The position numbers and the translations under genes are program-made. From Yeosuana aromativorans (lineage in GTDB: Bacteria; Bacteroidota; Bacteroidia; Flavobacteriales; Flavobacteriaceae): DNA of 64,000 nucleotides. The notes beneath the pieces were generated by a model. The model was not told the DNA's origin. It worked only from the letters and a program-made list of their open reading frames with translations, and searched no databases. Position 1 is the stretch's first letter, and every line of letters begins with the position of its first letter. Positions 1-64,000 of the stretch are shown here, one piece after another. The stretch covers positions 124,001 through 188,000 of the forward strand of contig NZ_BMNR01000006.1 of the NCBI RefSeq assembly GCF_014646655.1. Direction: 5' to 3'.

Positions 1-2
1 AT

Positions 3-401
3 GCTCAGATTAAATCCATGAAAAAAGTAGCTGGAACATTAAAATTAGACCAAGCACAGTATCGTGAGTTAGAAGCGTTTGCTAAGTTTGGTTCAGATTT
101 GGATGCAGTTACTTTAAACGTTATCGAAAAAGGAAAACGCAACGTGGAGATTTTGAAGCAAGCACAAAACGATCCATTTAAAGTTGAGGACCAAATTGCA
201 ATCATTTATGCAGGTTCTAAAAACTTATTGAGAGATGTGCCTGTTGAAAAGGTAAAAGAATTTGAAAGAGATTACTTAGAATTCTTAAGAGCAAAACATG
301 CTGATGTGTTAAGCACATTAAAAGCAGGTAAATTAACAGATGAAGTTACTGATACATTAACAGCGGTAGCCAAGGATTTATCAGGTAAATATAGAGCATA
401 A
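3..401 (+). CDS. atpA: ATP synthase F1 subunit alpha, C-terminal part (cut by window edge)
   Basis: The reading frame is open from base 3 to a TAA at 399-401 and gives 132 residues; the 5' part lies outside the window. The sequence matches the helical C-terminal domain of F1 alpha, with the conserved GTLKLDQAQYRELEAFAKFG stretch followed by the late helices ending in DLSGKYRA. F1 alpha carries the non-catalytic nucleotide sites of the membrane-bound ATP synthase. atpG follows 68 bases later on the same strand, the usual atpA-atpG order. An ATG at 18 is internal and is not a start. Identity is secure from both sequence and neighbour. Confidence 0.95.
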   Translation, partial: AQIKSMKKVAGTLKLDQAQYRELEAFAKFGSDLDAVTLNVIEKGKRNVEILKQAQNDPFKVEDQIAIIYAGSKNLLRDVPVEKVKEFERDYLEFLRAKHADVLSTLKAGKLTDEVTDTLTAVAKDLSGKYRA

Positions 402-409
402 TTAGATTT

Positions 410-458
410 TAGTATTGAGTAGTGAGTTAATAAACCCGCTACTGAATACTCAATACTA
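410..458. repeat. Inverted repeat between atpA and atpG
   Basis: A perfect 12-base inverted repeat: TAGTATTGAGTA at 410-421 and its complement at 447-458, separated by 25 bases. It fills most of the atpA-atpG gap. There is no T-run after it, so it is more likely an RNA hairpin affecting processing or a small dispersed element than a terminator. Confidence 0.7.
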
Positions 459-469
459 ACGACTAAAAT

Positions 470-1330
470 ATGGCAAACTTAAAAGAAATACGCAATAGAA
501 TAACATCGGTATCTTCAACCATGCAGATAACCAGTGCCATGAAAATGGTATCTGCTGCCAAGTTAAAGAAAGCACAAGATGCTATTACGGCCATGCGCCC
601 TTATGCAGATAAGCTTACAGAACTTTTGCAAAGTCTAAGTGCAACCTTAGATGCAGATTCTGGCAGTAAATATGCAACACAGCGCGATGTAAATAAGGTG
701 TTAATCGTTGCTATTACGTCCAATAGGGGATTGTGCGGTGCGTTTAATTCAAACATCATTAAGCAAACGCAACAATTGATTTCCAAGGACTATGCGGGTA
801 AAAGCGTATCCGTTTTTGCTATCGGGAAAAAAGCCAATGATGCCTTTTCCAAGAAAAAAATGGTTGTTGGAAATGAAAGCCATGTTTTTGACGATTTAAC
901 CTTTGAAAATGTTGCAGATATTGCCGAAGCATTAATGAACAAATTTGTAACTGGAGAATTTGATAAAATTGATATTGTTTACAATAGTTTTAAAAATGCT
1001 GCCACACAAGTTGTTACAACGGAGCAGTTTTTACCAATAGTTCCAGTTACAGGAAAAATCAATGTCAATGCAGATTATATTTTTGAACCTTCAAAAGTGG
1101 AAATCGTTGAACAACTGATTCCTAAGTCATTAAAAACACAATTGTACAAAAGTGTTAGGGATTCATTTGCCAGTGAGCACGGTGCTCGTATGACGGCTAT
1201 GCACAAGGCTACAGATAATGCAACCGAATTGAGGGACCAGCTTAAATTAACATACAATAAGGCGCGTCAAGCGGCCATTACCAATGAAATTTTGGAGATT
1301 GTTGGTGGTGCTGAAGCTTTGAATAATTAG
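470..1330 (+). CDS. atpG: ATP synthase F1 subunit gamma
   Basis: 286 residues, the usual length for F1 gamma, the central rotor shaft of ATP synthase. The N-terminal helix carries the conserved ITSAMKMVSAAKLKKAQ segment (about residues 21-37) and the C-terminal helix carries LTYNKARQAAITNEILEIVGGAEAL-like residues at the end, the two coiled-coil halves of the shaft. The central TSNRGLCGAFN motif (about residue 83-93) is the gamma-family signature. It follows atpA directly and is the last gene of the operon: a terminator lies 43 bases downstream. Confidence 0.97.
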   Translation: MANLKEIRNRITSVSSTMQITSAMKMVSAAKLKKAQDAITAMRPYADKLTELLQSLSATLDADSGSKYATQRDVNKVLIVAITSNRGLCGAFNSNIIKQTQQLISKDYAGKSVSVFAIGKKANDAFSKKKMVVGNESHVFDDLTFENVADIAEALMNKFVTGEFDKIDIVYNSFKNAATQVVTTEQFLPIVPVTGKINVNADYIFEPSKVEIVEQLIPKSLKTQLYKSVRDSFASEHGARMTAMHKATDNATELRDQLKLTYNKARQAAITNEILEIVGGAEALNN

Positions 1331-1338
1331 ATTTTGTT

Positions 1339-1358
1339 ATTCCTGCTTAGACAGGAAT
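1339..1358. repeat. Short hairpin repeat (ATTCCTG / CAGGAAT type)
   Basis: ATTCCTG at 1339-1345 pairs with CAGGAAT at 1352-1358. The same type of element recurs at 5067-5086, as a TTCCCAC/GTGGGAA variant at 12426-12443, and degenerate at 39531-39549. All are intergenic. Confidence 0.6.
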
Positions 1359-1372
1359 CCATTATAACATTA

Positions 1373-1397
1373 AGCCTCACATTTGTGGGGCTTTTTT
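1373..1397 (+). terminator. Rho-independent terminator after atpG
   Basis: Stem AGCCTCAC (1373-1380) and GTGGGGCT (1385-1392), one G-U pair, loop ATTT, followed by a six-T run ending at 1397. It closes the ATP synthase operon. Confidence 0.8.
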
Positions 1398-1443
1398 GTG
1401 GCATCAATTTTGAAAAGATGTCATAAAACACAATCCTGAAGCT

Positions 1444-1911
1444 ATGAAAATTTTAAAACAACCTCTGTTCAAAGTTGTGATGTTAACAGTCATGATATTC
1501 TTTTTGAATTGTAAAAGTGCTCAAAATAACGTTGATAGAAGTATGCCTTTGGAAATAGGACAAGTCTACTATACAAATACTATAGATGATAATCAAGCCT
1601 CAAACCTAGACATATACATCCCCATTATTTCCAATCCAAATCAGACACAATTGCTACAAGTTTTTTTTCATGGAAAACAAACCAATCTAGTCATATCTAA
1701 CGATAATCTGATAGTTGGTCATTTTAATTTGGAAGTTCCTAAAAAGAGCGATATTATTATGAGCAGTGACCCGTATGCTGAATATGGTAATCAAGTGCCA
1801 AAACTTCAAAAACCAACCCCTTTTATTTTAAAAGATAATGCATGTGTGATAAGCTACAAAGATGGCGGCGTTGTAAAGTATTTTAAAATTGACAACATCA
1901 TAAAAAAGTAA
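1444..1911 (+). CDS. Predicted lipoprotein of unknown function
   Basis: 155 residues. The N-terminus is a lipoprotein signal peptide: basic start MKILKQ, a hydrophobic core and a lipobox ending FLNC at about residue 23, followed by KSA. The mature part has alternating hydrophobic residues suggesting beta structure, but I recognise no family. It lies alone between the atp terminator and the envelope gene run, separated from the next gene by 95 bases. The ATG at 1444 is the only start that leaves the signal peptide intact. Function is unknown; localisation to an outer or inner membrane leaflet is inferred from the lipobox. Confidence 0.75.
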   Translation: MKILKQPLFKVVMLTVMIFFLNCKSAQNNVDRSMPLEIGQVYYTNTIDDNQASNLDIYIPIISNPNQTQLLQVFFHGKQTNLVISNDNLIVGHFNLEVPKKSDIIMSSDPYAEYGNQVPKLQKPTPFILKDNACVISYKDGGVVKYFKIDNIIKK

Positions 1912-2006
1912 AAACATTTTATGAAACTACAACATATAACAAGACATCATGTATTTTTGGTTTGCAATATCTAAAAACGTATTTTTAGCCATCTAAAAAC
2001 CTACCA

Positions 2007-3470
2007 TTGGGCGCACTCAAAACATTATTTAAGCAAACATTTATCTATGGCTTAGCAACAGTGCTTCCAAGAATGCTGAGTTTTATTTTGGTGCCACTTT
2101 ACACAACACAGGGTGTATTATCATCTGTTGCTGAATACGGGCAAGTATCTGTTATTTTCTCGTATTTCGTATTGTTTAATGTGGTTTTAGCCTATGGAAT
2201 GGAAACCGCATTTTTTAGATTCTTTAATAAAGAGGAACATAAAAAGCAAGTTGTTGGCACATCCACAATTTCTTTAATTGTCTCGTCTATTGGGTTTTTT
2301 GTCTTGGCTTTGTTATTTCAAAATCAAATAGCACAATTGATTGATATTCATGTCAAGTATATCAATTTGGTTATTTGGATTTTGCTGTTGGATGCACTTG
2401 CTATTATTCCGTTTGCCTGGTTAAGAGCCACACAAAAGCCCATGCGTTATGCTGTGATTAAGATTTTAAACGTTGCGATTAATTTAGGATTGAACCTTTT
2501 CTTTTTGTTGGCTTTAAAGCATCTGGCCGAGGAGTCAACCATTTTTGGAAGTATTTACAGGCCTAATTTTGAAATCAGCTATATTTTTATTGCCAATTTA
2601 ATAGCAAGTGCCATAACCCTGTTGTTTATGGTTCCGTTTTATATTAAAACGAAATATGAATTTAATTCTGTACTTTGGAAATCAATGATGCGTTACGCCT
2701 TTCCGGTTTTAATAGCAGGTGTTGCCTTTTCTATTAATGAAACGTTTGATAGAATTCTTCTAAAGGAATTATTACCACCAAATATAGCCGATACAGATAT
2801 TGGCATGTACTCGGCTTGTTATAAGATAGCTTTGTTCATGACCTTGTTTGCAACCGCTTATAGGTTGGGTATAGAACCTTTCTTTTTTAGTCATGCCAAA
2901 AGTGAAAACCCTCAAAAAAACTATGCCAGGATTTTGGAGTTTTTTGTAGCTTTTGGTTCGGTTATATTGTTAACAGTGGTGGTCTTTGCAGATGTTTTAA
3001 AACCCTATATAGTAAGAAGTGAAGCCTATTGGGAAGCTATGTGGGTTGTGCCCATTATCTTAATTGCAAACTTCTGTTTAGGTATTTACCATAACCTTTC
3101 GGTTTGGTATAAAATTACCGATAAGACGAAGTTTGGAGCCTATATTTCAATTGTTGGGGCTGTTATTACCCTGGTTATAAATATTATGTTTATTAAAGAA
3201 TACAGCTATAGAGCTTCAGCGGTTGCCACGTTGGTTGCTTATGGAATCATGATGTTGTTGTCCTATTATTTTGGAAGAAAATATTATCCAATTCCATATA
3301 ACCTAAAAAAAATAGGCATGTATTTAATTCTATCCATTGGGTTTTCAGTACTGTCATTTTATAAATTTAGAGATCACTATATCATTGGAATATCAATGTT
3401 AATTGTATTTTTGACAATCATTTTTATCTCAGAAAAAGAACAATTAAAGCAAGTATTAAAACAAAAATAA
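2007..3470 (+). CDS. Polysaccharide flippase (Wzx/MOP superfamily)
   Basis: 487 residues with about 14 hydrophobic segments, typical of the oligosaccharide-flippase branch of the MOP exporters, which move lipid-linked sugars across the inner membrane. The N-terminal stretch TFIYGLATVLPRMLSFILVP is characteristic. The start is a TTG at 2007; the next in-frame ATG (2073) would delete the first membrane segment, and the family normally begins with MG.LK. A possible -7 box (TATTTTTG) lies at 1952-1959 but no clear -33 partner was found. It heads a same-strand run with dut, a sugar nucleotidyltransferase and envelope proteins, consistent with surface polysaccharide work; the exact substrate is not readable. 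Confidence 0.88.
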   Translation: MGALKTLFKQTFIYGLATVLPRMLSFILVPLYTTQGVLSSVAEYGQVSVIFSYFVLFNVVLAYGMETAFFRFFNKEEHKKQVVGTSTISLIVSSIGFFVLALLFQNQIAQLIDIHVKYINLVIWILLLDALAIIPFAWLRATQKPMRYAVIKILNVAINLGLNLFFLLALKHLAEESTIFGSIYRPNFEISYIFIANLIASAITLLFMVPFYIKTKYEFNSVLWKSMMRYAFPVLIAGVAFSINETFDRILLKELLPPNIADTDIGMYSACYKIALFMTLFATAYRLGIEPFFFSHAKSENPQKNYARILEFFVAFGSVILLTVVVFADVLKPYIVRSEAYWEAMWVVPIILIANFCLGIYHNLSVWYKITDKTKFGAYISIVGAVITLVINIMFIKEYSYRASAVATLVAYGIMMLLSYYFGRKYYPIPYNLKKIGMYLILSIGFSVLSFYKFRDHYIIGISMLIVFLTIIFISEKEQLKQVLKQK

Positions 3471-3518
3471 TATTAACTAATAAAAATGTTCTTTCCTTTG
3501 GGAAGACGGAAGAAGGGA

Positions 3519-3953
3519 ATGCAAATTAAAATCATTAATAAATCGAGTCATGATTTACCTAATTACGAAACCATTGCATCAGCAGGAATGGATTTACGTG
3601 CTAATTTATCAGAATCAAGAACATTAAAACCACTTGAACGAAGTATTGTTGGTACAGGCTTGTTCATTGAATTGCCAATAGGTTATGAAGCGCAAGTAAG
3701 ACCAAGAAGTGGATTAGCCGCCAAGAAAGGCATTACGGTTTTAAATGCTCCAGGCACCGTTGATGCTGATTATAGAGGAGAAATAGGTGTGATTTTAGTG
3801 AACCTTTCAAACGAGGATTTTGTAATTGAAAATGGCGAACGTATTGCGCAATTGGTTATAGCAAAGCACGAACGGGCAGAATGGATTGAATCTGAAACTC
3901 TTTCGGAAACATCACGAGGAGCAGGTGGATTTGGAAGTACGGGAACCAAGTGA
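3519..3953 (+). CDS. dut: dUTP diphosphatase (dUTPase)
   Basis: 144 residues from the ATG at 3519, the normal size of a trimeric dUTPase that hydrolyses dUTP to dUMP and pyrophosphate. Motif 1 AGMDLRA, motif 2 RPRSGLA, motif 3 [13 protein letters not shown], motif 4 ERIAQLVI and the C-terminal motif 5 GAGGFGSTG are all present, so it should be active. An in-frame ATG at 3486 would add 11 residues rich in basic and aromatic residues that the family lacks; the start at 3519 is preceded by an AGAAGGG Shine-Dalgarno-like stretch. It sits between the flippase and the nucleotidyltransferase. Confidence 0.95.
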
Positions 3954-4045
3954 TTAACAAGTTACGATTAACAATTTTTGATTTTAGAATAAACAAACAT
4001 TCGTGAATTCGTGGCAAAAACAAATAAACGAATCAACTTAAAAGC
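3954..4045. other. Short intergenic segment between dut and nucleotidyltransferase
   Basis: Contains ATTCGTGAATTCGTGG (about 4001-4016) and repeated GTTACGATTAACA-like words. It looks like fragments of small dispersed intergenic elements. No promoter or terminator is convincing, so transcription may read through. Confidence 0.35.
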
Positions 4046-5065
4046 ATGAAAATAATAGTACCAATGGCGGGACGAGGTTCTCGTTTAAGACCCCATAGTT
4101 TAACCGTTCCAAAACCATTAATTCCAGTAGCAGGACAACCAATCGTTCACAGATTAGTAAAAGATATTGTAAAAGTATTACATGAACCAATTGATGAAAT
4201 CGCTTTTGTGTTAGGAGATCCTGCATGGTTTGGTGATGATGTGGTAAGTAGCCTAAAGGATTTAGCAAAAAGTTTGGGGGCCAAGGCATCTATTTACCGT
4301 CAAGACCAACCACTAGGAACCGGTCATGCCATTATGTGTGCCAAAGAATCATTATCTGGCCCAGCGGTTATTGCCTATGCAGACACGCTTATTAGAGCTA
4401 ATTTTAGTTTAGATCCTGATGCAGACGCCGTTATTTGGGTCAAGCAAGTCGATAAACCAGAAGCCTTTGGGGTTGTTAAATTAAACGCTGATAACGAAAT
4501 AATTGAGTTGGTTGAAAAGCCAAAAGAATTTGTAAGTGATTTAGCGGTTATAGGAATATACTACTTTAAGGATGTGAGCGTTTTAAAACAGGAGTTGCAA
4601 CATGTTTTGGACAATAACATTGTTAATGGTGGCGAATACCAAATCAATGACGGTATAAAAAGGATGATGGCAAGTAGGAAAATCTTTAAAACAGGGCAGG
4701 TTGATGAATGGATGGATTGTGGCAATAAAGCCGTTACGGTTGAAACCAATACTAGAATGCTAGGGTTTTTAAAGGCTGATGGTGACGAACAAATGATAGC
4801 AACAACTGTAAAATCGTCAAACTCTAAAATAATTGAACCCTGTTTTATTGGCGAAAATGTTATTTTAAACAATGCTACAATAGGTCCTAACGTTTCTATT
4901 GGAGACCATTGTATAATTGAAAATTCAACCGTTACAAACAGCTTGATACAAACCTATACAACCATTAAAAATGCGGTTTTAACAGACGCTATGATTGGTA
5001 ATTATGTGTCTTATGATGGCCATTTTAAAACGGTTAGCATAGGTGACTATTCCGTTTTGGAATAA
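4046..5065 (+). CDS. Sugar-phosphate nucleotidyltransferase with left-handed beta-helix tail
   Basis: 339 residues. The N-terminal domain (about 1-235) has the NTP-transferase signature GRGSRLRP with KPLIPVAG and the later LGTGHA and GGEYQINDG motifs. The C-terminal part (about 250-335) has hexapeptide-type repeats (I.PCFIGENV, ..IGPNVSIGDHC, ..IGNYVS), a left-handed beta-helix. Family members activate sugar-1-phosphates with NTP, giving nucleotide sugars for surface polysaccharides. The neighbouring flippase fits that role. The precise sugar (glucose-, GlcNAc- or mannose-1-phosphate) cannot be told from sequence alone. Confidence 0.88.
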   Translation: MKIIVPMAGRGSRLRPHSLTVPKPLIPVAGQPIVHRLVKDIVKVLHEPIDEIAFVLGDPAWFGDDVVSSLKDLAKSLGAKASIYRQDQPLGTGHAIMCAKESLSGPAVIAYADTLIRANFSLDPDADAVIWVKQVDKPEAFGVVKLNADNEIIELVEKPKEFVSDLAVIGIYYFKDVSVLKQELQHVLDNNIVNGGEYQINDGIKRMMASRKIFKTGQVDEWMDCGNKAVTVETNTRMLGFLKADGDEQMIATTVKSSNSKIIEPCFIGENVILNNATIGPNVSIGDHCIIENSTVTNSLIQTYTTIKNAVLTDAMIGNYVSYDGHFKTVSIGDYSVLE

Positions 5066-5066
5066 A

Positions 5067-5086
5067 ATTCCTGCGAAGGCAGGAAT
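5067..5086. repeat. Short hairpin repeat (ATTCCTGC-GAAG-GCAGGAAT)
   Basis: A perfect 8-base inverted repeat (5067-5074 and 5079-5086) with a GAAG loop, starting two bases after the upstream stop codon. It has no following T-run. Same family as the elements at 1339, 12426 and 39531. Confidence 0.7.
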
Positions 5087-5155
5087 CTTTAAAGAATTGA
5101 GTTTGGAATAACTATTGTTTATATAGATATGTCGAACAAAGACATCATATAATAA

Positions 5156-6517
5156 ATGAAACATAAAATCTACGTATTGCTTTTTTTTCTTGGAATATTA
5201 CTGTTTCCACAAAATCAATATGCCCAAGTGGATTTTAACAAAAAACCAAATGACGATTTAGGAGACACTGAAGACGCCTTTCAAGAATCCTTTTTTGAAG
5301 CTTTGAAACAAAAAGGTATTGAAAATTATGACCGTTCTGTTACAGCGCTTCTAAAGTGTATAGAATTGGATGATTCGCAAGCCGTTTTATATTATGAACT
5401 TGGCAAAGACTATATTCAATTAAAGAATTTTGGTGCTGCCGAAGATGCCTTGAAAACGGCTGTAAACAAGGATCCAGATAATGAATGGTACATGAATGCC
5501 CTTTATAATTTATATAGAGTAGAAAATGACCTTGATAAAGCCTTAAAGACATTAAAGGATCTGGCAGGGCATCATCCAAGTTATAGGCAAGATTTAGTGG
5601 AGCTATACATAACTACCAAAAAGTACAATGATGCCTTAAAGCTTTTGGATGAACTGGATGCTCAAAAAGGCATTTCACCCCAAAGAGATTATTTGCGCAA
5701 TCAAATTTATGCAGCAACAGGCAAAAAAAAGGAACAAATTAAAAATCTGGAACAACGCATAGATAATAATCCGGATAATGAATCAAACTACTTGGCACTT
5801 ATTTATAGATATAGCGAGAACAACGAAAAGGAAAAAGCGTATGAGACGGCCAAAGAGTTGTTGAAAATCAATCCAAATTCACAGTTGGTGCATTTGGCTT
5901 TATATAAATTTTATCTGGACGATAATGACACTGAGAAGGCTATAGAGTCCATGAAAATTGTTATTAAAAGCCCTCAAATAAAACCAGAGGCCAAACTAAA
6001 GGTACTTTCAGATTTCGTAAAATTTGTTGGAGACCATCCAGAATATGAGCCAGATTTAGTTGAAGCCACAACCTTGGTTCAAGACCCCAATGTTGCTAAA
6101 TCGATTACTGAAATAGCGCAACATTATCTAACCCAGGGTGATAAGGAGAAAGCATTAAAATATTTTGAACAAGCATTAGCCTTAGAACCTGAAAATTTTA
6201 GCATTTTAAGAACCACATTATTGTTAAACCTAGATTTAAAGCATTATAAATTGGTCTTGGATAAAAGCAATGAAGCTCTCCAAAAATATCCTGCACAACC
6301 CATATTGTATTTATTGAATGGTGTTGCATTAAATGAGCTTCAAAAGCCCAATGAAGCCATTGATATTCTTGAAGCTGGCCTGGACTATATCATTGATGAC
6401 CCAAAAATGGAGTCTGACGTGTATAACCAATTGAGCATATCTTACACCATGCTAAATAACACGGCTAAAGCCCAATCATTTAGTGCCAAAGCAAAACAAT
6501 TAAAAACTGCCCACTAA
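5156..6517 (+). CDS. Exported tetratricopeptide-repeat protein
   Basis: 453 residues with a Sec signal peptide (KHKIYVLLFFLGILLFP, cleavage near QNQYAQ) and then at least eight TPR units spread over about residues 40-445, seen as recurring A..L/..DP.N/..Y patterns such as KALKYFEQALALEPEN and AIESMKIVIKSP. TPR proteins act as protein-docking scaffolds; here probably periplasmic. It lies 90 bases after the nucleotidyltransferase and 10 bases before the DUF4292-type lipoprotein. The order TPR protein, DUF4292 lipoprotein, EnvC-like protein suggests a shared role in envelope or cell-division assembly, which is inference. Confidence 0.88.
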   Translation: MKHKIYVLLFFLGILLFPQNQYAQVDFNKKPNDDLGDTEDAFQESFFEALKQKGIENYDRSVTALLKCIELDDSQAVLYYELGKDYIQLKNFGAAEDALKTAVNKDPDNEWYMNALYNLYRVENDLDKALKTLKDLAGHHPSYRQDLVELYITTKKYNDALKLLDELDAQKGISPQRDYLRNQIYAATGKKKEQIKNLEQRIDNNPDNESNYLALIYRYSENNEKEKAYETAKELLKINPNSQLVHLALYKFYLDDNDTEKAIESMKIVIKSPQIKPEAKLKVLSDFVKFVGDHPEYEPDLVEATTLVQDPNVAKSITEIAQHYLTQGDKEKALKYFEQALALEPENFSILRTTLLLNLDLKHYKLVLDKSNEALQKYPAQPILYLLNGVALNELQKPNEAIDILEAGLDYIIDDPKMESDVYNQLSISYTMLNNTAKAQSFSAKAKQLKTAH

Positions 6518-6527
6518 CAACGCATCT

Positions 6528-7307
6528 ATGCATTATATAAAACGCCTCATATTTATCATTACTAGTCTTTGCCTTGTATTTGTTTTAAGCTGTAAGTCGG
6601 CTAAAACCATACATTCTGGTGAAGCCAATTTAAATTTATCTACCAAACAGCTTATTAGAGAGAACGCAAAACAAACCCCTAATTTCAAGACCCTATCGGC
6701 AAGAGTTAAGCTTGATATAAATCAAGGCGATAAAGTTGACGCTTATACCATTAATTTTAGAATGGAAAAAGACAAGCAAATACTGTTAATGTCCACGCCC
6801 ATTTCAGTGGTTAAAGCATTAATCACTCCGGATAAAGTACGTTTTTACAATAAACTTGACAACACTTATTTTGATGGAGACTATAAATATTTAAGTGATT
6901 TGTTGGGAATTGATTTAGATTTTCAAAAGGTTCAAAATCTATTGCTGGGAGAAGCACTTTTTGGTTTAAAAGCAAATGCTTACAACATGTCAACAAATGA
7001 CACCTCATATATTCTTCAACCTAAAGAGCAAGAGGCCCTTTTTGAGTTGTTTTACTTGATAAATCCGTCACATTTTAAAATAAGCTCACAACAGATTTCG
7101 CAGCCGCAACAACAAAGACTTCTGGAAGTTGATTATTTAAAATACCAAGAGGTTGACAAGCAAATTTTACCACAACAGATAAAAATAATTGCTGTTGAAG
7201 CTGCTGAACAAATGATTTTAGAGTTGGAATTTAAAGCAGTATCTTTGAATGAAGATTTACGCTTCCCGTTTAAAATTCCTTCAGGATTTAAAGAAATTAA
7301 ACTTTAA
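6528..7307 (+). CDS. DUF4292-type outer-membrane lipoprotein
   Basis: 259 residues with a lipoprotein signal ending VLSC at about residue 22, followed by KSAKT. The mature domain resembles the DUF4292 family of Bacteroidota, thought to adopt a LolA/LolB-like open beta-barrel; features include the FRMEKDKQILLMSTPISVVKALITPDKVRFYNKLDNTYFDG-type region around residues 84-125. No catalytic residues are expected. Its TAA stop overlaps the ATG of the next gene by one base (TAATG), so the two are translationally coupled. A role in moving lipid or lipoprotein to the outer membrane is a guess from fold resemblance. Confidence 0.82.
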   Translation: MHYIKRLIFIITSLCLVFVLSCKSAKTIHSGEANLNLSTKQLIRENAKQTPNFKTLSARVKLDINQGDKVDAYTINFRMEKDKQILLMSTPISVVKALITPDKVRFYNKLDNTYFDGDYKYLSDLLGIDLDFQKVQNLLLGEALFGLKANAYNMSTNDTSYILQPKEQEALFELFYLINPSHFKISSQQISQPQQQRLLEVDYLKYQEVDKQILPQQIKIIAVEAAEQMILELEFKAVSLNEDLRFPFKIPSGFKEIKL

Positions 7308-8533
7308 TGAACAGTAAAAACAGCATATTTATATTCGTTTTTTTTACCGTACTATGTTACAGCTCTGCTGGGTTTTCGCAAAGTAATAAACAACAAGAAC
7401 TGGAAAAACGCCGACAAGAACTAAGGCAAGAAATCCAGAAAATCAATGAGCTCCAACTAGAAAACAAATCTAAGGAAAAATCGCAGTTATCGTTAATTGA
7501 AAACTACAATTACAAAATCAGTGTTCTCAATAACTTAATATCGGTCACCAATCAACAGGCCAATCTCATCACTAGGGAAATCAATGCCAACCAAAAGAAA
7601 ATAACCAAACTACGAGTAGAACTAACGGTGCTTAAAGAAGACTATGCCGCTATGATTGTTAAATCATACAAAAGTAAAAACCAGCAAAGTAGGATTATGT
7701 TTTTACTGTCATCAGATAACTTTAAACAAGCTTACAAGCGGTTGCAATACATGAAGCAGTACTCTGATCACCAAAAACAACAAGGAAAGGAAATAAAGGC
7801 CAAAAGTGAGGAGCTCCAGAAAACGAATGCTCGTTTAATAAGTCAGAAAAAAGAAAAACAGAAACTTATTGCCGAAAACAGGGACGTTCAAGAAACCCTG
7901 GAGAAAGAGCGCCACCAGCATGAAATTTTAATGGCTTCCATTAAAAAGAACCTGAATGTTTATGCGGCACAAATAAGGAAAAAGCAACAAGAAGCCGATA
8001 GAATTGATAGAGAACTTGATCGGATTATTAGAGAAGCCATTGCCAGTTCCAATAAAAAAGCAGGAAAAGCAACCACGTCTTCCAGTTTTGCTTTGACTCC
8101 TGCCGAGAAAGTATTGGCTTCCAATTTTGTTTCAAATAAAGGCAAGTTACCTTGGCCCGTAGAAAAGGGATATGTTACCTTGCGTTATGGAACCCAACCA
8201 TCACCTATAGATAAATCATTGACTATAAAAAGTAACGGTGTGCGCATTGCAACTGAACGAGGCGCCAAAGTGCGTGCAGTATTTAATGGAGAGGTTAGCA
8301 GGATTATCATCATAAGAAATTCAAATCCAATAGTTATGATTCGTCATGGTAATTACATAACAGACTACAAAAACCTATCGAAAGTGTATGTTAAGGAAGG
8401 CGATAAAGTAACCACTAATCAAGATATAGGAGAGGTTTTCACCAACCCTTCTAACGGTGAAACCATTTTGAACTTTATCATTTATGAAAACCTAAAAACA
8501 TTAAATCCTGCAGAATGGATTTATAAAATGTGA
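7307..8533 (+). CDS. EnvC-like murein hydrolase activator (coiled coil plus degenerate LytM domain)
   Basis: 408 residues: signal peptide (about 1-25), a long coiled coil (about 26-260, rich in Q, E and K) and a C-terminal LytM/M23 domain (about 290-408). The usual zinc ligands of active LytM enzymes are missing: the HxxxD position reads NGVRIA, and the HxH position reads LNFIIYEN. That matches EnvC, which activates amidases rather than cutting peptidoglycan itself. It overlaps the upstream lipoprotein gene by one base. Its stop lies directly against the convergent thioesterase stop with no gap. Confidence 0.88.
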   Translation: MNSKNSIFIFVFFTVLCYSSAGFSQSNKQQELEKRRQELRQEIQKINELQLENKSKEKSQLSLIENYNYKISVLNNLISVTNQQANLITREINANQKKITKLRVELTVLKEDYAAMIVKSYKSKNQQSRIMFLLSSDNFKQAYKRLQYMKQYSDHQKQQGKEIKAKSEELQKTNARLISQKKEKQKLIAENRDVQETLEKERHQHEILMASIKKNLNVYAAQIRKKQQEADRIDRELDRIIREAIASSNKKAGKATTSSSFALTPAEKVLASNFVSNKGKLPWPVEKGYVTLRYGTQPSPIDKSLTIKSNGVRIATERGAKVRAVFNGEVSRIIIIRNSNPIVMIRHGNYITDYKNLSKVYVKEGDKVTTNQDIGEVFTNPSNGETILNFIIYENLKTLNPAEWIYKM

Positions 8534-9043
8534 TTATTTAAATAATGCCTTTAATTCGGTAGCTTCGTTAGGCCTCATTTTACCTGCTAATACAAGGCTC
8601 AATTGTTTCCTTCGCAAAGCAGCATCATAACGCTCTTTTTCAAGCTGGGTTTCAGGTGTTATTTCAGGAACTTCAACAGGTTTTCCGGTTTCGTCAACAG
8701 CCACAAAGGTATAAATAGCTTCATTGGCCTTGGTTTTTGCTCCAGACTCTCGATCTTCTATCCAAACATCAATAAAAACTTCCATAGAGGTTTTAAAAGC
8801 ACGTGACACCTTAGCCTCAACAGATACCACACTTCCCAAAGGAACCGCTCGATTGAATGCTACATGGTTTACAGAAGCAGTAACCACAATACGTCTGGAA
8901 TGTCTACGTGCCGAAATACTGGCCGCTCGATCCATGCGAGCTAACAGCTCGCCACCAAATAAATTGTTTAACGGATTGGTTTCCCCAGGGAGAACCATAT
9001 CGGTCATAATGGTTTTTGATTGCTCGGGTGTTTTTGCTTCCAT
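8534..9043 (-). CDS. Hotdog-fold acyl-CoA thioesterase
   Basis: 169 residues, one hotdog domain. The stretch PGETNPLNNLFGGELLARMD is the signature of the YciA/cytosolic acyl-CoA hydrolase group, with the conserved Asn-Gly-Gly region and the helix LARMDRAASISARRH. These enzymes release free fatty acid and CoA from acyl-CoA. It is transcribed toward the EnvC-like gene and its stop abuts that gene's stop. A TACCTTTG -7 box lies on the minus strand at 9071-9064, about 25 bases before the ATG, but the -33 box is weak. Confidence 0.9.
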   Translation of the reverse strand: MEAKTPEQSKTIMTDMVLPGETNPLNNLFGGELLARMDRAASISARRHSRRIVVTASVNHVAFNRAVPLGSVVSVEAKVSRAFKTSMEVFIDVWIEDRESGAKTKANEAIYTFVAVDETGKPVEVPEITPETQLEKERYDAALRRKQLSLVLAGKMRPNEATELKALFK

Positions 9044-9143
9044 CAGGTCGTTTTTATGATGTGCAAAGGTAAAACGATTTTTGGGGTTAAGCCGTATGCT
9101 TTTAAATATAATTAAGAATGTTTTTTATAAAAGCTGATGCAGA

Positions 9144-10082
9144 TTAGTCTAACTTTTTAACCAACAACCAAGCGTCTTTGTTGCTTGTTTTTCTGATTTT
9201 ATGAAGCGCCACAAGAGCTTCTTCGCCTGTTTCATAACTGGCGTAAACAACTTCATGTAAACCATATTTATTAACACCAATTTTTCGTGCTTTATAGCCT
9301 TCGGCTTTTAGTTGTTCGATTATTTTATTGCAGTTTTCCTCAACTCTAAAAGCACCGGCCACAATATGGTAATTACCGGTTTGCTTGGTTACATTAAAAG
9401 TCACGGCAGGAAGTGGATTGTCAATAACAAAAGTGGCTTCTTGAATTTTATTGTCAAGTTGCTTGAAGGCTTCTTCTTGTGCTAGTTGATTGTGAGTTTC
9501 AATTTGGTTGACATAATAATTAGATGCCACAAAACCTCCTAATGTTAAGGCCAGAACAGCTACAGCGGCATATTTGAAATACCCAAAGGATTTGCGTTTT
9601 TCGGGCGTGAATGCAATAGGAATTTCCTTTTCAAGCGTTTCAGCGGTTTCTTTATATAACTCTCTGGTTATGGCTGGCGACACAAATTCTGATAGGCCAA
9701 AAGCATCCGTTAAATAATTAAGACTGTAAGAAGGCTCAAACTGTATTTTACCTTCACTGTTAAAGGTTATATCACCAATATTGGTAAAGGTTAGGGTTTC
9801 ACCTTGCGTTAAAAGACCTTTTAAAATTTTAACCCGTTTTTGAATTTTTTCTGAAGCAACCTCAAAAGGGATTTTCTCAACATCAGCAATATAATGCGCC
9901 AATAACCCATCATTTTTTTGAATTTGCTCATTGAACGATATGGACTTTTTTGGCGGATAAAACGCGTTGGTAGCATCATTGATGCTAGCAGGTACACGTT
10001 GGGTTAAAAAGGCTCCAAATTCAGGAACCGTAACACATTCATATCGGTATAATAAATCGCTGATGTAGGTTTCTAGTTGCAT
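9144..10082 (-). CDS. HU-CCDC81 and SPOR domain membrane protein
   Basis: 312 residues. Two HU-like winged modules occupy about residues 1-130 (YISDLLYRYECVTVPEFGAF; LTQGETLTFTNIGDI), the arrangement known as HU-CCDC81 bacterial type 1 and 2. One membrane helix (AVAVLALTLGGFVASNYYV) lies near residues 177-195, and a SPOR domain ends the protein (about 237-310, YHIVAGAFRVEENCNKI, ..YKARKIG). SPOR domains bind denuded glycan strands at division sites, so the protein probably links the cytoplasm to septal peptidoglycan. It is divergent from dprA; a TAACTTTG -7 box lies at 10095-10088, just before the ATG. Confidence 0.88.
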   Translation of the reverse strand: MQLETYISDLLYRYECVTVPEFGAFLTQRVPASINDATNAFYPPKKSISFNEQIQKNDGLLAHYIADVEKIPFEVASEKIQKRVKILKGLLTQGETLTFTNIGDITFNSEGKIQFEPSYSLNYLTDAFGLSEFVSPAITRELYKETAETLEKEIPIAFTPEKRKSFGYFKYAAVAVLALTLGGFVASNYYVNQIETHNQLAQEEAFKQLDNKIQEATFVIDNPLPAVTFNVTKQTGNYHIVAGAFRVEENCNKIIEQLKAEGYKARKIGVNKYGLHEVVYASYETGEEALVALHKIRKTSNKDAWLLVKKLD

Positions 10083-10177
10083 AAAAACAAAGTTAAAAAA
10101 TTATGCTTTTGGATAACATTTTGGCAAAACTATTTATTAACAGCCCAAAAATTACTTACTTGTAATCTCAAAATCAA

Positions 10178-11290
10178 ATGGATGGCATGACAGAAAAAGA
10201 CCTAATTTATACTTTAGCCTTGCAAAATGTCTCAAATATTGGCGACATCACCACCAAGAAATTGATAGCGCATTGTGGTTCGGCCGAAGCCGTGTTTAAA
10301 GAGAAAAAGCACAATCTTTTAAAAATTGATGGTATTGGAAGCATAACCATCAATGATCTTTTTGAACCATACCATCATAAAGCAGCTGAAGAAGAATTAA
10401 ATTATATTAAAAATAATCAGGTTACGTGCCTCTATTTTGAAGATGAAGACTATCCTGAAAAATTAAAACACTGTATTGATGGGCCTGTATTATTGTTTCA
10501 ATCTGGCAATATTGACTTGAAACGCCAACATATTATAAGCATAGTAGGCACCAGAAAAATAACAAATCAAGGCGTTGCGTTTTGTGAGCGGTTAGTAGAG
10601 GAGCTAGCGGTTTATAATCCGGTAATTGTCTCTGGGTTTGCATACGGAACCGATATTACGGCTCAAAAAGCGGCCTTAAAGTACAATCTTCAAACAATTG
10701 GTTGCTTGGCTCACGGCTTAAACCAAATCTACCCGAAAGTGCATAAAAAATATGTGGCTGATATTGAAAAAAATGGTGGATTCTTAACAGATTTTTGGAG
10801 TAGCGATGTATTTGACAAAAACAATTTCTTAAAACGAAATAGAATCATTGCAGGATTGAGCGAAGCCACTATAGTCATTGAATCTGCCGAGCGTGGTGGC
10901 AGTTTGGTAACGGCCGATATTGCTAATTCCTATAACAGGGATGTGTTTGCCGTGCCTGGCAGAACAACGGATACACAAAGCATTGGGTGCAATAACCTGA
11001 TTAAATTTCAAAGAGCTCATTTGCTTTCCAATCCGTTGGATGTTCCTTATATTTTAAATTGGACGTTGGAAGAAACCAAAAAGCCTAATGTTCAAAAACA
11101 ATTATTTATAGAACTTGATGAAGATGAAAAAGCTATTTATAAGTTTCTTAAGGAGTATGATAAACAACAATTGGACGTTATAGCACTAAATTGCAATATG
11201 CCTATTTTTAAAGTAGCCAGTCTATTACTTAATATGGAACTAAAAGGGGTGATTAGACCGTTGCCTGGAAAACTATTTGAGCTTATTTAG
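10178..11290 (+). CDS. dprA: DNA-processing protein DprA
   Basis: 370 residues (361 if the ATG at 10187, MTEKDL, is used). An N-terminal helix-hairpin-helix/SAM-like part precedes the Rossmann-like DprA core with VGTRKITNQG, SGFAYGTDITAQKAAL, IGCLAHGLNQIYPKVH, RNRIIAGLS and ERGGSLVTA. The C-terminal 60 residues form a winged-helix (DML1-type) domain. DprA loads RecA onto incoming single-stranded DNA in natural transformation. recA itself is 5 kb away and not co-transcribed. The 3' end overlaps a convergent small membrane protein gene by 18 bases. Confidence 0.95.
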   Translation: MDGMTEKDLIYTLALQNVSNIGDITTKKLIAHCGSAEAVFKEKKHNLLKIDGIGSITINDLFEPYHHKAAEEELNYIKNNQVTCLYFEDEDYPEKLKHCIDGPVLLFQSGNIDLKRQHIISIVGTRKITNQGVAFCERLVEELAVYNPVIVSGFAYGTDITAQKAALKYNLQTIGCLAHGLNQIYPKVHKKYVADIEKNGGFLTDFWSSDVFDKNNFLKRNRIIAGLSEATIVIESAERGGSLVTADIANSYNRDVFAVPGRTTDTQSIGCNNLIKFQRAHLLSNPLDVPYILNWTLEETKKPNVQKQLFIELDEDEKAIYKFLKEYDKQQLDVIALNCNMPIFKVASLLLNMELKGVIRPLPGKLFELI

Positions 11291-11449
11291 CTTTTTATAC
11301 TCAACAAAAAAGTTAATAATCAAAGCTAATATTATTAAAGAGGAAATTACTATAATCCACGGTTTTCCCTTTTCTGAAAGGAATTGAGCAAGTATGGTAA
11401 ACAATTGAGATATAACCATCAACACGGTAAACAAGACAAGTTTTCTCAT
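11273..11449 (-). CDS. Small two-helix membrane protein
   Basis: 58 residues from the ATG at 11449-11447 (MRKLVLFTV), with two predicted membrane helices (about 3-22 and 27-46) and a basic tail (EYKKLNKLK). It starts two bases after the trpS stop on the same strand, so it is probably the last gene of a trpS transcript. An upstream ATG at 11476 inside trpS would add nine residues of no obvious meaning. It overlaps the convergent dprA end by 18 bases. I recognise no family; hydrophobic pattern and tight spacing support it as a real gene. Confidence 0.6.
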   Translation of the reverse strand: MRKLVLFTVLMVISQLFTILAQFLSEKGKPWIIVISSLIILALIINFFVEYKKLNKLK

Positions 11450-11450
11450 G

Positions 11451-12419
11451 TTAATATCCAGTTTTATTACGTACACGTTTTAGCACGGCATCGGCAACTT
11501 GTTTTGCTTTTTCGGCACCAATGGCCAAAGCCTTGTCAATTTCAGGCAGGTTGTTCATGTAGTAATTATAACGTTCACGTTCTGTGGCAAACTTGCCAAC
11601 AATCAATTCAAACAAAGCTTGTTTGGCATGTCCATAACCATAACCGCCTTGCTCATAGTTGGCTTTCATGGTTTCAATTTGAGCCTTATCGGCCAACAGA
11701 TTATAAATGGCAAAACAGTTACAAGTCTTCCAGTCTTTTGGTTCCTCAAGGGGTGTACTATCGGTTTGAATAGACATGATTTGCTTGCGAAGTTTTTTAT
11801 CATCCAAAAATATGTTGATGATATTGCCCCGGCTTTTGCTCATTTTTTCACCATCTGTACCAGGTATCAACATGGTGTTTTCTTGAATTTTACCTTCGGG
11901 CATGACAAAGGTTTCACCCATTTTAGCATGAAAACGTGCCGCTACATCACGTGTCATTTCTATGTGTTGTAATTGGTCTTTTCCAACAGGAATTATATTG
12001 GCGTCATATAATAAAATATCAGCAGCCATGAGCATAGGATAGGTAAACAAACCGGCATTTACATCTTCAAGTCTGTCGGCCTTGTCTTTAAAACTATGTG
12101 CCAATGTTAAGCGTTGATAGGGAAAAAAGCAGCTTAAATACCAAGACAATTCGGTTACTTGTGGCACATCGCTTTGTCTGTAAAACACGGTTTTTTCTAT
12201 ATCCAAACCAAAAGCGAGCCAAGTAGCCGCGGTAGAGTAGGTGTTGTGTCTTAATTCTTCAGCATCCTTGATTTGGGTGAGTGTATGTAAATTTGCAATG
12301 AACAAAAATGAATCATTATTAGGGTCATTGGCCATAGCAATGGCTGGCATAATAGCCCCTAAAATATTGCCCAAATGCGGAGTTCCTGTACTTTGTATAC
12401 CTGTAAGTATTCTTGCCAT
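11451..12419 (-). CDS. trpS: Tryptophanyl-tRNA synthetase
   Basis: 322 residues from the ATG at 12419-12417. The class I signatures are TGTPHLGN (residues 11-18, HIGH-like) and KMSKS (residues 192-196). Family length is about 330. The frame stays open upstream to an ATG at 12449, but those ten codons read through a hairpin repeat (12426-12443) and have no counterpart in the family, so the shorter start is chosen. It charges tRNA-Trp in the cytoplasm. A small membrane protein gene follows immediately. Confidence 0.96.
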   Translation of the reverse strand: MARILTGIQSTGTPHLGNILGAIMPAIAMANDPNNDSFLFIANLHTLTQIKDAEELRHNTYSTAATWLAFGLDIEKTVFYRQSDVPQVTELSWYLSCFFPYQRLTLAHSFKDKADRLEDVNAGLFTYPMLMAADILLYDANIIPVGKDQLQHIEMTRDVAARFHAKMGETFVMPEGKIQENTMLIPGTDGEKMSKSRGNIINIFLDDKKLRKQIMSIQTDSTPLEEPKDWKTCNCFAIYNLLADKAQIETMKANYEQGGYGYGHAKQALFELIVGKFATERERYNYYMNNLPEIDKALAIGAEKAKQVADAVLKRVRNKTGY

Positions 12420-12425
12420 GTTTAC

Positions 12426-12443
12426 TTCCCACGAAAGTGGGAA
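12426..12443. repeat. Short hairpin repeat in the trpS leader
   Basis: TTCCCAC (12426-12432), GAAA loop, GTGGGAA (12437-12443): a perfect 7-base stem directly upstream of the trpS ATG. It belongs to the same small repeat type as those at 1339 and 5067 but with CCCAC/GTGGG in place of CCTGC/GCAGG. Confidence 0.6.
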
Positions 12444-12534
12444 TCTCATTAAAGTTAAACTTAAATTTTCTTATTCAGGCAAAGGTAATTTTTTTAATAG
12501 AATTGCTCAATACAATTATGTATTTTTGGGATAG

Positions 12535-13272
12535 ATGAGAGTTTTTAAATATATATTTTGGGTTTTATATCGTATTTGGTTTTATATACTTGTAGGGTTA
12601 CCCATTATTATTATGTTTCCGGTGCTATTAATTTCCATATCAAAGGAATCATGGTATCCGTTCTTTTTTAAAATAGCGCGTCTTTGGGCTAGATTCATCT
12701 TATTTGGAATGGGTTTTACAGTTAAAATTGAGGCCCAACAACTTCCTGAAAAGGATAAAAGCTATATGTTTATAGCCAATCATACATCAATGGTTGACAT
12801 TATGCTTATGCTGTCCTGTGTGAAAAATCCGTTTGTGTTTGTTGGAAAAAAAGAGTTGGCAAAACTCCCTCTTTTTGGATTTTTTTACAAACGCACTTGT
12901 ATTTTGGTGGATAGAAGTTCTGCCAAAAGCAGGCAGGCTGTTTTTTTGAGAGCACAAAAACGGTTGAAGAGCGGTTTGAGTATTTGTATTTTTCCCGAAG
13001 GCGGTGTGCCAGAAGAACACATTTTGTTGGATGATTTTAAAGATGGGGCTTTTAGATTGGCCATAAACCACCAAATTCCAATAGTACCATTAACATTTGC
13101 TGATACCAAAAGACGGTTTTCCTATACCTTTTTTAGTGGTGGCCCGGGCCGAATGCGTGTAAAAATCCATAGATTTCTATATACAAATGGGTTAACCATT
13201 CACGACACAAAAGTCTTGAACAGTCGGTCAAGAGAAATTATCCTGACCCAATTGGAACGCTTTAAAAAATAA
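12535..13272 (+). CDS. plsC: 1-acyl-sn-glycerol-3-phosphate acyltransferase
   Basis: 245 residues, membrane-associated. The catalytic NHTSMVD motif (H-x4-D) sits at about residues 82-88, and the substrate-binding FPEGG motif at about 157-161. An N-terminal membrane helix spans about 5-33. The enzyme acylates lysophosphatidate to phosphatidate in phospholipid synthesis. A second PlsC gene is at 55949-56686. A TATTTTTG -7 box (12521-12528) lies only six bases before the ATG, so the message may be nearly leaderless. A strong terminator follows the stop codon. Confidence 0.9.
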   Translation: MRVFKYIFWVLYRIWFYILVGLPIIIMFPVLLISISKESWYPFFFKIARLWARFILFGMGFTVKIEAQQLPEKDKSYMFIANHTSMVDIMLMLSCVKNPFVFVGKKELAKLPLFGFFYKRTCILVDRSSAKSRQAVFLRAQKRLKSGLSICIFPEGGVPEEHILLDDFKDGAFRLAINHQIPIVPLTFADTKRRFSYTFFSGGPGRMRVKIHRFLYTNGLTIHDTKVLNSRSREIILTQLERFKK

Positions 13273-13274
13273 AA

Positions 13275-13302
13275 ACTGCTCTTTGGGGAGAGCAGTTTTT
13301 TT
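13275..13302. terminator. Bidirectional terminator between plsC and the barrel gene
   Basis: Stem ACTGCTCT (13275-13282) and AGAGCAGT (13289-13296), loop TTGGGG, with a seven-T run on the plus strand and an A-rich flank giving a T-rich tail on the minus strand. It serves plsC and can serve the convergent barrel gene. Confidence 0.85.
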
Positions 13303-13352
13303 GATATTCTTTCCGAGCTTACTGAAAAGAATGATCAGGCCTAACCAAAAAC

Positions 13353-14813
13353 CTAAAATTTAAATCCAATTCCTGTATAAACACCTATAAAATAGGGTTT
13401 GAAATTACCGGATGTATTGTTAAATGTGTTGATTTGATATTTGAACATAGGTTCAAGGTTCAATTCAAACTTTTTTGTCATTTTATAGTTCAAGCCTAAA
13501 CCAAAATTGGCGCTATAACTAACCTTATTTAGGTTTGTGGCTTCTCCAATAAGTGTTCGTTGACTCCCAAATTCAGAATACAACTTGTTGCTGTTTAAAA
13601 AGAAGGAACTAAATCCACCAATAACATTAACTCCAAGTTTTTTATTGATGACGGCATATTCAATTTCTAAAGGAATTTCAATATATCCCAATGATTGATT
13701 GATTGAGGTGTTGGATGTTTTAATAAAGGATTCATTGTTGCTGTTGGTGCGTAAGCTTTCTCCACTTACTATTGAAATGTTTTCAGAAGCGTCGCTTGCG
13801 TTCACATTTTTCAACAAGCTAGAACTGCTAATGCCTACGGTTTCAAAAACAACCACATCATTGGTGTTATAGCCTAGATTAACTTTGTTAATACCAGAGC
13901 GTACTTTTAAGTTTTTAGTAACGGCATAGCTAGCTGTAACGCCATAGCTCATGTTCACTTCTCCACTTTTAGAGTTGCTGTTAAATTGAGAATCAATAGA
14001 AGATCCCTTTCCAAGACTATTGAAATATACAGGCGCCGCATTAGGAGCTATACTCCATTTATCTTGAATCTTTTCCTTTTCAATGGTTTTTGTTTCAGCG
14101 ATGGCGTCTTCTATAGTAAGTGTTTTATGTTTTGAATCTGTAATAGTTGTTACCGAATCTATAGCCTCATTATTTACCTTGGCAATTGTAGTTTTGTTAT
14201 TATTTAAAACTGTGCTTTTTTCTTGGGTTTTATCAAGATCATTGTTAGATTGAACAACAGTAGATTTGTTTTTTTCTTTTTCTTCAGAAAGAGTGGTAGC
14301 TATTGCATCATTAATTCCCAAAGGATTTTGAATGACCTCTAGGGTTTTTCCTTTTTTGGAATTTGAAAGGGTTGCCTTTGTTTCTGACGGATTATTTGCA
14401 ATTACAGATGCAGGAGATTCAATGACCGTATTTTGTGGTGTTTGGTTGCTTTTGTTAGACTCTAAACTACTACTATCATCATTATTGGCATCTGTTGCTT
14501 GATTGGGTTTGTCAAAATCATTTGTACTATTGGATTTTGATGGCTCAACAACCTCTTTTTTTGTGTCCACAACTTGATTTGTTGGAACGGTGCTAGTGTT
14601 GTTACTGTTAAAATACAGGTCACCAATGGTTAAAAACAACAATAATAGTGCAGCAACGCCAGCATAACGCCACCAAATAGGGATGACTCTGCGTTTGTTT
14701 TTCTTTTGGTTTAATTGCGACTCAATGTTTTTCCAAACAGCATCACTAGGAGTTGCTTCAAAATCCTTGAAGCGTTCCTGGAACAGTCTATCTATGTTTT
14801 TTTTCTCTTTCAT
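13353..14813 (-). CDS. Membrane-anchored protein: anti-sigma-like N-terminus, linker, outer-membrane beta-barrel
   Basis: 486 residues in three parts. Residues 1-45 are charged and cytoplasmic in type (LFQERFKDFEATPSDAVW), a start often seen in proteins encoded next to Bacteroidota ECF sigma factors. A single membrane helix follows (about 50-68, YAGVAALLLLFLTIGDLYF). Residues 70-255 are a low-complexity Ser/Asn/Thr/Lys linker, and residues 255-486 alternate polar and hydrophobic residues ending in GIGFKF, typical of an 8-strand-type outer-membrane barrel. Its ATG overlaps the sigma gene stop (ATGA). I infer it senses the envelope and holds the sigma factor; binding is not shown by sequence. 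Confidence 0.75.
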   Translation of the reverse strand: MKEKKNIDRLFQERFKDFEATPSDAVWKNIESQLNQKKNKRRVIPIWWRYAGVAALLLLFLTIGDLYFNSNNTSTVPTNQVVDTKKEVVEPSKSNSTNDFDKPNQATDANNDDSSSLESNKSNQTPQNTVIESPASVIANNPSETKATLSNSKKGKTLEVIQNPLGINDAIATTLSEEKEKNKSTVVQSNNDLDKTQEKSTVLNNNKTTIAKVNNEAIDSVTTITDSKHKTLTIEDAIAETKTIEKEKIQDKWSIAPNAAPVYFNSLGKGSSIDSQFNSNSKSGEVNMSYGVTASYAVTKNLKVRSGINKVNLGYNTNDVVVFETVGISSSSLLKNVNASDASENISIVSGESLRTNSNNESFIKTSNTSINQSLGYIEIPLEIEYAVINKKLGVNVIGGFSSFFLNSNKLYSEFGSQRTLIGEATNLNKVSYSANFGLGLNYKMTKKFELNLEPMFKYQINTFNNTSGNFKPYFIGVYTGIGFKF

Positions 14814-15364
14814 TGTAACGATTGTAAACGTCGTGTTGTTTTATAATCCTCAATGGTTGTTTTCAATATCTGTCTAGCACGTGCTAGATTGGACTTTGAG
14901 GTTCCTATAGTAATATCTAGCATCTCTGCGATGTCTTTATGTGAATATCCATCCAAAACATATAGGTTAAAAACCAATCTGTATCGGTCTGGTAATTCTT
15001 GAATAATTTGCAACAGATAATTAATTGAAATATCATCTTCATCAATTTCTATTGCAACATCTTCTGTTATATCTTCATTTACAATGTCAAAAACCTTTTC
15101 ATTTCGGTATCGTTGTAAAACCGTATTAACGGTAATTCGTTTTAACCAGCCTTCAAAAGAGCCTTTGTATTTGTATTGTTCAATTTTTTTAAATATGGTT
15201 AAGAACGCATCCTGCAGATTGTCTTCTGCTTCGGCATAATTTCTTGAATACTTTAAGCTAATCGAAAATAGTTTACTCGAAAAGAGCTTGTATAGTTCGC
15301 TTTGAGCTTGCGTATCATTAATTTTACAATTTTCTATGAGTTCTTCTAAACCCAAATTAAACAC
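14810..15364 (-). CDS. ECF-type RNA polymerase sigma factor
   Basis: 184 residues. Region 2 spans about 20-95 (ELYKLFSSKLFSISLKYSRN, DNLQDAFLTIFKKI, GWLKRITVNTVLQRYR) and region 4 spans about 120-180 (LPDRYRLVFNLYVLDGYSHK, EMLDITIGTSKSNLARAR, a helix-turn-helix binding -35 DNA). Regions 1 and 3 are absent, as in ECF sigmas. It lies 19 bases after a lipoprotein gene and overlaps the downstream membrane/barrel gene by four bases, so the three form one unit. A two-part promoter-like motif sits upstream of the lipoprotein gene and suggests autoregulation. Confidence 0.92.
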   Translation of the reverse strand: MFNLGLEELIENCKINDTQAQSELYKLFSSKLFSISLKYSRNYAEAEDNLQDAFLTIFKKIEQYKYKGSFEGWLKRITVNTVLQRYRNEKVFDIVNEDITEDVAIEIDEDDISINYLLQIIQELPDRYRLVFNLYVLDGYSHKDIAEMLDITIGTSKSNLARARQILKTTIEDYKTTRRLQSLQ

Positions 15365-15383
15365 ATATTAATTAACACTTAGT

Positions 15384-15803
15384 TTAGTTTGTCACAGGCA
15401 CTTCAATGGTTAAGTACTGGTCATCACCATTTTCATCAGTTCCTTGCCAAAATTTAAATACATAGCTGCCATTACTTGTTACTACAAAGTTAAAGGTTGC
15501 TTCTGTCAATTCATCTTGAAGGTCAGTACAATTTGGGTTGTCAGCAACATAATTTATGACCGCAACAGTACGCTCATTATTATTTTTTAGATAGTAAAAC
15601 TCTTTGAAAGAATAACAGGTTGATGGTGTAAAATAATGCACGGTTATAGGATATGTTTCTCCTAAAGTAAACGTATCGGGCATGTCAACACTTTCAATGG
15701 GTAATACATCTAAGGAATAACCATCATAACTTGAACCATTATCACTAATACTACAAGACACCAATAAAATTAGTGTTAAACTAAGAATAATTAATCGTTT
15801 CAT
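15384..15803 (-). CDS. Predicted lipoprotein, first gene of the ECF sigma operon
   Basis: 139 residues with a lipoprotein signal ending LLVSC at about residue 17. The mature part looks all-beta (FTLGETYPITVHYFTP; TSNGSYVFKFW) and has two further cysteines near residues 62 and 91 that could form a disulphide. I recognise no named family. It is upstream of and on the same strand as the sigma gene, 19 bases away. A GCAACCT-N13-GCATCTA motif lies 31 bases before its ATG. A role as an envelope stress target or signal input is inference from position. Confidence 0.75.
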   Translation of the reverse strand: MKRLIILSLTLILLVSCSISDNGSSYDGYSLDVLPIESVDMPDTFTLGETYPITVHYFTPSTCYSFKEFYYLKNNNERTVAVINYVADNPNCTDLQDELTEATFNFVVTSNGSYVFKFWQGTDENGDDQYLTIEVPVTN

Positions 15804-15833
15804 TACAATTTTTTGTTTTAAGCTTTTTCCTTT

Positions 15834-15860
15834 TAGATGCGAAGAGGTTTAAAAGGTTGC
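15834..15860 (-). promoter_or_regulatory. Putative ECF promoter of the lipoprotein-sigma-barrel operon
   Basis: On the minus strand GCAACCT (15860-15854) is followed after exactly 13 bases by GCATCTA (15840-15834). The ATG is 31 bases further on. The same two words with the same spacing occur at 16978-17004 and 57147-57121. Word lengths and spacing fit -35/-10 of an ECF sigma factor, and there is no TAnnTTTG box nearby. Confidence 0.6.
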
Positions 15861-15870
15861 GTACTAAAAC

Positions 15871-15894
15871 AAAAAATCCCGAGTTACCGGGATT
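15871..15894 (-). terminator. recA terminator
   Basis: Stem AATCCCG (15875-15881) and CGGGATT (15888-15894), six-base loop; on the minus strand the stem is followed by a T-run (15876-15871). It lies seven bases after the recA stop and directly before the ECF-type promoter. Confidence 0.85.
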
Positions 15895-15900
15895 TTAATT

Positions 15901-16908
15901 TTATTCTTTGGCGGCTTTTAAAGCAGCCTTTATTTTGGCTTCAAGTTCATCTTGAAGTTCTGGGTTGTCTTTTATGAGTGCTTTAACGGCATCCCTGCCT
16001 TGACCAAGCTTGGTGTCATCATAACTGAACCACGAACCACTTTTCTTGATAATTTCATGTTCTACGGCTATATCTAAAACCTCACCAACCTTAGAGATTC
16101 CTTCACCATACATGATATCAAATTCAGCCGTTTTAAAAGGAGGAGCCACTTTGTTTTTAACAACTTTTACCTTGGTCTTGTTGCCTGTTACATTACCATC
16201 GGTTTCCTTAATTTGAGTAGATCGTCTGATATCCAATCGAACAGAGGCATAAAACTTTAAAGCGTTACCACCCGTTGTTGTTTCTGGGTTTCCAAACATG
16301 ACACCTATTTTTTCACGGAGTTGATTAATGAAAATTACGGTACAATTGGTTTTACTTATTGAACCTGTTAATTTTCTCAACGCTTGTGACATCAATCGCG
16401 CATGTAAACCCATTTTGGAGTCGCCCATTTCACCTTCTATTTCGCTTTTAGGCGTTAAAGCAGCAACAGAATCTATAACCACAATATCAATGGCGCCAGA
16501 GCGAATTAAGTTGTCCGCTATTTCAAGAGCCTGTTCACCGTTATCTGGTTGTGAAATAATCAAGTTATCAATATCAACGCCTAATTTTTGGGCATAAAAC
16601 CTATCAAAAGCGTGTTCGGCATCAATAAATGCTGCTATACCGCCTGCTTTTTGTGCTTCTGCAATGGCATGAAGGGTCAATGTTGTTTTTCCTGATGATT
16701 CCGGCCCGTAAATTTCTATAACCCGTCCTCGAGGATAACCGCCTACGCCCAATGCTATATCCAATCCTAAAGAGCCTGATGGAATGGCCTCAACATCAAC
16801 AACAGCAGAATCGCTCATTCTCATTACGGTTCCTTTGCCGTAGGCCTTATCTAATTTATCTAAAGTAAGTTTAAGTGCTTTTAATTTGGCTTCTTTTTCG
16901 TTGCTCAT
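15901..16908 (-). CDS. recA: Recombinase RecA
   Basis: 335 residues, slightly short of the E. coli length as is usual in this phylum. Walker A is GPESSGKT (residues 68-75), Walker B is near [12 protein letters not shown] (about 139-150), and the L2 loop region [22 protein letters not shown] is intact. The protein forms filaments on single-stranded DNA for recombination and repair. The gene stands alone: a terminator follows and the next plus-strand unit diverges from it. No LexA-type box was recognised in the 16909-17000 leader. Confidence 0.98.
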
Positions 16909-16977
16909 CTAAATGTTTATTTCTGAAATTATTCATGCTAAAATAATACTTCTTTTGTCACAATACAATTTTATCAC

Positions 16978-17004
16978 GCAACCTTTTTGTTCTTTTTGCA
17001 TCTA
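16978..17004 (+). promoter_or_regulatory. Putative ECF promoter facing away from recA
   Basis: GCAACCT (16978-16984), 13 bases, GCATCTA (16998-17004) on the plus strand, the same motif and spacing as at 15860-15834 and 57147-57121. The 16 bases from GCATCTA onward differ by only one base from those at the 57121 copy. No gene starts within the next 110 bases; a terminator ends the unit at 17114. Confidence 0.55.
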
Positions 17005-17009
17005 CTAAA

Positions 17010-17114
17010 TAAACTGGGAAAAATTTTGCTATGAAATTTAACAGAATAACATTTTAAGCTGACTAACTCAAACTGTTTGAAAAAGCGCTTTACATTTTGT
17101 AAAGTGCTTTTTTT
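17010..17114 (+). ncRNA. Orphan transcription unit of about 105 nt: small RNA or scar of a lost lipoprotein gene
   Basis: The unit runs from just after the ECF-type motif to a strong terminator. Its only ATG (17031) gives the peptide MKFNRITF and a stop. That start resembles the first residues of a lipoprotein signal peptide, as in the two lipoprotein genes under the same motif, so the unit may be what remains after internal deletion. Equally, promoter plus terminator around about 100 nt is the layout of a small RNA. The 5' end is estimated from promoter geometry and not known. Confidence 0.4.
17084..17114 (+). terminator. Strong terminator with no annotated gene upstream
   Basis: Eleven-base stem 17084-17094 with 17098-17108 (one G-U pair), three-base loop, seven Ts to 17114. 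recA runs the other way, so on the plus strand this terminator can only serve the orphan unit starting near 17010. Confidence 0.85.
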
Positions 17115-17121
17115 ATGAGAT

Positions 17122-17154
17122 TTTGCCTTGGTTTTTCAAAAAACTGTACCTTTG
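17122..17154 (+). promoter_or_regulatory. Promoter of the trhO operon
   Basis: TTTG at 17122-17125 and TACCTTTG at 17147-17154, 21 bases apart, match the Bacteroidota -33/-7 consensus. The trhO ATG is 40 bases downstream. The box begins eight bases after the orphan-unit terminator. Confidence 0.65.
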
Positions 17155-17194
17155 CCGTTTAAATATTTCTTTAACCTTAAAACATTGGTATAGC

Positions 17195-18268
17195 ATGCAA
17201 CTGTACAATAAATTAAGTGCAAAAGAAAGGGCAGAATTAATCGATCAAGCAGGAAAAAATCGATTGACACTTTCTTTTTATCAATATGCCAAAATTGGCA
17301 ATCCACAAGTTTTTCGGGATCACTTGTTCATTACTTGGAATGCCTTGGATGTTCTGGGCAGAATTTATGTGGCTCATGAAGGCATTAACGCCCAACTATC
17401 ATTACCGGCAGACCGCTTTAATGAATTTAAGGAACACCTTGACAGTATTGACTTTTTAAAAGGTGTTCGTTTGAATATTGCCATTGAGCAAGACAATAAA
17501 TCATTCTTAAAGCTAAAAATTAAGGTACGCGATAAAATTGTTGCCGATGGTTTGAATGATGAGACGTTTGATGTCACTAATAAAGGCATTCATCTAGCTG
17601 CAGAACAATTCAATAATCTTATTGAAGACGAAAAAACGATATTGGTTGATATGCGTAACCATTATGAAAGTGAGATTGGACATTTTAAAAATGCCATCAC
17701 ACCCGATGTGGATACGTTTCGGGATTCGTTGGATATTATTGAAGAAGATTTAAAAGACCATAAAGAGGACAAAAACTTGGTGATGTATTGTACAGGTGGT
17801 ATTCGTTGCGAAAAGGCCAGTGCCTATTTTAAGCACAAAGGGTTTAAAAATGTGTACCAACTGGAAGGCGGTATTGTTGAATACACCAGACAAGTCAAAG
17901 AGAAGAACTTAGAAAACAAATTTTTAGGACAGAATTTTGTGTTTGATGACCGACGGGCAGAACGCATTAGCGATGATGTTATAGCACAATGCCACCAGTG
18001 TGGAGCACCGTTTGATGTGCACACCAATTGCGCTAATGATGCCTGTCATTTATTGTTTATTCAGTGCGATAAGTGTAAGGAGGAAATGAATAACTGCTGT
18101 TCAACAAACTGTAAAGAAATACATGCATTGCCGTATGAAGAGCAAAAAGCATTGCGAAAAGGGCAAGGTAATAGCAATGATATTTTCAAAAAGGGACGTG
18201 CCGATCATTTGCCATATAAAAAGGATTTAAGAAATATTTTTGAGACATTAAAAGTCAATAAACAATAG
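17195..18268 (+). CDS. trhO: tRNA uridine(34) hydroxylase (rhodanese-type)
   Basis: 357 residues from the ATG at 17195. An N-terminal ferredoxin-like domain (about 20-110) is followed by a rhodanese domain (about 140-240) with the loop CTGGIRC, whose first Cys is the expected active residue, and a Cys-rich tail (CHQCGAPFD, CDKCKEEMNNCC). This is the TrhO/YceA family, which uses oxygen to make 5-hydroxyuridine at tRNA position 34. A TTG at 17123 in frame would lie within the promoter -33 box and is rejected. A U32 protein and a ferredoxin follow within eight bases and an overlap. Confidence 0.92.
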   Translation: MQLYNKLSAKERAELIDQAGKNRLTLSFYQYAKIGNPQVFRDHLFITWNALDVLGRIYVAHEGINAQLSLPADRFNEFKEHLDSIDFLKGVRLNIAIEQDNKSFLKLKIKVRDKIVADGLNDETFDVTNKGIHLAAEQFNNLIEDEKTILVDMRNHYESEIGHFKNAITPDVDTFRDSLDIIEEDLKDHKEDKNLVMYCTGGIRCEKASAYFKHKGFKNVYQLEGGIVEYTRQVKEKNLENKFLGQNFVFDDRRAERISDDVIAQCHQCGAPFDVHTNCANDACHLLFIQCDKCKEEMNNCCSTNCKEIHALPYEEQKALRKGQGNSNDIFKKGRADHLPYKKDLRNIFETLKVNKQ

Positions 18269-18275
18269 TAAGTTT

Positions 18276-19523
18276 ATGATGCAGAAAATTGAATTAATGG
18301 CTCCTGCCGGAAATTTTGAATCCTTGCAAGCGGCCTTGGATAATGGAGCAGACTCCGTGTATTTTGGTGTGGAACAACTCAACATGCGCGCAAGAGCATC
18401 TATTAATTTCACATTAGATGATTTACCGGAAATAGCCAAACGGTGTCAAAAAAAGGGCGTTAGAACGTATTTAACGCTGAATACGATTATTTATGACCAC
18501 GATTTATCTATTGTCAAGACCTTAATCAATAAAGCTAAAGAGGTCAATATTACGGCTGTTATTGCTATGGATCAGGCCGTTATTATGGCCGCCAGAGAAG
18601 TTGGTATGGAAGTTCATATTTCAACTCAAATTAATATTACGAATATTGAAACGGTTAAGTTTTATGCCTTGTTTGCCGATACCATGGTATTAAGTAGGGA
18701 ATTGAGCTTAAGACAGGTAAAAAAAATCACCGAACAAATTGAAAAGGAACAAATCAAAGGGCCGTCAGGAAAACTTGTAGAGATTGAAATATTTGGTCAT
18801 GGAGCACTTTGTATGGCCGTTTCCGGCAAGTGCTATATGAGTTTGCACTCCTATAATTCGTCTGCAAATAGAGGGGCTTGCAAACAAAATTGCCGAAAAA
18901 AATACACGGTCATTGAACAGGAAACCGGCTTTGAAATGGAAATTGACAATGAATACATTATGTCTCCAAAAGATTTGTGTACCATTGATATTTTAGATCA
19001 AGTCTCCGATTCAGGCATCAAGGTTTTAAAAATTGAAGGACGCGGAAGGGCTCCAGAATATGTAGCTAAAGTGATTTCTTGTTACAGGGCAGCCATTGAT
19101 AGTTTGGAAAACGGAACTTATGAAAAAGACAAGGTCATTACCTGGATGCAAGACCTTGAAAAAGTCTATAATCGCGGGTTCTGGAACGGCTATTACCTAG
19201 GGCAAAAATTAGGAGAATGGAGTGCTGGATCTGGATCGCATGCTACACAAAAGAAAGTTTATATTGGAAAGGGAACGCACTTTTTTCCAAAGCCACAAAT
19301 AGGTGAATTTAAAATTGAGGCCTATGATATTTCCATTGGCGATACCATTTTAATTACTGGACCAACCACAGGTGCTAAAGAGGTTACGGTTAGCGAGATG
19401 ATGGTAAATGATACAAAATCATCTAAAGGATCTAAAGGCGATTTGGTGACTATTCCGTTAGGATTTAGAATCAGGCCTTCGGATAAATTGTATAAAATAG
19501 TTGAAAACAAAGTAGAGGCCTAA
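18276..19523 (+). CDS. trhP: U32 peptidase-family protein, probable tRNA hydroxylation protein TrhP
   Basis: 415 residues. The U32 signature is complete: E.FGHGALC....GKCYMS then ANRGACKQNCRKKY, giving four cysteines able to hold an iron-sulphur cluster. The N-terminal (beta/alpha) barrel begins ELMAPAGNFESLQAALDNGA. E. coli U32 proteins include TrhP (YegQ, tRNA ho5U34), RlhA (23S rRNA) and UbiU/UbiV. Size and, above all, its place eight bases after trhO favour TrhP. The symbol rests on that context; an RlhA-like role is the main alternative. The start could be the second ATG at 18279. Confidence 0.75.
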   Translation: MMQKIELMAPAGNFESLQAALDNGADSVYFGVEQLNMRARASINFTLDDLPEIAKRCQKKGVRTYLTLNTIIYDHDLSIVKTLINKAKEVNITAVIAMDQAVIMAAREVGMEVHISTQINITNIETVKFYALFADTMVLSRELSLRQVKKITEQIEKEQIKGPSGKLVEIEIFGHGALCMAVSGKCYMSLHSYNSSANRGACKQNCRKKYTVIEQETGFEMEIDNEYIMSPKDLCTIDILDQVSDSGIKVLKIEGRGRAPEYVAKVISCYRAAIDSLENGTYEKDKVITWMQDLEKVYNRGFWNGYYLGQKLGEWSAGSGSHATQKKVYIGKGTHFFPKPQIGEFKIEAYDISIGDTILITGPTTGAKEVTVSEMMVNDTKSSKGSKGDLVTIPLGFRIRPSDKLYKIVENKVEA

Positions 19524-19753
19524 TGGTGGTTATAACCCTGCAACGCCAAAAATGTATTGGATGCAATTACTGTGTGGAGTTAGCGCCCAAACAGTTTCAA
19601 ATGTCAAAGAAAGACGGAAAATCGGTATTGCTTCATTCCCAAAACAAAAAAGGCTTTTTTACGTTAAAGTCAAACGAAAACGCCATTTTTGAAGCTTGCG
19701 ACAATGCCTCAAAAGCGTGCCCTGTTAAGATTATTAGTGTAAAAATGACTTAG
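19523..19753 (+). CDS. Small single-cluster ferredoxin
   Basis: 76 residues with CIGCNYC (residues 11-17) and a late CP (C65-P), the ligand pattern of a one-cluster ferredoxin. Its ATG overlaps the U32 gene stop by one base (TAATG), so it is translationally coupled to it. I infer that it passes electrons to, or shares assembly with, the iron-sulphur protein encoded before it. The pattern is the kind seen with a [4Fe-4S] cluster, but [3Fe-4S] cannot be excluded. It is the last gene of the trhO unit. Confidence 0.85.
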   Translation: MVVITLQRQKCIGCNYCVELAPKQFQMSKKDGKSVLLHSQNKKGFFTLKSNENAIFEACDNASKACPVKIISVKMT

Positions 19754-19875
19754 GAGCCATGATAATAACACTTCTATTTTAAAGTACACATAATAATCTT
19801 ATCTTTACCTTTTAAAATAATTACAAACCTTCATTCGTAATAATTTTTTATTGACGAATTCAACATATAAAATAT

Positions 19876-21048
19876 ATGAGTTGTAACAGTTGTTCAACTG
19901 AAAAAGGCGGCCAGCCTAAAGGATGCAAAAACAATGGTACCTGTGGTACAGATAGCTGTAATAAGCTTACGGTTTTTGATTGGTTAGCCAATATGTCACT
20001 TCCTAACGGAGAAAAACCGTTTGATTGGGTTGAGGTCCGTTTTAAAAACGGCAGGAAACACTATTATAAAAACACCGAAAATTTAACCTTGAGTATTGGC
20101 GATATTGTTGCTACGCAATCACAATCAGGCCATGATGTTGGTATGGTCACGCTTACCGGCGAGTTGGTGCGGGTTCAAATGAAGCGCAAAAACATTCCTC
20201 AAGAAGGTGAGGAGATTTATAAAATTTACAGAAAGGCAAGCCAAAAAGACATCGATATTTGGTCAGAGGCAAGAGATCGAGAAGAACCCATGAAGGTTAA
20301 AGCGCGTCAATTCGCCATTGACTTGAAGTTAGAAATGAAAATATCTGATATTGAATTTCAAGGGGATGCCAGTAAAGCCACGTTTTATTACACGGCTGAA
20401 GAACGGGTTGATTTTAGGGAACTCATTAAAGTATTTGCAAGAGAGTTTAGAACACGTATTGAGATGAAACAAGTTGGCTTTCGTCAAGAAGCTTCCAGGC
20501 TTGGCGGTATTGGTTCTTGTGGTCGGGAATTGTGCTGTTCTACTTGGTTAACAGATTTTAGGTCTGTAAGCACTTCAGCGGCGAGATATCAGCAACTATC
20601 CTTAAATCCCCAAAAACTTGCCGGACAATGCGGAAAACTTAAATGTTGCTTAAACTATGAGTTGGATACGTATTTGGATGCCTTAAAAAGTTTTCCATCA
20701 ACAGATATTAAACTTCAAACAGAAAAAGGAATGGCCGTTTGCCAAAAAACAGATATTTTCAAAGGCTTTTTGTGGTATGCCTATGAAGGTGAATGGGCCA
20801 ATTGGCACAAAATAACAACCGATCAAGCCAATGAAATTATCAAGCTAAATAAAAAGAACAAAAAGGTTGCAAGCCTAGAAGAATACGCATCAGAATTGGT
20901 TGAAGATACTAAAAACCAGTTTGAAAACGTTGTTGGTCAAGATAGTTTAACACGATTTGATAGTCCAAAACCAAATAATAAACGTAAAAATAGAAGAAAC
21001 AATAAAAACAGAAGGAAACCTAAAAATGCCAAAAATAATGCGAAATAG
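19876..21048 (+). CDS. ricT: PSP1-domain protein of the RicT family
   Basis: 390 residues. The N-terminus is Cys-rich (C3, C6, C17, C23, C28), followed by the PSP1 domain (about 40-270) with the hallmark cysteines SCGRELCC and GQCGKLKCCLNYE. The tail is basic and disordered (RKNRRNNKNRRKPKN). RicT (YaaT) of Bacillus joins RicA and RicF in an iron-sulphur complex that acts with RNase Y; whether those partners exist here is unknown. The order ricT, gldH, PBP1A is typical for this group. The gldH start lies inside its 3' end. Confidence 0.88.
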   Translation: MSCNSCSTEKGGQPKGCKNNGTCGTDSCNKLTVFDWLANMSLPNGEKPFDWVEVRFKNGRKHYYKNTENLTLSIGDIVATQSQSGHDVGMVTLTGELVRVQMKRKNIPQEGEEIYKIYRKASQKDIDIWSEARDREEPMKVKARQFAIDLKLEMKISDIEFQGDASKATFYYTAEERVDFRELIKVFAREFRTRIEMKQVGFRQEASRLGGIGSCGRELCCSTWLTDFRSVSTSAARYQQLSLNPQKLAGQCGKLKCCLNYELDTYLDALKSFPSTDIKLQTEKGMAVCQKTDIFKGFLWYAYEGEWANWHKITTDQANEIIKLNKKNKKVASLEEYASELVEDTKNQFENVVGQDSLTRFDSPKPNNKRKNRRNNKNRRKPKNAKNNAK

Positions 21049-21529
21049 TGTGTTATTATTTATTTTAGGACTTTCTTTCATCATCGTTTCTTGCGACTCA
21101 AAACGGGTTTATGATGAGTATAAATCAGTTCCCAACGAGTGGAATAAGGATTCTGTTATTTCGTTTAAAATAAATCCCCCAGATTCAATAAAACCTTATA
21201 ATTTGTTTGTGGATTTAAGAAATACCAGCGCTTATAAATACAGCAATATCTTTTTGATTGTTGAAATGGTTTTCCCGCATGGAAAGACTATAAAGGACAC
21301 GTTGGAATATAGAATGGCAGATCCATCCGGAAAATTTTTGGGTACCGGTCTTATGGACGTTAAGGAAAATAAATTGTGGTACAAAGAAGACGTGGTGTTT
21401 AAAGAAGCTGGAGAATATACCGTAAACATACAACACGCCATGAGAGAAAATGGAAAGGTCAATGGCGTTGTTGATCTTGAAGGCATCACAGATGTTGGTT
21501 TTAGAATTGAGACCCCAACCAGTAATTAA
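21026..21529 (+). CDS. gldH: Gliding motility lipoprotein GldH
   Basis: 167 residues from the ATG at 21026, with a lipoprotein signal ending IIVSC (about residue 22) followed by DSKRVYDEYK. The mature sequence (DLRNTSAYKYSNIFLIVEM, TGLMDVKENKLWYKE) matches GldH, an essential gliding-motility lipoprotein of Flavobacterium linked to GldK/L/M/N function. The gene overlaps the end of ricT by 23 bases; GAAGGAAA lies about eight bases upstream of the ATG as a ribosome site. A second possible start is at 21038. No other gld gene is in the window. Confidence 0.92.
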   Translation: MPKIMRNSVLLFILGLSFIIVSCDSKRVYDEYKSVPNEWNKDSVISFKINPPDSIKPYNLFVDLRNTSAYKYSNIFLIVEMVFPHGKTIKDTLEYRMADPSGKFLGTGLMDVKENKLWYKEDVVFKEAGEYTVNIQHAMRENGKVNGVVDLEGITDVGFRIETPTSN

Positions 21530-21537
21530 TAAATAGT

Positions 21538-23874
21538 ATGGCAAAGGCAAAACAAGTTAAAAACGAGAACCACGAGTTTGATAAATATGTACGCTGGTTT
21601 TGGATTATTTTTTCAGCCGGAATTCTTTTTATAGTATTATTGTTTTCATTGGCATCATGGGGTGCTTTTGGAGAATTGCCAGACCATACACAACTAGAAA
21701 ATCCCAAAACAAATTTAGCTACTGAAATCATTTCTTCTGATGGGGTTACTTTAGGAAAATTTTATTTTAATGACAATAGAACGCCCGTTGGTTATGATGA
21801 ACTGCCCAAACATTTGGTAGATGCCTTGGTAGCAACTGAAGACGCCAGGTACTATCAACATTCAGGAATTGATATTAGAGGAACGCTCAGGGCCATTGTA
21901 AAACTTGGTAGGGGCGGTGGTGCCAGTACGATTTCCCAGCAATTGGCAAAACAATTGTTTCACGGAGAAGGTTCAACAAATGTTTTAGAACGAATCTTGC
22001 AAAAAGTCAAAGAGTGGATTATTGCAATCCGTTTGGAGCGGCAATATACCAAAGAAGAAATCTTAGCGCAATATTTCAATATTTACGACTTTAATAATAA
22101 CGCAGACGGAATTAGAAGTGCTTCAAGAATTTATTTCGGCAAAGAGCCAAAGGATTTAGATTTAAAAGAATCTGCCATGTTGGTTGGGATGTTTAAAAAT
22201 TCATCACTTTACAACCCCAGACCAGACAGAAATCCAGTTGGTGTGAAGAACAGACGGAATGTGGTGTTGTCCCAAATGGAAAAATATGGTTATATTACTG
22301 AGAAAGTTAAGGATTCTCTACAAAAAACAGAATTGGGTCTCAATTACTCTCCAGAATCCCATCGCGAGGGAACAGCCACCTATTTTAGGGAATACTTAAG
22401 AGCTTTCATGAAAGATTGGATTAAGAACAATCCAAAGCCAGATGGTACATTGTATAATTTAAACAGTGATGGTTTAAAAGTATATACTACCATTGACTCC
22501 AGAATGCAAAAATATGCAGAGGAGGCCGTTCAAAAACACATGCCAAGGTTACAGGCAGAATTTTTTCATCAAAACACTCCAAATAGAAACCCAACAGCTC
22601 CTTTTTTAGAGCTTGATCAAAGTGAAATTGAAGCTTTGATGAACCGTTCCATGAGACAATCTGAACGCTGGAGGCACATGAAGTATGATTTGGGAAAATC
22701 AGAAAAAGAGATAAAGGAATCATTTTCCAAACCAACCCAAATGACTGTTTTCTCATGGAAAGGCGAGATAGATACCATTATGAAACCGATGGATTCCATG
22801 AGGTATTACAAATCGTTCTTGCATCCTGGACTTATGTCCATGGATCCGCAAACAGGCCAAGTGAAAGCGTGGGTTGGTGGCATGAATTACAAACATTTTC
22901 AGTATGACCATGTAAAAGCAGGAAAACGACAAGTTGGTTCAACGTTTAAGCCGTTTGTGTATGCAACAGCTATTGACCAATTGCACCTGTCGCCTTGCGA
23001 TATTTTACCGCGATCTCAAATTACTATTGAAGCAGGTAAATATGGAAATCCAGAGCCGTGGTCTCCCAAAAATGCTGATGGTGATTATGGTGGCTCCATG
23101 ACCTTAAAGGACGCCTTGGCAAATTCGGTAAATACCGTGACGGCTAGGGTTATGGATAAAGTTGGGCCAAGACCTGTGGTTGATTTAGTAAAAAAACTGG
23201 GTGTTGAATCTGATATTCCTCCTGTTCCTTCCATTGCCTTGGGAACAGCTGATTTAAGTGTTTATGAAATGGTAGGAGCCTATTCGGCCTTTGCAAATAA
23301 AGGGGTGTATACAAAACCCGTTATGGTAACAAGCATTACCGATAAAAACAACACGGTATTATATCAGGTAAAACCTGAAACGAGGGATGTGTTGAGTGAA
23401 GAAACCGCTTACGTAACCGTAAAATTGATGGAAGGGGTTACAGAATCTGGTTCAGGGGTCAGATTACGAACCACGGGTGCTGAGGCTTACCGACCCGATT
23501 ATAAGGAAATAGTCACTGGATATCCGTATCAGTTTACCAATCCTATCGCCGGTAAAACAGGAACTACACAAAACCAAAGTGATGGCTGGTTTATGGGTAT
23601 GGTGCCTAATTTGGTTACAGGTGTTTGGGTAGGTGCCGAAGACCGTTCGGTGCACTTTGCAAGTATTACGTATGGGCAAGGAGCTGCTATGGCCCTGCCT
23701 ATTTGGGCGCTTTACATGAAGAGCTGTTATGCCGACCCCGATTTGAATATTTCACAAGAAGATTTTGATGTTCCTGTAGATCTTTCCATTAGGGTGGATT
23801 GTTCAGGCACTTCTAGTGATAACAATTCAAAAAGCGGTTCAAAACAGGAACTCCCCGATGATTTGGATTTTTAA
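21538..23874 (+). CDS. pbp1A: Class A penicillin-binding protein 1A
   Basis: 778 residues. A membrane helix (about 18-40) leads to the GT51 glycosyltransferase domain with TEDARYYQHSGIDIRG (catalytic Glu near 101) and GGGASTISQQLAKQLF. The transpeptidase domain carries STFK (Ser near 468), NSVN and KTGTT (near 673). Both activities for peptidoglycan synthesis should be intact. It starts eight bases after gldH on the same strand. Its stop shares the TTAA with the convergent acetoacetyl-CoA synthetase stop. Confidence 0.95.
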   Translation: MAKAKQVKNENHEFDKYVRWFWIIFSAGILFIVLLFSLASWGAFGELPDHTQLENPKTNLATEIISSDGVTLGKFYFNDNRTPVGYDELPKHLVDALVATEDARYYQHSGIDIRGTLRAIVKLGRGGGASTISQQLAKQLFHGEGSTNVLERILQKVKEWIIAIRLERQYTKEEILAQYFNIYDFNNNADGIRSASRIYFGKEPKDLDLKESAMLVGMFKNSSLYNPRPDRNPVGVKNRRNVVLSQMEKYGYITEKVKDSLQKTELGLNYSPESHREGTATYFREYLRAFMKDWIKNNPKPDGTLYNLNSDGLKVYTTIDSRMQKYAEEAVQKHMPRLQAEFFHQNTPNRNPTAPFLELDQSEIEALMNRSMRQSERWRHMKYDLGKSEKEIKESFSKPTQMTVFSWKGEIDTIMKPMDSMRYYKSFLHPGLMSMDPQTGQVKAWVGGMNYKHFQYDHVKAGKRQVGSTFKPFVYATAIDQLHLSPCDILPRSQITIEAGKYGNPEPWSPKNADGDYGGSMTLKDALANSVNTVTARVMDKVGPRPVVDLVKKLGVESDIPPVPSIALGTADLSVYEMVGAYSAFANKGVYTKPVMVTSITDKNNTVLYQVKPETRDVLSEETAYVTVKLMEGVTESGSGVRLRTTGAEAYRPDYKEIVTGYPYQFTNPIAGKTGTTQNQSDGWFMGMVPNLVTGVWVGAEDRSVHFASITYGQGAAMALPIWALYMKSCYADPDLNISQEDFDVPVDLSIRVDCSGTSSDNNSKSGSKQELPDDLDF

Positions 23875-25835
23875 ATAGTCTTTGCTAATTCCACAAAGAA
23901 ATTTACTGATTCTGGGTTTTTCATGGAATCAACGTTAATGGATTTTTCAAAAGGCATTTTTAGTAAAATCTTTTTAATGGGTGCTTCCATTTTCTTGCCG
24001 CTTATGGTATATGGAATGTCTGCAACTTCAATAATGTCATCAGGAACATGTCTGGGTGAATATTCCTTTTTGAGCTGTTCCTTTATTTGTGTTTTTACAT
24101 CTGCTGTAAGTTTGAATGAAGGCCTCATTTTTACAAACAAAGGCATATAATGCCGACCGCCTTCAAGTTCTAAATTAACAATAAGCGAATCTTCAATAGC
24201 TTGTATTTTATTGATACATCTATAAATTTCACTGGTGCCTATGCGGATTCCATGACGATTTAAAGTGGCGTCAGATCGGCCATAAATAATGATACCCTTT
24301 GTCTTGGAGTTTATTTTTATAAAATCCCCATGTCTCCATTTACCAGGGAAATGTTCAAAATAACTTGCCTTATAGCGTTTTTTATTGGGGTCATTCCAAA
24401 AATAAATAGGCATGGACGGCATGGGTTTATCAATAACCATTTCGCCTAAATCATCTTCAATAGCATGACCGTTATCATCATAGGCATAAAGGGAAACACC
24501 TAAGGCTCTACACTGGATTTCTCCGGTATGAACCGCATAAAATGGTGTGCCACCAACAAATGCGGTACAAACATCGGTGCCACCAGCCATGGAGCATAAC
24601 CATACATCTTGTTTTATGTTTTTGTAGACATACTCAAACGCTTCAAAAGGCAATGGGGCGCCGGTTGAACTTATAGAGCGAATGGAGCCTAAGTTACAGT
24701 CATTTTTTGGCTTAATTTGGTTTTTCATGCTGGCCACTAGAAACGGTGCGCTGGTTCCAAAATGTGTAATGTTGACTTCATCTGAAAACTCCCAAAGCTT
24801 ATTGATATTTGGATAGGTAGGACTGCCATCATACAATACAATGGTTGCACTCATTAGCAATGCCGATTGTAAAAAATTCCACATCATCCAACCGGTGGTG
24901 GTATACCAAAAATAATGTTCACCTTTGTGGACATCATTGTGGAAAGCCATGTATTTTAAATGTTCCAATAAAATACCACCGTGGGAGTGTACTATGGCTT
25001 TTGGTAAACCGGTGGTTCCAGAGGAGTATAACACCCAAATAGGATGGTTAAAATCAATAGGTTCAAAAACCAAGTTTTCGGCAACGGTATTAAATACGGT
25101 ATCAATATTTATAAAATCTTTAGGAAATTTTGATATGTCATCTTTGTTCAAATATGGCAATACAATTACTTTTTCCAGAGTAGGCAAGGCTTTTGCTATA
25201 TCAATTGCGATGGCTGTTTTATCGTGAGGTTTACCGTTATAAAAATAACCATCAACCGTTATAAAAACCTTGGGTTTAATTTGTGCAAACCTATCGATGA
25301 CACTTTCGGTTCCAAAGTCTGGTGACGTGCTTGACCAGATGGCACCAATGGAATTTACGGCCAAAAATGAAATAGTAGCCTCTGGCACATTGGGTAAAAA
25401 GGCAACAACACAATCGCCTTTTGTAACTCCAATTGATTTTAAGTAAGCAGCCATTGATGCTACTTTATTTTTTAGTTCGTTCCAAGATAGTTCTTTGTGT
25501 TCACCTTGCTCGTTACTGAAGATAATGGCTGTTTGGTTAGGGTTATCATGCCTAAAAACATGTTCAGCATAATTGACTTGAGCACCATTAAACCAAGTAA
25601 AATCTGGCATAGTGGTCATGGTTAAAACCGTATCATAAGGCTTATGTGAAATAATATTAAAATAGTTCCAAAGGCTTTCCCAAAAATCAGTAATATGATC
25701 TACAGACCATTGCCATAGTTCTTCATAGGAATTAAAGGATAGATTCAAATTATCGGTCAACCATTTTTGATAGTCATATAAATGACTATTCTCTTTAAAC
25801 TTTGTTGAACCTTCCCATAATTTATTGCTAGACAT
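23871..25835 (-). CDS. aacS: Acetoacetyl-CoA synthetase
   Basis: 654 residues, the usual length. The adenylate-forming signature is YSSGTTGLPKAIVHSHGG, with the ACS N-terminal cap (EELWQWSVDHITDFWESLW). NGAQVNYAEHVF and WYTTTGWMMWNFLQSALLM are typical of acetoacetate:CoA ligase rather than acetyl-CoA synthetase. It activates acetoacetate with ATP for lipid or ketone-body use. The gene stands alone, convergent with pbp1A; both stops overlap in TTAA and there is no terminator hairpin between them. Confidence 0.92.
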   Translation of the reverse strand: MSSNKLWEGSTKFKENSHLYDYQKWLTDNLNLSFNSYEELWQWSVDHITDFWESLWNYFNIISHKPYDTVLTMTTMPDFTWFNGAQVNYAEHVFRHDNPNQTAIIFSNEQGEHKELSWNELKNKVASMAAYLKSIGVTKGDCVVAFLPNVPEATISFLAVNSIGAIWSSTSPDFGTESVIDRFAQIKPKVFITVDGYFYNGKPHDKTAIAIDIAKALPTLEKVIVLPYLNKDDISKFPKDFINIDTVFNTVAENLVFEPIDFNHPIWVLYSSGTTGLPKAIVHSHGGILLEHLKYMAFHNDVHKGEHYFWYTTTGWMMWNFLQSALLMSATIVLYDGSPTYPNINKLWEFSDEVNITHFGTSAPFLVASMKNQIKPKNDCNLGSIRSISSTGAPLPFEAFEYVYKNIKQDVWLCSMAGGTDVCTAFVGGTPFYAVHTGEIQCRALGVSLYAYDDNGHAIEDDLGEMVIDKPMPSMPIYFWNDPNKKRYKASYFEHFPGKWRHGDFIKINSKTKGIIIYGRSDATLNRHGIRIGTSEIYRCINKIQAIEDSLIVNLELEGGRHYMPLFVKMRPSFKLTADVKTQIKEQLKKEYSPRHVPDDIIEVADIPYTISGKKMEAPIKKILLKMPFEKSINVDSMKNPESVNFFVELAKTI

Positions 25836-25975
25836 TTTTATAACATTTAAAGTTTAAATATACGCAATCTACAAACAATGGGTTGGGGCATTTTATAATT
25901 AAAAAACATAAAAACAAAATACTCAAAAACTAAATAATGTAGTTAAATACCTTAAAAAGTTAAAAATATATGTAT

Positions 25976-26008
25976 TTCATCGATTATTAATGTTTTTTAA
26001 TCGATGAA
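25976..26008. promoter_or_regulatory. Long palindrome upstream of a short reading frame
   Basis: TTCATCGATTA (25976-25986) and TAATCGATGAA (25998-26008) form a perfect 11-base inverted repeat with an 11-base centre. It sits in the gap between aacS and the ABC gene, 86 bases before a 42-codon frame. A TACTTTTA box (26023-26030) lies just after it. It could be a regulator binding site or an RNA hairpin; no T-run follows. Confidence 0.5.
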
Positions 26009-26093
26009 TTAAAAAATAATGTTACTTTTATAATCCCCAAATAAACCAAAACAAAATAAATAGATTCCCAAATCTACCATAAACTGACAACTT

Positions 26094-26222
26094 ATGAATT
26101 TTGCAACAAATCTACCTGAACAACCTATCAATAGTGAAAGTAAATTCAAGGAAACGCTTCGTGAGAATTTACGTTTTTTGAAAAGTGTTTTGTATTTAAC
26201 CAAAAAAATATTTATGCTATAA
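26094..26222 (+). CDS. Possible small protein, 42 residues
   Basis: The frame begins MNFATNLPEQ and ends with the basic amphipathic stretch [18 protein letters not shown]. It fills the only substantial gap in this part of the window (25836-26216) and overlaps the end of the convergent ABC gene by six bases. An inverted repeat and a possible -7 box lie upstream. The composition looks protein-like, with charged and hydrophobic residues in alternation, but I recognise no family and the reading frame may be chance. Confidence 0.4.
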   Translation: MNFATNLPEQPINSESKFKETLRENLRFLKSVLYLTKKIFML

Positions 26223-27896
26223 CCCTTTAGGGATGGCATTTATTAACTTTTTGGTATAGTCTTTTTTTGGATGGTTATAGATTTCATCGGCATCATCCAA
26301 TTCCTCAATACGTCCTTTGTTCATCACCAATAATTGGTCGGACATGTATTTTACAACCGCCAAGTCGTGAGATATAAAGATATACGTAAAGCCAAAGGTT
26401 TCCTTCAGTTCGTTAAGCAAATTCAATACCTGCGCTTGAACAGAGATATCCAGTGCTGAAACCGATTCATCACACACAATTAATTTTGGCTGTAGAGCAA
26501 TAGTTCTTGCAATACCAATACGTTGACGCTGTCCGCCAGAAAACTCATGTGGATACCGATTGAAAAATTCTTCAGAAAGGCCTACTTTATTTAAAATATC
26601 GATGGTTTTATCTTTTCGTTCACTATCGGAATTGAAAAGGTTATGTACTTTCATGGGTTCCATAATGGCTTTACCTATAGGAATTCTGGGGTTTAATGAA
26701 GAATACGGATCCTGAAAAATAATTTGGATGTCTTTTCGAAGTTTCTTAACCTCAGAATGGGATAGTTTTGTGATGTCTTTGTTTTTGTACAAAATTTTTC
26801 CGGCTGTTGCTTTATCCAGTTGAAGAATGGCATTTCCAAGAGTTGATTTTCCACAGCCTGATTCGCCAACCAATCCCAAGGTTTCGCCTTCATATAATTT
26901 AAAACTAACACCATCAACCGCTTTAAAGGAATCGGGTTTTGTAAACCAACCAGATTTTGAAACATATTCTTTTTCAACATTTATCACTTCCAATAAGGGT
27001 TCTTTACTATATAATATTTGATGATTTTTCTTGCGCTCTTTTGAAGTTATAATTTCTGTTTTAGTAGTATGATTCAAATAATCCTGGATAGTTGGCAGTG
27101 TTTTTAACCGTGTATTCAATGACGGCCTGGAATGTAATAATGCCTTTGTATAGGGTTGCTGAGGTGATTTAAAAATGTCTGAAACAGGCCCTTGTTCCAC
27201 GATTTTTCCTTTGTACATCACCAAAACGCGATGGGCTATTTCAGATATTAAAGCCAAATCATGCGTGATGAAAATAATGCTCATCTTGGTTTTTGCCTGT
27301 AATTCTTTCAGTAGCGCAATAATGTCCTTTTGAACGGTCACATCCAAGGCGGTTGTAGGTTCATCAGCTATTAAAATATCAGGCTTGCAAGCAATGGCCA
27401 TGGCAATCATGACCCGTTGTTTTTGCCCACCGGATATTTCATGCGGATACGCTTTGTAAACGCGTTTGGGGTTAGGAAGTTTTACGCTTTCAAAAAGCAA
27501 AAGTGTTTCTTCTTCAGCTTGTTTTTTTGAGCAATTGGTATGTTCCAATAATATTTCCTGGACTTGTTTTCCACAGGTCATGGATGGATTTAACGAACTC
27601 ATGGGTTCCTGGAAAATAATGGCTATTTTATTGCCTCGAATATTTTGGAATTCTTGTGTTGTAATTTGGGTTAAATCAATGCCATCATATATAATTTGTC
27701 CTGAAGTAATTTTTGAAAGCTTTTTGGGGAGCAATCCCAAAATAGCTAAAGAAGATACTGATTTACCCGAACCGGATTCTCCCACAATACCTAAAATTTC
27801 ATTTTGGTTCAGGTGATAGGAAATACTGTGGATGACTTCATTTTCCGCAAAGGAAATAGAAAGCTCATCAATTGTTAAAAGTGGTTTTTCCAGCAT
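26217..27896 (-). CDS. ABC transporter ATP-binding protein with two fused ATPase domains (oligopeptide type)
   Basis: 559 residues with two ABC domains. The first has GESGSGKS (about 38-45) and signature ISGGQKQR; the second has GESGCGKS (about 345) and FSGGQRQR. Each has a [14 protein letters not shown] or [14 protein letters not shown] Walker B. The layout equals DppD plus DppF or YejF/GsiA, which power peptide importers. No permease or binding-protein gene is adjacent, so partners must be elsewhere. The gene starts directly where the exonuclease gene stops (27896/27897), so the two are co-transcribed. Confidence 0.92.
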
Positions 27897-28610
27897 TTAT
27901 ATATGAGTGATTTCTGAATCGTGAAGAATCTCATCGCCACGCAATCGTAAAAAGATTTGAGCAACGGCTATTGTGTCTTTTTCACAGTATTTGATAATTC
28001 TATCTATTTCTTGGTCTTCGTAATAAACCCGATACACGTCGCTGCCATCAATATCGTCTTTTGGAGAGGGAATGCCCAACACATTGGTCAATAATTTTAA
28101 AGAGGTATAGGTTTTATAGTCACCGAATTTCCAGAGTTCTAAAGTGTCCAAATGTGGCACTTCCCATGGTTTTTTTCCAAACAAGTTTAATTTATATGGA
28201 ATTTCAATACGGTTGATGATCATTCTTCGGGCAATGTACGGAAAGTCAAATTCTTTACCATTGTGCGCGCAAAGCAGATGCTTGTTTTTACTAAAATGGG
28301 AAATCAATAGGTTTTTAAAATCCTTTAAAATCTTGGTCTCATCACCGTGAAAAGACGTCACCCTAAACTGCCTTAAATCGCCCCGAAAGACAAAATAGCC
28401 GACAGAGATACAGATTATTTTACCAAATTCGGCCCAAATACCAGCACGTTCATAAAATTCCTCAGCCGTTTCATCATCTTTTCGTTGGTATTGTGATTTG
28501 TGTTCCCACAACGCTTGTTTGGTTTCATCCAAATCTGAAAAAGAAGGTGTTTCTGGAACGGTTTCTATATCCAGAAAGAGGATGTTTTCTAAATTAAGTT
28601 TTGAAATCAT
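27897..28610 (-). CDS. DEDD-family 3'-5' exonuclease (PolB-like)
   Basis: 237 residues. ExoI motif is DIETVP (D and E near residues 14-16), ExoII is CAHNGKEFDFPY and ExoIII is YCEKDTIAVAQ, where Tyr-x3-Asp marks the DEDDy type. Length and motifs fit the predicted PolB-like 3'-5' exonuclease family, stand-alone relatives of proofreading domains. The substrate (DNA or RNA) is not told by sequence. It directly precedes the dual-ATPase ABC gene and follows a small membrane protein gene by 17 bases; no functional tie among the three is obvious. Confidence 0.87.
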   Translation of the reverse strand: MISKLNLENILFLDIETVPETPSFSDLDETKQALWEHKSQYQRKDDETAEEFYERAGIWAEFGKIICISVGYFVFRGDLRQFRVTSFHGDETKILKDFKNLLISHFSKNKHLLCAHNGKEFDFPYIARRMIINRIEIPYKLNLFGKKPWEVPHLDTLELWKFGDYKTYTSLKLLTNVLGIPSPKDDIDGSDVYRVYYEDQEIDRIIKYCEKDTIAVAQIFLRLRGDEILHDSEITHI

Positions 28611-28627
28611 GATAATTACTTATAGTC

Positions 28628-28984
28628 TCATTTTCCTGCAAATAGGGTCTGACACTGTTTCCCAAAAACGCCAGCTATTCCGGCAGCTAAGCCTCCAATG
28701 ATAGCAGAAACTGCCATTAAAAGATAAGGATTCCCCTGTAAAGGTAATAAAACCGCTATTTTTTTGGCAAGTATAAAATCATTGGAACTACTCAAATAAA
28801 ACGCCTGTCCTATCCAAAGCAAGGCAATAGCTAAAAAAGGAACAAAAAACACGGCGCCTTTTTTAAGTGATACAATCAGCGAGGTTAAAAACGCAGAAAC
28901 CATTACTGACCACCAAGGTAAAAATTGAGACAGTAAAACCGCTAATACAATGATTAATATAAAATGAGTGATTTTTCTTTTCAT
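28628..28984 (-). CDS. Small multi-helix membrane protein
   Basis: 118 residues with about four hydrophobic segments (FILIIVLAVLLSQFLPWWSV, ..SAFLTSLIVSL, VFFVPFLAIALLWIGQAFYL, LLMAVSAIIGGLAAGIAGVF). The final segment has a glycine/alanine-rich pattern that favours helix packing. I recognise no family. It lies 88 bases after the penicillin acylase gene and 17 before the exonuclease gene, all on the minus strand, and may be part of one transcript. Confidence 0.75.
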   Translation of the reverse strand: MKRKITHFILIIVLAVLLSQFLPWWSVMVSAFLTSLIVSLKKGAVFFVPFLAIALLWIGQAFYLSSSNDFILAKKIAVLLPLQGNPYLLMAVSAIIGGLAAGIAGVFGKQCQTLFAGK

Positions 28985-29072
28985 CTGTTGAAATTTATTT
29001 TTAAGGGATCAGATGTAATGCATTTACTAAACATTTTGGCTGACCCGTGGATTTTTGTTAAATGGCATTTCA

Positions 29073-31517
29073 TTAGTTTGGCATTAAAGTTTGAGTTGCT
29101 ACAACACCATCGGTTGCATCTGGATTTTGCATAAACAATAAATTTAAATAGTTGCCAGCAGCCCATCTATCAATAAAGTTATCATAATATTTGCTTCCAG
29201 GGTTTCCCGATTGTCCACCAGGATAAATACCAAGAGCTTTGGGAGGCGAACTCATTTCTACAATCATACGCCACGATGGGCCATGGTTTTTGGCAGCTGC
29301 ATTCACGGTATTTCGGTCACCACCTATGGGAATATCAAAACGAGAAAAAGCTGGTAAGGCTTGCAATAAATGACCAACATAAGTGCTTTTATATTTGCTC
29401 CAAGCATAATCACCATGCTCTGCTTCCCATTCTTGAAGTTGTTTTACAGCTTCCTTAAACGAGATTAAAAACAAATCGCTGGAAGTTTCTTTCTCTGGGG
29501 TATTTGCCAAATCCATGATGGCATTGTCCGGATCATTTTTAAGCAAATAAATGGTTTGGTAATGAAGCGTACGCAAAAAGTAATTTTTGGCATTATCGTC
29601 AGGTTTTTTCTTAAGAGCGTCTTCCCAGTCAACGTCATCCCAAGTGAGATTGAAAAGGTCTTTCCACCAAATTTCCCAAATGGTTGCGGCGTGCGAATCA
29701 ATGCTTGTGTTAAAGTCCCATTGTTTGATGCGATTATACATATCGGTTTCCTCTTTGGTTAATGTTGAGGCGTCCATGTGCTCAAACACGTAAGGCAATA
29801 ATTCCGAAGCTTTTAGATTGTAGTTATTGTTTTGTAAATTTTTAAAATCTTGTATGTTGAAGGTGTCTTTAGATCTGAAAAAATCATTAATCACACGATT
29901 TCGGTAGGTTTCGTAATGATCGTTAAACACATAAAACGGATAGTTTTGATCGACTGGATGTTGATTGGCTGAACTAACAAAACCGCGTTCGGGATTTTTA
30001 GTAAAGGCATTGAATTTTTGTGGAATAAAACTCTGCCAGTCATTATCTGGATTGCTGCCATCCATTAAAAATTTTCCTTGCCCGTGCCATTTGTTGGGGA
30101 ACAAACCTTGAATCCAGAGGGCGATATCACCTTCGGTAGAAGCGAACACAAAATTTTGGGCTGGAGCCACCCACTTCTTGATGGCATTTAAATAATCATC
30201 ATAATCTTTTGCGGCGTTGAGTTCTAAAATGGTACGTTGTTCATTACCACCCATATGGCCAGTCCATTTCATGGCATAGCCCACGGTTTTCTGGGTTCCT
30301 TTAAAATTGATATCGTAACTTACTGGTCCTTCATGAGTGTAGAGAACAGAATCTATAAACGGTTTTTGATCTCTAATTTTGATTTCCTCTACCCGAACAG
30401 AGGTTTTGCGCCAACCGTTATTGTATTTATATTCTTTTCTAGAGGCATCTTTAAAGGTGGTTTTATACCAATCTTTCACATCTCGGGTCGCATTGGTTTC
30501 ACCCCAAGCAATATGCGTATTAAAACCGGAAACGACACCCATAGCACCAGGTAACGTAGCACCAAAAGCATTATGTTCTGGAGTTGCCAATTGCATGACG
30601 AACCAAATGGAGGGTAGGTTAAGCCCTAAATGTGGGTCGTTGGCCAATATGGGGTTACCAGAATACGATTTGCTACCAGAAACAGCCCAGTTATTACTAC
30701 CGTTTGCAGGGTCCGGATTGTCCATGGTTTCCGTTAAAGAATCTAGAGGTATCTCAGATGCTGGTCTTTCAGTCATAGGCGTGTCTATAAAACTCCAATC
30801 GGTATCTTTAGGAATCACAGGATCCAAAACATCAAAAAAGTCAGGGAACATGAGATTGAAGCGGTCTTTACCAAACTCCTGCATGAGATGGGAGTAAGCA
30901 AAGTCGTTGCTATAACCACACAAATCATCTGTCATGTACATAAACAACAAGGTTGTTTTTTCCAAGGTCCAGGGTTCTGGGGCATAGTTCAGTAATTTGT
31001 ATTCTATGGGATAGTCTTTAGGTTTCAAAGAAGCGATATAGCTATTTACACCATCGCGATAGGCTTCTAAGTAGCTTAGAATTTCAGGGTCTTTTTTAAT
31101 TTTTTCAAGAGCTTTTTCTGCACCGTAACCCAAGCCTTTTCTACGTTGAGCTCTGTCATAGTTTAAGGCCTTTGGCCCTACAATTTCAGATAAGCGTCCT
31201 GCAGAAGCAAAGGTTTGAAATTCCATTTGCCATAAACGGTGTTTTGCCGTTATATAACCTTGAGCCCGATATAAATCGATGTCATTTTGAGCAAAAATAT
31301 GCGGAATTAAGTTGGCATCATATTTAATGGAAACTTCGTCAGTTAATCCGTCAACGACAATATTCCCGGAAATGGATTCCGTTTTTTCATTTTGCCAAAT
31401 GCCTTGGGATGGGCTTAAAAACTTACCAATAGGAGGTACAGAACCGAGTTTTGTGTTAAGAGCATAAAAAACACCTAGTACAAGGACTAGTGATAAAACA
31501 AATTTCAAGTATTTCAT
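29073..31517 (-). CDS. Penicillin acylase-family N-terminal nucleophile hydrolase
   Basis: 814 residues with an N-terminal signal or anchor (FVLSLVLVLGVFYAL). The alpha chain segment (RAQGYITAKHRLWQMEF) is followed by the autocleavage site ANGSNNWAVSGSKS, where Ser274 becomes the N-terminal nucleophile of the beta chain. LANDPHLGLNLPSIWF and AWGETNATRDVKDW fit the S45 family. Such periplasmic enzymes cleave amides, including beta-lactams, acyl-homoserine lactones or others; the natural substrate here is unknown. It stands alone on the minus strand. Confidence 0.92.
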   Translation of the reverse strand: MKYLKFVLSLVLVLGVFYALNTKLGSVPPIGKFLSPSQGIWQNEKTESISGNIVVDGLTDEVSIKYDANLIPHIFAQNDIDLYRAQGYITAKHRLWQMEFQTFASAGRLSEIVGPKALNYDRAQRRKGLGYGAEKALEKIKKDPEILSYLEAYRDGVNSYIASLKPKDYPIEYKLLNYAPEPWTLEKTTLLFMYMTDDLCGYSNDFAYSHLMQEFGKDRFNLMFPDFFDVLDPVIPKDTDWSFIDTPMTERPASEIPLDSLTETMDNPDPANGSNNWAVSGSKSYSGNPILANDPHLGLNLPSIWFVMQLATPEHNAFGATLPGAMGVVSGFNTHIAWGETNATRDVKDWYKTTFKDASRKEYKYNNGWRKTSVRVEEIKIRDQKPFIDSVLYTHEGPVSYDINFKGTQKTVGYAMKWTGHMGGNEQRTILELNAAKDYDDYLNAIKKWVAPAQNFVFASTEGDIALWIQGLFPNKWHGQGKFLMDGSNPDNDWQSFIPQKFNAFTKNPERGFVSSANQHPVDQNYPFYVFNDHYETYRNRVINDFFRSKDTFNIQDFKNLQNNNYNLKASELLPYVFEHMDASTLTKEETDMYNRIKQWDFNTSIDSHAATIWEIWWKDLFNLTWDDVDWEDALKKKPDDNAKNYFLRTLHYQTIYLLKNDPDNAIMDLANTPEKETSSDLFLISFKEAVKQLQEWEAEHGDYAWSKYKSTYVGHLLQALPAFSRFDIPIGGDRNTVNAAAKNHGPSWRMIVEMSSPPKALGIYPGGQSGNPGSKYYDNFIDRWAAGNYLNLLFMQNPDATDGVVATQTLMPN

Positions 31518-31622
31518 TGAGCTAGTTTAGATTTTGAATTATTAAATATAAGAAAATTAATAACCCCATATTTCCATTTTTTTAGAATATTAATGGGTTA
31601 TGATGAAAGATATATATTTTAG

Positions 31623-32096
31623 CTAAAACAAAGATTGTTGCTTAAAGGGATTTTCATGGTCAAGTAACCATTGTTTTCTGTGTATACCACCAGCATAGCC
31701 GGTTAAACTACCATCGGTGCCAATCACCCTATGGCAAGGCACTATTATCCAAAGAGGGTTTTTACCATTGGCATTTGCCACCGCCCTTATGGCTTTTACA
31801 TCTCCCAATTGTTTGGATAATTCTAAATATGAAATTGTTTTTCCGTAAGGAATTTCAAGAAGTTTGTCCCATACCTTTTTTTGAAAATCAGTACCTTGTG
31901 GGTTTAGTTTTAAATCAAATTGTTCTCTTGTACCTTCAAAATATTCGTTGAGTTGCACCACACAATCTTCAAGTTCATCAGGAATAATGTCCGTAATTTT
32001 TTCTTCGGAATTTAAAACGGTGACTTCAGTAATACCATCAAGGTCACCAACTATTTTGGTGTAACCTAAAGGCGTGTTTATGATACAGGTTTCCAT
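31623..32096 (-). CDS. ogt: Methylated-DNA--protein-cysteine methyltransferase
   Basis: 157 residues. The acceptor motif is PCHRV (Cys121) in IIVPCHRVIGTDGSLTGYAGG, with the upstream helix-turn-helix DFQKKVWDKLLEIPYG that binds DNA. The enzyme repairs O6-alkylguanine by transfer to its own cysteine. Its ATG overlaps the stop of the CNNM transporter gene by one base (TAATG), so it is translated from the same message. No ada-type regulatory domain is present, hence Ogt rather than Ada. Confidence 0.95.
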   Translation of the reverse strand: METCIINTPLGYTKIVGDLDGITEVTVLNSEEKITDIIPDELEDCVVQLNEYFEGTREQFDLKLNPQGTDFQKKVWDKLLEIPYGKTISYLELSKQLGDVKAIRAVANANGKNPLWIIVPCHRVIGTDGSLTGYAGGIHRKQWLLDHENPFKQQSLF

Positions 32097-33184
32097 TAGT
32101 CTTTAGAGGTTTCATCTTCAAAAATACCAAGTTTTTTAGCACGTGCTTCCCAATTTTTTCTGGCTAAATGTTGCAGGTCTGATACATTATCGCTTTCATC
32201 CATGATTTCAAGACCAAGCAAGGTTTCTATAACATCTTCCATGGTTACCAATCCGCTTACACTACCATACTCATCAACCACTATGGCCATGTGGTTTCTG
32301 CTTTCAATTAATTGTTCAAACAATCGTGGAATGGGTAATTCTCTATCAACAACAATAATAGTTCGTTTTAATTCGGATAGTTTTTTTGAGCTGTTATCAA
32401 GGGCCATTTCTTTAAAGATTTCGTCCTTTAAAACCAGGCCTGAAATATTGTCTGGATCAGTATCATAAATAGGAATCCTTGAAAAGCGAAGATTTAAATT
32501 TTTATTAAAAAACGATTCAACAGTAGTAGTCTCGTTCTCAATTTTCATAACCGTTCTAGGTGTCATGATGTCTTTTGCCTTTACTTCTTTAAAAGTGAGC
32601 AAGTTTTTGATTATTTTACTTTCGTTTTCTTGAAACACACCCTCTTCATGAGCCATATCGGTCATGGCATGAAAATCTTCTCTACTTAACACACTACCAT
32701 GATGCCCTTTCCCGCCAATAAGCTTTGTAGCCAATTGAAGTAACCATAACAGTCCTGACCATTTTAATGGGAAAATCAATACTGTTAACGCTTTTGAAGT
32801 GAAGTTTGCCAATTGTTTCCAATAGGTGGCACCAATGGTTTTTGGAATAATTTCTGAAGCCACTAAAATTAAAAAGGTCATAATGGCCGAAACAATACCA
32901 ACCGTGTTAATGCCCCAAAGTTCTATTTTGTAAGGCAGTTTTTCTGCTTCAATACCAACCATCATGGCACCCAACGTGTGTGCAATGGTGTTGAGTGTAA
33001 GGATGGCAATTAGAGGTTTGTCAACATCTTTTTTTAGGTTTTCTAAAGTTAGTGCATACGCTTTGCCTTTTTGTTTTTTAACGTTTATAAACGTAGGTGT
33101 AACACTTAAAAGCACAGCTTCAAGAATTGAACATAAAAAAGAAAAGAAAATGGATATGGATGCCCAAAAAATTAAAGCGCTCAT
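32096..33184 (-). CDS. CNNM/HlyC-CorC family transporter with CBS domains
   Basis: 362 residues from the ATG at 33184-33182 (a TTG six bases upstream would add two residues). A DUF21 transmembrane domain with several helices occupies about 1-180, followed by a CBS pair (about 190-320; KAKDIMTPRTVM, VVDEYGSVSGLVTMEDVIE). The C-terminal CorC_HlyC domain seen in longer members is missing or short. Relatives move Mg2+ or act as hemolysin-like proteins. It shares a TAATG overlap with ogt. Confidence 0.9.
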   Translation of the reverse strand: MSALIFWASISIFFSFLCSILEAVLLSVTPTFINVKKQKGKAYALTLENLKKDVDKPLIAILTLNTIAHTLGAMMVGIEAEKLPYKIELWGINTVGIVSAIMTFLILVASEIIPKTIGATYWKQLANFTSKALTVLIFPLKWSGLLWLLQLATKLIGGKGHHGSVLSREDFHAMTDMAHEEGVFQENESKIIKNLLTFKEVKAKDIMTPRTVMKIENETTTVESFFNKNLNLRFSRIPIYDTDPDNISGLVLKDEIFKEMALDNSSKKLSELKRTIIVVDRELPIPRLFEQLIESRNHMAIVVDEYGSVSGLVTMEDVIETLLGLEIMDESDNVSDLQHLARKNWEARAKKLGIFEDETSKD

Positions 33185-33258
33185 TAACAAATGATTTTAA
33201 CGTGAAATTACAAAATTAATTTTATAACACGTTTTCAAAGAAAGAATAGAAATAGGAC

Positions 33259-34551
33259 TTAATTTTTTATTGTTGCTTGGTAAAATACTTGTTGCAGCGA
33301 AGGTCTTATGTTGAGGTTGTAAATGTTTGTATGGGTTCTTGTTGGATACACACGGTTTGACAAGAAAATAAAAACCATGTCGTTTTCTGGGTCGGCCCAA
33401 ATAAAGGTTCCAGTAAAACCGGAGTGCCCAAAACTTGATGGGCTCACTTCTGGAGCAGGATAGGCTTCTTTGAGGCTTAAGGTGTCATTGCCTATTAAAG
33501 GTTTGTCAAAACCTAGCCCTCTGCGGTTATCATTTTCAGGATATTGAATTCGGGTAAATTCCTCTACCGTAGCTGGTTTAAAAAACTGGTGCCCATCATA
33601 AACTCCTTTTTGAAGCAACATTTGCATGTATTTGGCCAAATCTAAAGCAGTGCCAAATAGACCGGCATTACCCGAAACACCACCCAATAGGGCGGCATTT
33701 TCATCATGAACCCAACCTTTGGTGAGATGTTTTCTAAAAATAGAATCATATTCGGTGGGAACGATGGCGTTTTTAAATGACTTTAATGAAGGGAGGTACC
33801 CCAATGTTTCACAGCCCAAGGGTTTGTAAAAATTATTTTGAAGATAGGTTCTATAATCTTCACCGGTTATATTTTCAATGAGTTTAGGATAGATTAAGGA
33901 TGCTAATCCGGAATAATTATAGACCTTTTTATCACTGACTTTTGAACGTTTTATTATTCGGAACATTTTTCTTTGAAACCGATTCTTAACGTAAATGTCT
34001 TTATAAGCTTCAAGCGAAAATCTTTTGCTGGGATGGCTATGGATAAATCGATGTTTAGGCTTACCATTCTTTAAGACATCGCTTAAAAACACGATGTAAG
34101 GTTGTAATCCAGATTGATGCGCCAATAATTCGCGAAGGGTAATGTCTTTCTTGTCTTTTTTATGTTTCCACGATTTCCAATACGTTGAAAACGGAACGTC
34201 AAGGTTTAATTTTCCTTGTTCATACAGTTTCATTAAGGCCGGTAGAGGGCCAACTACTTTGGTAACAGAAGCTAAATCGTATATATCATCTAAAGCGACT
34301 TTTTGAATGCTATCATAAGTATGGTAACCATAGGCTTGATGAAAAATGATTTTTCCTTGTTTAGCCACTAAAAGTTGAGCACCAGGAAACGCATGTTGCT
34401 TTATGCCTGATTGCATAATAGAATCTACTTTTTTTTGAATGTATTCAGAATTTAAACCAACAGATTCTGGGGTGTCATATTGTAATTGAGCCTGGGCTAG
34501 TTGGGAGCACAAAAAGCAACAAACAATAAAAAACAAGAGATTCTTAAACAT
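33259..34551 (-). CDS. Exported serine beta-lactamase-like hydrolase
   Basis: 430 residues with a signal peptide (FKNLLFFIVCCFLCSQLAQA). The SxxK motif is SVTK (Ser95, Lys98), a Tyr motif occurs in KVYNYSGLASLI, and the third motif is GHSGFTG. This is the class C beta-lactamase/esterase fold; most such proteins in this phylum are esterases or peptidases, not antibiotic-resistance enzymes. Related domains are found fused to beta-N-acetylglucosaminidases. It sits alone, 21 bases downstream of hemB on the same strand, so it may share that transcript. Confidence 0.88.
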   Translation of the reverse strand: MFKNLLFFIVCCFLCSQLAQAQLQYDTPESVGLNSEYIQKKVDSIMQSGIKQHAFPGAQLLVAKQGKIIFHQAYGYHTYDSIQKVALDDIYDLASVTKVVGPLPALMKLYEQGKLNLDVPFSTYWKSWKHKKDKKDITLRELLAHQSGLQPYIVFLSDVLKNGKPKHRFIHSHPSKRFSLEAYKDIYVKNRFQRKMFRIIKRSKVSDKKVYNYSGLASLIYPKLIENITGEDYRTYLQNNFYKPLGCETLGYLPSLKSFKNAIVPTEYDSIFRKHLTKGWVHDENAALLGGVSGNAGLFGTALDLAKYMQMLLQKGVYDGHQFFKPATVEEFTRIQYPENDNRRGLGFDKPLIGNDTLSLKEAYPAPEVSPSSFGHSGFTGTFIWADPENDMVFIFLSNRVYPTRTHTNIYNLNIRPSLQQVFYQATIKN

Positions 34552-34572
34552 GCTATAAAATATTTTCTAAAG

Positions 34573-35562
34573 CTATGAAATAAGTTTCACAACATCTTTG
34601 GCAAAATACGATGCAATGATATCTGCTCCAGCTCGCTTGATGGCGGTTACTTGCTCCATCATCACGGCATCATGGTTTAGCCAACCTTTTTCAGCAGCAG
34701 CTTTTATCATGGCATATTCGCCAGAAACTTGGTAGACAGCAACAGGAACATCTACAGCATCCCGAATTTCTCTAACAATATCTAAGTAACATAAACCGGG
34801 TTTTACCATGACAATGTCGGCACCTTCTTCAATATCCATTTCAGTTTCCTTAATGGCCTCAATGCGATTGGCATAATCCATTTGGTAGGTTTTTTTGTCT
34901 TTTGGAATATCAACCATATCAACTGGTGCAGAATCCAACGCATCACGGAATGGCCCATAAAAAGCAGAGGCATATTTAGCCGAATAACTCATAATACCGG
35001 TGTTGATAAAGCCTTCTTGTTCCAATGCTTCACGAATAGACAAAATACGGCCGTCCATCATATCACTTGGTGCCACAAAATCGGCGCCTGCTTGGGCGTG
35101 AGACACACTCATATTCGCAAGAAATTCAGAAGTTTCATCATTTAAAACCATCCCGTTTTGTACAATGCCATCATGACCGTAGCATGAATAAGGATCTAAG
35201 GCAACATCGGTCATGACCAACATGTCTGGACAGACATTTTTAACGGTTTTAATAGCGCGTTGCATCAATCCGTTTGAATTTAAAGCCTCCTTGCCTTGAT
35301 TATCTTTTAAATTATCAGGAACTTTTACAAACAGCAATACTGATTTTAACCCCAATTTCCAGAGCTCTTTAACTTCATTTTCAAGTAAATCCAAACTATA
35401 TCGGAAGTAATTAGGCATAGAAGCAATTTCTTCCTTTACGCCTTTACCTTCAACAACAAACAAGGGCACTAAAAAATCATTTGGTGTAATGATGGTTTCC
35501 TTAACCAAAGACCGAATGGCTTCATTGGTTCTTAAACGTCTATTTCTTCTTAATGGATACAT
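34573..35562 (-). CDS. hemB: Delta-aminolevulinic acid dehydratase (porphobilinogen synthase)
   Basis: 329 residues. It joins two aminolevulinate molecules into porphobilinogen. The active-site lysine regions are APSDMMDGR and VMVKPGLCYLD. The metal site reads DVALDPYSCYGHDG (119-132), with Asp and Ala at positions where zinc enzymes have cysteines, so this is the non-zinc, magnesium-type form. It is the last heme gene of a minus-strand run with hemF 63 bases upstream; the gap holds GTTAAAAGT-like repeated words. Confidence 0.97.
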   Translation of the reverse strand: MYPLRRNRRLRTNEAIRSLVKETIITPNDFLVPLFVVEGKGVKEEIASMPNYFRYSLDLLENEVKELWKLGLKSVLLFVKVPDNLKDNQGKEALNSNGLMQRAIKTVKNVCPDMLVMTDVALDPYSCYGHDGIVQNGMVLNDETSEFLANMSVSHAQAGADFVAPSDMMDGRILSIREALEQEGFINTGIMSYSAKYASAFYGPFRDALDSAPVDMVDIPKDKKTYQMDYANRIEAIKETEMDIEEGADIVMVKPGLCYLDIVREIRDAVDVPVAVYQVSGEYAMIKAAAEKGWLNHDAVMMEQVTAIKRAGADIIASYFAKDVVKLIS

Positions 35563-35625
35563 ATTGTTAAGTTAAAAGGTAAAAGTACAAAGTTAAAAGT
35601 TTATAAAACCTTACTTAAATCATAT

Positions 35626-36528
35626 TTAAACCCAATTTTTAGGTTGTTTTAGTATGTCGATTAATTGTTCTTCTTTACTTCCTTTTTCTGGATGATGGTC
35701 ATAAACCCATTGCACATGCGGTGGTAAGCTCATTAAAATACTTTCAATACGGCCATTGGTTTTAAGTCCGAACAAGGTTCCTTTATCGTGCACTAAATTA
35801 AATTCGACATAACGACCACGACGAATTTCCTGCCATGTTCGTTGGGCTTCTGTATAAGGCAAATCTTTTCTTCGCTCTACTATAGGCACATAGGCTTCTA
35901 GAAAGCTGTTGCCAACTTCGGTTACAAAATTGTACCAATCCTGCATGGTCATGCTATCAGTTGCTTTGCAGTAGTCAAAAAACAAACCGCCAATGCCACG
36001 GGCCTCATTTCTGTGGGCATTCCAAAAATAATCATCGCATTTTTTCTTAAAATCAGAATAAAATCCAGGGTTATGCTTGTCGCAGGCTGTTTTACAGGTT
36101 TGATGAAAATGAGTAGCGTCTTCTTCAAACAAGTAGTAAGGCGTTAAATCTTGTCCACCGCCAAACCATTGGTCAATAATATTACCCTCCTTATCATACA
36201 TTTCAAAATAGCGCCAATTGGCATGAACTGTTGGTACCATGGGATTTTTAGGGTGCAAGACCAAACTTAATCCGCAGGCAAAAAAATCAACATCGCCCAC
36301 TTTAAAATAGGTTTGCATGGATTTAGGGAGTTTCCCGTGCACGCCTGAAATGTTCACGCCGCCTTTTTCAAAAACGGCACCGTTTTCTATAACTCGGGTT
36401 CTTCCGCCACCGCCTTCTGGCCGTTCCCAAAGGTCTTCTTTAAAACGAGCCTTCCCATCAATGGTTTCTAAAGTTGAGGTTATGCTATTTTGTAAATCGT
36501 GTATGTATTTATAAAATGTATCTTTCAT
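35626..36528 (-). CDS. hemF: Oxygen-dependent coproporphyrinogen III oxidase
   Basis: 300 residues, typical length. Conserved segments include GGGGRTRVIENGAVFEKGGVN-like N-terminal residues, WFGGGQDLTPYYL and the C-terminal RGRYVEFNLVHDKGTLFGL. The enzyme decarboxylates coproporphyrinogen III to protoporphyrinogen IX using O2. With hemJ nearby, the aerobic route to protoporphyrin is complete in this region. It lies 10 bases downstream of nhaA on the same strand and 63 before hemB. Confidence 0.97.
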   Translation of the reverse strand: MKDTFYKYIHDLQNSITSTLETIDGKARFKEDLWERPEGGGGRTRVIENGAVFEKGGVNISGVHGKLPKSMQTYFKVGDVDFFACGLSLVLHPKNPMVPTVHANWRYFEMYDKEGNIIDQWFGGGQDLTPYYLFEEDATHFHQTCKTACDKHNPGFYSDFKKKCDDYFWNAHRNEARGIGGLFFDYCKATDSMTMQDWYNFVTEVGNSFLEAYVPIVERRKDLPYTEAQRTWQEIRRGRYVEFNLVHDKGTLFGLKTNGRIESILMSLPPHVQWVYDHHPEKGSKEEQLIDILKQPKNWV

Positions 36529-36538
36529 ACATATTTCA

Positions 36539-37828
36539 TTATTTTTTTAATCGCAATAGGGCGAAGCCAATAATGGCTGAGATTAAAGAACCAACAAGGA
36601 TGCCTATTTTGGCGGAATCAATATAAGTTGGGCTATTGGCAAATGCCAAACTAGCAATAAAAATGGCCATGGTAAAACCAATACCAGCCAAAAATGATAC
36701 CCCAATAATTTGCTTATTGGTAATATCAGACGGTACTTCAATAAGTTTTATTTTTTTGGCAAATAAGATGATAGATGTAATACCTATACTTTTACCTAAA
36801 ACCAAACAGATAATAATGTTAAGCACCAAAGCGGTTTCTAATTCTGCGCCACTATTGAGAACGACCCCCGCATTGGCCAAAGCAAACACTGGAATGATTA
36901 AATAAGCGACCCAATCGTGCAGATTGTGTTCTAAATGCTGAAGTGGCGATTGGAATTTATTGGTCCAGTCTTCTAAATCATCAATTTCTTGAATTTGCTC
37001 TTTTGAAAGAATTGGTGCATCGGTTCTTTTTGCCGCTTTAATATTATTTGCAATAGTTATTAAATTATCTATGAACTCTGGTGTTTTTATTTCTTGCCTG
37101 ATTGGTACCGAAAAAGCTAATAAAACACCCGCAAGCGTTGGATGGATTCCTGATTTTAAAAACAAGGTCCAAATAACAAGCCCAAGAACAATCATCAAAA
37201 ATTTGGAATAATATCCTTTATAGGACAAAAAGTATAAAAAAGCCAAAAGAAGTAACGCAATGCCCAACAACCCCATTTTTATGGTTCCGCTATAAAATAA
37301 AGCAATGACCAAAACAGCTCCCAAATCGTCAACAATGGCAAAGGCCGTTAAAAATATTTTTAGGCTTAATGGCACTTTATTCCCTAGAACTTTTAAAATG
37401 GCCAACGAAAAGGCTATGTCTGTAGCCATGGGAATGCCCCAACCTTTAAGTGTATCGGGGTTTTGATTAATGAGAATAAAAAACAATACGGGAACAATCA
37501 TTCCGCCTAAAGCGCCCAGAAGCGGGAACGCTATTTTTTTTACGGAATTGAGTTCGCCAATTAGGAATTCCCGTTTAATTTCAAGCCCTATCAGGAAAAA
37601 GAAAATGGCCATTAGCCCATCATTGATCCATAGAATTAAAGGCTTGTTCAGTTCAAAGCTTTCACTAGTAAATCCAATTTTATATTCCCAAAGGGAATGA
37701 TAACTTTCTGAAAGCGGAGAATTGGCCCAAACAAGTGCTAAAATAGTGGCAATCAATAATAGAATACCACTGGAACTTTCAATTTTAACGAATTTTTGAA
37801 ATGGTGAAAGAATATTGTCGGGTACCAT
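36539..37828 (-). CDS. nhaA: Na+/H+ antiporter NhaA
   Basis: 429 residues with about 12 membrane helices. The ion-binding aspartates are in PMATDIAFSLA and AIVDDLGAVL. The central loop (about 240-300) is longer than in E. coli NhaA. It exports Na+ in exchange for protons, in keeping with a saline habitat. It lies among heme genes, 10 bases before hemF and 14 after the GNAT gene on the minus strand; a link to heme synthesis is not evident and co-transcription may be incidental. Confidence 0.95.
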   Translation of the reverse strand: MVPDNILSPFQKFVKIESSSGILLLIATILALVWANSPLSESYHSLWEYKIGFTSESFELNKPLILWINDGLMAIFFFLIGLEIKREFLIGELNSVKKIAFPLLGALGGMIVPVLFFILINQNPDTLKGWGIPMATDIAFSLAILKVLGNKVPLSLKIFLTAFAIVDDLGAVLVIALFYSGTIKMGLLGIALLLLAFLYFLSYKGYYSKFLMIVLGLVIWTLFLKSGIHPTLAGVLLAFSVPIRQEIKTPEFIDNLITIANNIKAAKRTDAPILSKEQIQEIDDLEDWTNKFQSPLQHLEHNLHDWVAYLIIPVFALANAGVVLNSGAELETALVLNIIICLVLGKSIGITSIILFAKKIKLIEVPSDITNKQIIGVSFLAGIGFTMAIFIASLAFANSPTYIDSAKIGILVGSLISAIIGFALLRLKK

Positions 37829-37842
37829 AATTGTTTATTGTT

Positions 37843-38379
37843 TTATTGGGCAAACAGCTCGTATAATTCCATGTCCAAAGGAGCTTCCCCGATTGGTGTA
37901 AATTCTTCTTTTAATGTTTTTTGCCAAACAAAATTGTTTTTTACAGCTACTTTTATGCTTGCCATATTGCTTTTATGTGAAATGATTTGAAGCTTCTCCA
38001 GTTTTAGTTCCTGAAAAGCAAATCTTGACGTTGCCTGAATGGCCTCGCTCATCCAGCCTTTACCTTCAAATGGTTTGCCTATGCAATAGGCGAGCTCCGC
38101 TTTTTTTTTATCCCAATCAATGGCTTTTAAAATAATCAAACCAGCTATGTTTTTCGAGTGTTTATCCTTAATTGTAAACGTATATTCCAATTTGGATTTC
38201 ATATATCCATCACGCTTAAAAATATATGATTTGGTACTTTCCAAGGTTCTGTTTTCAGAAAGGGTTTTTGGAAGATAGCGCTTAAAATGTTCAGTGTTTG
38301 ACACCAATAATTTATTAAGATTAAGGGCATCATCAAAATTTAAGGGTTCAACATAAAATGTGTCTGAGCTATAGTTCAT
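37843..38379 (-). CDS. GNAT-family N-acetyltransferase (RimJ/RimL type)
   Basis: 178 residues, one acetyltransferase_3 domain. AELAYCIGKPFEGKGWMSEA is the acetyl-CoA binding motif region (Q/R-x-x-G-x-G/A variant reading FEGKGW), and the late SHKSNMASIKVAVKNNF stretch matches RimJ/RimL proteins, which acetylate protein N-termini or small molecules. The substrate is unknown. It sits between hemE and nhaA on the minus strand, 121 bases after hemE. A hairpin of 8-base arms (TTTCAAAT at 38426-38433, ATTTGAAA at 38439-38446) lies in that gap. Confidence 0.88.
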   Translation of the reverse strand: MNYSSDTFYVEPLNFDDALNLNKLLVSNTEHFKRYLPKTLSENRTLESTKSYIFKRDGYMKSKLEYTFTIKDKHSKNIAGLIILKAIDWDKKKAELAYCIGKPFEGKGWMSEAIQATSRFAFQELKLEKLQIISHKSNMASIKVAVKNNFVWQKTLKEEFTPIGEAPLDMELYELFAQ

Positions 38380-38500
38380 TAGTATGTAATCTCATTTTGA
38401 TTGTGAGCTATTGAAAGCAATTTTGTTTCAAATCTGAAATTTGAAAAACTGAAAATAAGAAAAATATTATAACAAACCTATTGCATTATTGAGCCACAGA

Positions 38501-39523
38501 TTACTTGTATTCTTTCACGGCATCAATAAAGGCTTTTGCGTTTTCCAACGGAATGTTTGGCAAAATGCCGTGCCCAAGATTAACAATGTATTTGTCTTTT
38601 CCAAACTCATTGATCATTTGATGCACCATCTTTTTGATTTCTGAAGGTGGCGATAACAATCTTGCAGGGTCAAAATTTCCTTGAAGTGTCATGTTTCCGC
38701 CTGTTAAATAGCGGGCATTTTTAGGTGAGCAGGTCCAGTCAATACCAAGTGCAGAGGCATTGGATTTTGCCATTTCTCCCAAAGCAAACCAACACCCTTT
38801 TCCGAAGGCAATAACAGGAGCGTCATCTTTTAACGCTTCAATGATTTGGTTGATATATTGCCAAGAAAACTCTTGGTAATCAACAGGAGAAAGCATGCCA
38901 CCCCAAGAATCGAATATTTGTACAGCATTAACCCCGGCTTCTACTTTGGCTTTTAAGTAAGCTATGGTTGTGTCGGTTATTTTTTGCAATAATTGGTGTG
39001 CTGCTACTGGATTTGTAAAACAAAATTCTTTGGCTTTATCATAGGTTTTGCTTCCCTGACCTTGAACAACGTAGCACAAAATAGTCCATGGTGAACCGGC
39101 AAAACCAATTAAAGGCACTTCATCGTTCAACAATTCTTTAGTGGCTTTAATGGCCTGCATGACATAACCTAGTTCTTCATGTACATTAGGAACAACAACA
39201 GCATCAACCCCTTTTTGGTCACGAACCGGATTTGGAAGGTATGGACCAAAGTTAGGTTTCATTTGCACCTCAATATTCATGGCTTGTGGAATGACCAAAA
39301 TATCACTGAATAAAATAGCGGCGTCCATTCCAAACCGTCTAATAGGCTGTACTGTAATTTCACTGGCTAATTCAGGTGTTTGACAACGCGTAAAGAAATC
39401 ATACTTTTCGCGTAGCGCTATAAATTCTGGTAAATAACGGCCAGCTTGACGCATCATCCAAACAGGTGGACGTTCAACAGTTTCTCCTTTTAAAGCTCTT
39501 AAAAATAAATCGTTTTTTATCAT
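38501..39523 (-). CDS. hemE: Uroporphyrinogen decarboxylase
   Basis: 340 residues. The N-terminal signature is [16 protein letters not shown], and the second is [20 protein letters not shown]. The active-site Asp lies in the [11 protein letters not shown] region. The enzyme removes four carboxyl groups from uroporphyrinogen III. It follows the hemC-hemD fusion on the same strand after an 82-base gap that contains two hairpin repeats (39531, 39575). Confidence 0.97.
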
Positions 39524-39530
39524 ATCTTTT

Positions 39531-39549
39531 ATTCCTACTAAGGCAGGAT
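39531..39549. repeat. Degenerate copy of the ATTCCTGC hairpin repeat
   Basis: ATTCCTAC (39531-39538) and GCAGGATT (39542-39549) give an imperfect version of the hairpin seen at 5067. It lies in the hemE/hemCD gap. Confidence 0.45.
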
Positions 39550-39574
39550 TCTATATTAAATTCATATGGCTGAG

Positions 39575-39595
39575 ATGCTGAAACTTGTTCAGCAT
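39575..39595. repeat. Hairpin repeat ATGCTGAA / TTCAGCAT
   Basis: Perfect 8-base arms 39575-39582 and 39588-39595 with a five-base loop. The element resembles a dispersed intergenic repeat I know from other Bacteroidota genomes. No T-run follows in either direction. Confidence 0.55.
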
Positions 39596-39605
39596 GACAA
39601 CAAAA

Positions 39606-41183
39606 CTATACATAATGTTCATTGACCAGTTCTATCACGCTTTCAACAGTTGGAACCTTAGAAATCCTAACATCTTCAAAATGTTTTCTGGCTTCTTCAG
39701 CAGTGGTTTCTCCAATACAAAAGGCTATTTTATTAGCTTTGTTTTGTTGAATATAGCTTTGAACCGTTGAAGGACTATAAAACATAACGCCCTGTGTTTG
39801 GTCGTCTACTTTCACAGAAGAATAAACAGTTTTGTAAGCTTCAACTTCATGAACCGTGATGTTGTTTTTTTCTAAAATGTTTGGCAAATCATCCAAGCGC
39901 AAATCACTGCAGAAATAGGTAACTTCAACACCTTCCATATACTCAACTAAGTAGTTGGCCAATTTTTTTGCGTTATTTTCTGAATGTGTAACAGGCCCAA
40001 TTTTTTGCTCTATTAATTTTTTGGTTCTTCGGCCAACACAATAAATATTTTTAAACTGCAATTCTTCTGGCGAAAAATTTGTAGTTAATGACTCCACCGC
40101 ATTTTTACTGGTGATGATGACGTTTTTAATAGCTGGTTTTAAAATCGTCTTAGGCAGTCTATTTATGCTTATTTTTATAAAATCTGAACTGTCGACCGTT
40201 ATTTTGGTACCTAGCAAATGTCTTTGGTCTTCGGTTAACGCTTTGGTTGAATAGACCATAGTTTCTTTGTCAGATCGTTTCAGCTCATCCATCAGGCGCT
40301 TACCTCCTCTGTCAATGATGTATTGTGCACAATATTGGGCTATATTGTGATGTGAACCTAATTTTTCAATGCGGTTGACTTCGATTTTTTTAGACCCATC
40401 TTTGCTCAATAGCACACCTTTAAAGGTTACTTCGTCATTTTTTATTTTGGCAATGGCTCCTATAGGAGCCGTACAACCACCCTCTAATCGGTTTAAAAAT
40501 TCACGCTCAATGCTGGTGCAAATTTCGGTTTCTTCATGGTTTAGTTCTGCACAGGCATTTACGGCATAATCATTTTCCTGCAAAGCAGTAATCATAACAG
40601 CACCTTGTGCCGGTGCTGGAACCATCCAATCTAAATTAATGGCTTCTTCTGGGCGGATGCCAATGCGGCCTAATCCAGCTGCAGCAAAAATGGCTGCATT
40701 CCAGTGGTCGTTATCTTTTAATTTTTGCATTCTTGAATGCATGTTGCCTCGCAAATCAACAATGGTGTGCGTTGGATATCTATTGAGCCATTGTGCTCTC
40801 CGACGCAAACTGCCTGTGGCAATAATGGCCTCCTTTTGGGATAAAAACTCTTCGTTGTTTTTAAAAACCAATGTATCATTAATGTTTCCGCGTTTTATAA
40901 CGGCAGCCTGTATGATTCCTTTTGGCAAAATAGTGGGAACATCTTTAAGGGAATGAACAGCAATGTCAATATCATAGTTTAACATGGCAATATCCAGCGT
41001 TCGGGTAAAAATGCCGGTGATTCCCAATTCATATAAAGGCTTGTCAAGCACTAAGTCCCCTGTAGATTTTACCGGGATTAATTCTGTTTTGTAGCCTAAA
41101 TTTTCAAGTTGTTGTTGTACGGTCTTAGCTTGCCATAGCGCTAATTCACTATCGCGGGTACCAATTCGTATGATTTTAGACAT
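39606..41183 (-). CDS. hemCD: Fused porphobilinogen deaminase and uroporphyrinogen-III synthase
   Basis: 525 residues in one frame. The N-terminal part (about 1-300) is HemC: RIGTRDSELALWQAK, HSLKDVPT, ATGSLRRRAQ and the dipyrromethane attachment site GGCTAPIGA (Cys237). The C-terminal part (about 310-525) matches HemD, e.g. VIITSKNAVES and FYSPSTVQSYI, and a sequence ending near NEHYV. HemC makes the linear tetrapyrrole and HemD closes it with ring inversion, so the fusion could pass the unstable intermediate directly. The start overlaps the end of hemA by eight bases. Fusions of this kind occur in some bacteria. Confidence 0.93.
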   Translation of the reverse strand: MSKIIRIGTRDSELALWQAKTVQQQLENLGYKTELIPVKSTGDLVLDKPLYELGITGIFTRTLDIAMLNYDIDIAVHSLKDVPTILPKGIIQAAVIKRGNINDTLVFKNNEEFLSQKEAIIATGSLRRRAQWLNRYPTHTIVDLRGNMHSRMQKLKDNDHWNAAIFAAAGLGRIGIRPEEAINLDWMVPAPAQGAVMITALQENDYAVNACAELNHEETEICTSIEREFLNRLEGGCTAPIGAIAKIKNDEVTFKGVLLSKDGSKKIEVNRIEKLGSHHNIAQYCAQYIIDRGGKRLMDELKRSDKETMVYSTKALTEDQRHLLGTKITVDSSDFIKISINRLPKTILKPAIKNVIITSKNAVESLTTNFSPEELQFKNIYCVGRRTKKLIEQKIGPVTHSENNAKKLANYLVEYMEGVEVTYFCSDLRLDDLPNILEKNNITVHEVEAYKTVYSSVKVDDQTQGVMFYSPSTVQSYIQQNKANKIAFCIGETTAEEARKHFEDVRISKVPTVESVIELVNEHYV

Positions 41184-42435
41184 TTATTAAGGTTTCTAAT
41201 TGGAACACTTTTTTTATGAGCTCAAGGCTTTCATCTGTAGAAATATTGTCGTCCTTGAGGTGATGTGCAAAGTGATTAGTTATTTTTTGAATAAGGTTAT
41301 TGGTAATGAGCTCGGCTTGTTCTTCATTAAAATCAGCGTTCTTTTTGCGCAGTGTTTCCAGTTCGGCATTTTTAAAGTCAAGCAATTTGTTTTTTAAGGC
41401 TTTTATGGTTGGAGCAAATTTTCTGGTCTCTAGCCAATCATTGAACTCTTTTTTAACGTCTTCAATTATGGCTTCTGCATACGGAATGTGCTCTTTTCTT
41501 TTTTCGTGGGTCTCATCGGTGATTTTAGATAAATCATCTAAATGCACCAACATCACATTGGGTAAATCCTGCACATTTTCATGCACGTTTTTTGGTATGG
41601 ATAAATCTAAAATCAGTAATGATCTACCAGATTGTATAAGATGCTTGTCCACAGTAGGCCTTTGGGCTCCTGTTGCTACAATTAATATATCCGAATTGCT
41701 GATTTCTTCTTGTAAATTGGTATAATCCTTTACAACTAAATTAAATTTTCCGGCAATATTTTCAGCGGTGTTTTTAGTTCTGTTAATGAGTGTTATGCGT
41801 TCATTTTTGGTGTGTTTCACCAAGTTTTCGCAAGTATTTCTTCCAATCTTACCAGTACCAAAAAGTAAGATGTTTTTATTAGAAACATCTTCAACAGAAT
41901 TTAAAATATATTGTACAGAAGCAAATGACACCGAAGTGGCTCCTGAGGAGATTTCGGTTTCGGTCTTTATACGTTTACTGGCTTGAATAACAGCGTTAAC
42001 AAGGCGCTCTATAAACGGATTTAATAAATCCATTTTTTTTGATACAATGGCACTCTTTTTTATTTGGCTAATAATTTCAAAATCACCAAGTATCTGACTG
42101 TCCAGACCAGAACCAACCCTAAACATATGGGTAATGGCTTCTTGGTTTTTATAAACATAGGCCACTTTTTGAAACTCTTCAACAGTACCTTTTGTATTGT
42201 CACACAGTAATTTTATAAGCTGAAAGGGATGTTGTGAAAATCCATAAATTTCAGTTCTGTTACAAGTAGATGTAACGACCAAGCTCTCAATGCCTGCCTC
42301 TTTGGCCTGATTGAGTAGCGCTATTTTGGAATTTTCATCTAAACTAAACCGTCCCCTTATAACTGCATCCGCTTTTTTGTAGCTTAAACCAATAACATAA
42401 AAGGAGTTACTTTTTGATATATTATATTGCTGCAT
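41176..42435 (-). CDS. hemA: Glutamyl-tRNA reductase
   Basis: 419 residues. The catalytic cysteine is in VVTSTCNRTEIYG, followed by FRVGSGLDSQILGDFEI, NAD(P) Rossmann LLFGTGKIGRNTCENL and a dimerisation tail. It reduces glutamyl-tRNA to glutamate-1-semialdehyde, the first step of the C5 route. hemL, the next enzyme, is not in the window. A good promoter (TTG-N21-TACATTTG) lies just upstream. The divergent neighbour is an AraC regulator. Confidence 0.96.
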   Translation of the reverse strand: MQQYNISKSNSFYVIGLSYKKADAVIRGRFSLDENSKIALLNQAKEAGIESLVVTSTCNRTEIYGFSQHPFQLIKLLCDNTKGTVEEFQKVAYVYKNQEAITHMFRVGSGLDSQILGDFEIISQIKKSAIVSKKMDLLNPFIERLVNAVIQASKRIKTETEISSGATSVSFASVQYILNSVEDVSNKNILLFGTGKIGRNTCENLVKHTKNERITLINRTKNTAENIAGKFNLVVKDYTNLQEEISNSDILIVATGAQRPTVDKHLIQSGRSLLILDLSIPKNVHENVQDLPNVMLVHLDDLSKITDETHEKRKEHIPYAEAIIEDVKKEFNDWLETRKFAPTIKALKNKLLDFKNAELETLRKKNADFNEEQAELITNNLIQKITNHFAHHLKDDNISTDESLELIKKVFQLETLINV

Positions 42436-42459
42436 GAGTAGATTTCAAAATTTCTTTAA

Positions 42460-42491
42460 CAAATGTATAGAGCTAAATCGAAAAAAAACAA
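42460..42491 (-). promoter_or_regulatory. Promoter of hemA
   Basis: On the minus strand TTG (42491-42489), 21 bases, TACATTTG (42467-42460). The hemA ATG is 25 bases downstream. The match to the Bacteroidota -33/-7 consensus is good. Confidence 0.6.
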
Positions 42492-42546
42492 CGCCAAAAG
42501 AACTTTTAGTATCGATTCTGGGTTTTTAAACAAAATTTTTAATATT

Positions 42547-42569
42547 ATATGATATTTATCATATTTTTG
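42547..42569. promoter_or_regulatory. FNR/CRP-like palindrome overlapping the AraC -7 box
   Basis: ATATGATA (42547-42554), TT, TATCATAT (42557-42564): an 18-base perfect palindrome whose core TGAT-N4-ATCA matches the FNR half-site spacing. It overlaps TATTTTTG (42562-42569), a -7 box for the AraC gene 37 bases downstream. A bound factor would block that promoter; it also lies about 60-100 bases from the hemA boxes. Confidence 0.5.
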
Positions 42570-42605
42570 GCTTAAAATTTAAGGTTTTTAAAATATTAGT
42601 TTAGA

Positions 42606-43526
42606 ATGAATCTAAATAGAATTAATGATCCACATCCTGAAGACGACAAAAAAAATGTCGCTAAAAGGTATTTTGAGGAAACAATTGTTGATGATGGTTT
42701 TTTTGTACTGACCTATAAAAATGATGACAATAAGGTTCAAAATTTGCAACGCGATGTACAAAGTGATTATATACAGTTTCATTTTTGTTTGAAGGGGTTG
42801 TGTAAATTTATTTTTAATGAAGGCACTTACATTTTAAATATTTTAGAAGAAAATTCGCTACTCTTGTATAATCCCCAACGAAGCTTGCCCATCAACATAG
42901 ATGTTAACCCAAACTCCTGGATTGTTTCTGTTTTAATTTCCATTAAAAAGTTTCATGCGTTGTTTTCCTTAGAAGCCGATTATATTTCGTTTTTGAATGC
43001 CGAGAACAAAGAAAAAAAATATTATAAGGATGGTGAAATCTCGCCTTCTATGGCCATTGTTTTAAACCAGTTAATAAATTACAACCTAAACCAATCCATA
43101 AAGCATTTATACTTTAAGGGCAAAGCCTATGAAATTTTGAGTTTGTATTTTAACAGAAATGAAGACGCCAATGTTGAGCAATGTCCGTTTTTGGTTGATG
43201 AAACCAATGTCATTAAAATACGAAAAGCCAAAGACATAATCATTTCAAAAATGGCCGAACCGCCCAGTTTACAAGAGTTGGCAGATGAAATAGGATTGAG
43301 CTTAAAAAAGCTAAAAGATGGGTTTAAGCAAATTTATGGCGATTCTGTTTTTAGTTTTTTATTCGATTATAAAATGGAGGTTGCCAGAAAACTGTTAGAA
43401 TCGGGAGACAATAACGTTAATGAAGTGGGACTTAAAGTGGGATATAGTACATCAAGCCATTTTATTGCGGCTTTTAAAAAGAAATATGGAACGACTCCAA
43501 AAAAATATTTAATGTCGTTAAATTAA
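42606..43526 (+). CDS. AraC-family transcriptional regulator, divergent from hemA
   Basis: 306 residues. The N-terminal sensor part (about 1-180) is unassigned and contains a cupin-like stretch around IQFHFCLKGLCKFIFNEG. The C-terminal double helix-turn-helix (about 205-305) has SLQELADEIGLSLKKLK and VNEVGLKVGYSTSSHFIAAFKKKYGTTPKKY, the AraC signature. Position between hemA and hemH suggests heme or iron control, as in several Flavobacteria; no direct evidence of its target. Its upstream region holds a symmetrical palindrome. Confidence 0.9.
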   Translation: MNLNRINDPHPEDDKKNVAKRYFEETIVDDGFFVLTYKNDDNKVQNLQRDVQSDYIQFHFCLKGLCKFIFNEGTYILNILEENSLLLYNPQRSLPINIDVNPNSWIVSVLISIKKFHALFSLEADYISFLNAENKEKKYYKDGEISPSMAIVLNQLINYNLNQSIKHLYFKGKAYEILSLYFNRNEDANVEQCPFLVDETNVIKIRKAKDIIISKMAEPPSLQELADEIGLSLKKLKDGFKQIYGDSVFSFLFDYKMEVARKLLESGDNNVNEVGLKVGYSTSSHFIAAFKKKYGTTPKKYLMSLN

Positions 43527-43538
43527 ATCATGTAACAA

Positions 43539-43700
43539 ATGAAATATTTATCTGCAGAAATTGAAGCATTCTCTGAGCGAACAAATGTAAAATCATTAGT
43601 GAGACCCACTATTTCCTGTGGTATTTTTCAAGATTATGAAGGCAATGAACCCCATTTAAGTATACAAGCTCAAAAGAACACAGAACAAACCAACATTTAA
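43539..43700 (+). CDS. Possible small protein, 53 residues
   Basis: The frame starts MKYLSAEIEA 12 bases after the AraC stop and ends at 43700. It includes charged and hydrophobic residues, one Cys (in SCGIF) and no signal peptide. It lies on the same strand between the AraC gene and hemH, so it may be in the same transcript. I recognise no family. Codon make-up looks coding, yet the length is small enough for chance. Confidence 0.45.
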   Translation: MKYLSAEIEAFSERTNVKSLVRPTISCGIFQDYEGNEPHLSIQAQKNTEQTNI

Positions 43701-43779
43701 AAATTGCCATAAATAGTTGTTTTATTGTAATTAAAGTAAATTAAACCGCTTTTATAATTTTGTATTGTATTTTTGTGCA

Positions 43780-44793
43780 ATGAAAAAAGGAATCCTGTTA
43801 GTAAATCTTGGTTCTCCAGACAGTCCAGAACCTAAAGATGTCAAGAAATATTTAGGTGAATTTTTAATGGATGAACGTGTTATAGACGTTCCGCTTTGGG
43901 CCAGAACATTATTGGTAAAAGGCATTATACTGAACACGCGCCCTAAAGCTTCAGCCGCTGCTTACAAAAAAATATGGTGGGATGAAGGGTCTCCGCTGAT
44001 TGTAATTTCTGAAAGACTTCAAGCAAAAGTTCAAAAACAAGTTGATGTTCCCGTTGGTTTAGCCATGCGTTACGGAAGCATGTCCATAGAAAAAGGACTT
44101 CAAGAATTGGTTGACAAAGGCGTAGAGGAAGTCTTGTTAATTCCATTGTATCCGCAATTTGCCATGGCAACAACCGAAACAATAGTTGTATTAGCTGAAG
44201 ATATTCAAAAAGAGAAATTCCCGAATTTGAAAATGGAATCATTACCAGCTTTTTATAATAATCCTGATTATATAGAAGTGCTTTCAAATTCCATAAAAAA
44301 GCATTTAGAAGGAAAAACATTTGATCACTTATTGTTTTCGTATCATGGCGTTCCAGAGCGCCACATTAGAAAAAGCGACATTACCAAATCGCATTGTAAA
44401 ATAGATGGTAGTTGCTGTGTAACGCCTTCAAAAGCACATGAATTTTGTTACAGGCATCAGTGTTATGAAGTCACGCGTTTGGTAGCTGAAAAACTAGAAC
44501 TTACAGATGGTAAGTTTTCAACCTCGTTTCAATCGCGCTTAGGATTTGACCCGTGGTTGCAACCCTATACAGACAGAACGATTGAACGATTGGGTAAACA
44601 AGGCATTAAAAACATGGCTATTGTGACCCCTGCATTTGTAAGTGATTGTTTGGAGACTTTAGAGGAAATAGCTATGGAAGGTCAAGAAATTTTTCATGAA
44701 ATGGGAGGTAATGAATTTACCACGGTTCCTTGTTTGAATGATGATGATGCGTGGGCAAGCTTGATATCAGAATGGATAACTAACTGGGTGTAA
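43780..44793 (+). CDS. hemH: Ferrochelatase
   Basis: 337 residues from the ATG at 43780. The N-terminal GILLVNLGSPDSP and the catalytic SYHGVPERHIRK (His) mark the family; a Cys cluster (KIDGSCC...CYRHQC) could bind a [2Fe-2S] centre or metals, as in some bacterial forms. It inserts iron into protoporphyrin IX or, in the coproporphyrin route, coproporphyrin III; hemF and hemJ nearby favour the protoporphyrin route. An earlier ATG at 43765 lies at the -7 box TATTTTTG (43768-43775) and is rejected. Confidence 0.96.
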   Translation: MKKGILLVNLGSPDSPEPKDVKKYLGEFLMDERVIDVPLWARTLLVKGIILNTRPKASAAAYKKIWWDEGSPLIVISERLQAKVQKQVDVPVGLAMRYGSMSIEKGLQELVDKGVEEVLLIPLYPQFAMATTETIVVLAEDIQKEKFPNLKMESLPAFYNNPDYIEVLSNSIKKHLEGKTFDHLLFSYHGVPERHIRKSDITKSHCKIDGSCCVTPSKAHEFCYRHQCYEVTRLVAEKLELTDGKFSTSFQSRLGFDPWLQPYTDRTIERLGKQGIKNMAIVTPAFVSDCLETLEEIAMEGQEIFHEMGGNEFTTVPCLNDDDAWASLISEWITNWV

Positions 44794-44805
44794 AAAATAA
44801 TTTAA

Positions 44806-46158
44806 ATGGCAAAAGTATCTTCCCAAGATTTGGGGTCCCAACCAATCAATAAATTACTCATTAAACAAGCCGTTCCAGCCTCTATAGGGATATTGGTCAT
44901 GTCACTTAATATTTTAGTGGATACTATCTTTGTTGGCAATTGGATTGGCTCAACAGCCATTGCCGCCATTAATGTGGTACTACCAGTTTCTTTTTTTATT
45001 GCGGCTTTAGGGATGTCAATTGGCATTGGAGGATCCTCAATTATCTCAAGGGCACTTGGCGCCAAAAACAACGAAAAAGCACTTACAACTTTTGGAAATC
45101 AAATAACATTAACGCTATTATTGACTGTATCTTTGGTCGTTCTAGGTTTGCTGTTTACTGATAGCATTATTTTGTCCTTTGGTGGTAAAGGAGCCATTTT
45201 TGAGCCCGCAAAAATATACTATAAGATTGTGCTGTATGGGGTCCCGTTTTTAGCATTATGTATGATGGGAAACACCGTGATTAGAGCAGAAGGCAAGCCT
45301 AAGTTTGCCATGTATGCCATGATGATTCCATCGGTCAGCAATCTACTTATGGATTATATTTTTATTAATCTGTTGGATTTTGGAATGGAAGGCGCAGCTT
45401 GGGCTACGTCTATTTCTTATATTATTTGCTTTGCCTTTATTTTGTGGTTTTTTCTATCAAAAAATTCAGAATTAAAAATTGATGTTTTCCATTTTGGCCT
45501 AAACCGTTCCATTGTATCTGAAATTGCTTCTTTGGGATTTGTAACCTTATCCAGACAGGCGGTGGTGAGTATTACCTATTTGTTTATGAACAATATTCTG
45601 TTTGATTTAGGCGGTGAGACCTCTGTGACCTCCTACGCCATTGTTGGTAGAATGCTCATGTTTGCCATGTTTCCGGTATTGGGTTTAACCCAAGGATTTT
45701 TACCCATTGCGGGATTTAATTATGGTGCCCAAAATTATGCTAGGGTCAGGGAAACCATTAACACATCCATAAAATATGCTATGGGTTTGGCCACCTTGGT
45801 ATTTATTGTTTTAATGATTTTTCCAGAAGCCATCACCAGAATGTTTACTAGTGATGTGTCCGTTTTAAACCAAACACCAAATGATATGCGCTGGGTGTTT
45901 GCGGCAACGCCCATAATTGCCATTCAGCTAATAGGTGCTGCCTATTTTCAAGCTATTGGCAAAGCCATTCCAGCACTTTTACTAACCCTTTTAAGGCAAG
46001 GTCTGTTTTTTATTCCTTTGATATTGATTTTACCTAAGTTTTATGGAGAATTAGGCGTTTGGATGTCATTCCCAATTTCTGATTTACTTTCAACCTTAGT
46101 AACGGCTTATTTTTTAAACAGGGAAGTGAGAAAGGGATTAATTGAACAATTAATTTAA
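44806..46158 (+). CDS. MATE-family multidrug efflux transporter
   Basis: 450 residues with 12 predicted membrane helices in two similar halves. The N-terminal DLGSQPINKLLIKQAVPASI and LNILVDTIFVGNWIG segments and the second-half ALGLTQGFLPIAGFNYGA equivalent (VLGLTQGFLPIAGFNYGAQN) fit the NorM/DinF-type MATE family. Such pumps export cationic compounds using Na+ or H+. It begins 12 bases after hemH, so may be part of its transcript; a porphyrin-export role is possible but unproved. Confidence 0.92.
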   Translation: MAKVSSQDLGSQPINKLLIKQAVPASIGILVMSLNILVDTIFVGNWIGSTAIAAINVVLPVSFFIAALGMSIGIGGSSIISRALGAKNNEKALTTFGNQITLTLLLTVSLVVLGLLFTDSIILSFGGKGAIFEPAKIYYKIVLYGVPFLALCMMGNTVIRAEGKPKFAMYAMMIPSVSNLLMDYIFINLLDFGMEGAAWATSISYIICFAFILWFFLSKNSELKIDVFHFGLNRSIVSEIASLGFVTLSRQAVVSITYLFMNNILFDLGGETSVTSYAIVGRMLMFAMFPVLGLTQGFLPIAGFNYGAQNYARVRETINTSIKYAMGLATLVFIVLMIFPEAITRMFTSDVSVLNQTPNDMRWVFAATPIIAIQLIGAAYFQAIGKAIPALLLTLLRQGLFFIPLILILPKFYGELGVWMSFPISDLLSTLVTAYFLNREVRKGLIEQLI

Positions 46159-46175
46159 ATAGTTTATAAATAGCA

Positions 46176-46724
46176 ATGGAGTACTACAATTATATAAAAT
46201 CATTTCATCTTATTTTTGTAATTACTTGGTTTGCCGGGTTGTTTTATATCCCGCGCTTGTTTGTCTATCAGATTGAATCGTTTTATAAGCCGTCTCCTGA
46301 CAAGGAAATTTTAGGAAAACAACTCAAGTTAATGGCCAAACGCTTATGGTACATTATCACCTGGCCATCGGCCATTTTAGCTTCATTGTTTGCCATTTGG
46401 TTGCTCATATTACAGCCGTTTTGGTTGCAACAACCTTGGATGCACGTTAAACTGTTGTTTGTTGTGCTCCTTATTATTTATCATTTAAAAACCCATCAAT
46501 ATTATAAGATGCTGCAAAAGGATGAGGTTAAAATAACGTCCAATTTTATGCGCATTTGGAACGAAGGCGCCACCTTTATTTTGTTTGCCGTGGTGTTTTT
46601 GGTAATTTTAAAAAACGCCATCAACTGGGTTTATGGCATTATTGGACTTGTTTTATTAGGCGTTCTTATTATGCTGGGCTTTAAACTTTATAAACGGATT
46701 AGAACTAAAAATCCGGATGCTTGA
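46176..46724 (+). CDS. hemJ: Protoporphyrinogen IX oxidase HemJ (UPF0093)
   Basis: 182 residues with four or five membrane helices. The conserved His (H11 in SFHLIFVITWFAGLFYIPRL) and Lys (K92 in WMHVKLLF) correspond to residues needed in HemJ proteins. HemJ oxidises protoporphyrinogen IX to protoporphyrin IX without O2 as direct acceptor. It follows the MATE gene by 17 bases and lies near hemH, its downstream enzyme. The family was often annotated as CopD-like or UPF0093; the heme context supports HemJ. Confidence 0.9.
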   Translation: MEYYNYIKSFHLIFVITWFAGLFYIPRLFVYQIESFYKPSPDKEILGKQLKLMAKRLWYIITWPSAILASLFAIWLLILQPFWLQQPWMHVKLLFVVLLIIYHLKTHQYYKMLQKDEVKITSNFMRIWNEGATFILFAVVFLVILKNAINWVYGIIGLVLLGVLIMLGFKLYKRIRTKNPDA

Positions 46725-46839
46725 TACGGATTGGTTTGATTATTGCTATCTTTAAAACACGTAAAATAGTTTCATTATCATTTAAAGGGATATTGCTATT
46801 TTTCGTCTTTAACAGGTCATTTTAAAAGCGTTTAAAAGC

Positions 46840-46923
46840 ATGAAACGAACCAAAACAATTACTCTGATACCAGCCGGAAATGTTCATTTGTGGGTTCCAT
46901 CTGATCTTTTTAAAAACAAATAA
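46840..46923 (+). CDS. Possible 27-residue leader peptide before the kinase gene
   Basis: ATG at 46840 (MKRTKTITLIPAGN) to TAA at 46921-46923. The stop is nine bases before the kinase ATG on the same strand. The peptide is basic at its start and has a hydrophobic middle. It may be a leader or a small protein. It is too short to judge from composition alone, and it has no clear ribosome site. Confidence 0.3.
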   Translation: MKRTKTITLIPAGNVHLWVPSDLFKNK

Positions 46924-46932
46924 TTTGAACAG

Positions 46933-48387
46933 ATGAAATTAAAAAAGTTGTCGTTACGGACCCGTATTTTTTTGGGAATGATCGTATTGGTGTTTTTGGC
47001 CTCCATTCTCATAGCAGGCGTAGCTATTTATCAATACAAAGGCGAAACGGAAGATTACCATAAGCAGCGGTTGGAGCGTAAGGAAATTGCTATTCAAAGA
47101 CACATTAATTTTGTGCTGAGGGAGACATCATACCCGGTTACTACTGAGAAAATCCCTTTGATTTTTAAAGATGAAATTTATAAAATAGCCGATGTTCATT
47201 CCCTTCAGTTAAACATTTATGATCTGGAAGGGTCTCTTTTAAAGACATCGCGTGCAACATTAACCTTGGATACGTTGCAAATATGTTTGAGTGCAAAGGT
47301 TTTAAATGCCTTGTCCAGTAGAGCAAATCACCAATATATTGAAAAAAGCAAGGAAAGTGGGGAAACATTCCAATCATCTTATTCTTATATATTAGACCAA
47401 AAGTTTAAGCCCATTGCCATTCTAAACCTGCCGTTTTTGGAAAATGATCACTTTCTCACAAATGAATTAAACAAATTTTTGATTCGTTTGTCATATGCCT
47501 ATTCGTTTATATTGCTAATGGCAGTGATTATTGCTTTTGTTTTGTCTAAATACATTACCAAATCCCTGAAGGCCATAAGTGATAAAATTATTGCCACACG
47601 CTTGGAAAAACGCAACCAAAAAATTGAGATTGAAGATGCCAGCGAAGAAATTTCCATTTTGGTCAACTCTTATAATAGTATGATTGATGAGCTTGAAGAA
47701 AGTGCCGTGAAATTGGCAAGATCAGAACGTGAACAAGCCTGGCGCGAAATGGCCAAACAAGTGGCGCATGAAATTAAAAACCCGTTGACGCCCATGCGAT
47801 TGACGGTACAAAATTTTCAAAGAAAATTTGATCCAGAGGATAAAGACATCCATAAAAAAGTAGATGAATACAGTAAAACCTTGATCCAACAGATTGATAC
47901 CATGAGTTCCATAGCTTCGGCCTTTTCTAGTTTTGCCAAAATGCCCGCACAACAAAGCGAAACCTTAAATGTGGTTAAAACCGTAAAACTGGCATTGGAT
48001 ATTTTTAATGAGAATTATATTGTTTTCAGTTCGGATGCCGATGAAATTATAGCTAAATTTGATAGAACCCAATTGATTAGGGTGGTCACCAATTTGGTGA
48101 AGAACAGTATTCAGGCCATTCCTGATACTAAAGATCCCAAAATCATTGTCAAGGTGCAATCGCAAAACAACAACGTTGTCATTAGTGTATCAGATAATGG
48201 AGCGGGCGTTCTTGAAGAAAATAAGCACAAGGTTTTTGAACCAAAATTCACCACAAAAACCAGCGGTATGGGTCTTGGTTTGGCCATGGTAAAAAACATT
48301 GTTGAGATGCATAACGGAACCATATCGTTTACCTCTCAGCCCAATAATGGCACCACATTTACGGTTACCATACCTAAAGAAAATTAA
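46933..48387 (+). CDS. NtrY-like sensor histidine kinase
   Basis: 484 residues. Two membrane helices (about 11-33 and 186-208) flank a periplasmic sensor domain. A HAMP-like segment follows, then the H-box AKQVAHEIKNPLTPM (His279) and the ATPase N, G1 and G2 boxes NLVKNSIQAIP, DNGAGV and GMGLGLAMVKN. The phospho-acceptor His and ATP lid are intact. The architecture matches NtrY-type kinases. No response regulator is adjacent, so its partner is elsewhere or missing from the window. The signal is unknown. Confidence 0.93.
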   Translation: MKLKKLSLRTRIFLGMIVLVFLASILIAGVAIYQYKGETEDYHKQRLERKEIAIQRHINFVLRETSYPVTTEKIPLIFKDEIYKIADVHSLQLNIYDLEGSLLKTSRATLTLDTLQICLSAKVLNALSSRANHQYIEKSKESGETFQSSYSYILDQKFKPIAILNLPFLENDHFLTNELNKFLIRLSYAYSFILLMAVIIAFVLSKYITKSLKAISDKIIATRLEKRNQKIEIEDASEEISILVNSYNSMIDELEESAVKLARSEREQAWREMAKQVAHEIKNPLTPMRLTVQNFQRKFDPEDKDIHKKVDEYSKTLIQQIDTMSSIASAFSSFAKMPAQQSETLNVVKTVKLALDIFNENYIVFSSDADEIIAKFDRTQLIRVVTNLVKNSIQAIPDTKDPKIIVKVQSQNNNVVISVSDNGAGVLEENKHKVFEPKFTTKTSGMGLGLAMVKNIVEMHNGTISFTSQPNNGTTFTVTIPKEN

Positions 48388-48410
48388 TTTTAAATTGAAA
48401 CCTAGTTTTT

Positions 48411-49196
48411 ATGAAACGATACGATAATATCATTCTTGAACAAGATAATGACTTAGCAGTTATCACGATAAATAGACCAAACAAATTAAACGCTTTAAAT
48501 AGAGAAACCATTCAAGAATTGCATGATGCGTTTGAAAAGGCCGATGCAGACCCTTCAATAAAAGTCATCATTATTACAGGAAGTGGCGAGAAAGCCTTTG
48601 TTGCGGGAGCCGATATTAGTGAATTTGCCAATTTTTCGGTTAAAGAAGGCAAAAAACTAGCGGCTAAGGGACAAGAGCTTTTGTTTGATTTTATTGAAAA
48701 CCTGTCAACACCTGTTATTGCCGCTATAAACGGTTTTGCCCTTGGCGGCGGATTGGAACTGGCTATGGCCTGCCATTTTAGAGTGGCCAGTGATAACGCC
48801 AAAATGGGACTGCCCGAAGTCTCACTTGGGGTCATTCCTGGTTATGGTGGCACCCAACGATTGCCAAGTTTGGTTGGTAAAGGCCGCGCCATGGAAATGA
48901 TCATGACAGCCGGGATGATTGATGCTAATCAGGCACTGGCTTACGGATTGGTGAACCATGTAACCAGTCAAGATGAGTTGTCATCACTTTGTGAAAAAAT
49001 AGCTAGTAAAATATCACGCAATTCCTCAGTGGCCATTAGTGCGGCCATTAGGGCGATTAATGCAAATTTTGAAGATGGCATTAACGGCTTTGAGGTTGAA
49101 ATACATGAATTTGGAACCTGTTTTGGAACTAAAGATTTTGTTGAAGGCACTACGGCATTTTTAGAAAAACGAAAAGCTGATTTTCCCGGGAAATAA
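48411..49196 (+). CDS. Enoyl-CoA hydratase (crotonase family)
   Basis: 261 residues. FVAGADISEF and NGFALGGGLELAMACHF form the oxyanion hole and first catalytic Glu (in GGGLELA), and PEVSLGVIPGYGGTQRL has the second Glu, so both catalytic glutamates of hydratases are present. It likely hydrates short-chain 2-enoyl-CoA in fatty-acid or amino-acid breakdown. It starts 23 bases after the kinase gene on the same strand, but no functional tie is known. Confidence 0.93.
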   Translation: MKRYDNIILEQDNDLAVITINRPNKLNALNRETIQELHDAFEKADADPSIKVIIITGSGEKAFVAGADISEFANFSVKEGKKLAAKGQELLFDFIENLSTPVIAAINGFALGGGLELAMACHFRVASDNAKMGLPEVSLGVIPGYGGTQRLPSLVGKGRAMEMIMTAGMIDANQALAYGLVNHVTSQDELSSLCEKIASKISRNSSVAISAAIRAINANFEDGINGFEVEIHEFGTCFGTKDFVEGTTAFLEKRKADFPGK

Positions 49197-49250
49197 AATA
49201 GGTAGGTTTGTTTAACAGTTTGTTGCTGTTACATATTTTGGCAATAGAGG

Positions 49251-49766
49251 TTATTGTTTTTTGCGTTTATAAAGAGAATTAACAGATTCTGCAAAAACAT
49301 GCCATTTCTCTTTATTGCCTTCAATAATAAAAGTTTTAGAGTTTTTGAACAGGGCAGAAACACTTCCTATAATGGTTCCAGAAAGAACCCCAACTGTAAC
49401 GCCACTGGCTAATTCATCTCCTGAAGAACCACCAGCCCATGTAAATGTTCCACCTGAGGAATCGGTAGGTGGATTTACAGAACCTAGAATCGCTCCGACT
49501 AAAACACCAGTAGTAGCACCAATAAGTATGTTGTTACCACCCGAGTGTTTGGTTTTTATTTTACCTATATCTTTTAGATGCAGCTCTTTTAATTTTTTGC
49601 TTTTACTTAAAATAATAAGAGAATCATTAATTGAGTAAATATGCCCTTTCCCAATTTTCTTTCCAGCCATGTCAAAAACCCTCACAAACAGATTTTGGGT
49701 TTTGTTTTCTTGTGCAGATATACTAATGGATATCAACAAGGTCAATAGTAAAATTAATTTATTCAT
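49251..49766 (-). CDS. Exported glycine-zipper protein
   Basis: 171 residues with a signal peptide (NKLILLLTLLISISISAQ). A short beta-rich region (about 25-70) precedes two glycine-rich hydrophobic hairpins (LIGATTGVLVGAILGSV; SGVTVGVLSGTIIGSVSALF), a glycine-zipper pattern that inserts into membranes. No named domain was recognised. It faces the crotonase gene convergently; the 212-base gap upstream of its start holds the radical SAM promoter. Confidence 0.75.
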   Translation of the reverse strand: MNKLILLLTLLISISISAQENKTQNLFVRVFDMAGKKIGKGHIYSINDSLIILSKSKKLKELHLKDIGKIKTKHSGGNNILIGATTGVLVGAILGSVNPPTDSSGGTFTWAGGSSGDELASGVTVGVLSGTIIGSVSALFKNSKTFIIEGNKEKWHVFAESVNSLYKRKKQ

Positions 49767-49978
49767 AAATTACTTTTTAAATTATTGCCAATGTTTTGAT
49801 TTGGAATGCTTTAACTGCTTGTGTAGGCCGCTAAACGAAGGTATTCTTTTTTTCTTACAATAGCAAGAAGCCCTCTTTTGGTGTTAATAACCCTTTTATA
49901 TTTTAACATCTTTCAACAAAAATTCTGTGTAATTTTAAGGAGCTTCAATAGGCGTTTCAATCTTAATTTTGCTATAAA
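49767..49978. other. Divergent intergenic region before the radical SAM gene
   Basis: No reading frame of note. A TAATTTTG -7 box (49964-49971) lies seven bases before the radical SAM ATG; a -33 partner is unclear. No terminator or long repeat is seen. Confidence 0.35.
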
Positions 49979-51055
49979 ATGAATCCAAAACCCATCATAA
50001 AAGGACGTGGTGCGCAACATAATGTGCCCAATAAATTCTTTGAACATACCCATGAACTGCGTGATGACTTTTTAGAATACTGTAGAAAAGAAGGTGATGA
50101 ACCAACATCCAATAAAACGCAGTATTTAAAGGTTTTCCCAAAAACCATAGTCAATAAAGTTGAGAGCCCAGATGTGGGCATGCTCTATTCCATGAACATC
50201 TATCAGGGTTGTGAACACGGCTGTGTGTATTGCTATGCCCGAAACAGTCATGAATATTGGGGGTATAGCGCAGGACTTGATTTTGAACGCCGTATTTTAG
50301 TAAAAGAAGAAGCCCCACAACTTTTAGAGAACTTTTTAAAAAAGAAAAGTTGGAAAGCGTATCCTATTGTCATGTCTGGCAATACGGATTGTTACCAACC
50401 TGCCGAAAAGCAATTTCAATTAACCAGACAATGTTTGGACGTATTTCTTAAGTATAAACATCCGGTAGCCATCATTACCAAAAACAGTTTGATTTTGAGA
50501 GATTTGGATATTTTAAAGGCTTTGGCAAAAGACAACTTAATTAAAGTCAATGTATCCATAACCTCACTATCAGAAGAAACCCGCCGGGTTTTAGAACCAA
50601 GAACCGCTACCATTAAGAGACGCTTGGAAACCGTCAGGACATTGAGCGAACACGGCATTCCGGTAAACGTGATGTTGGCACCCATTATCCCATCCATTAA
50701 CAGTCATGAGATTTTGCCGTTGGCCAAAACAGTATCAGAACATGGAGCGCTCTCCATGGCGCATACCATTGTGAGGCTGAATGGCGCGATTGGTGAGATT
50801 TTTTCAGAATGGATTAAAAAAGCGATGCCAGATCGGGCAGAAAAAGTATTGCATCAAATAGAAAATTGTCATGGCGGCAGCTTAAATGACAGCCGCTACG
50901 GAACCAGAATGCGCGGAGAAGGTAAAATTGCAGAGCAAATAAACGGGTTGGTAAAGATAGCCAAACAGAAGTATTTCAAGGGAAAAGAGATGCCAGCCTT
51001 CAATTTGGATTTGCACGAACAAACCAAAACCAATCAATTAAAACTTTTTTCATAA
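49979..51055 (+). CDS. Radical SAM protein, PA0069 family
   Basis: 358 residues. The [4Fe-4S] motif CEHGCVYC (C-x3-C-x2-C) lies in MNIYQGCEHGCVYCYARNSH, followed by SGNTDCYQPAEK, typical of the PA0069 family. The start GRGAQHNVPNKF and C-terminal NDSRYGTRMRGEG also match. The reaction is not known for this family; some relatives resemble spore photoproduct lyase. It begins after a 212-base divergent gap and ends at a strong terminator. Confidence 0.9.
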   Translation: MNPKPIIKGRGAQHNVPNKFFEHTHELRDDFLEYCRKEGDEPTSNKTQYLKVFPKTIVNKVESPDVGMLYSMNIYQGCEHGCVYCYARNSHEYWGYSAGLDFERRILVKEEAPQLLENFLKKKSWKAYPIVMSGNTDCYQPAEKQFQLTRQCLDVFLKYKHPVAIITKNSLILRDLDILKALAKDNLIKVNVSITSLSEETRRVLEPRTATIKRRLETVRTLSEHGIPVNVMLAPIIPSINSHEILPLAKTVSEHGALSMAHTIVRLNGAIGEIFSEWIKKAMPDRAEKVLHQIENCHGGSLNDSRYGTRMRGEGKIAEQINGLVKIAKQKYFKGKEMPAFNLDLHEQTKTNQLKLFS

Positions 51056-51056
51056 A

Positions 51057-51083
51057 AAAAGTGAGTACAACGTACTCACTTTT
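51057..51083. terminator. Bidirectional terminator after the radical SAM gene
   Basis: AAAAGTGAGTAC (51057-51068) and GTACTCACTTTT (51072-51083): perfect 12-base arms and a three-base loop, with T-runs both ways. On the minus strand it ends a unit that has promoter-like boxes at 51163-51156 but no gene. Confidence 0.85.
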
Positions 51084-51148
51084 CTAACAAACTAAACTAA
51101 ATAATACACCATTTATATTGCGATGCTGTACTTTTATAAACTCTAAAA
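51057..51148 (-). other. Ghost unit: paralogue-type promoter and terminator without a gene
   Basis: On the minus strand a copy of the promoter used by the two secreted paralogues (51192-51156) is followed about 90 bases on by a terminator like theirs. The last bases (TTTAGTTTAGTTTGTTAG) match those before the terminator of the 51694 gene. No frame longer than six codons lies between. It looks like the outer parts of a third paralogue after loss of its coding sequence; a small RNA is the alternative. Confidence 0.4.
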
Positions 51149-51155
51149 CTCGGGG

Positions 51156-51192
51156 CTAAATTACTGCTAATGCCTATAATTTAAAACATCAA
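51156..51192 (-). promoter_or_regulatory. Third copy of the paralogue promoter
   Basis: TTGATGTTTT (from 51192) is followed after 19 more bases by TAATTTAG (51163-51156). The layout equals the promoters at 52332-52296 and 53207-53171. Over 51181-51220 it matches 52321-52360 at 33 of 40 bases. Confidence 0.5.
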
Positions 51193-51286
51193 TATTGATT
51201 ACTTTATATGCTATTTTAACCTTCATTGAATATTAACAAAATATTATGTTAAAAAATACCATATATTTTGTGAGTTAACAGAACTG

Positions 51287-51580
51287 TTAAATAATTGAAT
51301 TATTATCAATGTCATCACCTATAATGTAATCAAAAAGAATGCTTGACAAAAGCCAATAACAAGGCATATATAGGATTACGGTACCTATCCAAACAAAAGT
51401 TAAATTCATGTTTATCATAACGTTGGTGCAAAAATACAATACAGGAAAGTTTAATGCTGCCCATAAAATATGCAGCATGGTTCTTTTGAATTTATAGGTG
51501 TTAATGCTATTTAAAAATCCAGATTTTAAATGTTTTTTGGTAAGTGTGTTATTTTGAAATAGGGCTAATATTGTGTCCAT
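51287..51580 (-). CDS. Small membrane protein of unknown function
   Basis: 97 residues with two hydrophobic segments (about 36-54, LHILWAALNFPVLYFCTNV, and 60-82, FVWIGTVILYMPCYWLLSSI). The C-terminus is acidic (DYIIGDDIDNNS). I recognise no family. It lies between the ghost unit and the secreted paralogue genes on the minus strand; the terminator of the 51694 gene ends 41 bases before its start. Confidence 0.65.
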   Translation of the reverse strand: MDTILALFQNNTLTKKHLKSGFLNSINTYKFKRTMLHILWAALNFPVLYFCTNVMINMNLTFVWIGTVILYMPCYWLLSSILFDYIIGDDIDNNSII

Positions 51581-51620
51581 AATTACAAGGTTTTATATTT
51601 TATTAGATTAAAAAAATTTA

Positions 51621-51655
51621 AAAAAGGTGAGATAGAATATAGAGCTCACCTTTTT
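51621..51655 (-). terminator. Terminator of the first secreted paralogue
   Basis: AAAAAGGTGAG (51621-51631) and CTCACCTTTTT (51645-51655), perfect 11-base arms, T-run on the minus strand. Confidence 0.8.
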
Positions 51656-51693
51656 AAACAAACTAAACTAAACTAAGTGTAAGACATCCAATT

Positions 51694-52269
51694 TTATAAT
51701 TTGATGTATTCGTAATATGCTCTTCCATTAGAGGAGAGTACAATTTTATAATTTCCTTTTGAAGAAAGCTTATAGGCTTTCTCAATGGTTTTTGTATTCT
51801 TGATTTCTTCAGAATACAATAATTCTTCACTTTCATTATAGATCTTTACATTCAAAGGCTCATTGTTTAAAGCCAGTTTGGTTAAATAGATGCAATCGTT
51901 TTTTAAAGTAACAAAAGGCTTAAATATTGTAGATTCTTCATTGTTTAGAATCACGTTTTTAGCATCTACCTTAAACGGAATGGATTTGATTTCAATATCT
52001 TTCTCCAGTTCAAAAAAGTAATGACCATCTGGGAGTGCTGTTAAATCAAATCCTTTTGAATAGGTTCCATTGGTTTTGATTGTTTCTTTATAGATAATAA
52101 CACCGTGGCTGTCTTTTATCAATAATTGATTGCCTTGTTTAACATTGTTTAATGTTATTGTGGTTTTATTAATGTTGTTAACTGGGTCTGATGTTAAATT
52201 TCCACTTGCATTACTAACTATTGTGGTTAGCATTGCTAAAGCTATTATGTAAGTTTTTTTATTTTTCAT
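51694..52269 (-). CDS. Secreted beta-sandwich protein, paralogue 1
   Basis: 191 residues with a signal peptide (KTYIIALAMLTTIVSNA). The mature protein has two similar halves: GNQLLIKDSHGVIIYKE..GFDLTALPDGHYFFELE, then LNVKIYNESEELLYSEE..GNYKIVLSS. Each resembles the short beta-sandwich of type IX secretion sorting domains (..G..V......DLS.LP.G.Y.F.). It is about half identical to the next gene and shares its promoter layout and leader (AACCAAATCATG). No enzyme motif is present. Confidence 0.78.
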   Translation of the reverse strand: MKNKKTYIIALAMLTTIVSNASGNLTSDPVNNINKTTITLNNVKQGNQLLIKDSHGVIIYKETIKTNGTYSKGFDLTALPDGHYFFELEKDIEIKSIPFKVDAKNVILNNEESTIFKPFVTLKNDCIYLTKLALNNEPLNVKIYNESEELLYSEEIKNTKTIEKAYKLSSKGNYKIVLSSNGRAYYEYIKL

Positions 52270-52295
52270 GATTTGGTTTCTTTAATATTATGGTA

Positions 52296-52332
52296 CAAAT
52301 GTATGGCAGATTGTGGCTCTTAAAAACATCAA
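52296..52332 (-). promoter_or_regulatory. Promoter of secreted paralogue 1
   Basis: TTGATGTTTT (from 52332), 19 further bases, TACATTTG (52303-52296); the ATG is 27 bases downstream. Upstream (52340-52425) is a GTTAA-rich segment shared with the other two copies. Confidence 0.6.
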
Positions 52333-52501
52333 TTTTGGCTAATATATATGTTATTTTAACACCATATTCAATGTTAATTTAATGTTAAGTTAATTTAGGA
52401 CATATATTAGTTAAAAGAGTATAGTTTTTTAAAGATGCTTTTTTACAATAATAGCCTTAGTATTGATTAATTGGGTTTAACATGAAAAGAGCTTAAATAA
52501 A
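52333..52501. other. GTTAA-rich upstream segment between the paralogues
   Basis: Holds repeated GTTAA/TTAAC words (about 52350-52416) similar to 51213-51290 and 53223-53290. No reading frame. The density of the words suggests binding sites for a regulator, perhaps the AraC protein encoded at 53341. Confidence 0.4.
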
Positions 52502-52525
52502 AAAGTGAGCTGTTAAGCTCACTTT
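52502..52525 (-). terminator. Terminator of the second secreted paralogue
   Basis: AAAGTGAGCT (52502-52511), loop GTTA, AGCTCACTTT (52516-52525), perfect 10-base arms, T-rich tail on the minus strand. Confidence 0.8.
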
Positions 52526-52551
52526 CTAAAAATGATTTAAACATTAAAGAT

Positions 52552-53142
52552 TTAAAGGTTAAAGTATTCATAATACGTTCTACCATCAGAATTTAATTCT
52601 ACTTTATAATGTCCGGGAACATCTTTTAACAGTTTATAGGCTTTACCGATATTTTTAGTGTTTTTGATGGTTTCAGAATAAATCAGCTCATCACTATAAT
52701 AAATCTTCACCTTTAGAGGTTCTTCCTGTAAAGCCAGTTTATTTACGTAGATATAATTTTCTTTTAACCATACATACGGTTTGTAAATGATTGTCTCCAT
52801 TGCTTTGTTAAAGACCACTTTATTGGAGGCCACACTAAACGGAATGGACTTAATTTCTAAATCCTTATCCACTTCAAAGAAATAATCCCCGTCAGGTAGT
52901 TCGGTCAAATCAAATGCTTTGTTATAATTGCCGGTTACTTTTATTAATTCTTTATAAAGGACAAGTCCGCTATCATCTTTAATTGTTAATTCCTGACCTT
53001 TTCTAACATCATTTATTATAACCATCGTTCTGGCAATATCTTTTTCTTTTTTAGGAATAAAAGAAGAACCTTCTTTGGCGTTGCTTAATAATGTACTTAA
53101 CAGAACGGCTGCTAAAATACTTTTTTTAATTACTGTTTTCAT
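52552..53142 (-). CDS. Secreted beta-sandwich protein, paralogue 2
   Basis: 196 residues with a signal peptide (VIKKSILAAVLLSTLLSNAK). As in paralogue 1 there are two halves (GQELTIKDDSGLVLYKE..AFDLTELPDGDYFFEVD; LKVKIYYSDELIYSE..GHYKVELNS), followed by a final GRTYYEYFNL that matches GRAYYEYIKL. The two genes are clearly tandem duplicates. Function is unknown; secretion is likely. The AraC regulator at 53341 is divergent from this gene. Confidence 0.78.
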   Translation of the reverse strand: MKTVIKKSILAAVLLSTLLSNAKEGSSFIPKKEKDIARTMVIINDVRKGQELTIKDDSGLVLYKELIKVTGNYNKAFDLTELPDGDYFFEVDKDLEIKSIPFSVASNKVVFNKAMETIIYKPYVWLKENYIYVNKLALQEEPLKVKIYYSDELIYSETIKNTKNIGKAYKLLKDVPGHYKVELNSDGRTYYEYFNL

Positions 53143-53170
53143 GATTTGGTTTTTTTAACGTTCAACAGTA

Positions 53171-53207
53171 CAAATGTATATTGAAGCTAATCGTTAAAAA
53201 ACAACCA
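53171..53207 (-). promoter_or_regulatory. Promoter of secreted paralogue 2
   Basis: TGGTTGTTTT (from 53207), 19 further bases, TACATTTG (53178-53171). The ATG is 29 bases on. The bases around the -7 box, GTACAAATGTA on the plus strand, are the same in paralogue 1. Confidence 0.6.
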
Positions 53208-53340
53208 TTTTGGTCAATATATGTGTTATATTAACTGTAAAATTTAAGTTAATAAATCGTTAAGTTAATTTAACATATATTTATGTTAAAAGAATATACT
53301 ATTTAAAAAAATTATGTTGTAAATTTGTAATAAAAATAAG

Positions 53341-54231
53341 ATGCCTAACAAGAAACCTACATTTGAAAAAGTCAGCCCCGGCTTTGGTTCGTCTTTAATA
53401 GTGAAGCAACATACCGAAAAGCGGGAAAACAATTTTGCCTTTTGGCATTTTCATCCAGAATTAGAACTGGTGTATGTCAATAAAGGGAAGGGGAAAAGAC
53501 ACATAGGAAACCATTTATCATACTTTAACAACAGCCAGCTTATATTATTAGGGTCCAATTTGCCACACAATGGATTTACCGATAGACTTACCGCCAATGG
53601 CACAGAAACGGTAGTGCAATTTAAACCAGATTTTTTAGGAGATGGATTTTTTAATGCGCCTGAGATGAGTGGCATAGCGTCCTTATTTGAACGCGCCAAA
53701 AAGGGAATTTTATTCCGCCCAGAAGCCAAAAAAATTGTGGGTCCTAAAATAGAGACTTTACCAGAACTGGAAGGCTTTGAACGCATTTTAAGATTGTTGG
53801 AAGTTCTCAATGACTTGGCCCAAAGTGAAGATTATAGTTTATTGAATGTTGATGGATTTGCTTTTGAGACCAAGCCCCAAGACAGTTCAAAAATTGATAT
53901 TATCTTTAAATTCGTCAACACCAATTTTCAACGCCATATAAGTTTAGAAGAAATAGCTGATAAGGTGAGCATGACCGTACCGGCCTTTTGTAGATTCTTT
54001 AAAAAAGCAACCGGAAAAACCTTTACGGAACTGGTCAACGAATACAGAGTGGTTCATGCTACCAAGTTGTTGAATGAAAGCCAATTGAGTATTGCTGATA
54101 TTTGTTATGAATGTGGATTTAATAACTTTTCACATTTTAATAAGCAGTTTAACGAAGTGACTGGTAAAAGCGCATCCAACTACCGAAAAGAGATTAAAAA
54201 ATTCATAGAGCAACAACCTGTTGCCATTTAA
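53341..54231 (+). CDS. AraC-family regulator with cupin sensor domain
   Basis: 296 residues. The N-terminal cupin (about 20-110) contains FWHFHPELELVYVNKGKGKRHIG, including the His-x-His/Glu pattern, and the C-terminal double helix-turn-helix (about 190-290) contains ISLEEIADKVSMTVPAFCRFFKK and IADICYECGFNNFSHFNKQFNEVTGKS. It probably responds to a small carbohydrate-like ligand. It is divergent from the secreted paralogue genes and separated from them by 198 bases of GTTAA-rich DNA, so control of those genes is a reasonable inference. Confidence 0.9.
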   Translation: MPNKKPTFEKVSPGFGSSLIVKQHTEKRENNFAFWHFHPELELVYVNKGKGKRHIGNHLSYFNNSQLILLGSNLPHNGFTDRLTANGTETVVQFKPDFLGDGFFNAPEMSGIASLFERAKKGILFRPEAKKIVGPKIETLPELEGFERILRLLEVLNDLAQSEDYSLLNVDGFAFETKPQDSSKIDIIFKFVNTNFQRHISLEEIADKVSMTVPAFCRFFKKATGKTFTELVNEYRVVHATKLLNESQLSIADICYECGFNNFSHFNKQFNEVTGKSASNYRKEIKKFIEQQPVAI

Positions 54232-54881
54232 GATTGTCCACTCCATTCTTTATAAAATTGCTCTAGAAAGGCTTCCATATAGCGGTGTCTTTCTAAGGCA
54301 ATCTTATATCCTGTTTTGGTGTTCATTCTGTCTTTTAGCAAGAGCAATTTTTCATAGAAATGGTTGATGGTCGGTGCCGTTGAAGCCTTATATTCTTCCT
54401 TGCTCATGTTCAGATTGGGTTTAATATCTGGATTGTAAAGCGGCCTGTTTTTAAAACCACCATAATTAAAACAGCGCGCAATACCTATAGCACCAATAGC
54501 GTCCAATCTATCGGCATCTTGGACCACATCTAATTCGGGAGAGTGAAATTTTTGAGCTTCATGACCACCTTTAAAAGAAATGTTTTCAATGATATTAATT
54601 ACATGTTCAATAACGGTTGAATCTACATTCAATTCCAACAAGAACGTTCGGGCTATTTTTGGGCCAACCGTTTCATCACCATTATGAAATTTGCTATCGG
54701 CAATATCATGTAATAAAGCTCCCAGAGCGACCACAAAGGCATCAACGGGTTCACTTTTTGAAATTAGCTTTGCATTGTTGTAAACGCGTTCTATATGAAA
54801 CCAGTCATGGCCACCTTCGGCATCTGATAATTGCTCTTTAACAAAAGCAATGGTTTTGGTAATCTGTTCTTGTTGGGTCAT
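54228..54881 (-). CDS. HD-domain phosphohydrolase
   Basis: 217 residues with the metal-binding HD signature: GGHDWFHIERV, LLHDIADSKFHNG and QDADRLDAIGAIGIARCF. It fits the YedJ/metal-dependent phosphohydrolase group, whose substrates are nucleotides or nucleotide signals; the substrate here is unknown. It is convergent with the AraC gene and the two stops share TTAA. No terminator lies between. Confidence 0.9.
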   Translation of the reverse strand: MTQQEQITKTIAFVKEQLSDAEGGHDWFHIERVYNNAKLISKSEPVDAFVVALGALLHDIADSKFHNGDETVGPKIARTFLLELNVDSTVIEHVINIIENISFKGGHEAQKFHSPELDVVQDADRLDAIGAIGIARCFNYGGFKNRPLYNPDIKPNLNMSKEEYKASTAPTINHFYEKLLLLKDRMNTKTGYKIALERHRYMEAFLEQFYKEWSGQS

Positions 54882-54946
54882 GCCATAAAAATAAAAATTC
54901 CTCTTGAAACAAAAGGAATTGATAGATTATTTATAATGATTGAAAT

Positions 54947-55939
54947 CTATTTTAACGTTGCAGGCTCAACCCACTTAAATTGAAATGAGTTTTCGGGGAT
55001 TTTCATTCTGTCGGCCAATCGTAACATACGTTCAGGAAGTTTCATGAGGTAATCACGTGCTTTTTCGGCTTCATCAGAGAGACCGGTAATTTTATCAATT
55101 TGCCAACGTGCAATAAGTTTTTGAAGAATGTCAACATAATCCCTTGAGGTATAAACGCCAATCCGTTGTGCGGTATTGGAGAATTCTTCAAAAGCAGTAC
55201 CAATTTTGTCTTCAGATTCCCTTAAAAAATGGGCCGGCATGGTGATTTTTTGTTTCATCATATAATGAAACGCCATCATCATCTGACTGGGATCAACCTT
55301 GAAAATACGTTCAACAAACTCTGAATACGCATGGTGGTGACGCATTTCATCGCCCGAAATAATTTTGCACATTTTCCCCAGTTGCTTATTACCGCTTTTT
55401 GTGGCAAGTTTGGCAACCCTGTTATGTGAAATATAAGTAGCAAGTTCCTGAAAACTGGTATATACAAAGTTTTTATATGGGTCTCTATCGGTGCCAATAT
55501 CAAAACCATCAGCAATCAGGTGCTGCGTGGTTTTTTCTATTTCTTTCATATTTACGCGGCCAGATAAATACAAATATTTATTAAGCACATCGCCATGTCT
55601 GTTTTCTTCAGCGGTCCAATGGCGAACCCATTTGGCCCAACCGTTTTGGCCACTCACTTGATCAACACCCTCAACATCCATAAGCCATGATTCATAGGTT
55701 GGCAAGGCTTCTTCGGTAATCATATCGCCAACTAAAACCACCCAAAAGTCATAGGGTAATTCTTTTGACAAGGCTCTTATTTCTTCAACTTCCTCAAAGA
55801 ACTTATTACCTTCAGAATTTGGTAAAAAATCTGATGGTTGCCATATTTTATCAATAGGGATGAGGTATTTTTCTATAAGCGATTCAACGTCTTTTTCCAA
55901 AAACTGCATGACTTCCAAACGAACATTTTTCAACGACAT
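54947..55939 (-). CDS. Soluble acyl-ACP desaturase
   Basis: 330 residues, the length of stearoyl-ACP desaturase. The di-iron ligands are EENRHGD (E-E-x-x-H) and DEMRHHH (D-E-x-x-H). The sequence TSFQELATYISH is also characteristic. The enzyme introduces a double bond into acyl-ACP, here giving unsaturated membrane fatty acids. It lies nine bases after a PlsC gene on the same strand, so the two form a lipid unit. Confidence 0.92.
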   Translation of the reverse strand: MSLKNVRLEVMQFLEKDVESLIEKYLIPIDKIWQPSDFLPNSEGNKFFEEVEEIRALSKELPYDFWVVLVGDMITEEALPTYESWLMDVEGVDQVSGQNGWAKWVRHWTAEENRHGDVLNKYLYLSGRVNMKEIEKTTQHLIADGFDIGTDRDPYKNFVYTSFQELATYISHNRVAKLATKSGNKQLGKMCKIISGDEMRHHHAYSEFVERIFKVDPSQMMMAFHYMMKQKITMPAHFLRESEDKIGTAFEEFSNTAQRIGVYTSRDYVDILQKLIARWQIDKITGLSDEAEKARDYLMKLPERMLRLADRMKIPENSFQFKWVEPATLK

Positions 55940-55948
55940 AAATATATT

Positions 55949-56686
55949 TTAAGGGTGTATATTGTTTTTTATAGTAGTTTCTATATTACTAATAAGGTTT
56001 TCCTTATCTGCAAAGGTAGCCAATTTTATGGGCTTGTGCACGGTAAATGTTAAATGAGCGCCTAAACCCATGGGAAATTTTCCATAACGAAACATTTTCC
56101 AAGAGTTATTTATGGAGATAGGAACTATAGTTGCCGATGGGATTTTTTTAAATAATATTTCCAGTCCTTTGGTTTGAAATGGCTTTGGAACACCATTTTT
56201 ACTTCGGGTTCCTTCTGGAAAAATAACGGCAGCACGTTTTGTTTCTTCTATATACTCTCCAAACTTCATGAGTGCCGGCAATGATTGTCTTGGGTTTTTT
56301 CTATCAATTAATGCGGCTCCACCATGACGTAAATTATAAGAGACACTTGGGATACCTTTTCCTAATTCTATTTTACTGATAAATTTTGGATGGTGCTTAC
56401 GCATGAACCATGTAATAGGATAGATATCATGTAAACTTTGATGATTCGCAACAATAATTAAAGGTTGGTCAGTGTCAATTTTATAAGGGTTTTTAAATGT
56501 AAAACGGGTTCCTAAAATAGTGGCACAGCACATGAGGCAAAACTGTAAGGCATCCACACTTTTTTTATGTGCTTGGTAACCAAACACATTAAAACAAACC
56601 CATTGTATGGGGTGGAATATGAGTAATGTGGTTAAAAAAAGAATGTTGTAAATAACCGTTAACGGGTATGAAATTATTTTTTCCAT
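55949..56686 (-). CDS. plsC: 1-acylglycerol-3-phosphate acyltransferase (second PlsC)
   Basis: 245 residues with an N-terminal membrane segment. The catalytic motif is NHQSLHD, and FPEGTRSKNG is the glycerophosphate-binding motif, closer to the standard EGTR than the PlsC at 12535. It acylates lysophosphatidate. The desaturase gene begins nine bases downstream, so unsaturated acyl groups may be used directly. Confidence 0.92.
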   Translation of the reverse strand: MEKIISYPLTVIYNILFLTTLLIFHPIQWVCFNVFGYQAHKKSVDALQFCLMCCATILGTRFTFKNPYKIDTDQPLIIVANHQSLHDIYPITWFMRKHHPKFISKIELGKGIPSVSYNLRHGGAALIDRKNPRQSLPALMKFGEYIEETKRAAVIFPEGTRSKNGVPKPFQTKGLEILFKKIPSATIVPISINNSWKMFRYGKFPMGLGAHLTFTVHKPIKLATFADKENLISNIETTIKNNIHP

Positions 56687-56712
56687 GCCCCAAAAATAAG
56701 TAAAACTTAGTT

Positions 56713-57102
56713 TTAATAAATGGCTACACAGGTGTTATTTTCACAGGTTGTACTCACTGGTGGATTTACCATTGCACAATCTGAAACAATACCCCATTTC
56801 TGGTTGTAAGCGGCCTCTTTTTTATTATAATTGGCCACTAACGTTTTTAGATTGGCTTCATCTATTGATGTAGAATATATTAAATAACTCCAAGGCCCAC
56901 CACAAGGTTTGCTGCCAAAAGCTATGAACTTGCATTCGGTGTTTTCGTTACAAACAGAAGTAGATGCTAAATCTTCTATACTTTGCTTAAGACCTGTTAA
57001 TTCTTGTTGATCTTCTTCAAAAGTTGAGTCTATGTTGTCCTCACATTGAAAGGCTACTAAGGATAAACATAAAGTAAATAGTAAAATAAGTGTTTTTTTC
57101 AT
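56713..57102 (-). CDS. Cys-rich predicted lipoprotein under an ECF-type promoter
   Basis: 129 residues with a lipoprotein signal ending AFQC (about residue 20), then EDNID. The mature part carries six further cysteines (near 52, 58, 68, 109, 120 and 125) in a pattern suited to disulphides. No family was recognised. A GCAACCT-N13-GCATCTA motif lies 19 bases before the ATG, the same as at the sigma operon, so it is a candidate member of that regulon. Confidence 0.75.
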   Translation of the reverse strand: MKKTLILLFTLCLSLVAFQCEDNIDSTFEEDQQELTGLKQSIEDLASTSVCNENTECKFIAFGSKPCGGPWSYLIYSTSIDEANLKTLVANYNKKEAAYNQKWGIVSDCAMVNPPVSTTCENNTCVAIY

Positions 57103-57120
57103 TGTCTAAACTTTATCTAG

Positions 57121-57147
57121 TAGATGCTTGAAAGCTTTATAGGTTGC
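57121..57147 (-). promoter_or_regulatory. Putative ECF promoter of the Cys-rich lipoprotein
   Basis: On the minus strand GCAACCT (57147-57141), exactly 13 bases, GCATCTA (57127-57121). The ATG is 19 bases downstream. Third copy of the motif at 15834-15860 and 16978-17004. Confidence 0.6.
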
Positions 57148-57160
57148 GTAACTAAAATAA

Positions 57161-57187
57161 AAAAGCCATGATTTTTCATGGCTTTTT
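57161..57187. terminator. Terminator of the bacilliredoxin gene
   Basis: GCCATGA (57165-57171), loop TTTT, TCATGGC (57176-57182), A-rich and T-rich flanks on either side, so it works both ways. It ends the bacilliredoxin message 23 bases after that gene. Confidence 0.85.
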
Positions 57188-57209
57188 TATTGTGAAATTA
57201 TGTTATTTT

Positions 57210-57620
57210 TTAACAATGCTCATTGTAGGCGTCCATTAAGTTTTCAGCAATCATTTCTGCTGGCCTTCCTTCAATATGGTGACGCTCTAGCATGTGAACC
57301 AATTCGCCATCTTTAAACAAAGCCATACTTGGCGAACTTGGAGGAAATGGAACCATGTGCTTTCTTGCTTGATCAACAGCTTCTCTGTCAACACCTGCAA
57401 ATACCGTTACAATGTTATCTGGGCGTTTAGCATTTTGCAAACTCATTCTAGCTCCTGGGCGCGCATTGGCTGCAGCACAACCACAAACCGAATTAACCAC
57501 TATAAGGGTAGTGCCCTCTTTTGCTAATGCCGCATCTACAGCTTCGGCGGTATGTAATTCTTCAAAACCAACTTTGGTCAAATCTTCACGCATTGGTTTT
57601 ACTAATTCTGCTGGGTACAT
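57210..57620 (-). CDS. Bacilliredoxin BrxA/BrxB family
   Basis: 136 residues with a CGC active site in NSVCGCAAANARPGA, typical of BrxA/BrxB (YphP/YqiW), which remove bacillithiol or similar thiols from proteins. Conserved MVPFPPSSPSMALFKDGELVHMLERHHIEG follows. It carries its own promoter (below). Whether bacillithiol is made here cannot be seen in this window. Confidence 0.92.
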   Translation of the reverse strand: MYPAELVKPMREDLTKVGFEELHTAEAVDAALAKEGTTLIVVNSVCGCAAANARPGARMSLQNAKRPDNIVTVFAGVDREAVDQARKHMVPFPPSSPSMALFKDGELVHMLERHHIEGRPAEMIAENLMDAYNEHC

Positions 57621-57656
57621 ATTTTTAAATTTTATATAAATAACTATTTAAGGTTA

Positions 57657-57685
57657 CAAAGATACCAATTGTGTAACAAAATCAA
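57657..57685 (-). promoter_or_regulatory. Promoter of the bacilliredoxin gene
   Basis: On the minus strand TTG (57685-57683), 18 bases, TATCTTTG (57664-57657). The ATG is 37 bases downstream. Confidence 0.5.
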
Positions 57686-57739
57686 TGGGCATTCTACTAA
57701 CAAATATTATATTTGACGATAAACAAAATTTATACTTAC

Positions 57740-58480
57740 ATGAGTTTTTCAAAATGGATTGGAGCTGGATTAGGATGGTCTTTTGGAGGGCCAATAGGCG
57801 CCATTATTGGGTTGGCACTAGGAAGTGTGGTGGATGCCATGTCAAATGGAAATGCAGTCACATATAGTACACAACAAGCAAGACAGCAAGTACAAACCAG
57901 GCCAGGCGACTTTGAGGTGAGCTTACTTATTTTGGCTTCCATCGTGATCAAAGCTGATGGCAAACAGGACCAACGCGAACTGGATTTTGTACGCCAACAA
58001 TTTGTTGGTATGTACGGTAAAGAACGAGCAAACAATGCCTTTAGGTTGTTTAAGGAAATCAATAAGCAAAAAAATATTTCAACCCGTCAGGTATGTTTAC
58101 AAATTCGGCAAATGATGGACCATCCGTCACGGTTGCAACTCATTCACTTTTTATTCGGAATTGCCAAAGCCGATGGTTTGGTGACAGAAGATGAGGTAAG
58201 TCAAATCCATACCATTTCAGGATATTTAGGAATTGGATTGGGTGATTTTGAAAGTATTAAAGCCATGTTTTTTGATAGTAGCGATAATGCCTATAAAATT
58301 TTGGAACTGGATAAAACCGCTACCAATGATGAGATTAAAAAGGCTTACAGAATCATGGCCAAGAAATATCATCCTGATAAAGTAATTCACTTAGGGAAGG
58401 AACACCAACAAGGAGCTGAAGAGAAATTTAGACAAGTACAGGCCGCTTATGAACGCTTGCAGAAAGAACGTGGGTTTTAG
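57740..58480 (+). CDS. TerB-like and DnaJ-domain protein (DjlA type)
   Basis: 246 residues from the ATG at 57740 (upstream in-frame ATG at 57713 overlaps the -7 box TATATTTG, 57708-57715). A glycine-rich hydrophobic N-terminus (GAGLGWSFGGPIGAIIGLALGSV) is followed by a TerB-like helical domain (about 55-165) and a C-terminal J domain (about 180-245) with the HPD motif in AKKYHPDKV. It should stimulate DnaK. The combination matches DjlA-like membrane co-chaperones. Confidence 0.9.
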   Translation: MSFSKWIGAGLGWSFGGPIGAIIGLALGSVVDAMSNGNAVTYSTQQARQQVQTRPGDFEVSLLILASIVIKADGKQDQRELDFVRQQFVGMYGKERANNAFRLFKEINKQKNISTRQVCLQIRQMMDHPSRLQLIHFLFGIAKADGLVTEDEVSQIHTISGYLGIGLGDFESIKAMFFDSSDNAYKILELDKTATNDEIKKAYRIMAKKYHPDKVIHLGKEHQQGAEEKFRQVQAAYERLQKERGF

Positions 58481-59493
58481 TTTTTAAATACAATTTCTGA
58501 CTGTTCTTTACTAACAGTCATTTCAACTGTTCTCCCTAAAATCATGGCCCGATTATCTTTATCATGTCCTGCAGGCATATTAAACGCTATGGGGAAATTG
58601 TATTCAGAAAGTGCATCTAAAATCAATTGCTCAACAGAACTGCCCCAATGGGTCGTGTTTTTGCGTAACTTGGTCATATCGCCAACCAAAACACCTTTGC
58701 AATGGTCAAAATAACCTGCTCGTTTTAGGCTCTGCATCATGCGGTCAATATGGTATTTATACTCACCAATTTCCTCAATGAACAAAATCTTACCAGAGGT
58801 GTCTATACTGGTTTTTGAGCCTAGCATACTGTACAGAATACTTAAATTGCCACCCACCAATTCGCCAGAAACAGATCCAGGTTTATTATAAGTAGAGCCT
58901 TTTAAAACATAACGTAAAGGTGTTCCAAAAAGAGCATCTTTAAAGGTTGAAATGGTCTCTTTTATGGTTTCAGGATCATCTTGCAAACTGGTACACATCA
59001 TTCCGTGTATGGTCTCAAAGCCTTTGTTGTGAAACAGATTGTGCAAGGCCGTAATATCGCTGTAGCCAATCAGCCATTTAGGGTGTTGTTTAAATTTTGA
59101 AAAATCGAGTTTATCCAAAATCCGCACGGCACCGTAGCCACCGCGTGCGCACCAAATAGCACTAATGGTTGGATTGTCCATGGCATTTTGAAAATCCTCA
59201 CAGCGCTCGTCGTCTGTTCCAGCAAAATGATTGTTTTGGCTAAATACGTGCTTGCCAACAACGGCATGCAGCCCCCAACTTTTTAATAGGTCTTTTGCTA
59301 GTTGAATTTCATGGGTTCTGTTTTTTAAAATTCCTGAAGGGGCAACTATGGCAATGGTATCTCCTGCTTTTAAATAGGGTGGTTGAATCAATGTATTTGT
59401 TTTATGTGACGCGTTATCTTGTGCTGAAAGTTTGGTTGTTCCAAAGAAAAAAACAACACAACATAAGCTTAAAATCAGTGTTTTTCTTGGCAT
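58477..59493 (-). CDS. LD-carboxypeptidase (peptidase family S66)
   Basis: 338 residues from the ATG at 59493-59491 with a signal peptide (KTLILSLCCVVFFFGTTKLSA). The nucleophile motif is GYSDITAL, preceded by WCARGGYGAVRILDKLD, and FIEEIGEYKYHIDRM fits the Glu-His region. The enzyme removes D-Ala from tetrapeptides in peptidoglycan recycling. Its signal peptide would place it outside the cytoplasm. The stop overlaps that of the TerB/DnaJ gene by four bases. Confidence 0.9.
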   Translation of the reverse strand: MPRKTLILSLCCVVFFFGTTKLSAQDNASHKTNTLIQPPYLKAGDTIAIVAPSGILKNRTHEIQLAKDLLKSWGLHAVVGKHVFSQNNHFAGTDDERCEDFQNAMDNPTISAIWCARGGYGAVRILDKLDFSKFKQHPKWLIGYSDITALHNLFHNKGFETIHGMMCTSLQDDPETIKETISTFKDALFGTPLRYVLKGSTYNKPGSVSGELVGGNLSILYSMLGSKTSIDTSGKILFIEEIGEYKYHIDRMMQSLKRAGYFDHCKGVLVGDMTKLRKNTTHWGSSVEQLILDALSEYNFPIAFNMPAGHDKDNRAMILGRTVEMTVSKEQSEIVFKN

Positions 59494-59564
59494 AATGTAA
59501 ATGTACATTTTTTTTCTAAATCCCTCTCAAATTGCGTACTTTTGTGCCTTCAAAACAGTTAACA

Positions 59565-61643
59565 ATGTCAAATAGATATACCATTACAGCGGCGCTGCCC
59601 TATACAAACGGACCTATTCATATTGGCCATTTAGCAGGCGTATATGTGCCTGCTGATATTTATGCCCGTTATTTAAGGTTGAAAGGGAATGACGTCGCTT
59701 TTATTTGCGGAAGTGACGAACACGGCGTTCCCATTACCATTAAAGCAAAAAACGAAGGTGTGTCTCCACAGGATATTGTTGATAAATACCATGCCATTAT
59801 CAAGCAATCATTTGAAGAATTTGGTATTTCGTTTGATAATTATTCACGGACTTCGGCTAAAATACATCACGAAACAGCTTCAGAATTTTTCAAAACCTTA
59901 CATGATAAAGGCGAATTTATTGAAGAGACCAATGAGCAGCTGTACGATGAAAAAGCCAATCAGTTTTTAGCTGATAGATTTGTGACAGGAACGTGCCCAA
60001 AATGTGGCAATGAGGAAGCCTATGGCGATCAATGTGAAAATTGCGGAACCAGTTTAAACGCCACGGATTTAATAAACCCAAAGTCGGCTATCACCGGGAA
60101 TGTGCCTACCTTAAAACAAACCAAGCATTGGTTTTTGCCATTGGATAAACATGAAGCGTTTTTAAGAAGTTGGATTTTAGAAGGCCATAAAAGTGATTGG
60201 AAACCCAATGTGTACGGACAAGTAAAATCATGGATAGATGATGGATTGCGTCCACGAGCAGTGACCCGCGATTTAGATTGGGGAATTCCGGTTCCCGTTG
60301 AAGGAGCAGAAGGCAAAGTGTTGTATGTATGGTTTGATGCACCAATTGGCTATATATCGTCCACCAAAGAATGGGCCAAGCGCGTTGGTAAAGACTGGGA
60401 ACCCTATTGGAAAGATAAAGACACCAAGTTGATTCACTTTATTGGAAAGGATAATATTGTGTTCCACTGTATTATTTTTCCAGCCATGTTACAAGCAGAA
60501 GGTTCTTATATTTTACCGGATAATGTGCCGGCCAATGAGTTTTTAAATTTAGAAGGCAATAAACTATCCACGTCCAAAAACTGGGCGGTTTGGTTACCAG
60601 AGTATTTGATTGATTTCCCTAATCAGCAAGATGTCTTGCGTTATGCCTTAACGGCCAATGCGCCAGAAGCCAAGGACAACGATTTTACCTGGAAGGATTT
60701 TCAAGCACGAAACAATAATGAGTTGGTAGCTATTTTTGGAAATTTTATTAACCGTGTGGTGGTGTTGACCAATAAATATTACAACAGCATTGTTCCAACA
60801 CCCCATGATTTTTCCAAAATAGATGAAGAAACGTTAGCGGCAGTTAAAACCTATCCAAATGTGATTTCAAGTTCCATAGAACGCTATCGGTTTAGGGAAG
60901 CCCAACAGGAATTGATGAATTTAGCTCGATTGGGCAATAAGTATTTAGCCGATGAAGAACCTTGGAAAGTTATTAAGGTTGATGAAGCCCGCGTTCAAAC
61001 CATAATGTATATTGCCCTGCAAATTGCATCGGCTTTAGCGACGTTAAGTGAACCGTTTTTACCGTTTACCTCAGGAAAACTGAAACATATATTAAAAGTC
61101 AGTTCGAGTGATTCGACAACGGAGAATCGTATCGAGAAATCTTGGAATGACATTGCAACAAAAAGCGTTTTAATGCCTTCAGGCCATCAAATTGGCCAAG
61201 CGGAGTTACTGTTTTCAAAAATTGAAGATGAGGCCATTCAAGAGCAAATAGACAAATTGGTTGCCAGTAAAAAAGCAAACGAAGCCGCCAATAAAACGGT
61301 TGATCCACAAAAAGACACCATAACATTTGATGATTTTTCCAAATTGGATATTCGAGTTGGAACGATACTGGAGGCCGAAAAAATGCCCAAAGCCAAAAAA
61401 CTATTGGTCTTGAAAGTTGATACAGGTATAGATGTACGCACCATTGTATCAGGTATTGCGGAGAGTTTTACGGCTGAAGAGGTGGTTGGGAAAAAAGTAA
61501 CGGTGTTGGTTAATTTAGCACCAAGGGCTCTTCGCGGGGTAGAAAGCCAGGGCATGATTTTAATGACCGAAAATGAAGAAGGCAAATTGGTATTTGTTAA
61601 TCCTGATGATACGTCTGTAGCCAACGGTTTGAAGATTAGTTAA
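59565..61643 (+). CDS. metG: Methionyl-tRNA synthetase
   Basis: 692 residues from the ATG at 59565. HIGH is residues 19-22; the zinc-binding [17 protein letters not shown] is near 145-165; KLSTS begins near residue 333. The C-terminal 110 residues are an EMAP-type tRNA-binding domain ([19 protein letters not shown]) as in many long MetRS. A TTG at 59532 in frame lies at the -7 box TACTTTTG (59537-59544) and is rejected as a start. Confidence 0.96.
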
Positions 61644-61701
61644 CGTTTAAAAAACGGTCTGTTTTTTGTGGTTGTCTCTATTAAATAATTCAAAAGATAT
61701 T

Positions 61702-62163
61702 ATGAAACTATTTATACTTAGCTTGTTTGTAGTACTTGTATTTTTTACTAGTTGCAAATGTTTGAAAAGCCAAACTTCTTCAGTTGACGGAAAAGAAATC
61801 ACAAAATCAGAAGCTGAAATTGTAAACAGTTCTATTAAAGACACAAAATGGAAACTTGTAAAACTTATGGGGAAAGATGTAAGCGATAAAAATGCATATA
61901 TCCTTTTCTCATCTGAAGAGAACAAAGTCTATGGAAATACAAGTTGTAATAATTTTAATGGATTATACGAATTAAATACTGGCAATCAAATTAAGCTTTC
62001 TAAAATAGCAGCAACTTTAATGGCATGCCCAGATATGATAGTTGAGAATGAGTTTATGGAAATTTTAAAAAAAGTAGATAACTATTCCATTAACGGCAAA
62101 TCTATGACACTTAGTAAGGCCAGAATGGCACCAATGGCCGTTTTTGTCGCTTCAGAATTTTAA
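61702..62163 (+). CDS. META-domain lipoprotein (HslJ-like)
   Basis: 153 residues from the ATG at 61702. A lipoprotein signal ends FFTSC (about residue 18), followed by KCLKSQ. The META domain (about 45-150) is seen in DTKWKLVKLMGKDV, ..KVYGNTSCNNFNGLYELN and ATLMACPDMIVENEFMEIL. HslJ of E. coli, a META protein, is linked to novobiocin resistance and heat response; the role here is unknown. It is 58 bases after metG. Confidence 0.85.
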   Translation: MKLFILSLFVVLVFFTSCKCLKSQTSSVDGKEITKSEAEIVNSSIKDTKWKLVKLMGKDVSDKNAYILFSSEENKVYGNTSCNNFNGLYELNTGNQIKLSKIAATLMACPDMIVENEFMEILKKVDNYSINGKSMTLSKARMAPMAVFVASEF

Positions 62164-62356
62164 ATTGAAGCGATATAAATTAATGAGATAATTGTATAAT
62201 TTAAATCATCAAAAATCTTAAATATCATATTTTCCGTATATCATTATACAGCGATAATCAAAAAAATAAATATTGGTATTCTATAACATAAGATTTGAAT
62301 CTTGTAAGTAGAATACATGTTATTCGCTTAGTTTTGTTAACATAAAAAATATTAAC

Positions 62357-62830
62357 ATGAAAAAAATTATCTTATCTCTTTTCGTTTTTTCAATGCTATT
62401 ATCTTGCGGAACATCTAAAACGGTAAGAGAATCCAAAAGAGTCATTAAAGGTGACTGGACTTTAACTTCAATCAATTACAATCAAGGCGGTACATACAAT
62501 GTTACGTTGCTACAAGATGCATCAAAAGAGTGTTTTGAAAATAGTACGTGGCATTTTGTTCCTAACAATAATACAGGAACCTACACGATCAATAATGTGG
62601 GCTGTGAAACAGGACCACGTTATTTTGTGTTTACCATTCAAGAAATTGACCCACAAACTGGACTTTACGATTTCCTGCTTAAACCAACTAATGAAAAGTA
62701 TAAATCGGACACCAATTATGGGTTTAGATTAAAACTCACCGCATTATCAGAGACTTCCATGCAATGGCAACAATCAGTTAGTGTAGCTGGAAATTCTTTT
62801 ATTATCAATATGAATTTTACTAAACAATAA
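62357..62830 (+). CDS. Lipocalin-like lipoprotein
   Basis: 157 residues with a lipoprotein signal ending MLLSC (about residue 17). The mature protein begins a lipocalin-type pattern, IKGDWTLTSINYNQGGTYNV, and later strands alternate; a second and third Cys (near 55 and 79) could pair. Lipocalins bind small hydrophobic ligands; the ligand is unknown. Only five bases separate it from the OmpA gene, so they are co-transcribed. A TAGTTTTG -7 box (62329-62336) lies upstream. Confidence 0.8.
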   Translation: MKKIILSLFVFSMLLSCGTSKTVRESKRVIKGDWTLTSINYNQGGTYNVTLLQDASKECFENSTWHFVPNNNTGTYTINNVGCETGPRYFVFTIQEIDPQTGLYDFLLKPTNEKYKSDTNYGFRLKLTALSETSMQWQQSVSVAGNSFIINMNFTKQ

Positions 62831-62835
62831 AACAC

Positions 62836-63540
62836 ATGAAAACACTTATAAATAAAATAGGAATAACCCTTTTAGCACTTGCAATAACGGTAAGTTTAAC
62901 AAATTGTAAGGCAATCCAAAATGCAAACAACAAGCAAAAAGGAGGCGTTATTGGTGCCACTGGTGGTGCTATTTTGGGAGCTATCATTGGCAATAATGTA
63001 GGTAAAGGAGGTAATGGCGAATTAGGAGCTGTTATTGGTGGCGTTGTAGGCGGAACTGCCGGTGTTCTTATCGGGAACAAAATGGATAAACAAGCCCAAA
63101 AAATTGAAGAAGAAATTCCAGGTGCTCAAGTTGAACGTGTTGATGATGGCATTGTGGTAACTTTTGATGAAACCAGTGGTGTTTATTTTGACACCAATAA
63201 ATACAATATCAATACTGCTTCCCAAGCAACGTTAAATAAACTAATTGGTGTTTTTAAAGAATACCCAGATACCAATATTTTGGTCGTTGGGCATACAGAT
63301 AGCCAAGGGTCAGAAGAATATAACATGACATTGTCTAAAAACAGGGCATACGCTGTGACCAATTATTTATCCCAAAAAGGCATTTCAAGTGGCAGGCTTA
63401 CTACAAATTGGTTTGGCGAAACGCAACCTATGTATGACAATTCGACTGCTGAGGGACGTGCGAAAAATAGACGGGTTAACATTGCTATTTTGCCAAACGA
63501 AAAAATGATTCGGGAAGCTAAACAGCAAGCAGGAAATTAA
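62836..63540 (+). CDS. OmpA-family lipoprotein with glycine zipper
   Basis: 234 residues with a lipoprotein signal ending LTNC (about residue 24). A glycine-rich zipper (about 36-85, GATGGAILGAIIGNNVGKGG..GGVVGGTAGVLIG) precedes an OmpA C-terminal domain (about 120-225) with ILVVGHTDSQGSEEYN, LSKNRAYAV and AKNRRVNIAI, the peptidoglycan-binding residues. It should tie the outer membrane to peptidoglycan. The terminator follows by 22 bases. Confidence 0.9.
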   Translation: MKTLINKIGITLLALAITVSLTNCKAIQNANNKQKGGVIGATGGAILGAIIGNNVGKGGNGELGAVIGGVVGGTAGVLIGNKMDKQAQKIEEEIPGAQVERVDDGIVVTFDETSGVYFDTNKYNINTASQATLNKLIGVFKEYPDTNILVVGHTDSQGSEEYNMTLSKNRAYAVTNYLSQKGISSGRLTTNWFGETQPMYDNSTAEGRAKNRRVNIAILPNEKMIREAKQQAGN

Positions 63541-63561
63541 AAACACAAATTGTATTTGTTT

Positions 63562-63604
63562 AAATCTCGTTTTCAATGTTACTTTGAAGACGAGATTTTT
63601 ATTT
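63562..63604 (+). terminator. Terminator after the OmpA-family gene
   Basis: AAATCTCGT (63562-63570) and ACGAGATTT (63590-63598) with an inner TTCAA/TTGAA stem, followed by TTTTTATTT. It separates the lipoprotein pair from the tex gene. Confidence 0.8.
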
Positions 63605-63615
63605 AAACTTACTTC

Positions 63616-64000
63616 ATGAGCCAATTATTACATTACATTCATCACCATACCCAACTTCCAGAAGCTTCCATAAAGAACACGATTGAATTATTAAACGAAT
63701 CTTGTACCGTTCCCTTTATTTCACGTTACAGAAAAGAGCGCACAGGCAATCTCGATGAGGTTCAAATAGGGGATATTGTAAAGTTTAAAGAGCAGTTTGA
63801 AGCGTTGGAAAAACGCAAGATAACAATCTTAAAAGCATTGGAAGAACAAGCTGTTTTAACACCTGAATTAAAACAAAAAATTGAATCAGCTCAAGATATT
63901 ACAACGCTTGAGGATTTATATTTACCATTTAAAAAAAGTCGAAAAACCAAGGCGGAAACCGCTAGAAAAAACGGATTGGAACCTCTGGCTAAAATCATTA
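63616..64000 (+). CDS. tex: Tex-family RNA-binding transcription accessory protein, N-terminal part (cut by window edge)
   Basis: 128 residues are visible from the ATG at 63616 to the window end. The start SQLLHYIHHHTQLPEASIKN, then TVPFISRYRKERTGNLDEVQ and EDLYLPFKKSRKTKAETARK, match the N-terminal helical region of Tex, the bacterial relative of Spt6. The S1 RNA-binding domain would lie beyond the window. The upstream terminator shows it starts its own transcript. Confidence 0.93.
   Translation, partial: MSQLLHYIHHHTQLPEASIKNTIELLNESCTVPFISRYRKERTGNLDEVQIGDIVKFKEQFEALEKRKITILKALEEQAVLTPELKQKIESAQDITTLEDLYLPFKKSRKTKAETARKNGLEPLAKII

What the first reader, a model, noticed from the sequence alone, without database searches (positions are those of the whole stretch)
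15834..15860. Three copies of a two-part motif GCAACCT-N13-GCATCTA: a probable ECF sigma regulon signature
The words GCAACCT and GCATCTA occur three times with an identical 13-base gap (15860-15834 minus, 16978-17004 plus, 57147-57121 minus). Two copies lie 19 and 31 bases before lipoprotein ATGs, and one of those heads the operon for the ECF sigma factor at 14810-15364. All three lack the TAnnTTTG box and are short-spaced, as ECF promoters are. Seen directly: the motif and its positions. Inferred: that the local sigma factor reads it and controls its own operon, the Cys-rich lipoprotein at 56713 and the orphan unit at 17010.
Basis: partly seen in the sequence, partly recalled or inferred. Interest (0 to 1): 0.75.

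Follow-up and report, generated by a model that had tools for sequence, protein, structure and literature searches.

The report
Envelope-stress sigma factor promoter and regulon
The repeated DNA motif is very probably the switch read by a stress-response sigma factor of Flavobacteriaceae, turning on its own genes, many lipoproteins, tiny membrane peptides and an undescribed short RNA beside recA.

Summary
Relatives give an out-of-sample test. The extended form ACGCAACCTTTT-N11-CATCTA has 134 sites in 60 genomes against 15 for the reversed pattern; 132 of the 134 lie in the 34 genomes with the sigma ortholog. It lies upstream of the sigma gene in 78 of 80 named loci. Away from those operons it precedes lipoproteins at 49 of 85 sites, against 1 of 15 reversed-pattern controls, and a 28-29-aa membrane peptide in all 7 genomes of the genus. 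The partner protein has the layout of a Dma dual-membrane anti-sigma factor. So this is very probably the promoter of a Das/Dma-type ECF regulon.
The "orphan unit" at 17010 is the most novel part: a short unit divergent from recA, kept in 61 of 77 loci. In 36 of those 61 it encodes a ~30-aa peptide, usually ending CxxDGG, with a hairpin over the stop codon. In the window's genus the ORF is lost, but promoter, 5' element and terminator remain. I found it in none of the papers seen. No TSS or expression data.

The parts
15834..15862 (-). ECF promoter P1 (ACGCAACCTTTT-N11-CATCTA) of the lipoprotein-sigma-anti-sigma operon
   Evidence: Exact match; a site upstream of the sigma gene in 78 of 80 named loci with <=3 of 18 mismatches
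15384..15803 (-). Lipoprotein, first gene of the sigma operon; predicted all-beta
   Evidence: Cys17 invariant in 41 aligned homologs; model pLDDT 90.9; no Pfam family in the window copy; no PDB match at E<=0.001
14810..15364 (-). ECF sigma factor that probably reads the motif
   Evidence: Sigma-70 r2 and r4 domains; orthologs of >=59% identity in 33 of 60 genomes, own included, and 80 named loci (best 80 kept of more)
13353..14813 (-). Dma-like anti-sigma: cytoplasmic helices, one TM helix (46-69), disordered tether (72-230), C-terminal barrel with about eight long strands (253-485)
   Evidence: Model, mean pLDDT 67, barrel mostly above 90; OmpA, NspA and OmpW among best PDB matches; one hydrophobic segment, median start 50, in 75 of 75 full-length homologs, 74 ending in Phe; one short copy (L276) left out
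16976..17004 (+). ECF promoter P2, divergent from recA
   Evidence: Exact match; present with <=2 mismatches in 61 of 77 named loci on the far side of recA
17010..17115 (+). Short unit of about 100 nt; here probably non-coding (8-codon ATG ORF only, its ATG not conserved in relatives)
   Evidence: Relatives; no Rfam family in the window at gathering cut-offs; peptide profile finds nothing significant in the own genome (best E 0.24)
17014..17037 (+). Conserved 5' element with GCTATG 23 nt after CATCTA
   Evidence: GCT[AG]T at 21-24 nt after the site in 49 of 61 units, reading GCTATG, GCTATC, GCTATT or GCTGTG
17080..17114 (+). Rho-independent terminator of the short unit
   Evidence: Fold of the segment before the T-run -15.5 kcal/mol; not listed by the simple scan
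17147..17154 (+). Sigma-A box TACCTTTG of the next gene (UPF0176/rhodanese, trhO-like, 17195-18268), lying after the terminator
   Evidence: Read; TAnnTTTG within 120 nt of the gene start in 58 of 58 loci; Pfam
57121..57149 (-). ECF promoter P3
   Evidence: Exact to the 14-base core; 2 mismatches to the extended form
56713..57102 (-). Cys-rich lipoprotein under P3
   Evidence: Relatives with CxxxxxCxxIxxGSKxCGGPW behind the motif in G001, G002, G004, G006, G012, G023 and G025

Best explanation
The motif is the -35/-10 promoter of an autoregulated ECF sigma factor of the Das/Dma type. Shown by sequence: the sigma gene lies behind a lipoprotein gene and before a protein built like a Dma dual-membrane anti-sigma factor; the motif heads this operon; the same motif, with strongly preferred spacing, heads lipoprotein genes, a 28-29-aa membrane peptide gene and a short RNA unit across the family. 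Inferred: in unstressed cells the N-terminal part of the Dma-like protein holds the sigma factor; a disturbance sensed through its outer-membrane barrel or long tether frees it; it reads ACGCAACCTTTT-N11-CATCTA, raises its own operon, and changes the outer-membrane lipoprotein set. The divergent unit beside recA is a sigma-dependent short RNA. In many genera it also encodes a ~30-aa peptide whose stop codon lies in a hairpin; in the window's genus only the RNA remains.
For: Three exact copies, no fourth in the genome. 134 sites in 60 genomes against 15 for the reversed pattern; 37 exact against 0. 132 of 134 in the 34 genomes with the ortholog, counting G001, whose contig ends in the lipoprotein gene. 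Site upstream of sigma in 78 of 80 named loci, Dma-like gene in 80 of 80, recA in 78 of 80, first lipoprotein in 76 of 80. Paralogous sigma loci: 0 of 7. Lipoprotein ATG within 160 nt at 49 of 85 other sites (10 of 13 exact ones), against 1 of 15 reversed-pattern and 2 of 22 spacing-12 sites; median 21 nt from CATCTA to ATG. An upstream T-tract and the G of GCATCTA are conserved though not in the search pattern. Dma architecture modelled. Divergent site in 61 of 77 loci; peptide in 36 of 61, median dN/dS 0.22; hairpin z<-2 in 36 of 36.
Against: No transcription start, expression or binding data. 36 of 85 other sites have no lipoprotein call; 27 of 85 overlap an ORF of 80 or more codons on some strand (14 of 15 for the reversed control), and several 2-mismatch sites (L184, L361, L362, L363, L365) lie inside genes and look like chance. 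One of the 49 lipoprotein calls (L179) is the CxxDGG peptide at the sigma locus's divergent site, so 48 of 84 is the cleaner figure. The spacing-12 set is not a clean control: at least three of its 22 sites head regulon-type genes. My lipoprotein rule is hand-written and fires on 7 of 57 long window ORFs. Near-invariance inside the motif is partly by construction, since sites were picked at <=3 mismatches. Signal and anti-sigma function are inferred from architecture. The F. psychrophilum TSS study reports an ECF motif with a CGT box (SM6), which is not this motif.
Confidence: 0.88

Rival explanations
1. The motif is a binding site of another regulator (activator, repressor, or a different sigma factor of the genome), and the link to the local sigma gene is co-location.
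For: No binding data; the genome holds at least three further ECF genes at 32-34% identity.
Against: Presence follows the ortholog across genomes (132 of 134 sites); paralog loci lack it (0 of 7); two-part non-palindromic layout, short distance to ATG and an AAC-type -35 box (recalled ECF feature) fit an ECF promoter; no sigma-A box within 40 nt of the three sites.
Confidence: 0.08
2. The short unit at 17010 is only the 5' leader (attenuator) of the downstream trhO-like gene, not an independent RNA.
For: The gene lies downstream in the same direction in 58 of 61 loci; in peptide-bearing loci a small ORF, a hairpin over its stop codon and a terminator lie between, as in classical leader-peptide attenuation.
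Against: The gene has its own sigma-A box within 120 nt in 58 of 58 loci; in the window this box lies after the unit's terminator; the gap reaches 2123 nt in L304 and about 1 kb in L318; the peptide is lost in the window's genus while the promoter is kept.
Confidence: 0.2
3. In the window's genus the unit is a decaying remnant of the peptide gene with no function left.
For: No intact peptide ORF in the seven genomes of the genus, and broken or absent in many Winogradskyella, with recognisable remnants in some loci.
Against: Promoter intact (0-1 mismatch to the 14-base core) in all seven genomes of the genus, 5' element and terminator kept; but retention was not tested against a neutral rate.
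Confidence: 0.25

Closest known systems
[quoted passage not shown]
   Same: Sigma gene beside an anti-sigma with N-terminal domain, one TM helix, disordered tether and C-terminal beta-barrel; NigD1 among the targets of Dma1/Das1 (passages of PMC13088901)
   Different: Flavobacteriaceae branch with its own -35/-10 sequence, recA-linked operon headed by a lipoprotein without a NigD match, and a divergent short RNA/peptide unit; none of these appears in the passages seen
Envelope-stress sigma/anti-sigma pair of Phocaeicola vulgatus (BcpT response)
   Same: Anti-sigma predicted to span the periplasm with an outer-membrane barrel; three NigD orthologs induced by BcpT (passages of PMC9308784)
   Different: No promoter motif or RNA unit in the passages seen
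F. psychrophilum SM6 ECF promoters
   Same: ECF-type promoters in the same family, with an ECF/anti-sigma pair and a putative regulatory RNA (Rfp11) among targets (PMC9723704 sections 15 and 20)
   Different: SM6 has a CGT box at -10 and T9SS parts among its genes; this motif has GCATCTA and mostly lipoproteins
Sigma-E-dependent small RNAs (RybB/MicA type; recalled)
   Same: Short RNA with its own terminator from an envelope-stress sigma promoter
   Different: No targets tested; in many genera the RNA also encodes a conserved peptide and has a hairpin over the stop codon

Membership tests
ECF (group 4) sigma factors | Only sigma-70 regions 2 and 4 | tested here: met
   PF04542 and PF08281 hits, 183 aa
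ECF (group 4) sigma factors | Autoregulated operon with two-part short-spaced promoter | tested here: inconclusive
   Site upstream of the sigma gene in 78 of 80 loci; autoregulation itself not measured
ECF21 / Das subfamily | Placement in the ECF21 group by sequence | not tested
   No ECF21 model or Das1/Das2 sequence was compared; in NCBIfam the 25 families shown of 88 reach the cut-off only for the sigma70-ECF superfamily
[quoted passage not shown]
   homolog found in 80 of 80 loci
[quoted passage not shown]
   Needs binding or deletion data
Sigma-dependent regulatory small RNA | Own sigma-specific promoter and terminator, discrete transcript | tested here: inconclusive
   Promoter and terminator seen; the transcript itself was not observed
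Sigma-dependent regulatory small RNA | Base-pairs with target mRNAs | not tested
   No target search was made
Leader-peptide attenuator of trhO | Gene depends on read-through of the leader | tested here: inconclusive
   Own sigma-A box before the gene in 58 of 58 loci argues against, gene order argues for
NigD-like lipoproteins (operon's first gene) | NigD-like Pfam domains | tested here: not met
   No NigD family among the 14 families matched at E<=1 by 24 members

The most novel reading that the evidence does not exclude
The divergent unit is a new kind of dual-function stress RNA. An envelope-stress sigma factor drives a short transcript that both acts as an RNA and encodes a ~30-aa peptide ending CxxDGG, and the stop codon lies in a structured hairpin, so that termination on the peptide (perhaps slow at Gly-Gly-stop) controls the RNA's fold. 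In the window's genus and in many Winogradskyella the peptide has been shed and the RNA function alone is kept.
Probability: 0.35. Interest if true: 0.8.

Novelty: new variant of a known kind. Interest (0 to 1): 0.62.

Why it matters
I saw no promoter motif for a Das/Dma-type sigma factor in the papers listed or read here (the main Dma1 paper was not held). A well-conserved 18-base motif lets the regulon be read from Flavobacteriaceae genomes that carry the ortholog. It ties a two-membrane sensor to a shift in lipoproteins, which would bear on vesicle formation and outer-membrane stress in this family. It also uncovers a conserved short RNA/peptide gene beside recA and a 28-29-aa membrane peptide, neither matching a Pfam or NCBIfam family at its cut-off; both are directly testable.

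Tried and rejected
Tested and set aside: the orphan unit as an ordinary ORF (its ATG reads ATA, ATC, ATT or GTG in some relatives); a known RNA family (none at Rfam gathering cut-offs in the window; seven matches below cut-offs, E 0.0015-0.91, in ten relatives, of which by my reading two, in L090 and L091, overlap the 3' end of the unit on the opposite strand); a NigD-type first gene; the CxxDGG peptide as a mini-lipoprotein (my rule fires on L179, but the residue at -3 is usually Asn, so it is not claimed). Loose matches (14-base core, 2 mismatches) in the own genome are mostly inside genes. The spacing-12 search was my slip in counting N; I kept it as a control and later found real-looking sites in it. 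A first trhO query was one base out of frame; redone in frame, the counts were the same. Pair counts on alignment A4 were not used as a covariation test because bulged stems are misaligned there; single-sequence folds were used instead, with segments cut at the conserved right arm, which favours finding the hairpin. Literature searches: (listings and starts of abstracts). Seen in more depth: sections of PMC9723704, passages of PMC13088901, PMC12045153, PMC9308784 and PMC12596196. None of these showed the motif; the 12 papers listed for GCAACC were not opened. Supplements could not be read.

Full report
Observation. Because the pattern was picked after the fact, I tested it in other genomes.

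Test in relatives. With at most one mismatch, the 14-base core has 114 sites in 60 genomes (own included) against 21 for the reversed pattern, with a match in 41 of 60 (my sums). Many come in pairs about 1.1-1.2 kb apart on opposite strands. These flank recA: one heads the sigma operon, the other points away on recA's far side. Sites at the sigma locus showed a longer consensus, ACGCAACCTTTT-N11-CATCTA. With at most two mismatches this has 134 sites in the 60 genomes, 37 of them exact (my sums). Read backwards it has 15, none exact. Genomes with the sigma ortholog (33, plus G001, whose contig ends in the lipoprotein gene) hold 132 of the 134; the other 26 hold 2.

Sigma locus. A search with an alignment of orthologs returned 80 named loci, the best of 582, from Algibacter, Flavivirga, Winogradskyella, Gelidibacter, Lacinutrix, Aquimarina, Kordia, Flavobacterium and others. 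In 78 of 80 the best site within 1.1 kb upstream of the sigma gene has at most 3 of 18 mismatches (0: 19, 1: 41, 2: 12, 3: 6); the misses are L326 (4) and L296 (7; only 265 nt upstream held). A homolog of the window's 486-aa barrel protein was found in 80 of 80, the first-gene lipoprotein in 76, recA in 78. In 78 sites aligned, CAAC and ATC are invariant, partly because sites were chosen by the pattern; a T-tract upstream (79-86% T at three positions) and the G of GCATCTA (79%) were not in the pattern. Seven paralogous sigma loci (47-56% identity) showed no site upstream of sigma.

Partner protein. The model of the window protein has N-terminal helices, a TM helix at 46-69, a stretch with pLDDT under 50 at 72-230 and a barrel of about eight long strands from 253 (mean pLDDT 67; barrel mostly above 90). 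Its best PDB matches include OmpA, NspA and OmpW. All 75 full-length homologs have one hydrophobic segment (median start 50); 74 end in Phe. This is the four-part layout given for Dma proteins in PMC13088901 (passages). Inhibition of the sigma factor is inferred.

Regulon. Of the 134 sites, 3 are further own-genome sites, 45 are at sigma loci, and 86 others were fetched; one (L360) was not found again, leaving 85. A lipoprotein ATG follows within 160 nt at 49 of 85 (exact sites 10 of 13, one mismatch 12 of 18, two 27 of 54), against 1 of 15 reversed-pattern and 2 of 22 spacing-12 sites. The background by the same rule is 7 of 57 long window ORFs. One of the 49, L179, is really the CxxDGG peptide at the divergent site of G025, so 48 of 84 is cleaner. 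27 of the 85 overlap an ORF of 80 or more codons on some strand, against 14 of 15 reversed and 15 of 22 spacing-12 sites. The median distance from CATCTA to ATG is 21 nt. Recurrent targets: the Cys-rich lipoprotein of 56713; a lipoprotein with WNLVNVSGG-like sequence; a 28-29-aa membrane peptide ending VNKKTEP. The last is behind the motif in all seven genomes of the genus, in G004 with spacing 12. The spacing-12 set thus contains a few real-looking sites (L127, L131, L133), so the spacing is strongly preferred rather than absolute. Own-genome regulon candidates: the three window sites, L004, L006, L010 and L131.

The unit at 17010. P2 drives a stretch that ends about 110 nt later in a Rho-independent terminator. 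Its 8-codon ORF is not conserved. The site is kept in 61 of the 77 named loci where the far side of recA could be searched; two more have it with spacing 12 (L281, L307). In 49 of 61 units GCT[AG]T lies 21-24 nt after CATCTA. In 36 of 61 units there is an ORF of 23-30 codons ending in C (F in two) xx[D/E]G[G/R], typically MKFFKK..NALGVS..V.VNGNCKADGG. Pairwise dN/dS has a median of 0.22 in 142 non-independent pairs of copies 75-99% identical. A profile finds it with E under 1e-11 in 8 of 60 genomes, each time in this unit; the next best E is 0.011 and the own genome's best is 0.24. Pfam and NCBIfam gave no match at a cut-off. A hairpin starts in the last codon, contains the stop codon, and folds better than shuffles in 36 of 36 (median z -5.0). 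Different sequences keep the pairing: CCGTGG/CCACGG in Flavivirga L256, CATTG/CAATG in Kordia L318 and L325, against CTCGT/ACGAG in most. The window's genus and many Winogradskyella lack an intact ORF but keep the promoter, and as a rule the 5' element and a terminator.

Is it a leader of the next gene? The next gene is a UPF0176/rhodanese protein (the name trhO is recalled). It lies downstream in 58 of 61 loci, but has its own sigma-A box within 120 nt in 58 of 58, and the gap grows to 2123 nt in one locus. I therefore favour an independent short RNA, with attenuation as a live rival.

Literature. The F. psychrophilum transcriptome paper (PMC9723704; sections 15 and 20 read) reports an ECF motif with a CGT box, not this one; its supplements could not be read. 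PMC13088901 and PMC9308784 (passages) describe Dma-type pairs in Bacteroidales. PMC12045153 (passages) reports more outer-membrane lipoproteins on TamL depletion in F. johnsoniae, which would fit such a regulon but does not test it. PMC12596196 (passages) gives other B. thetaiotaomicron ECF motifs.

Noticed in passing
L006, L133, L174, L181, L227, L231, L234, L239, L241: A 28-29-aa membrane peptide ending VNKKTEP (VNKRTDP in L181) sits behind the motif in all seven genomes of the genus and in G023 and G025; no Pfam or NCBIfam match for the L227 copy.
   Followed up: partly
36 divergent units among L256-L329: Conserved ~30-aa peptide usually ending CxxDGG with a hairpin over its stop codon, lost or broken in some genera.
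   Followed up: partly
L191 and L210: Large signal-peptide proteins with TTDLAVVVEAQN-like sequence behind the motif in two genera; possible non-lipoprotein regulon members.
   Followed up: no
L219 and L246: Same glycosyltransferase-like protein behind a 1-2-mismatch site with AATCTA in two genera (G017, G007); may hint at an envelope-glycan branch of the regulon.
   Followed up: no
window 17190-17200: The start region TATAGCATG of the trhO-like gene is well conserved and could pair for about 7 bases with TGCTATG of the short RNA; probably chance, not tested.
   Followed up: no
G000:C4:5043-5070 (L131): Own-genome site with spacing 12 before a lipoprotein whose look-alikes in other genomes (L223, L224, L237, L242) have spacing 13.
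   Followed up: partly
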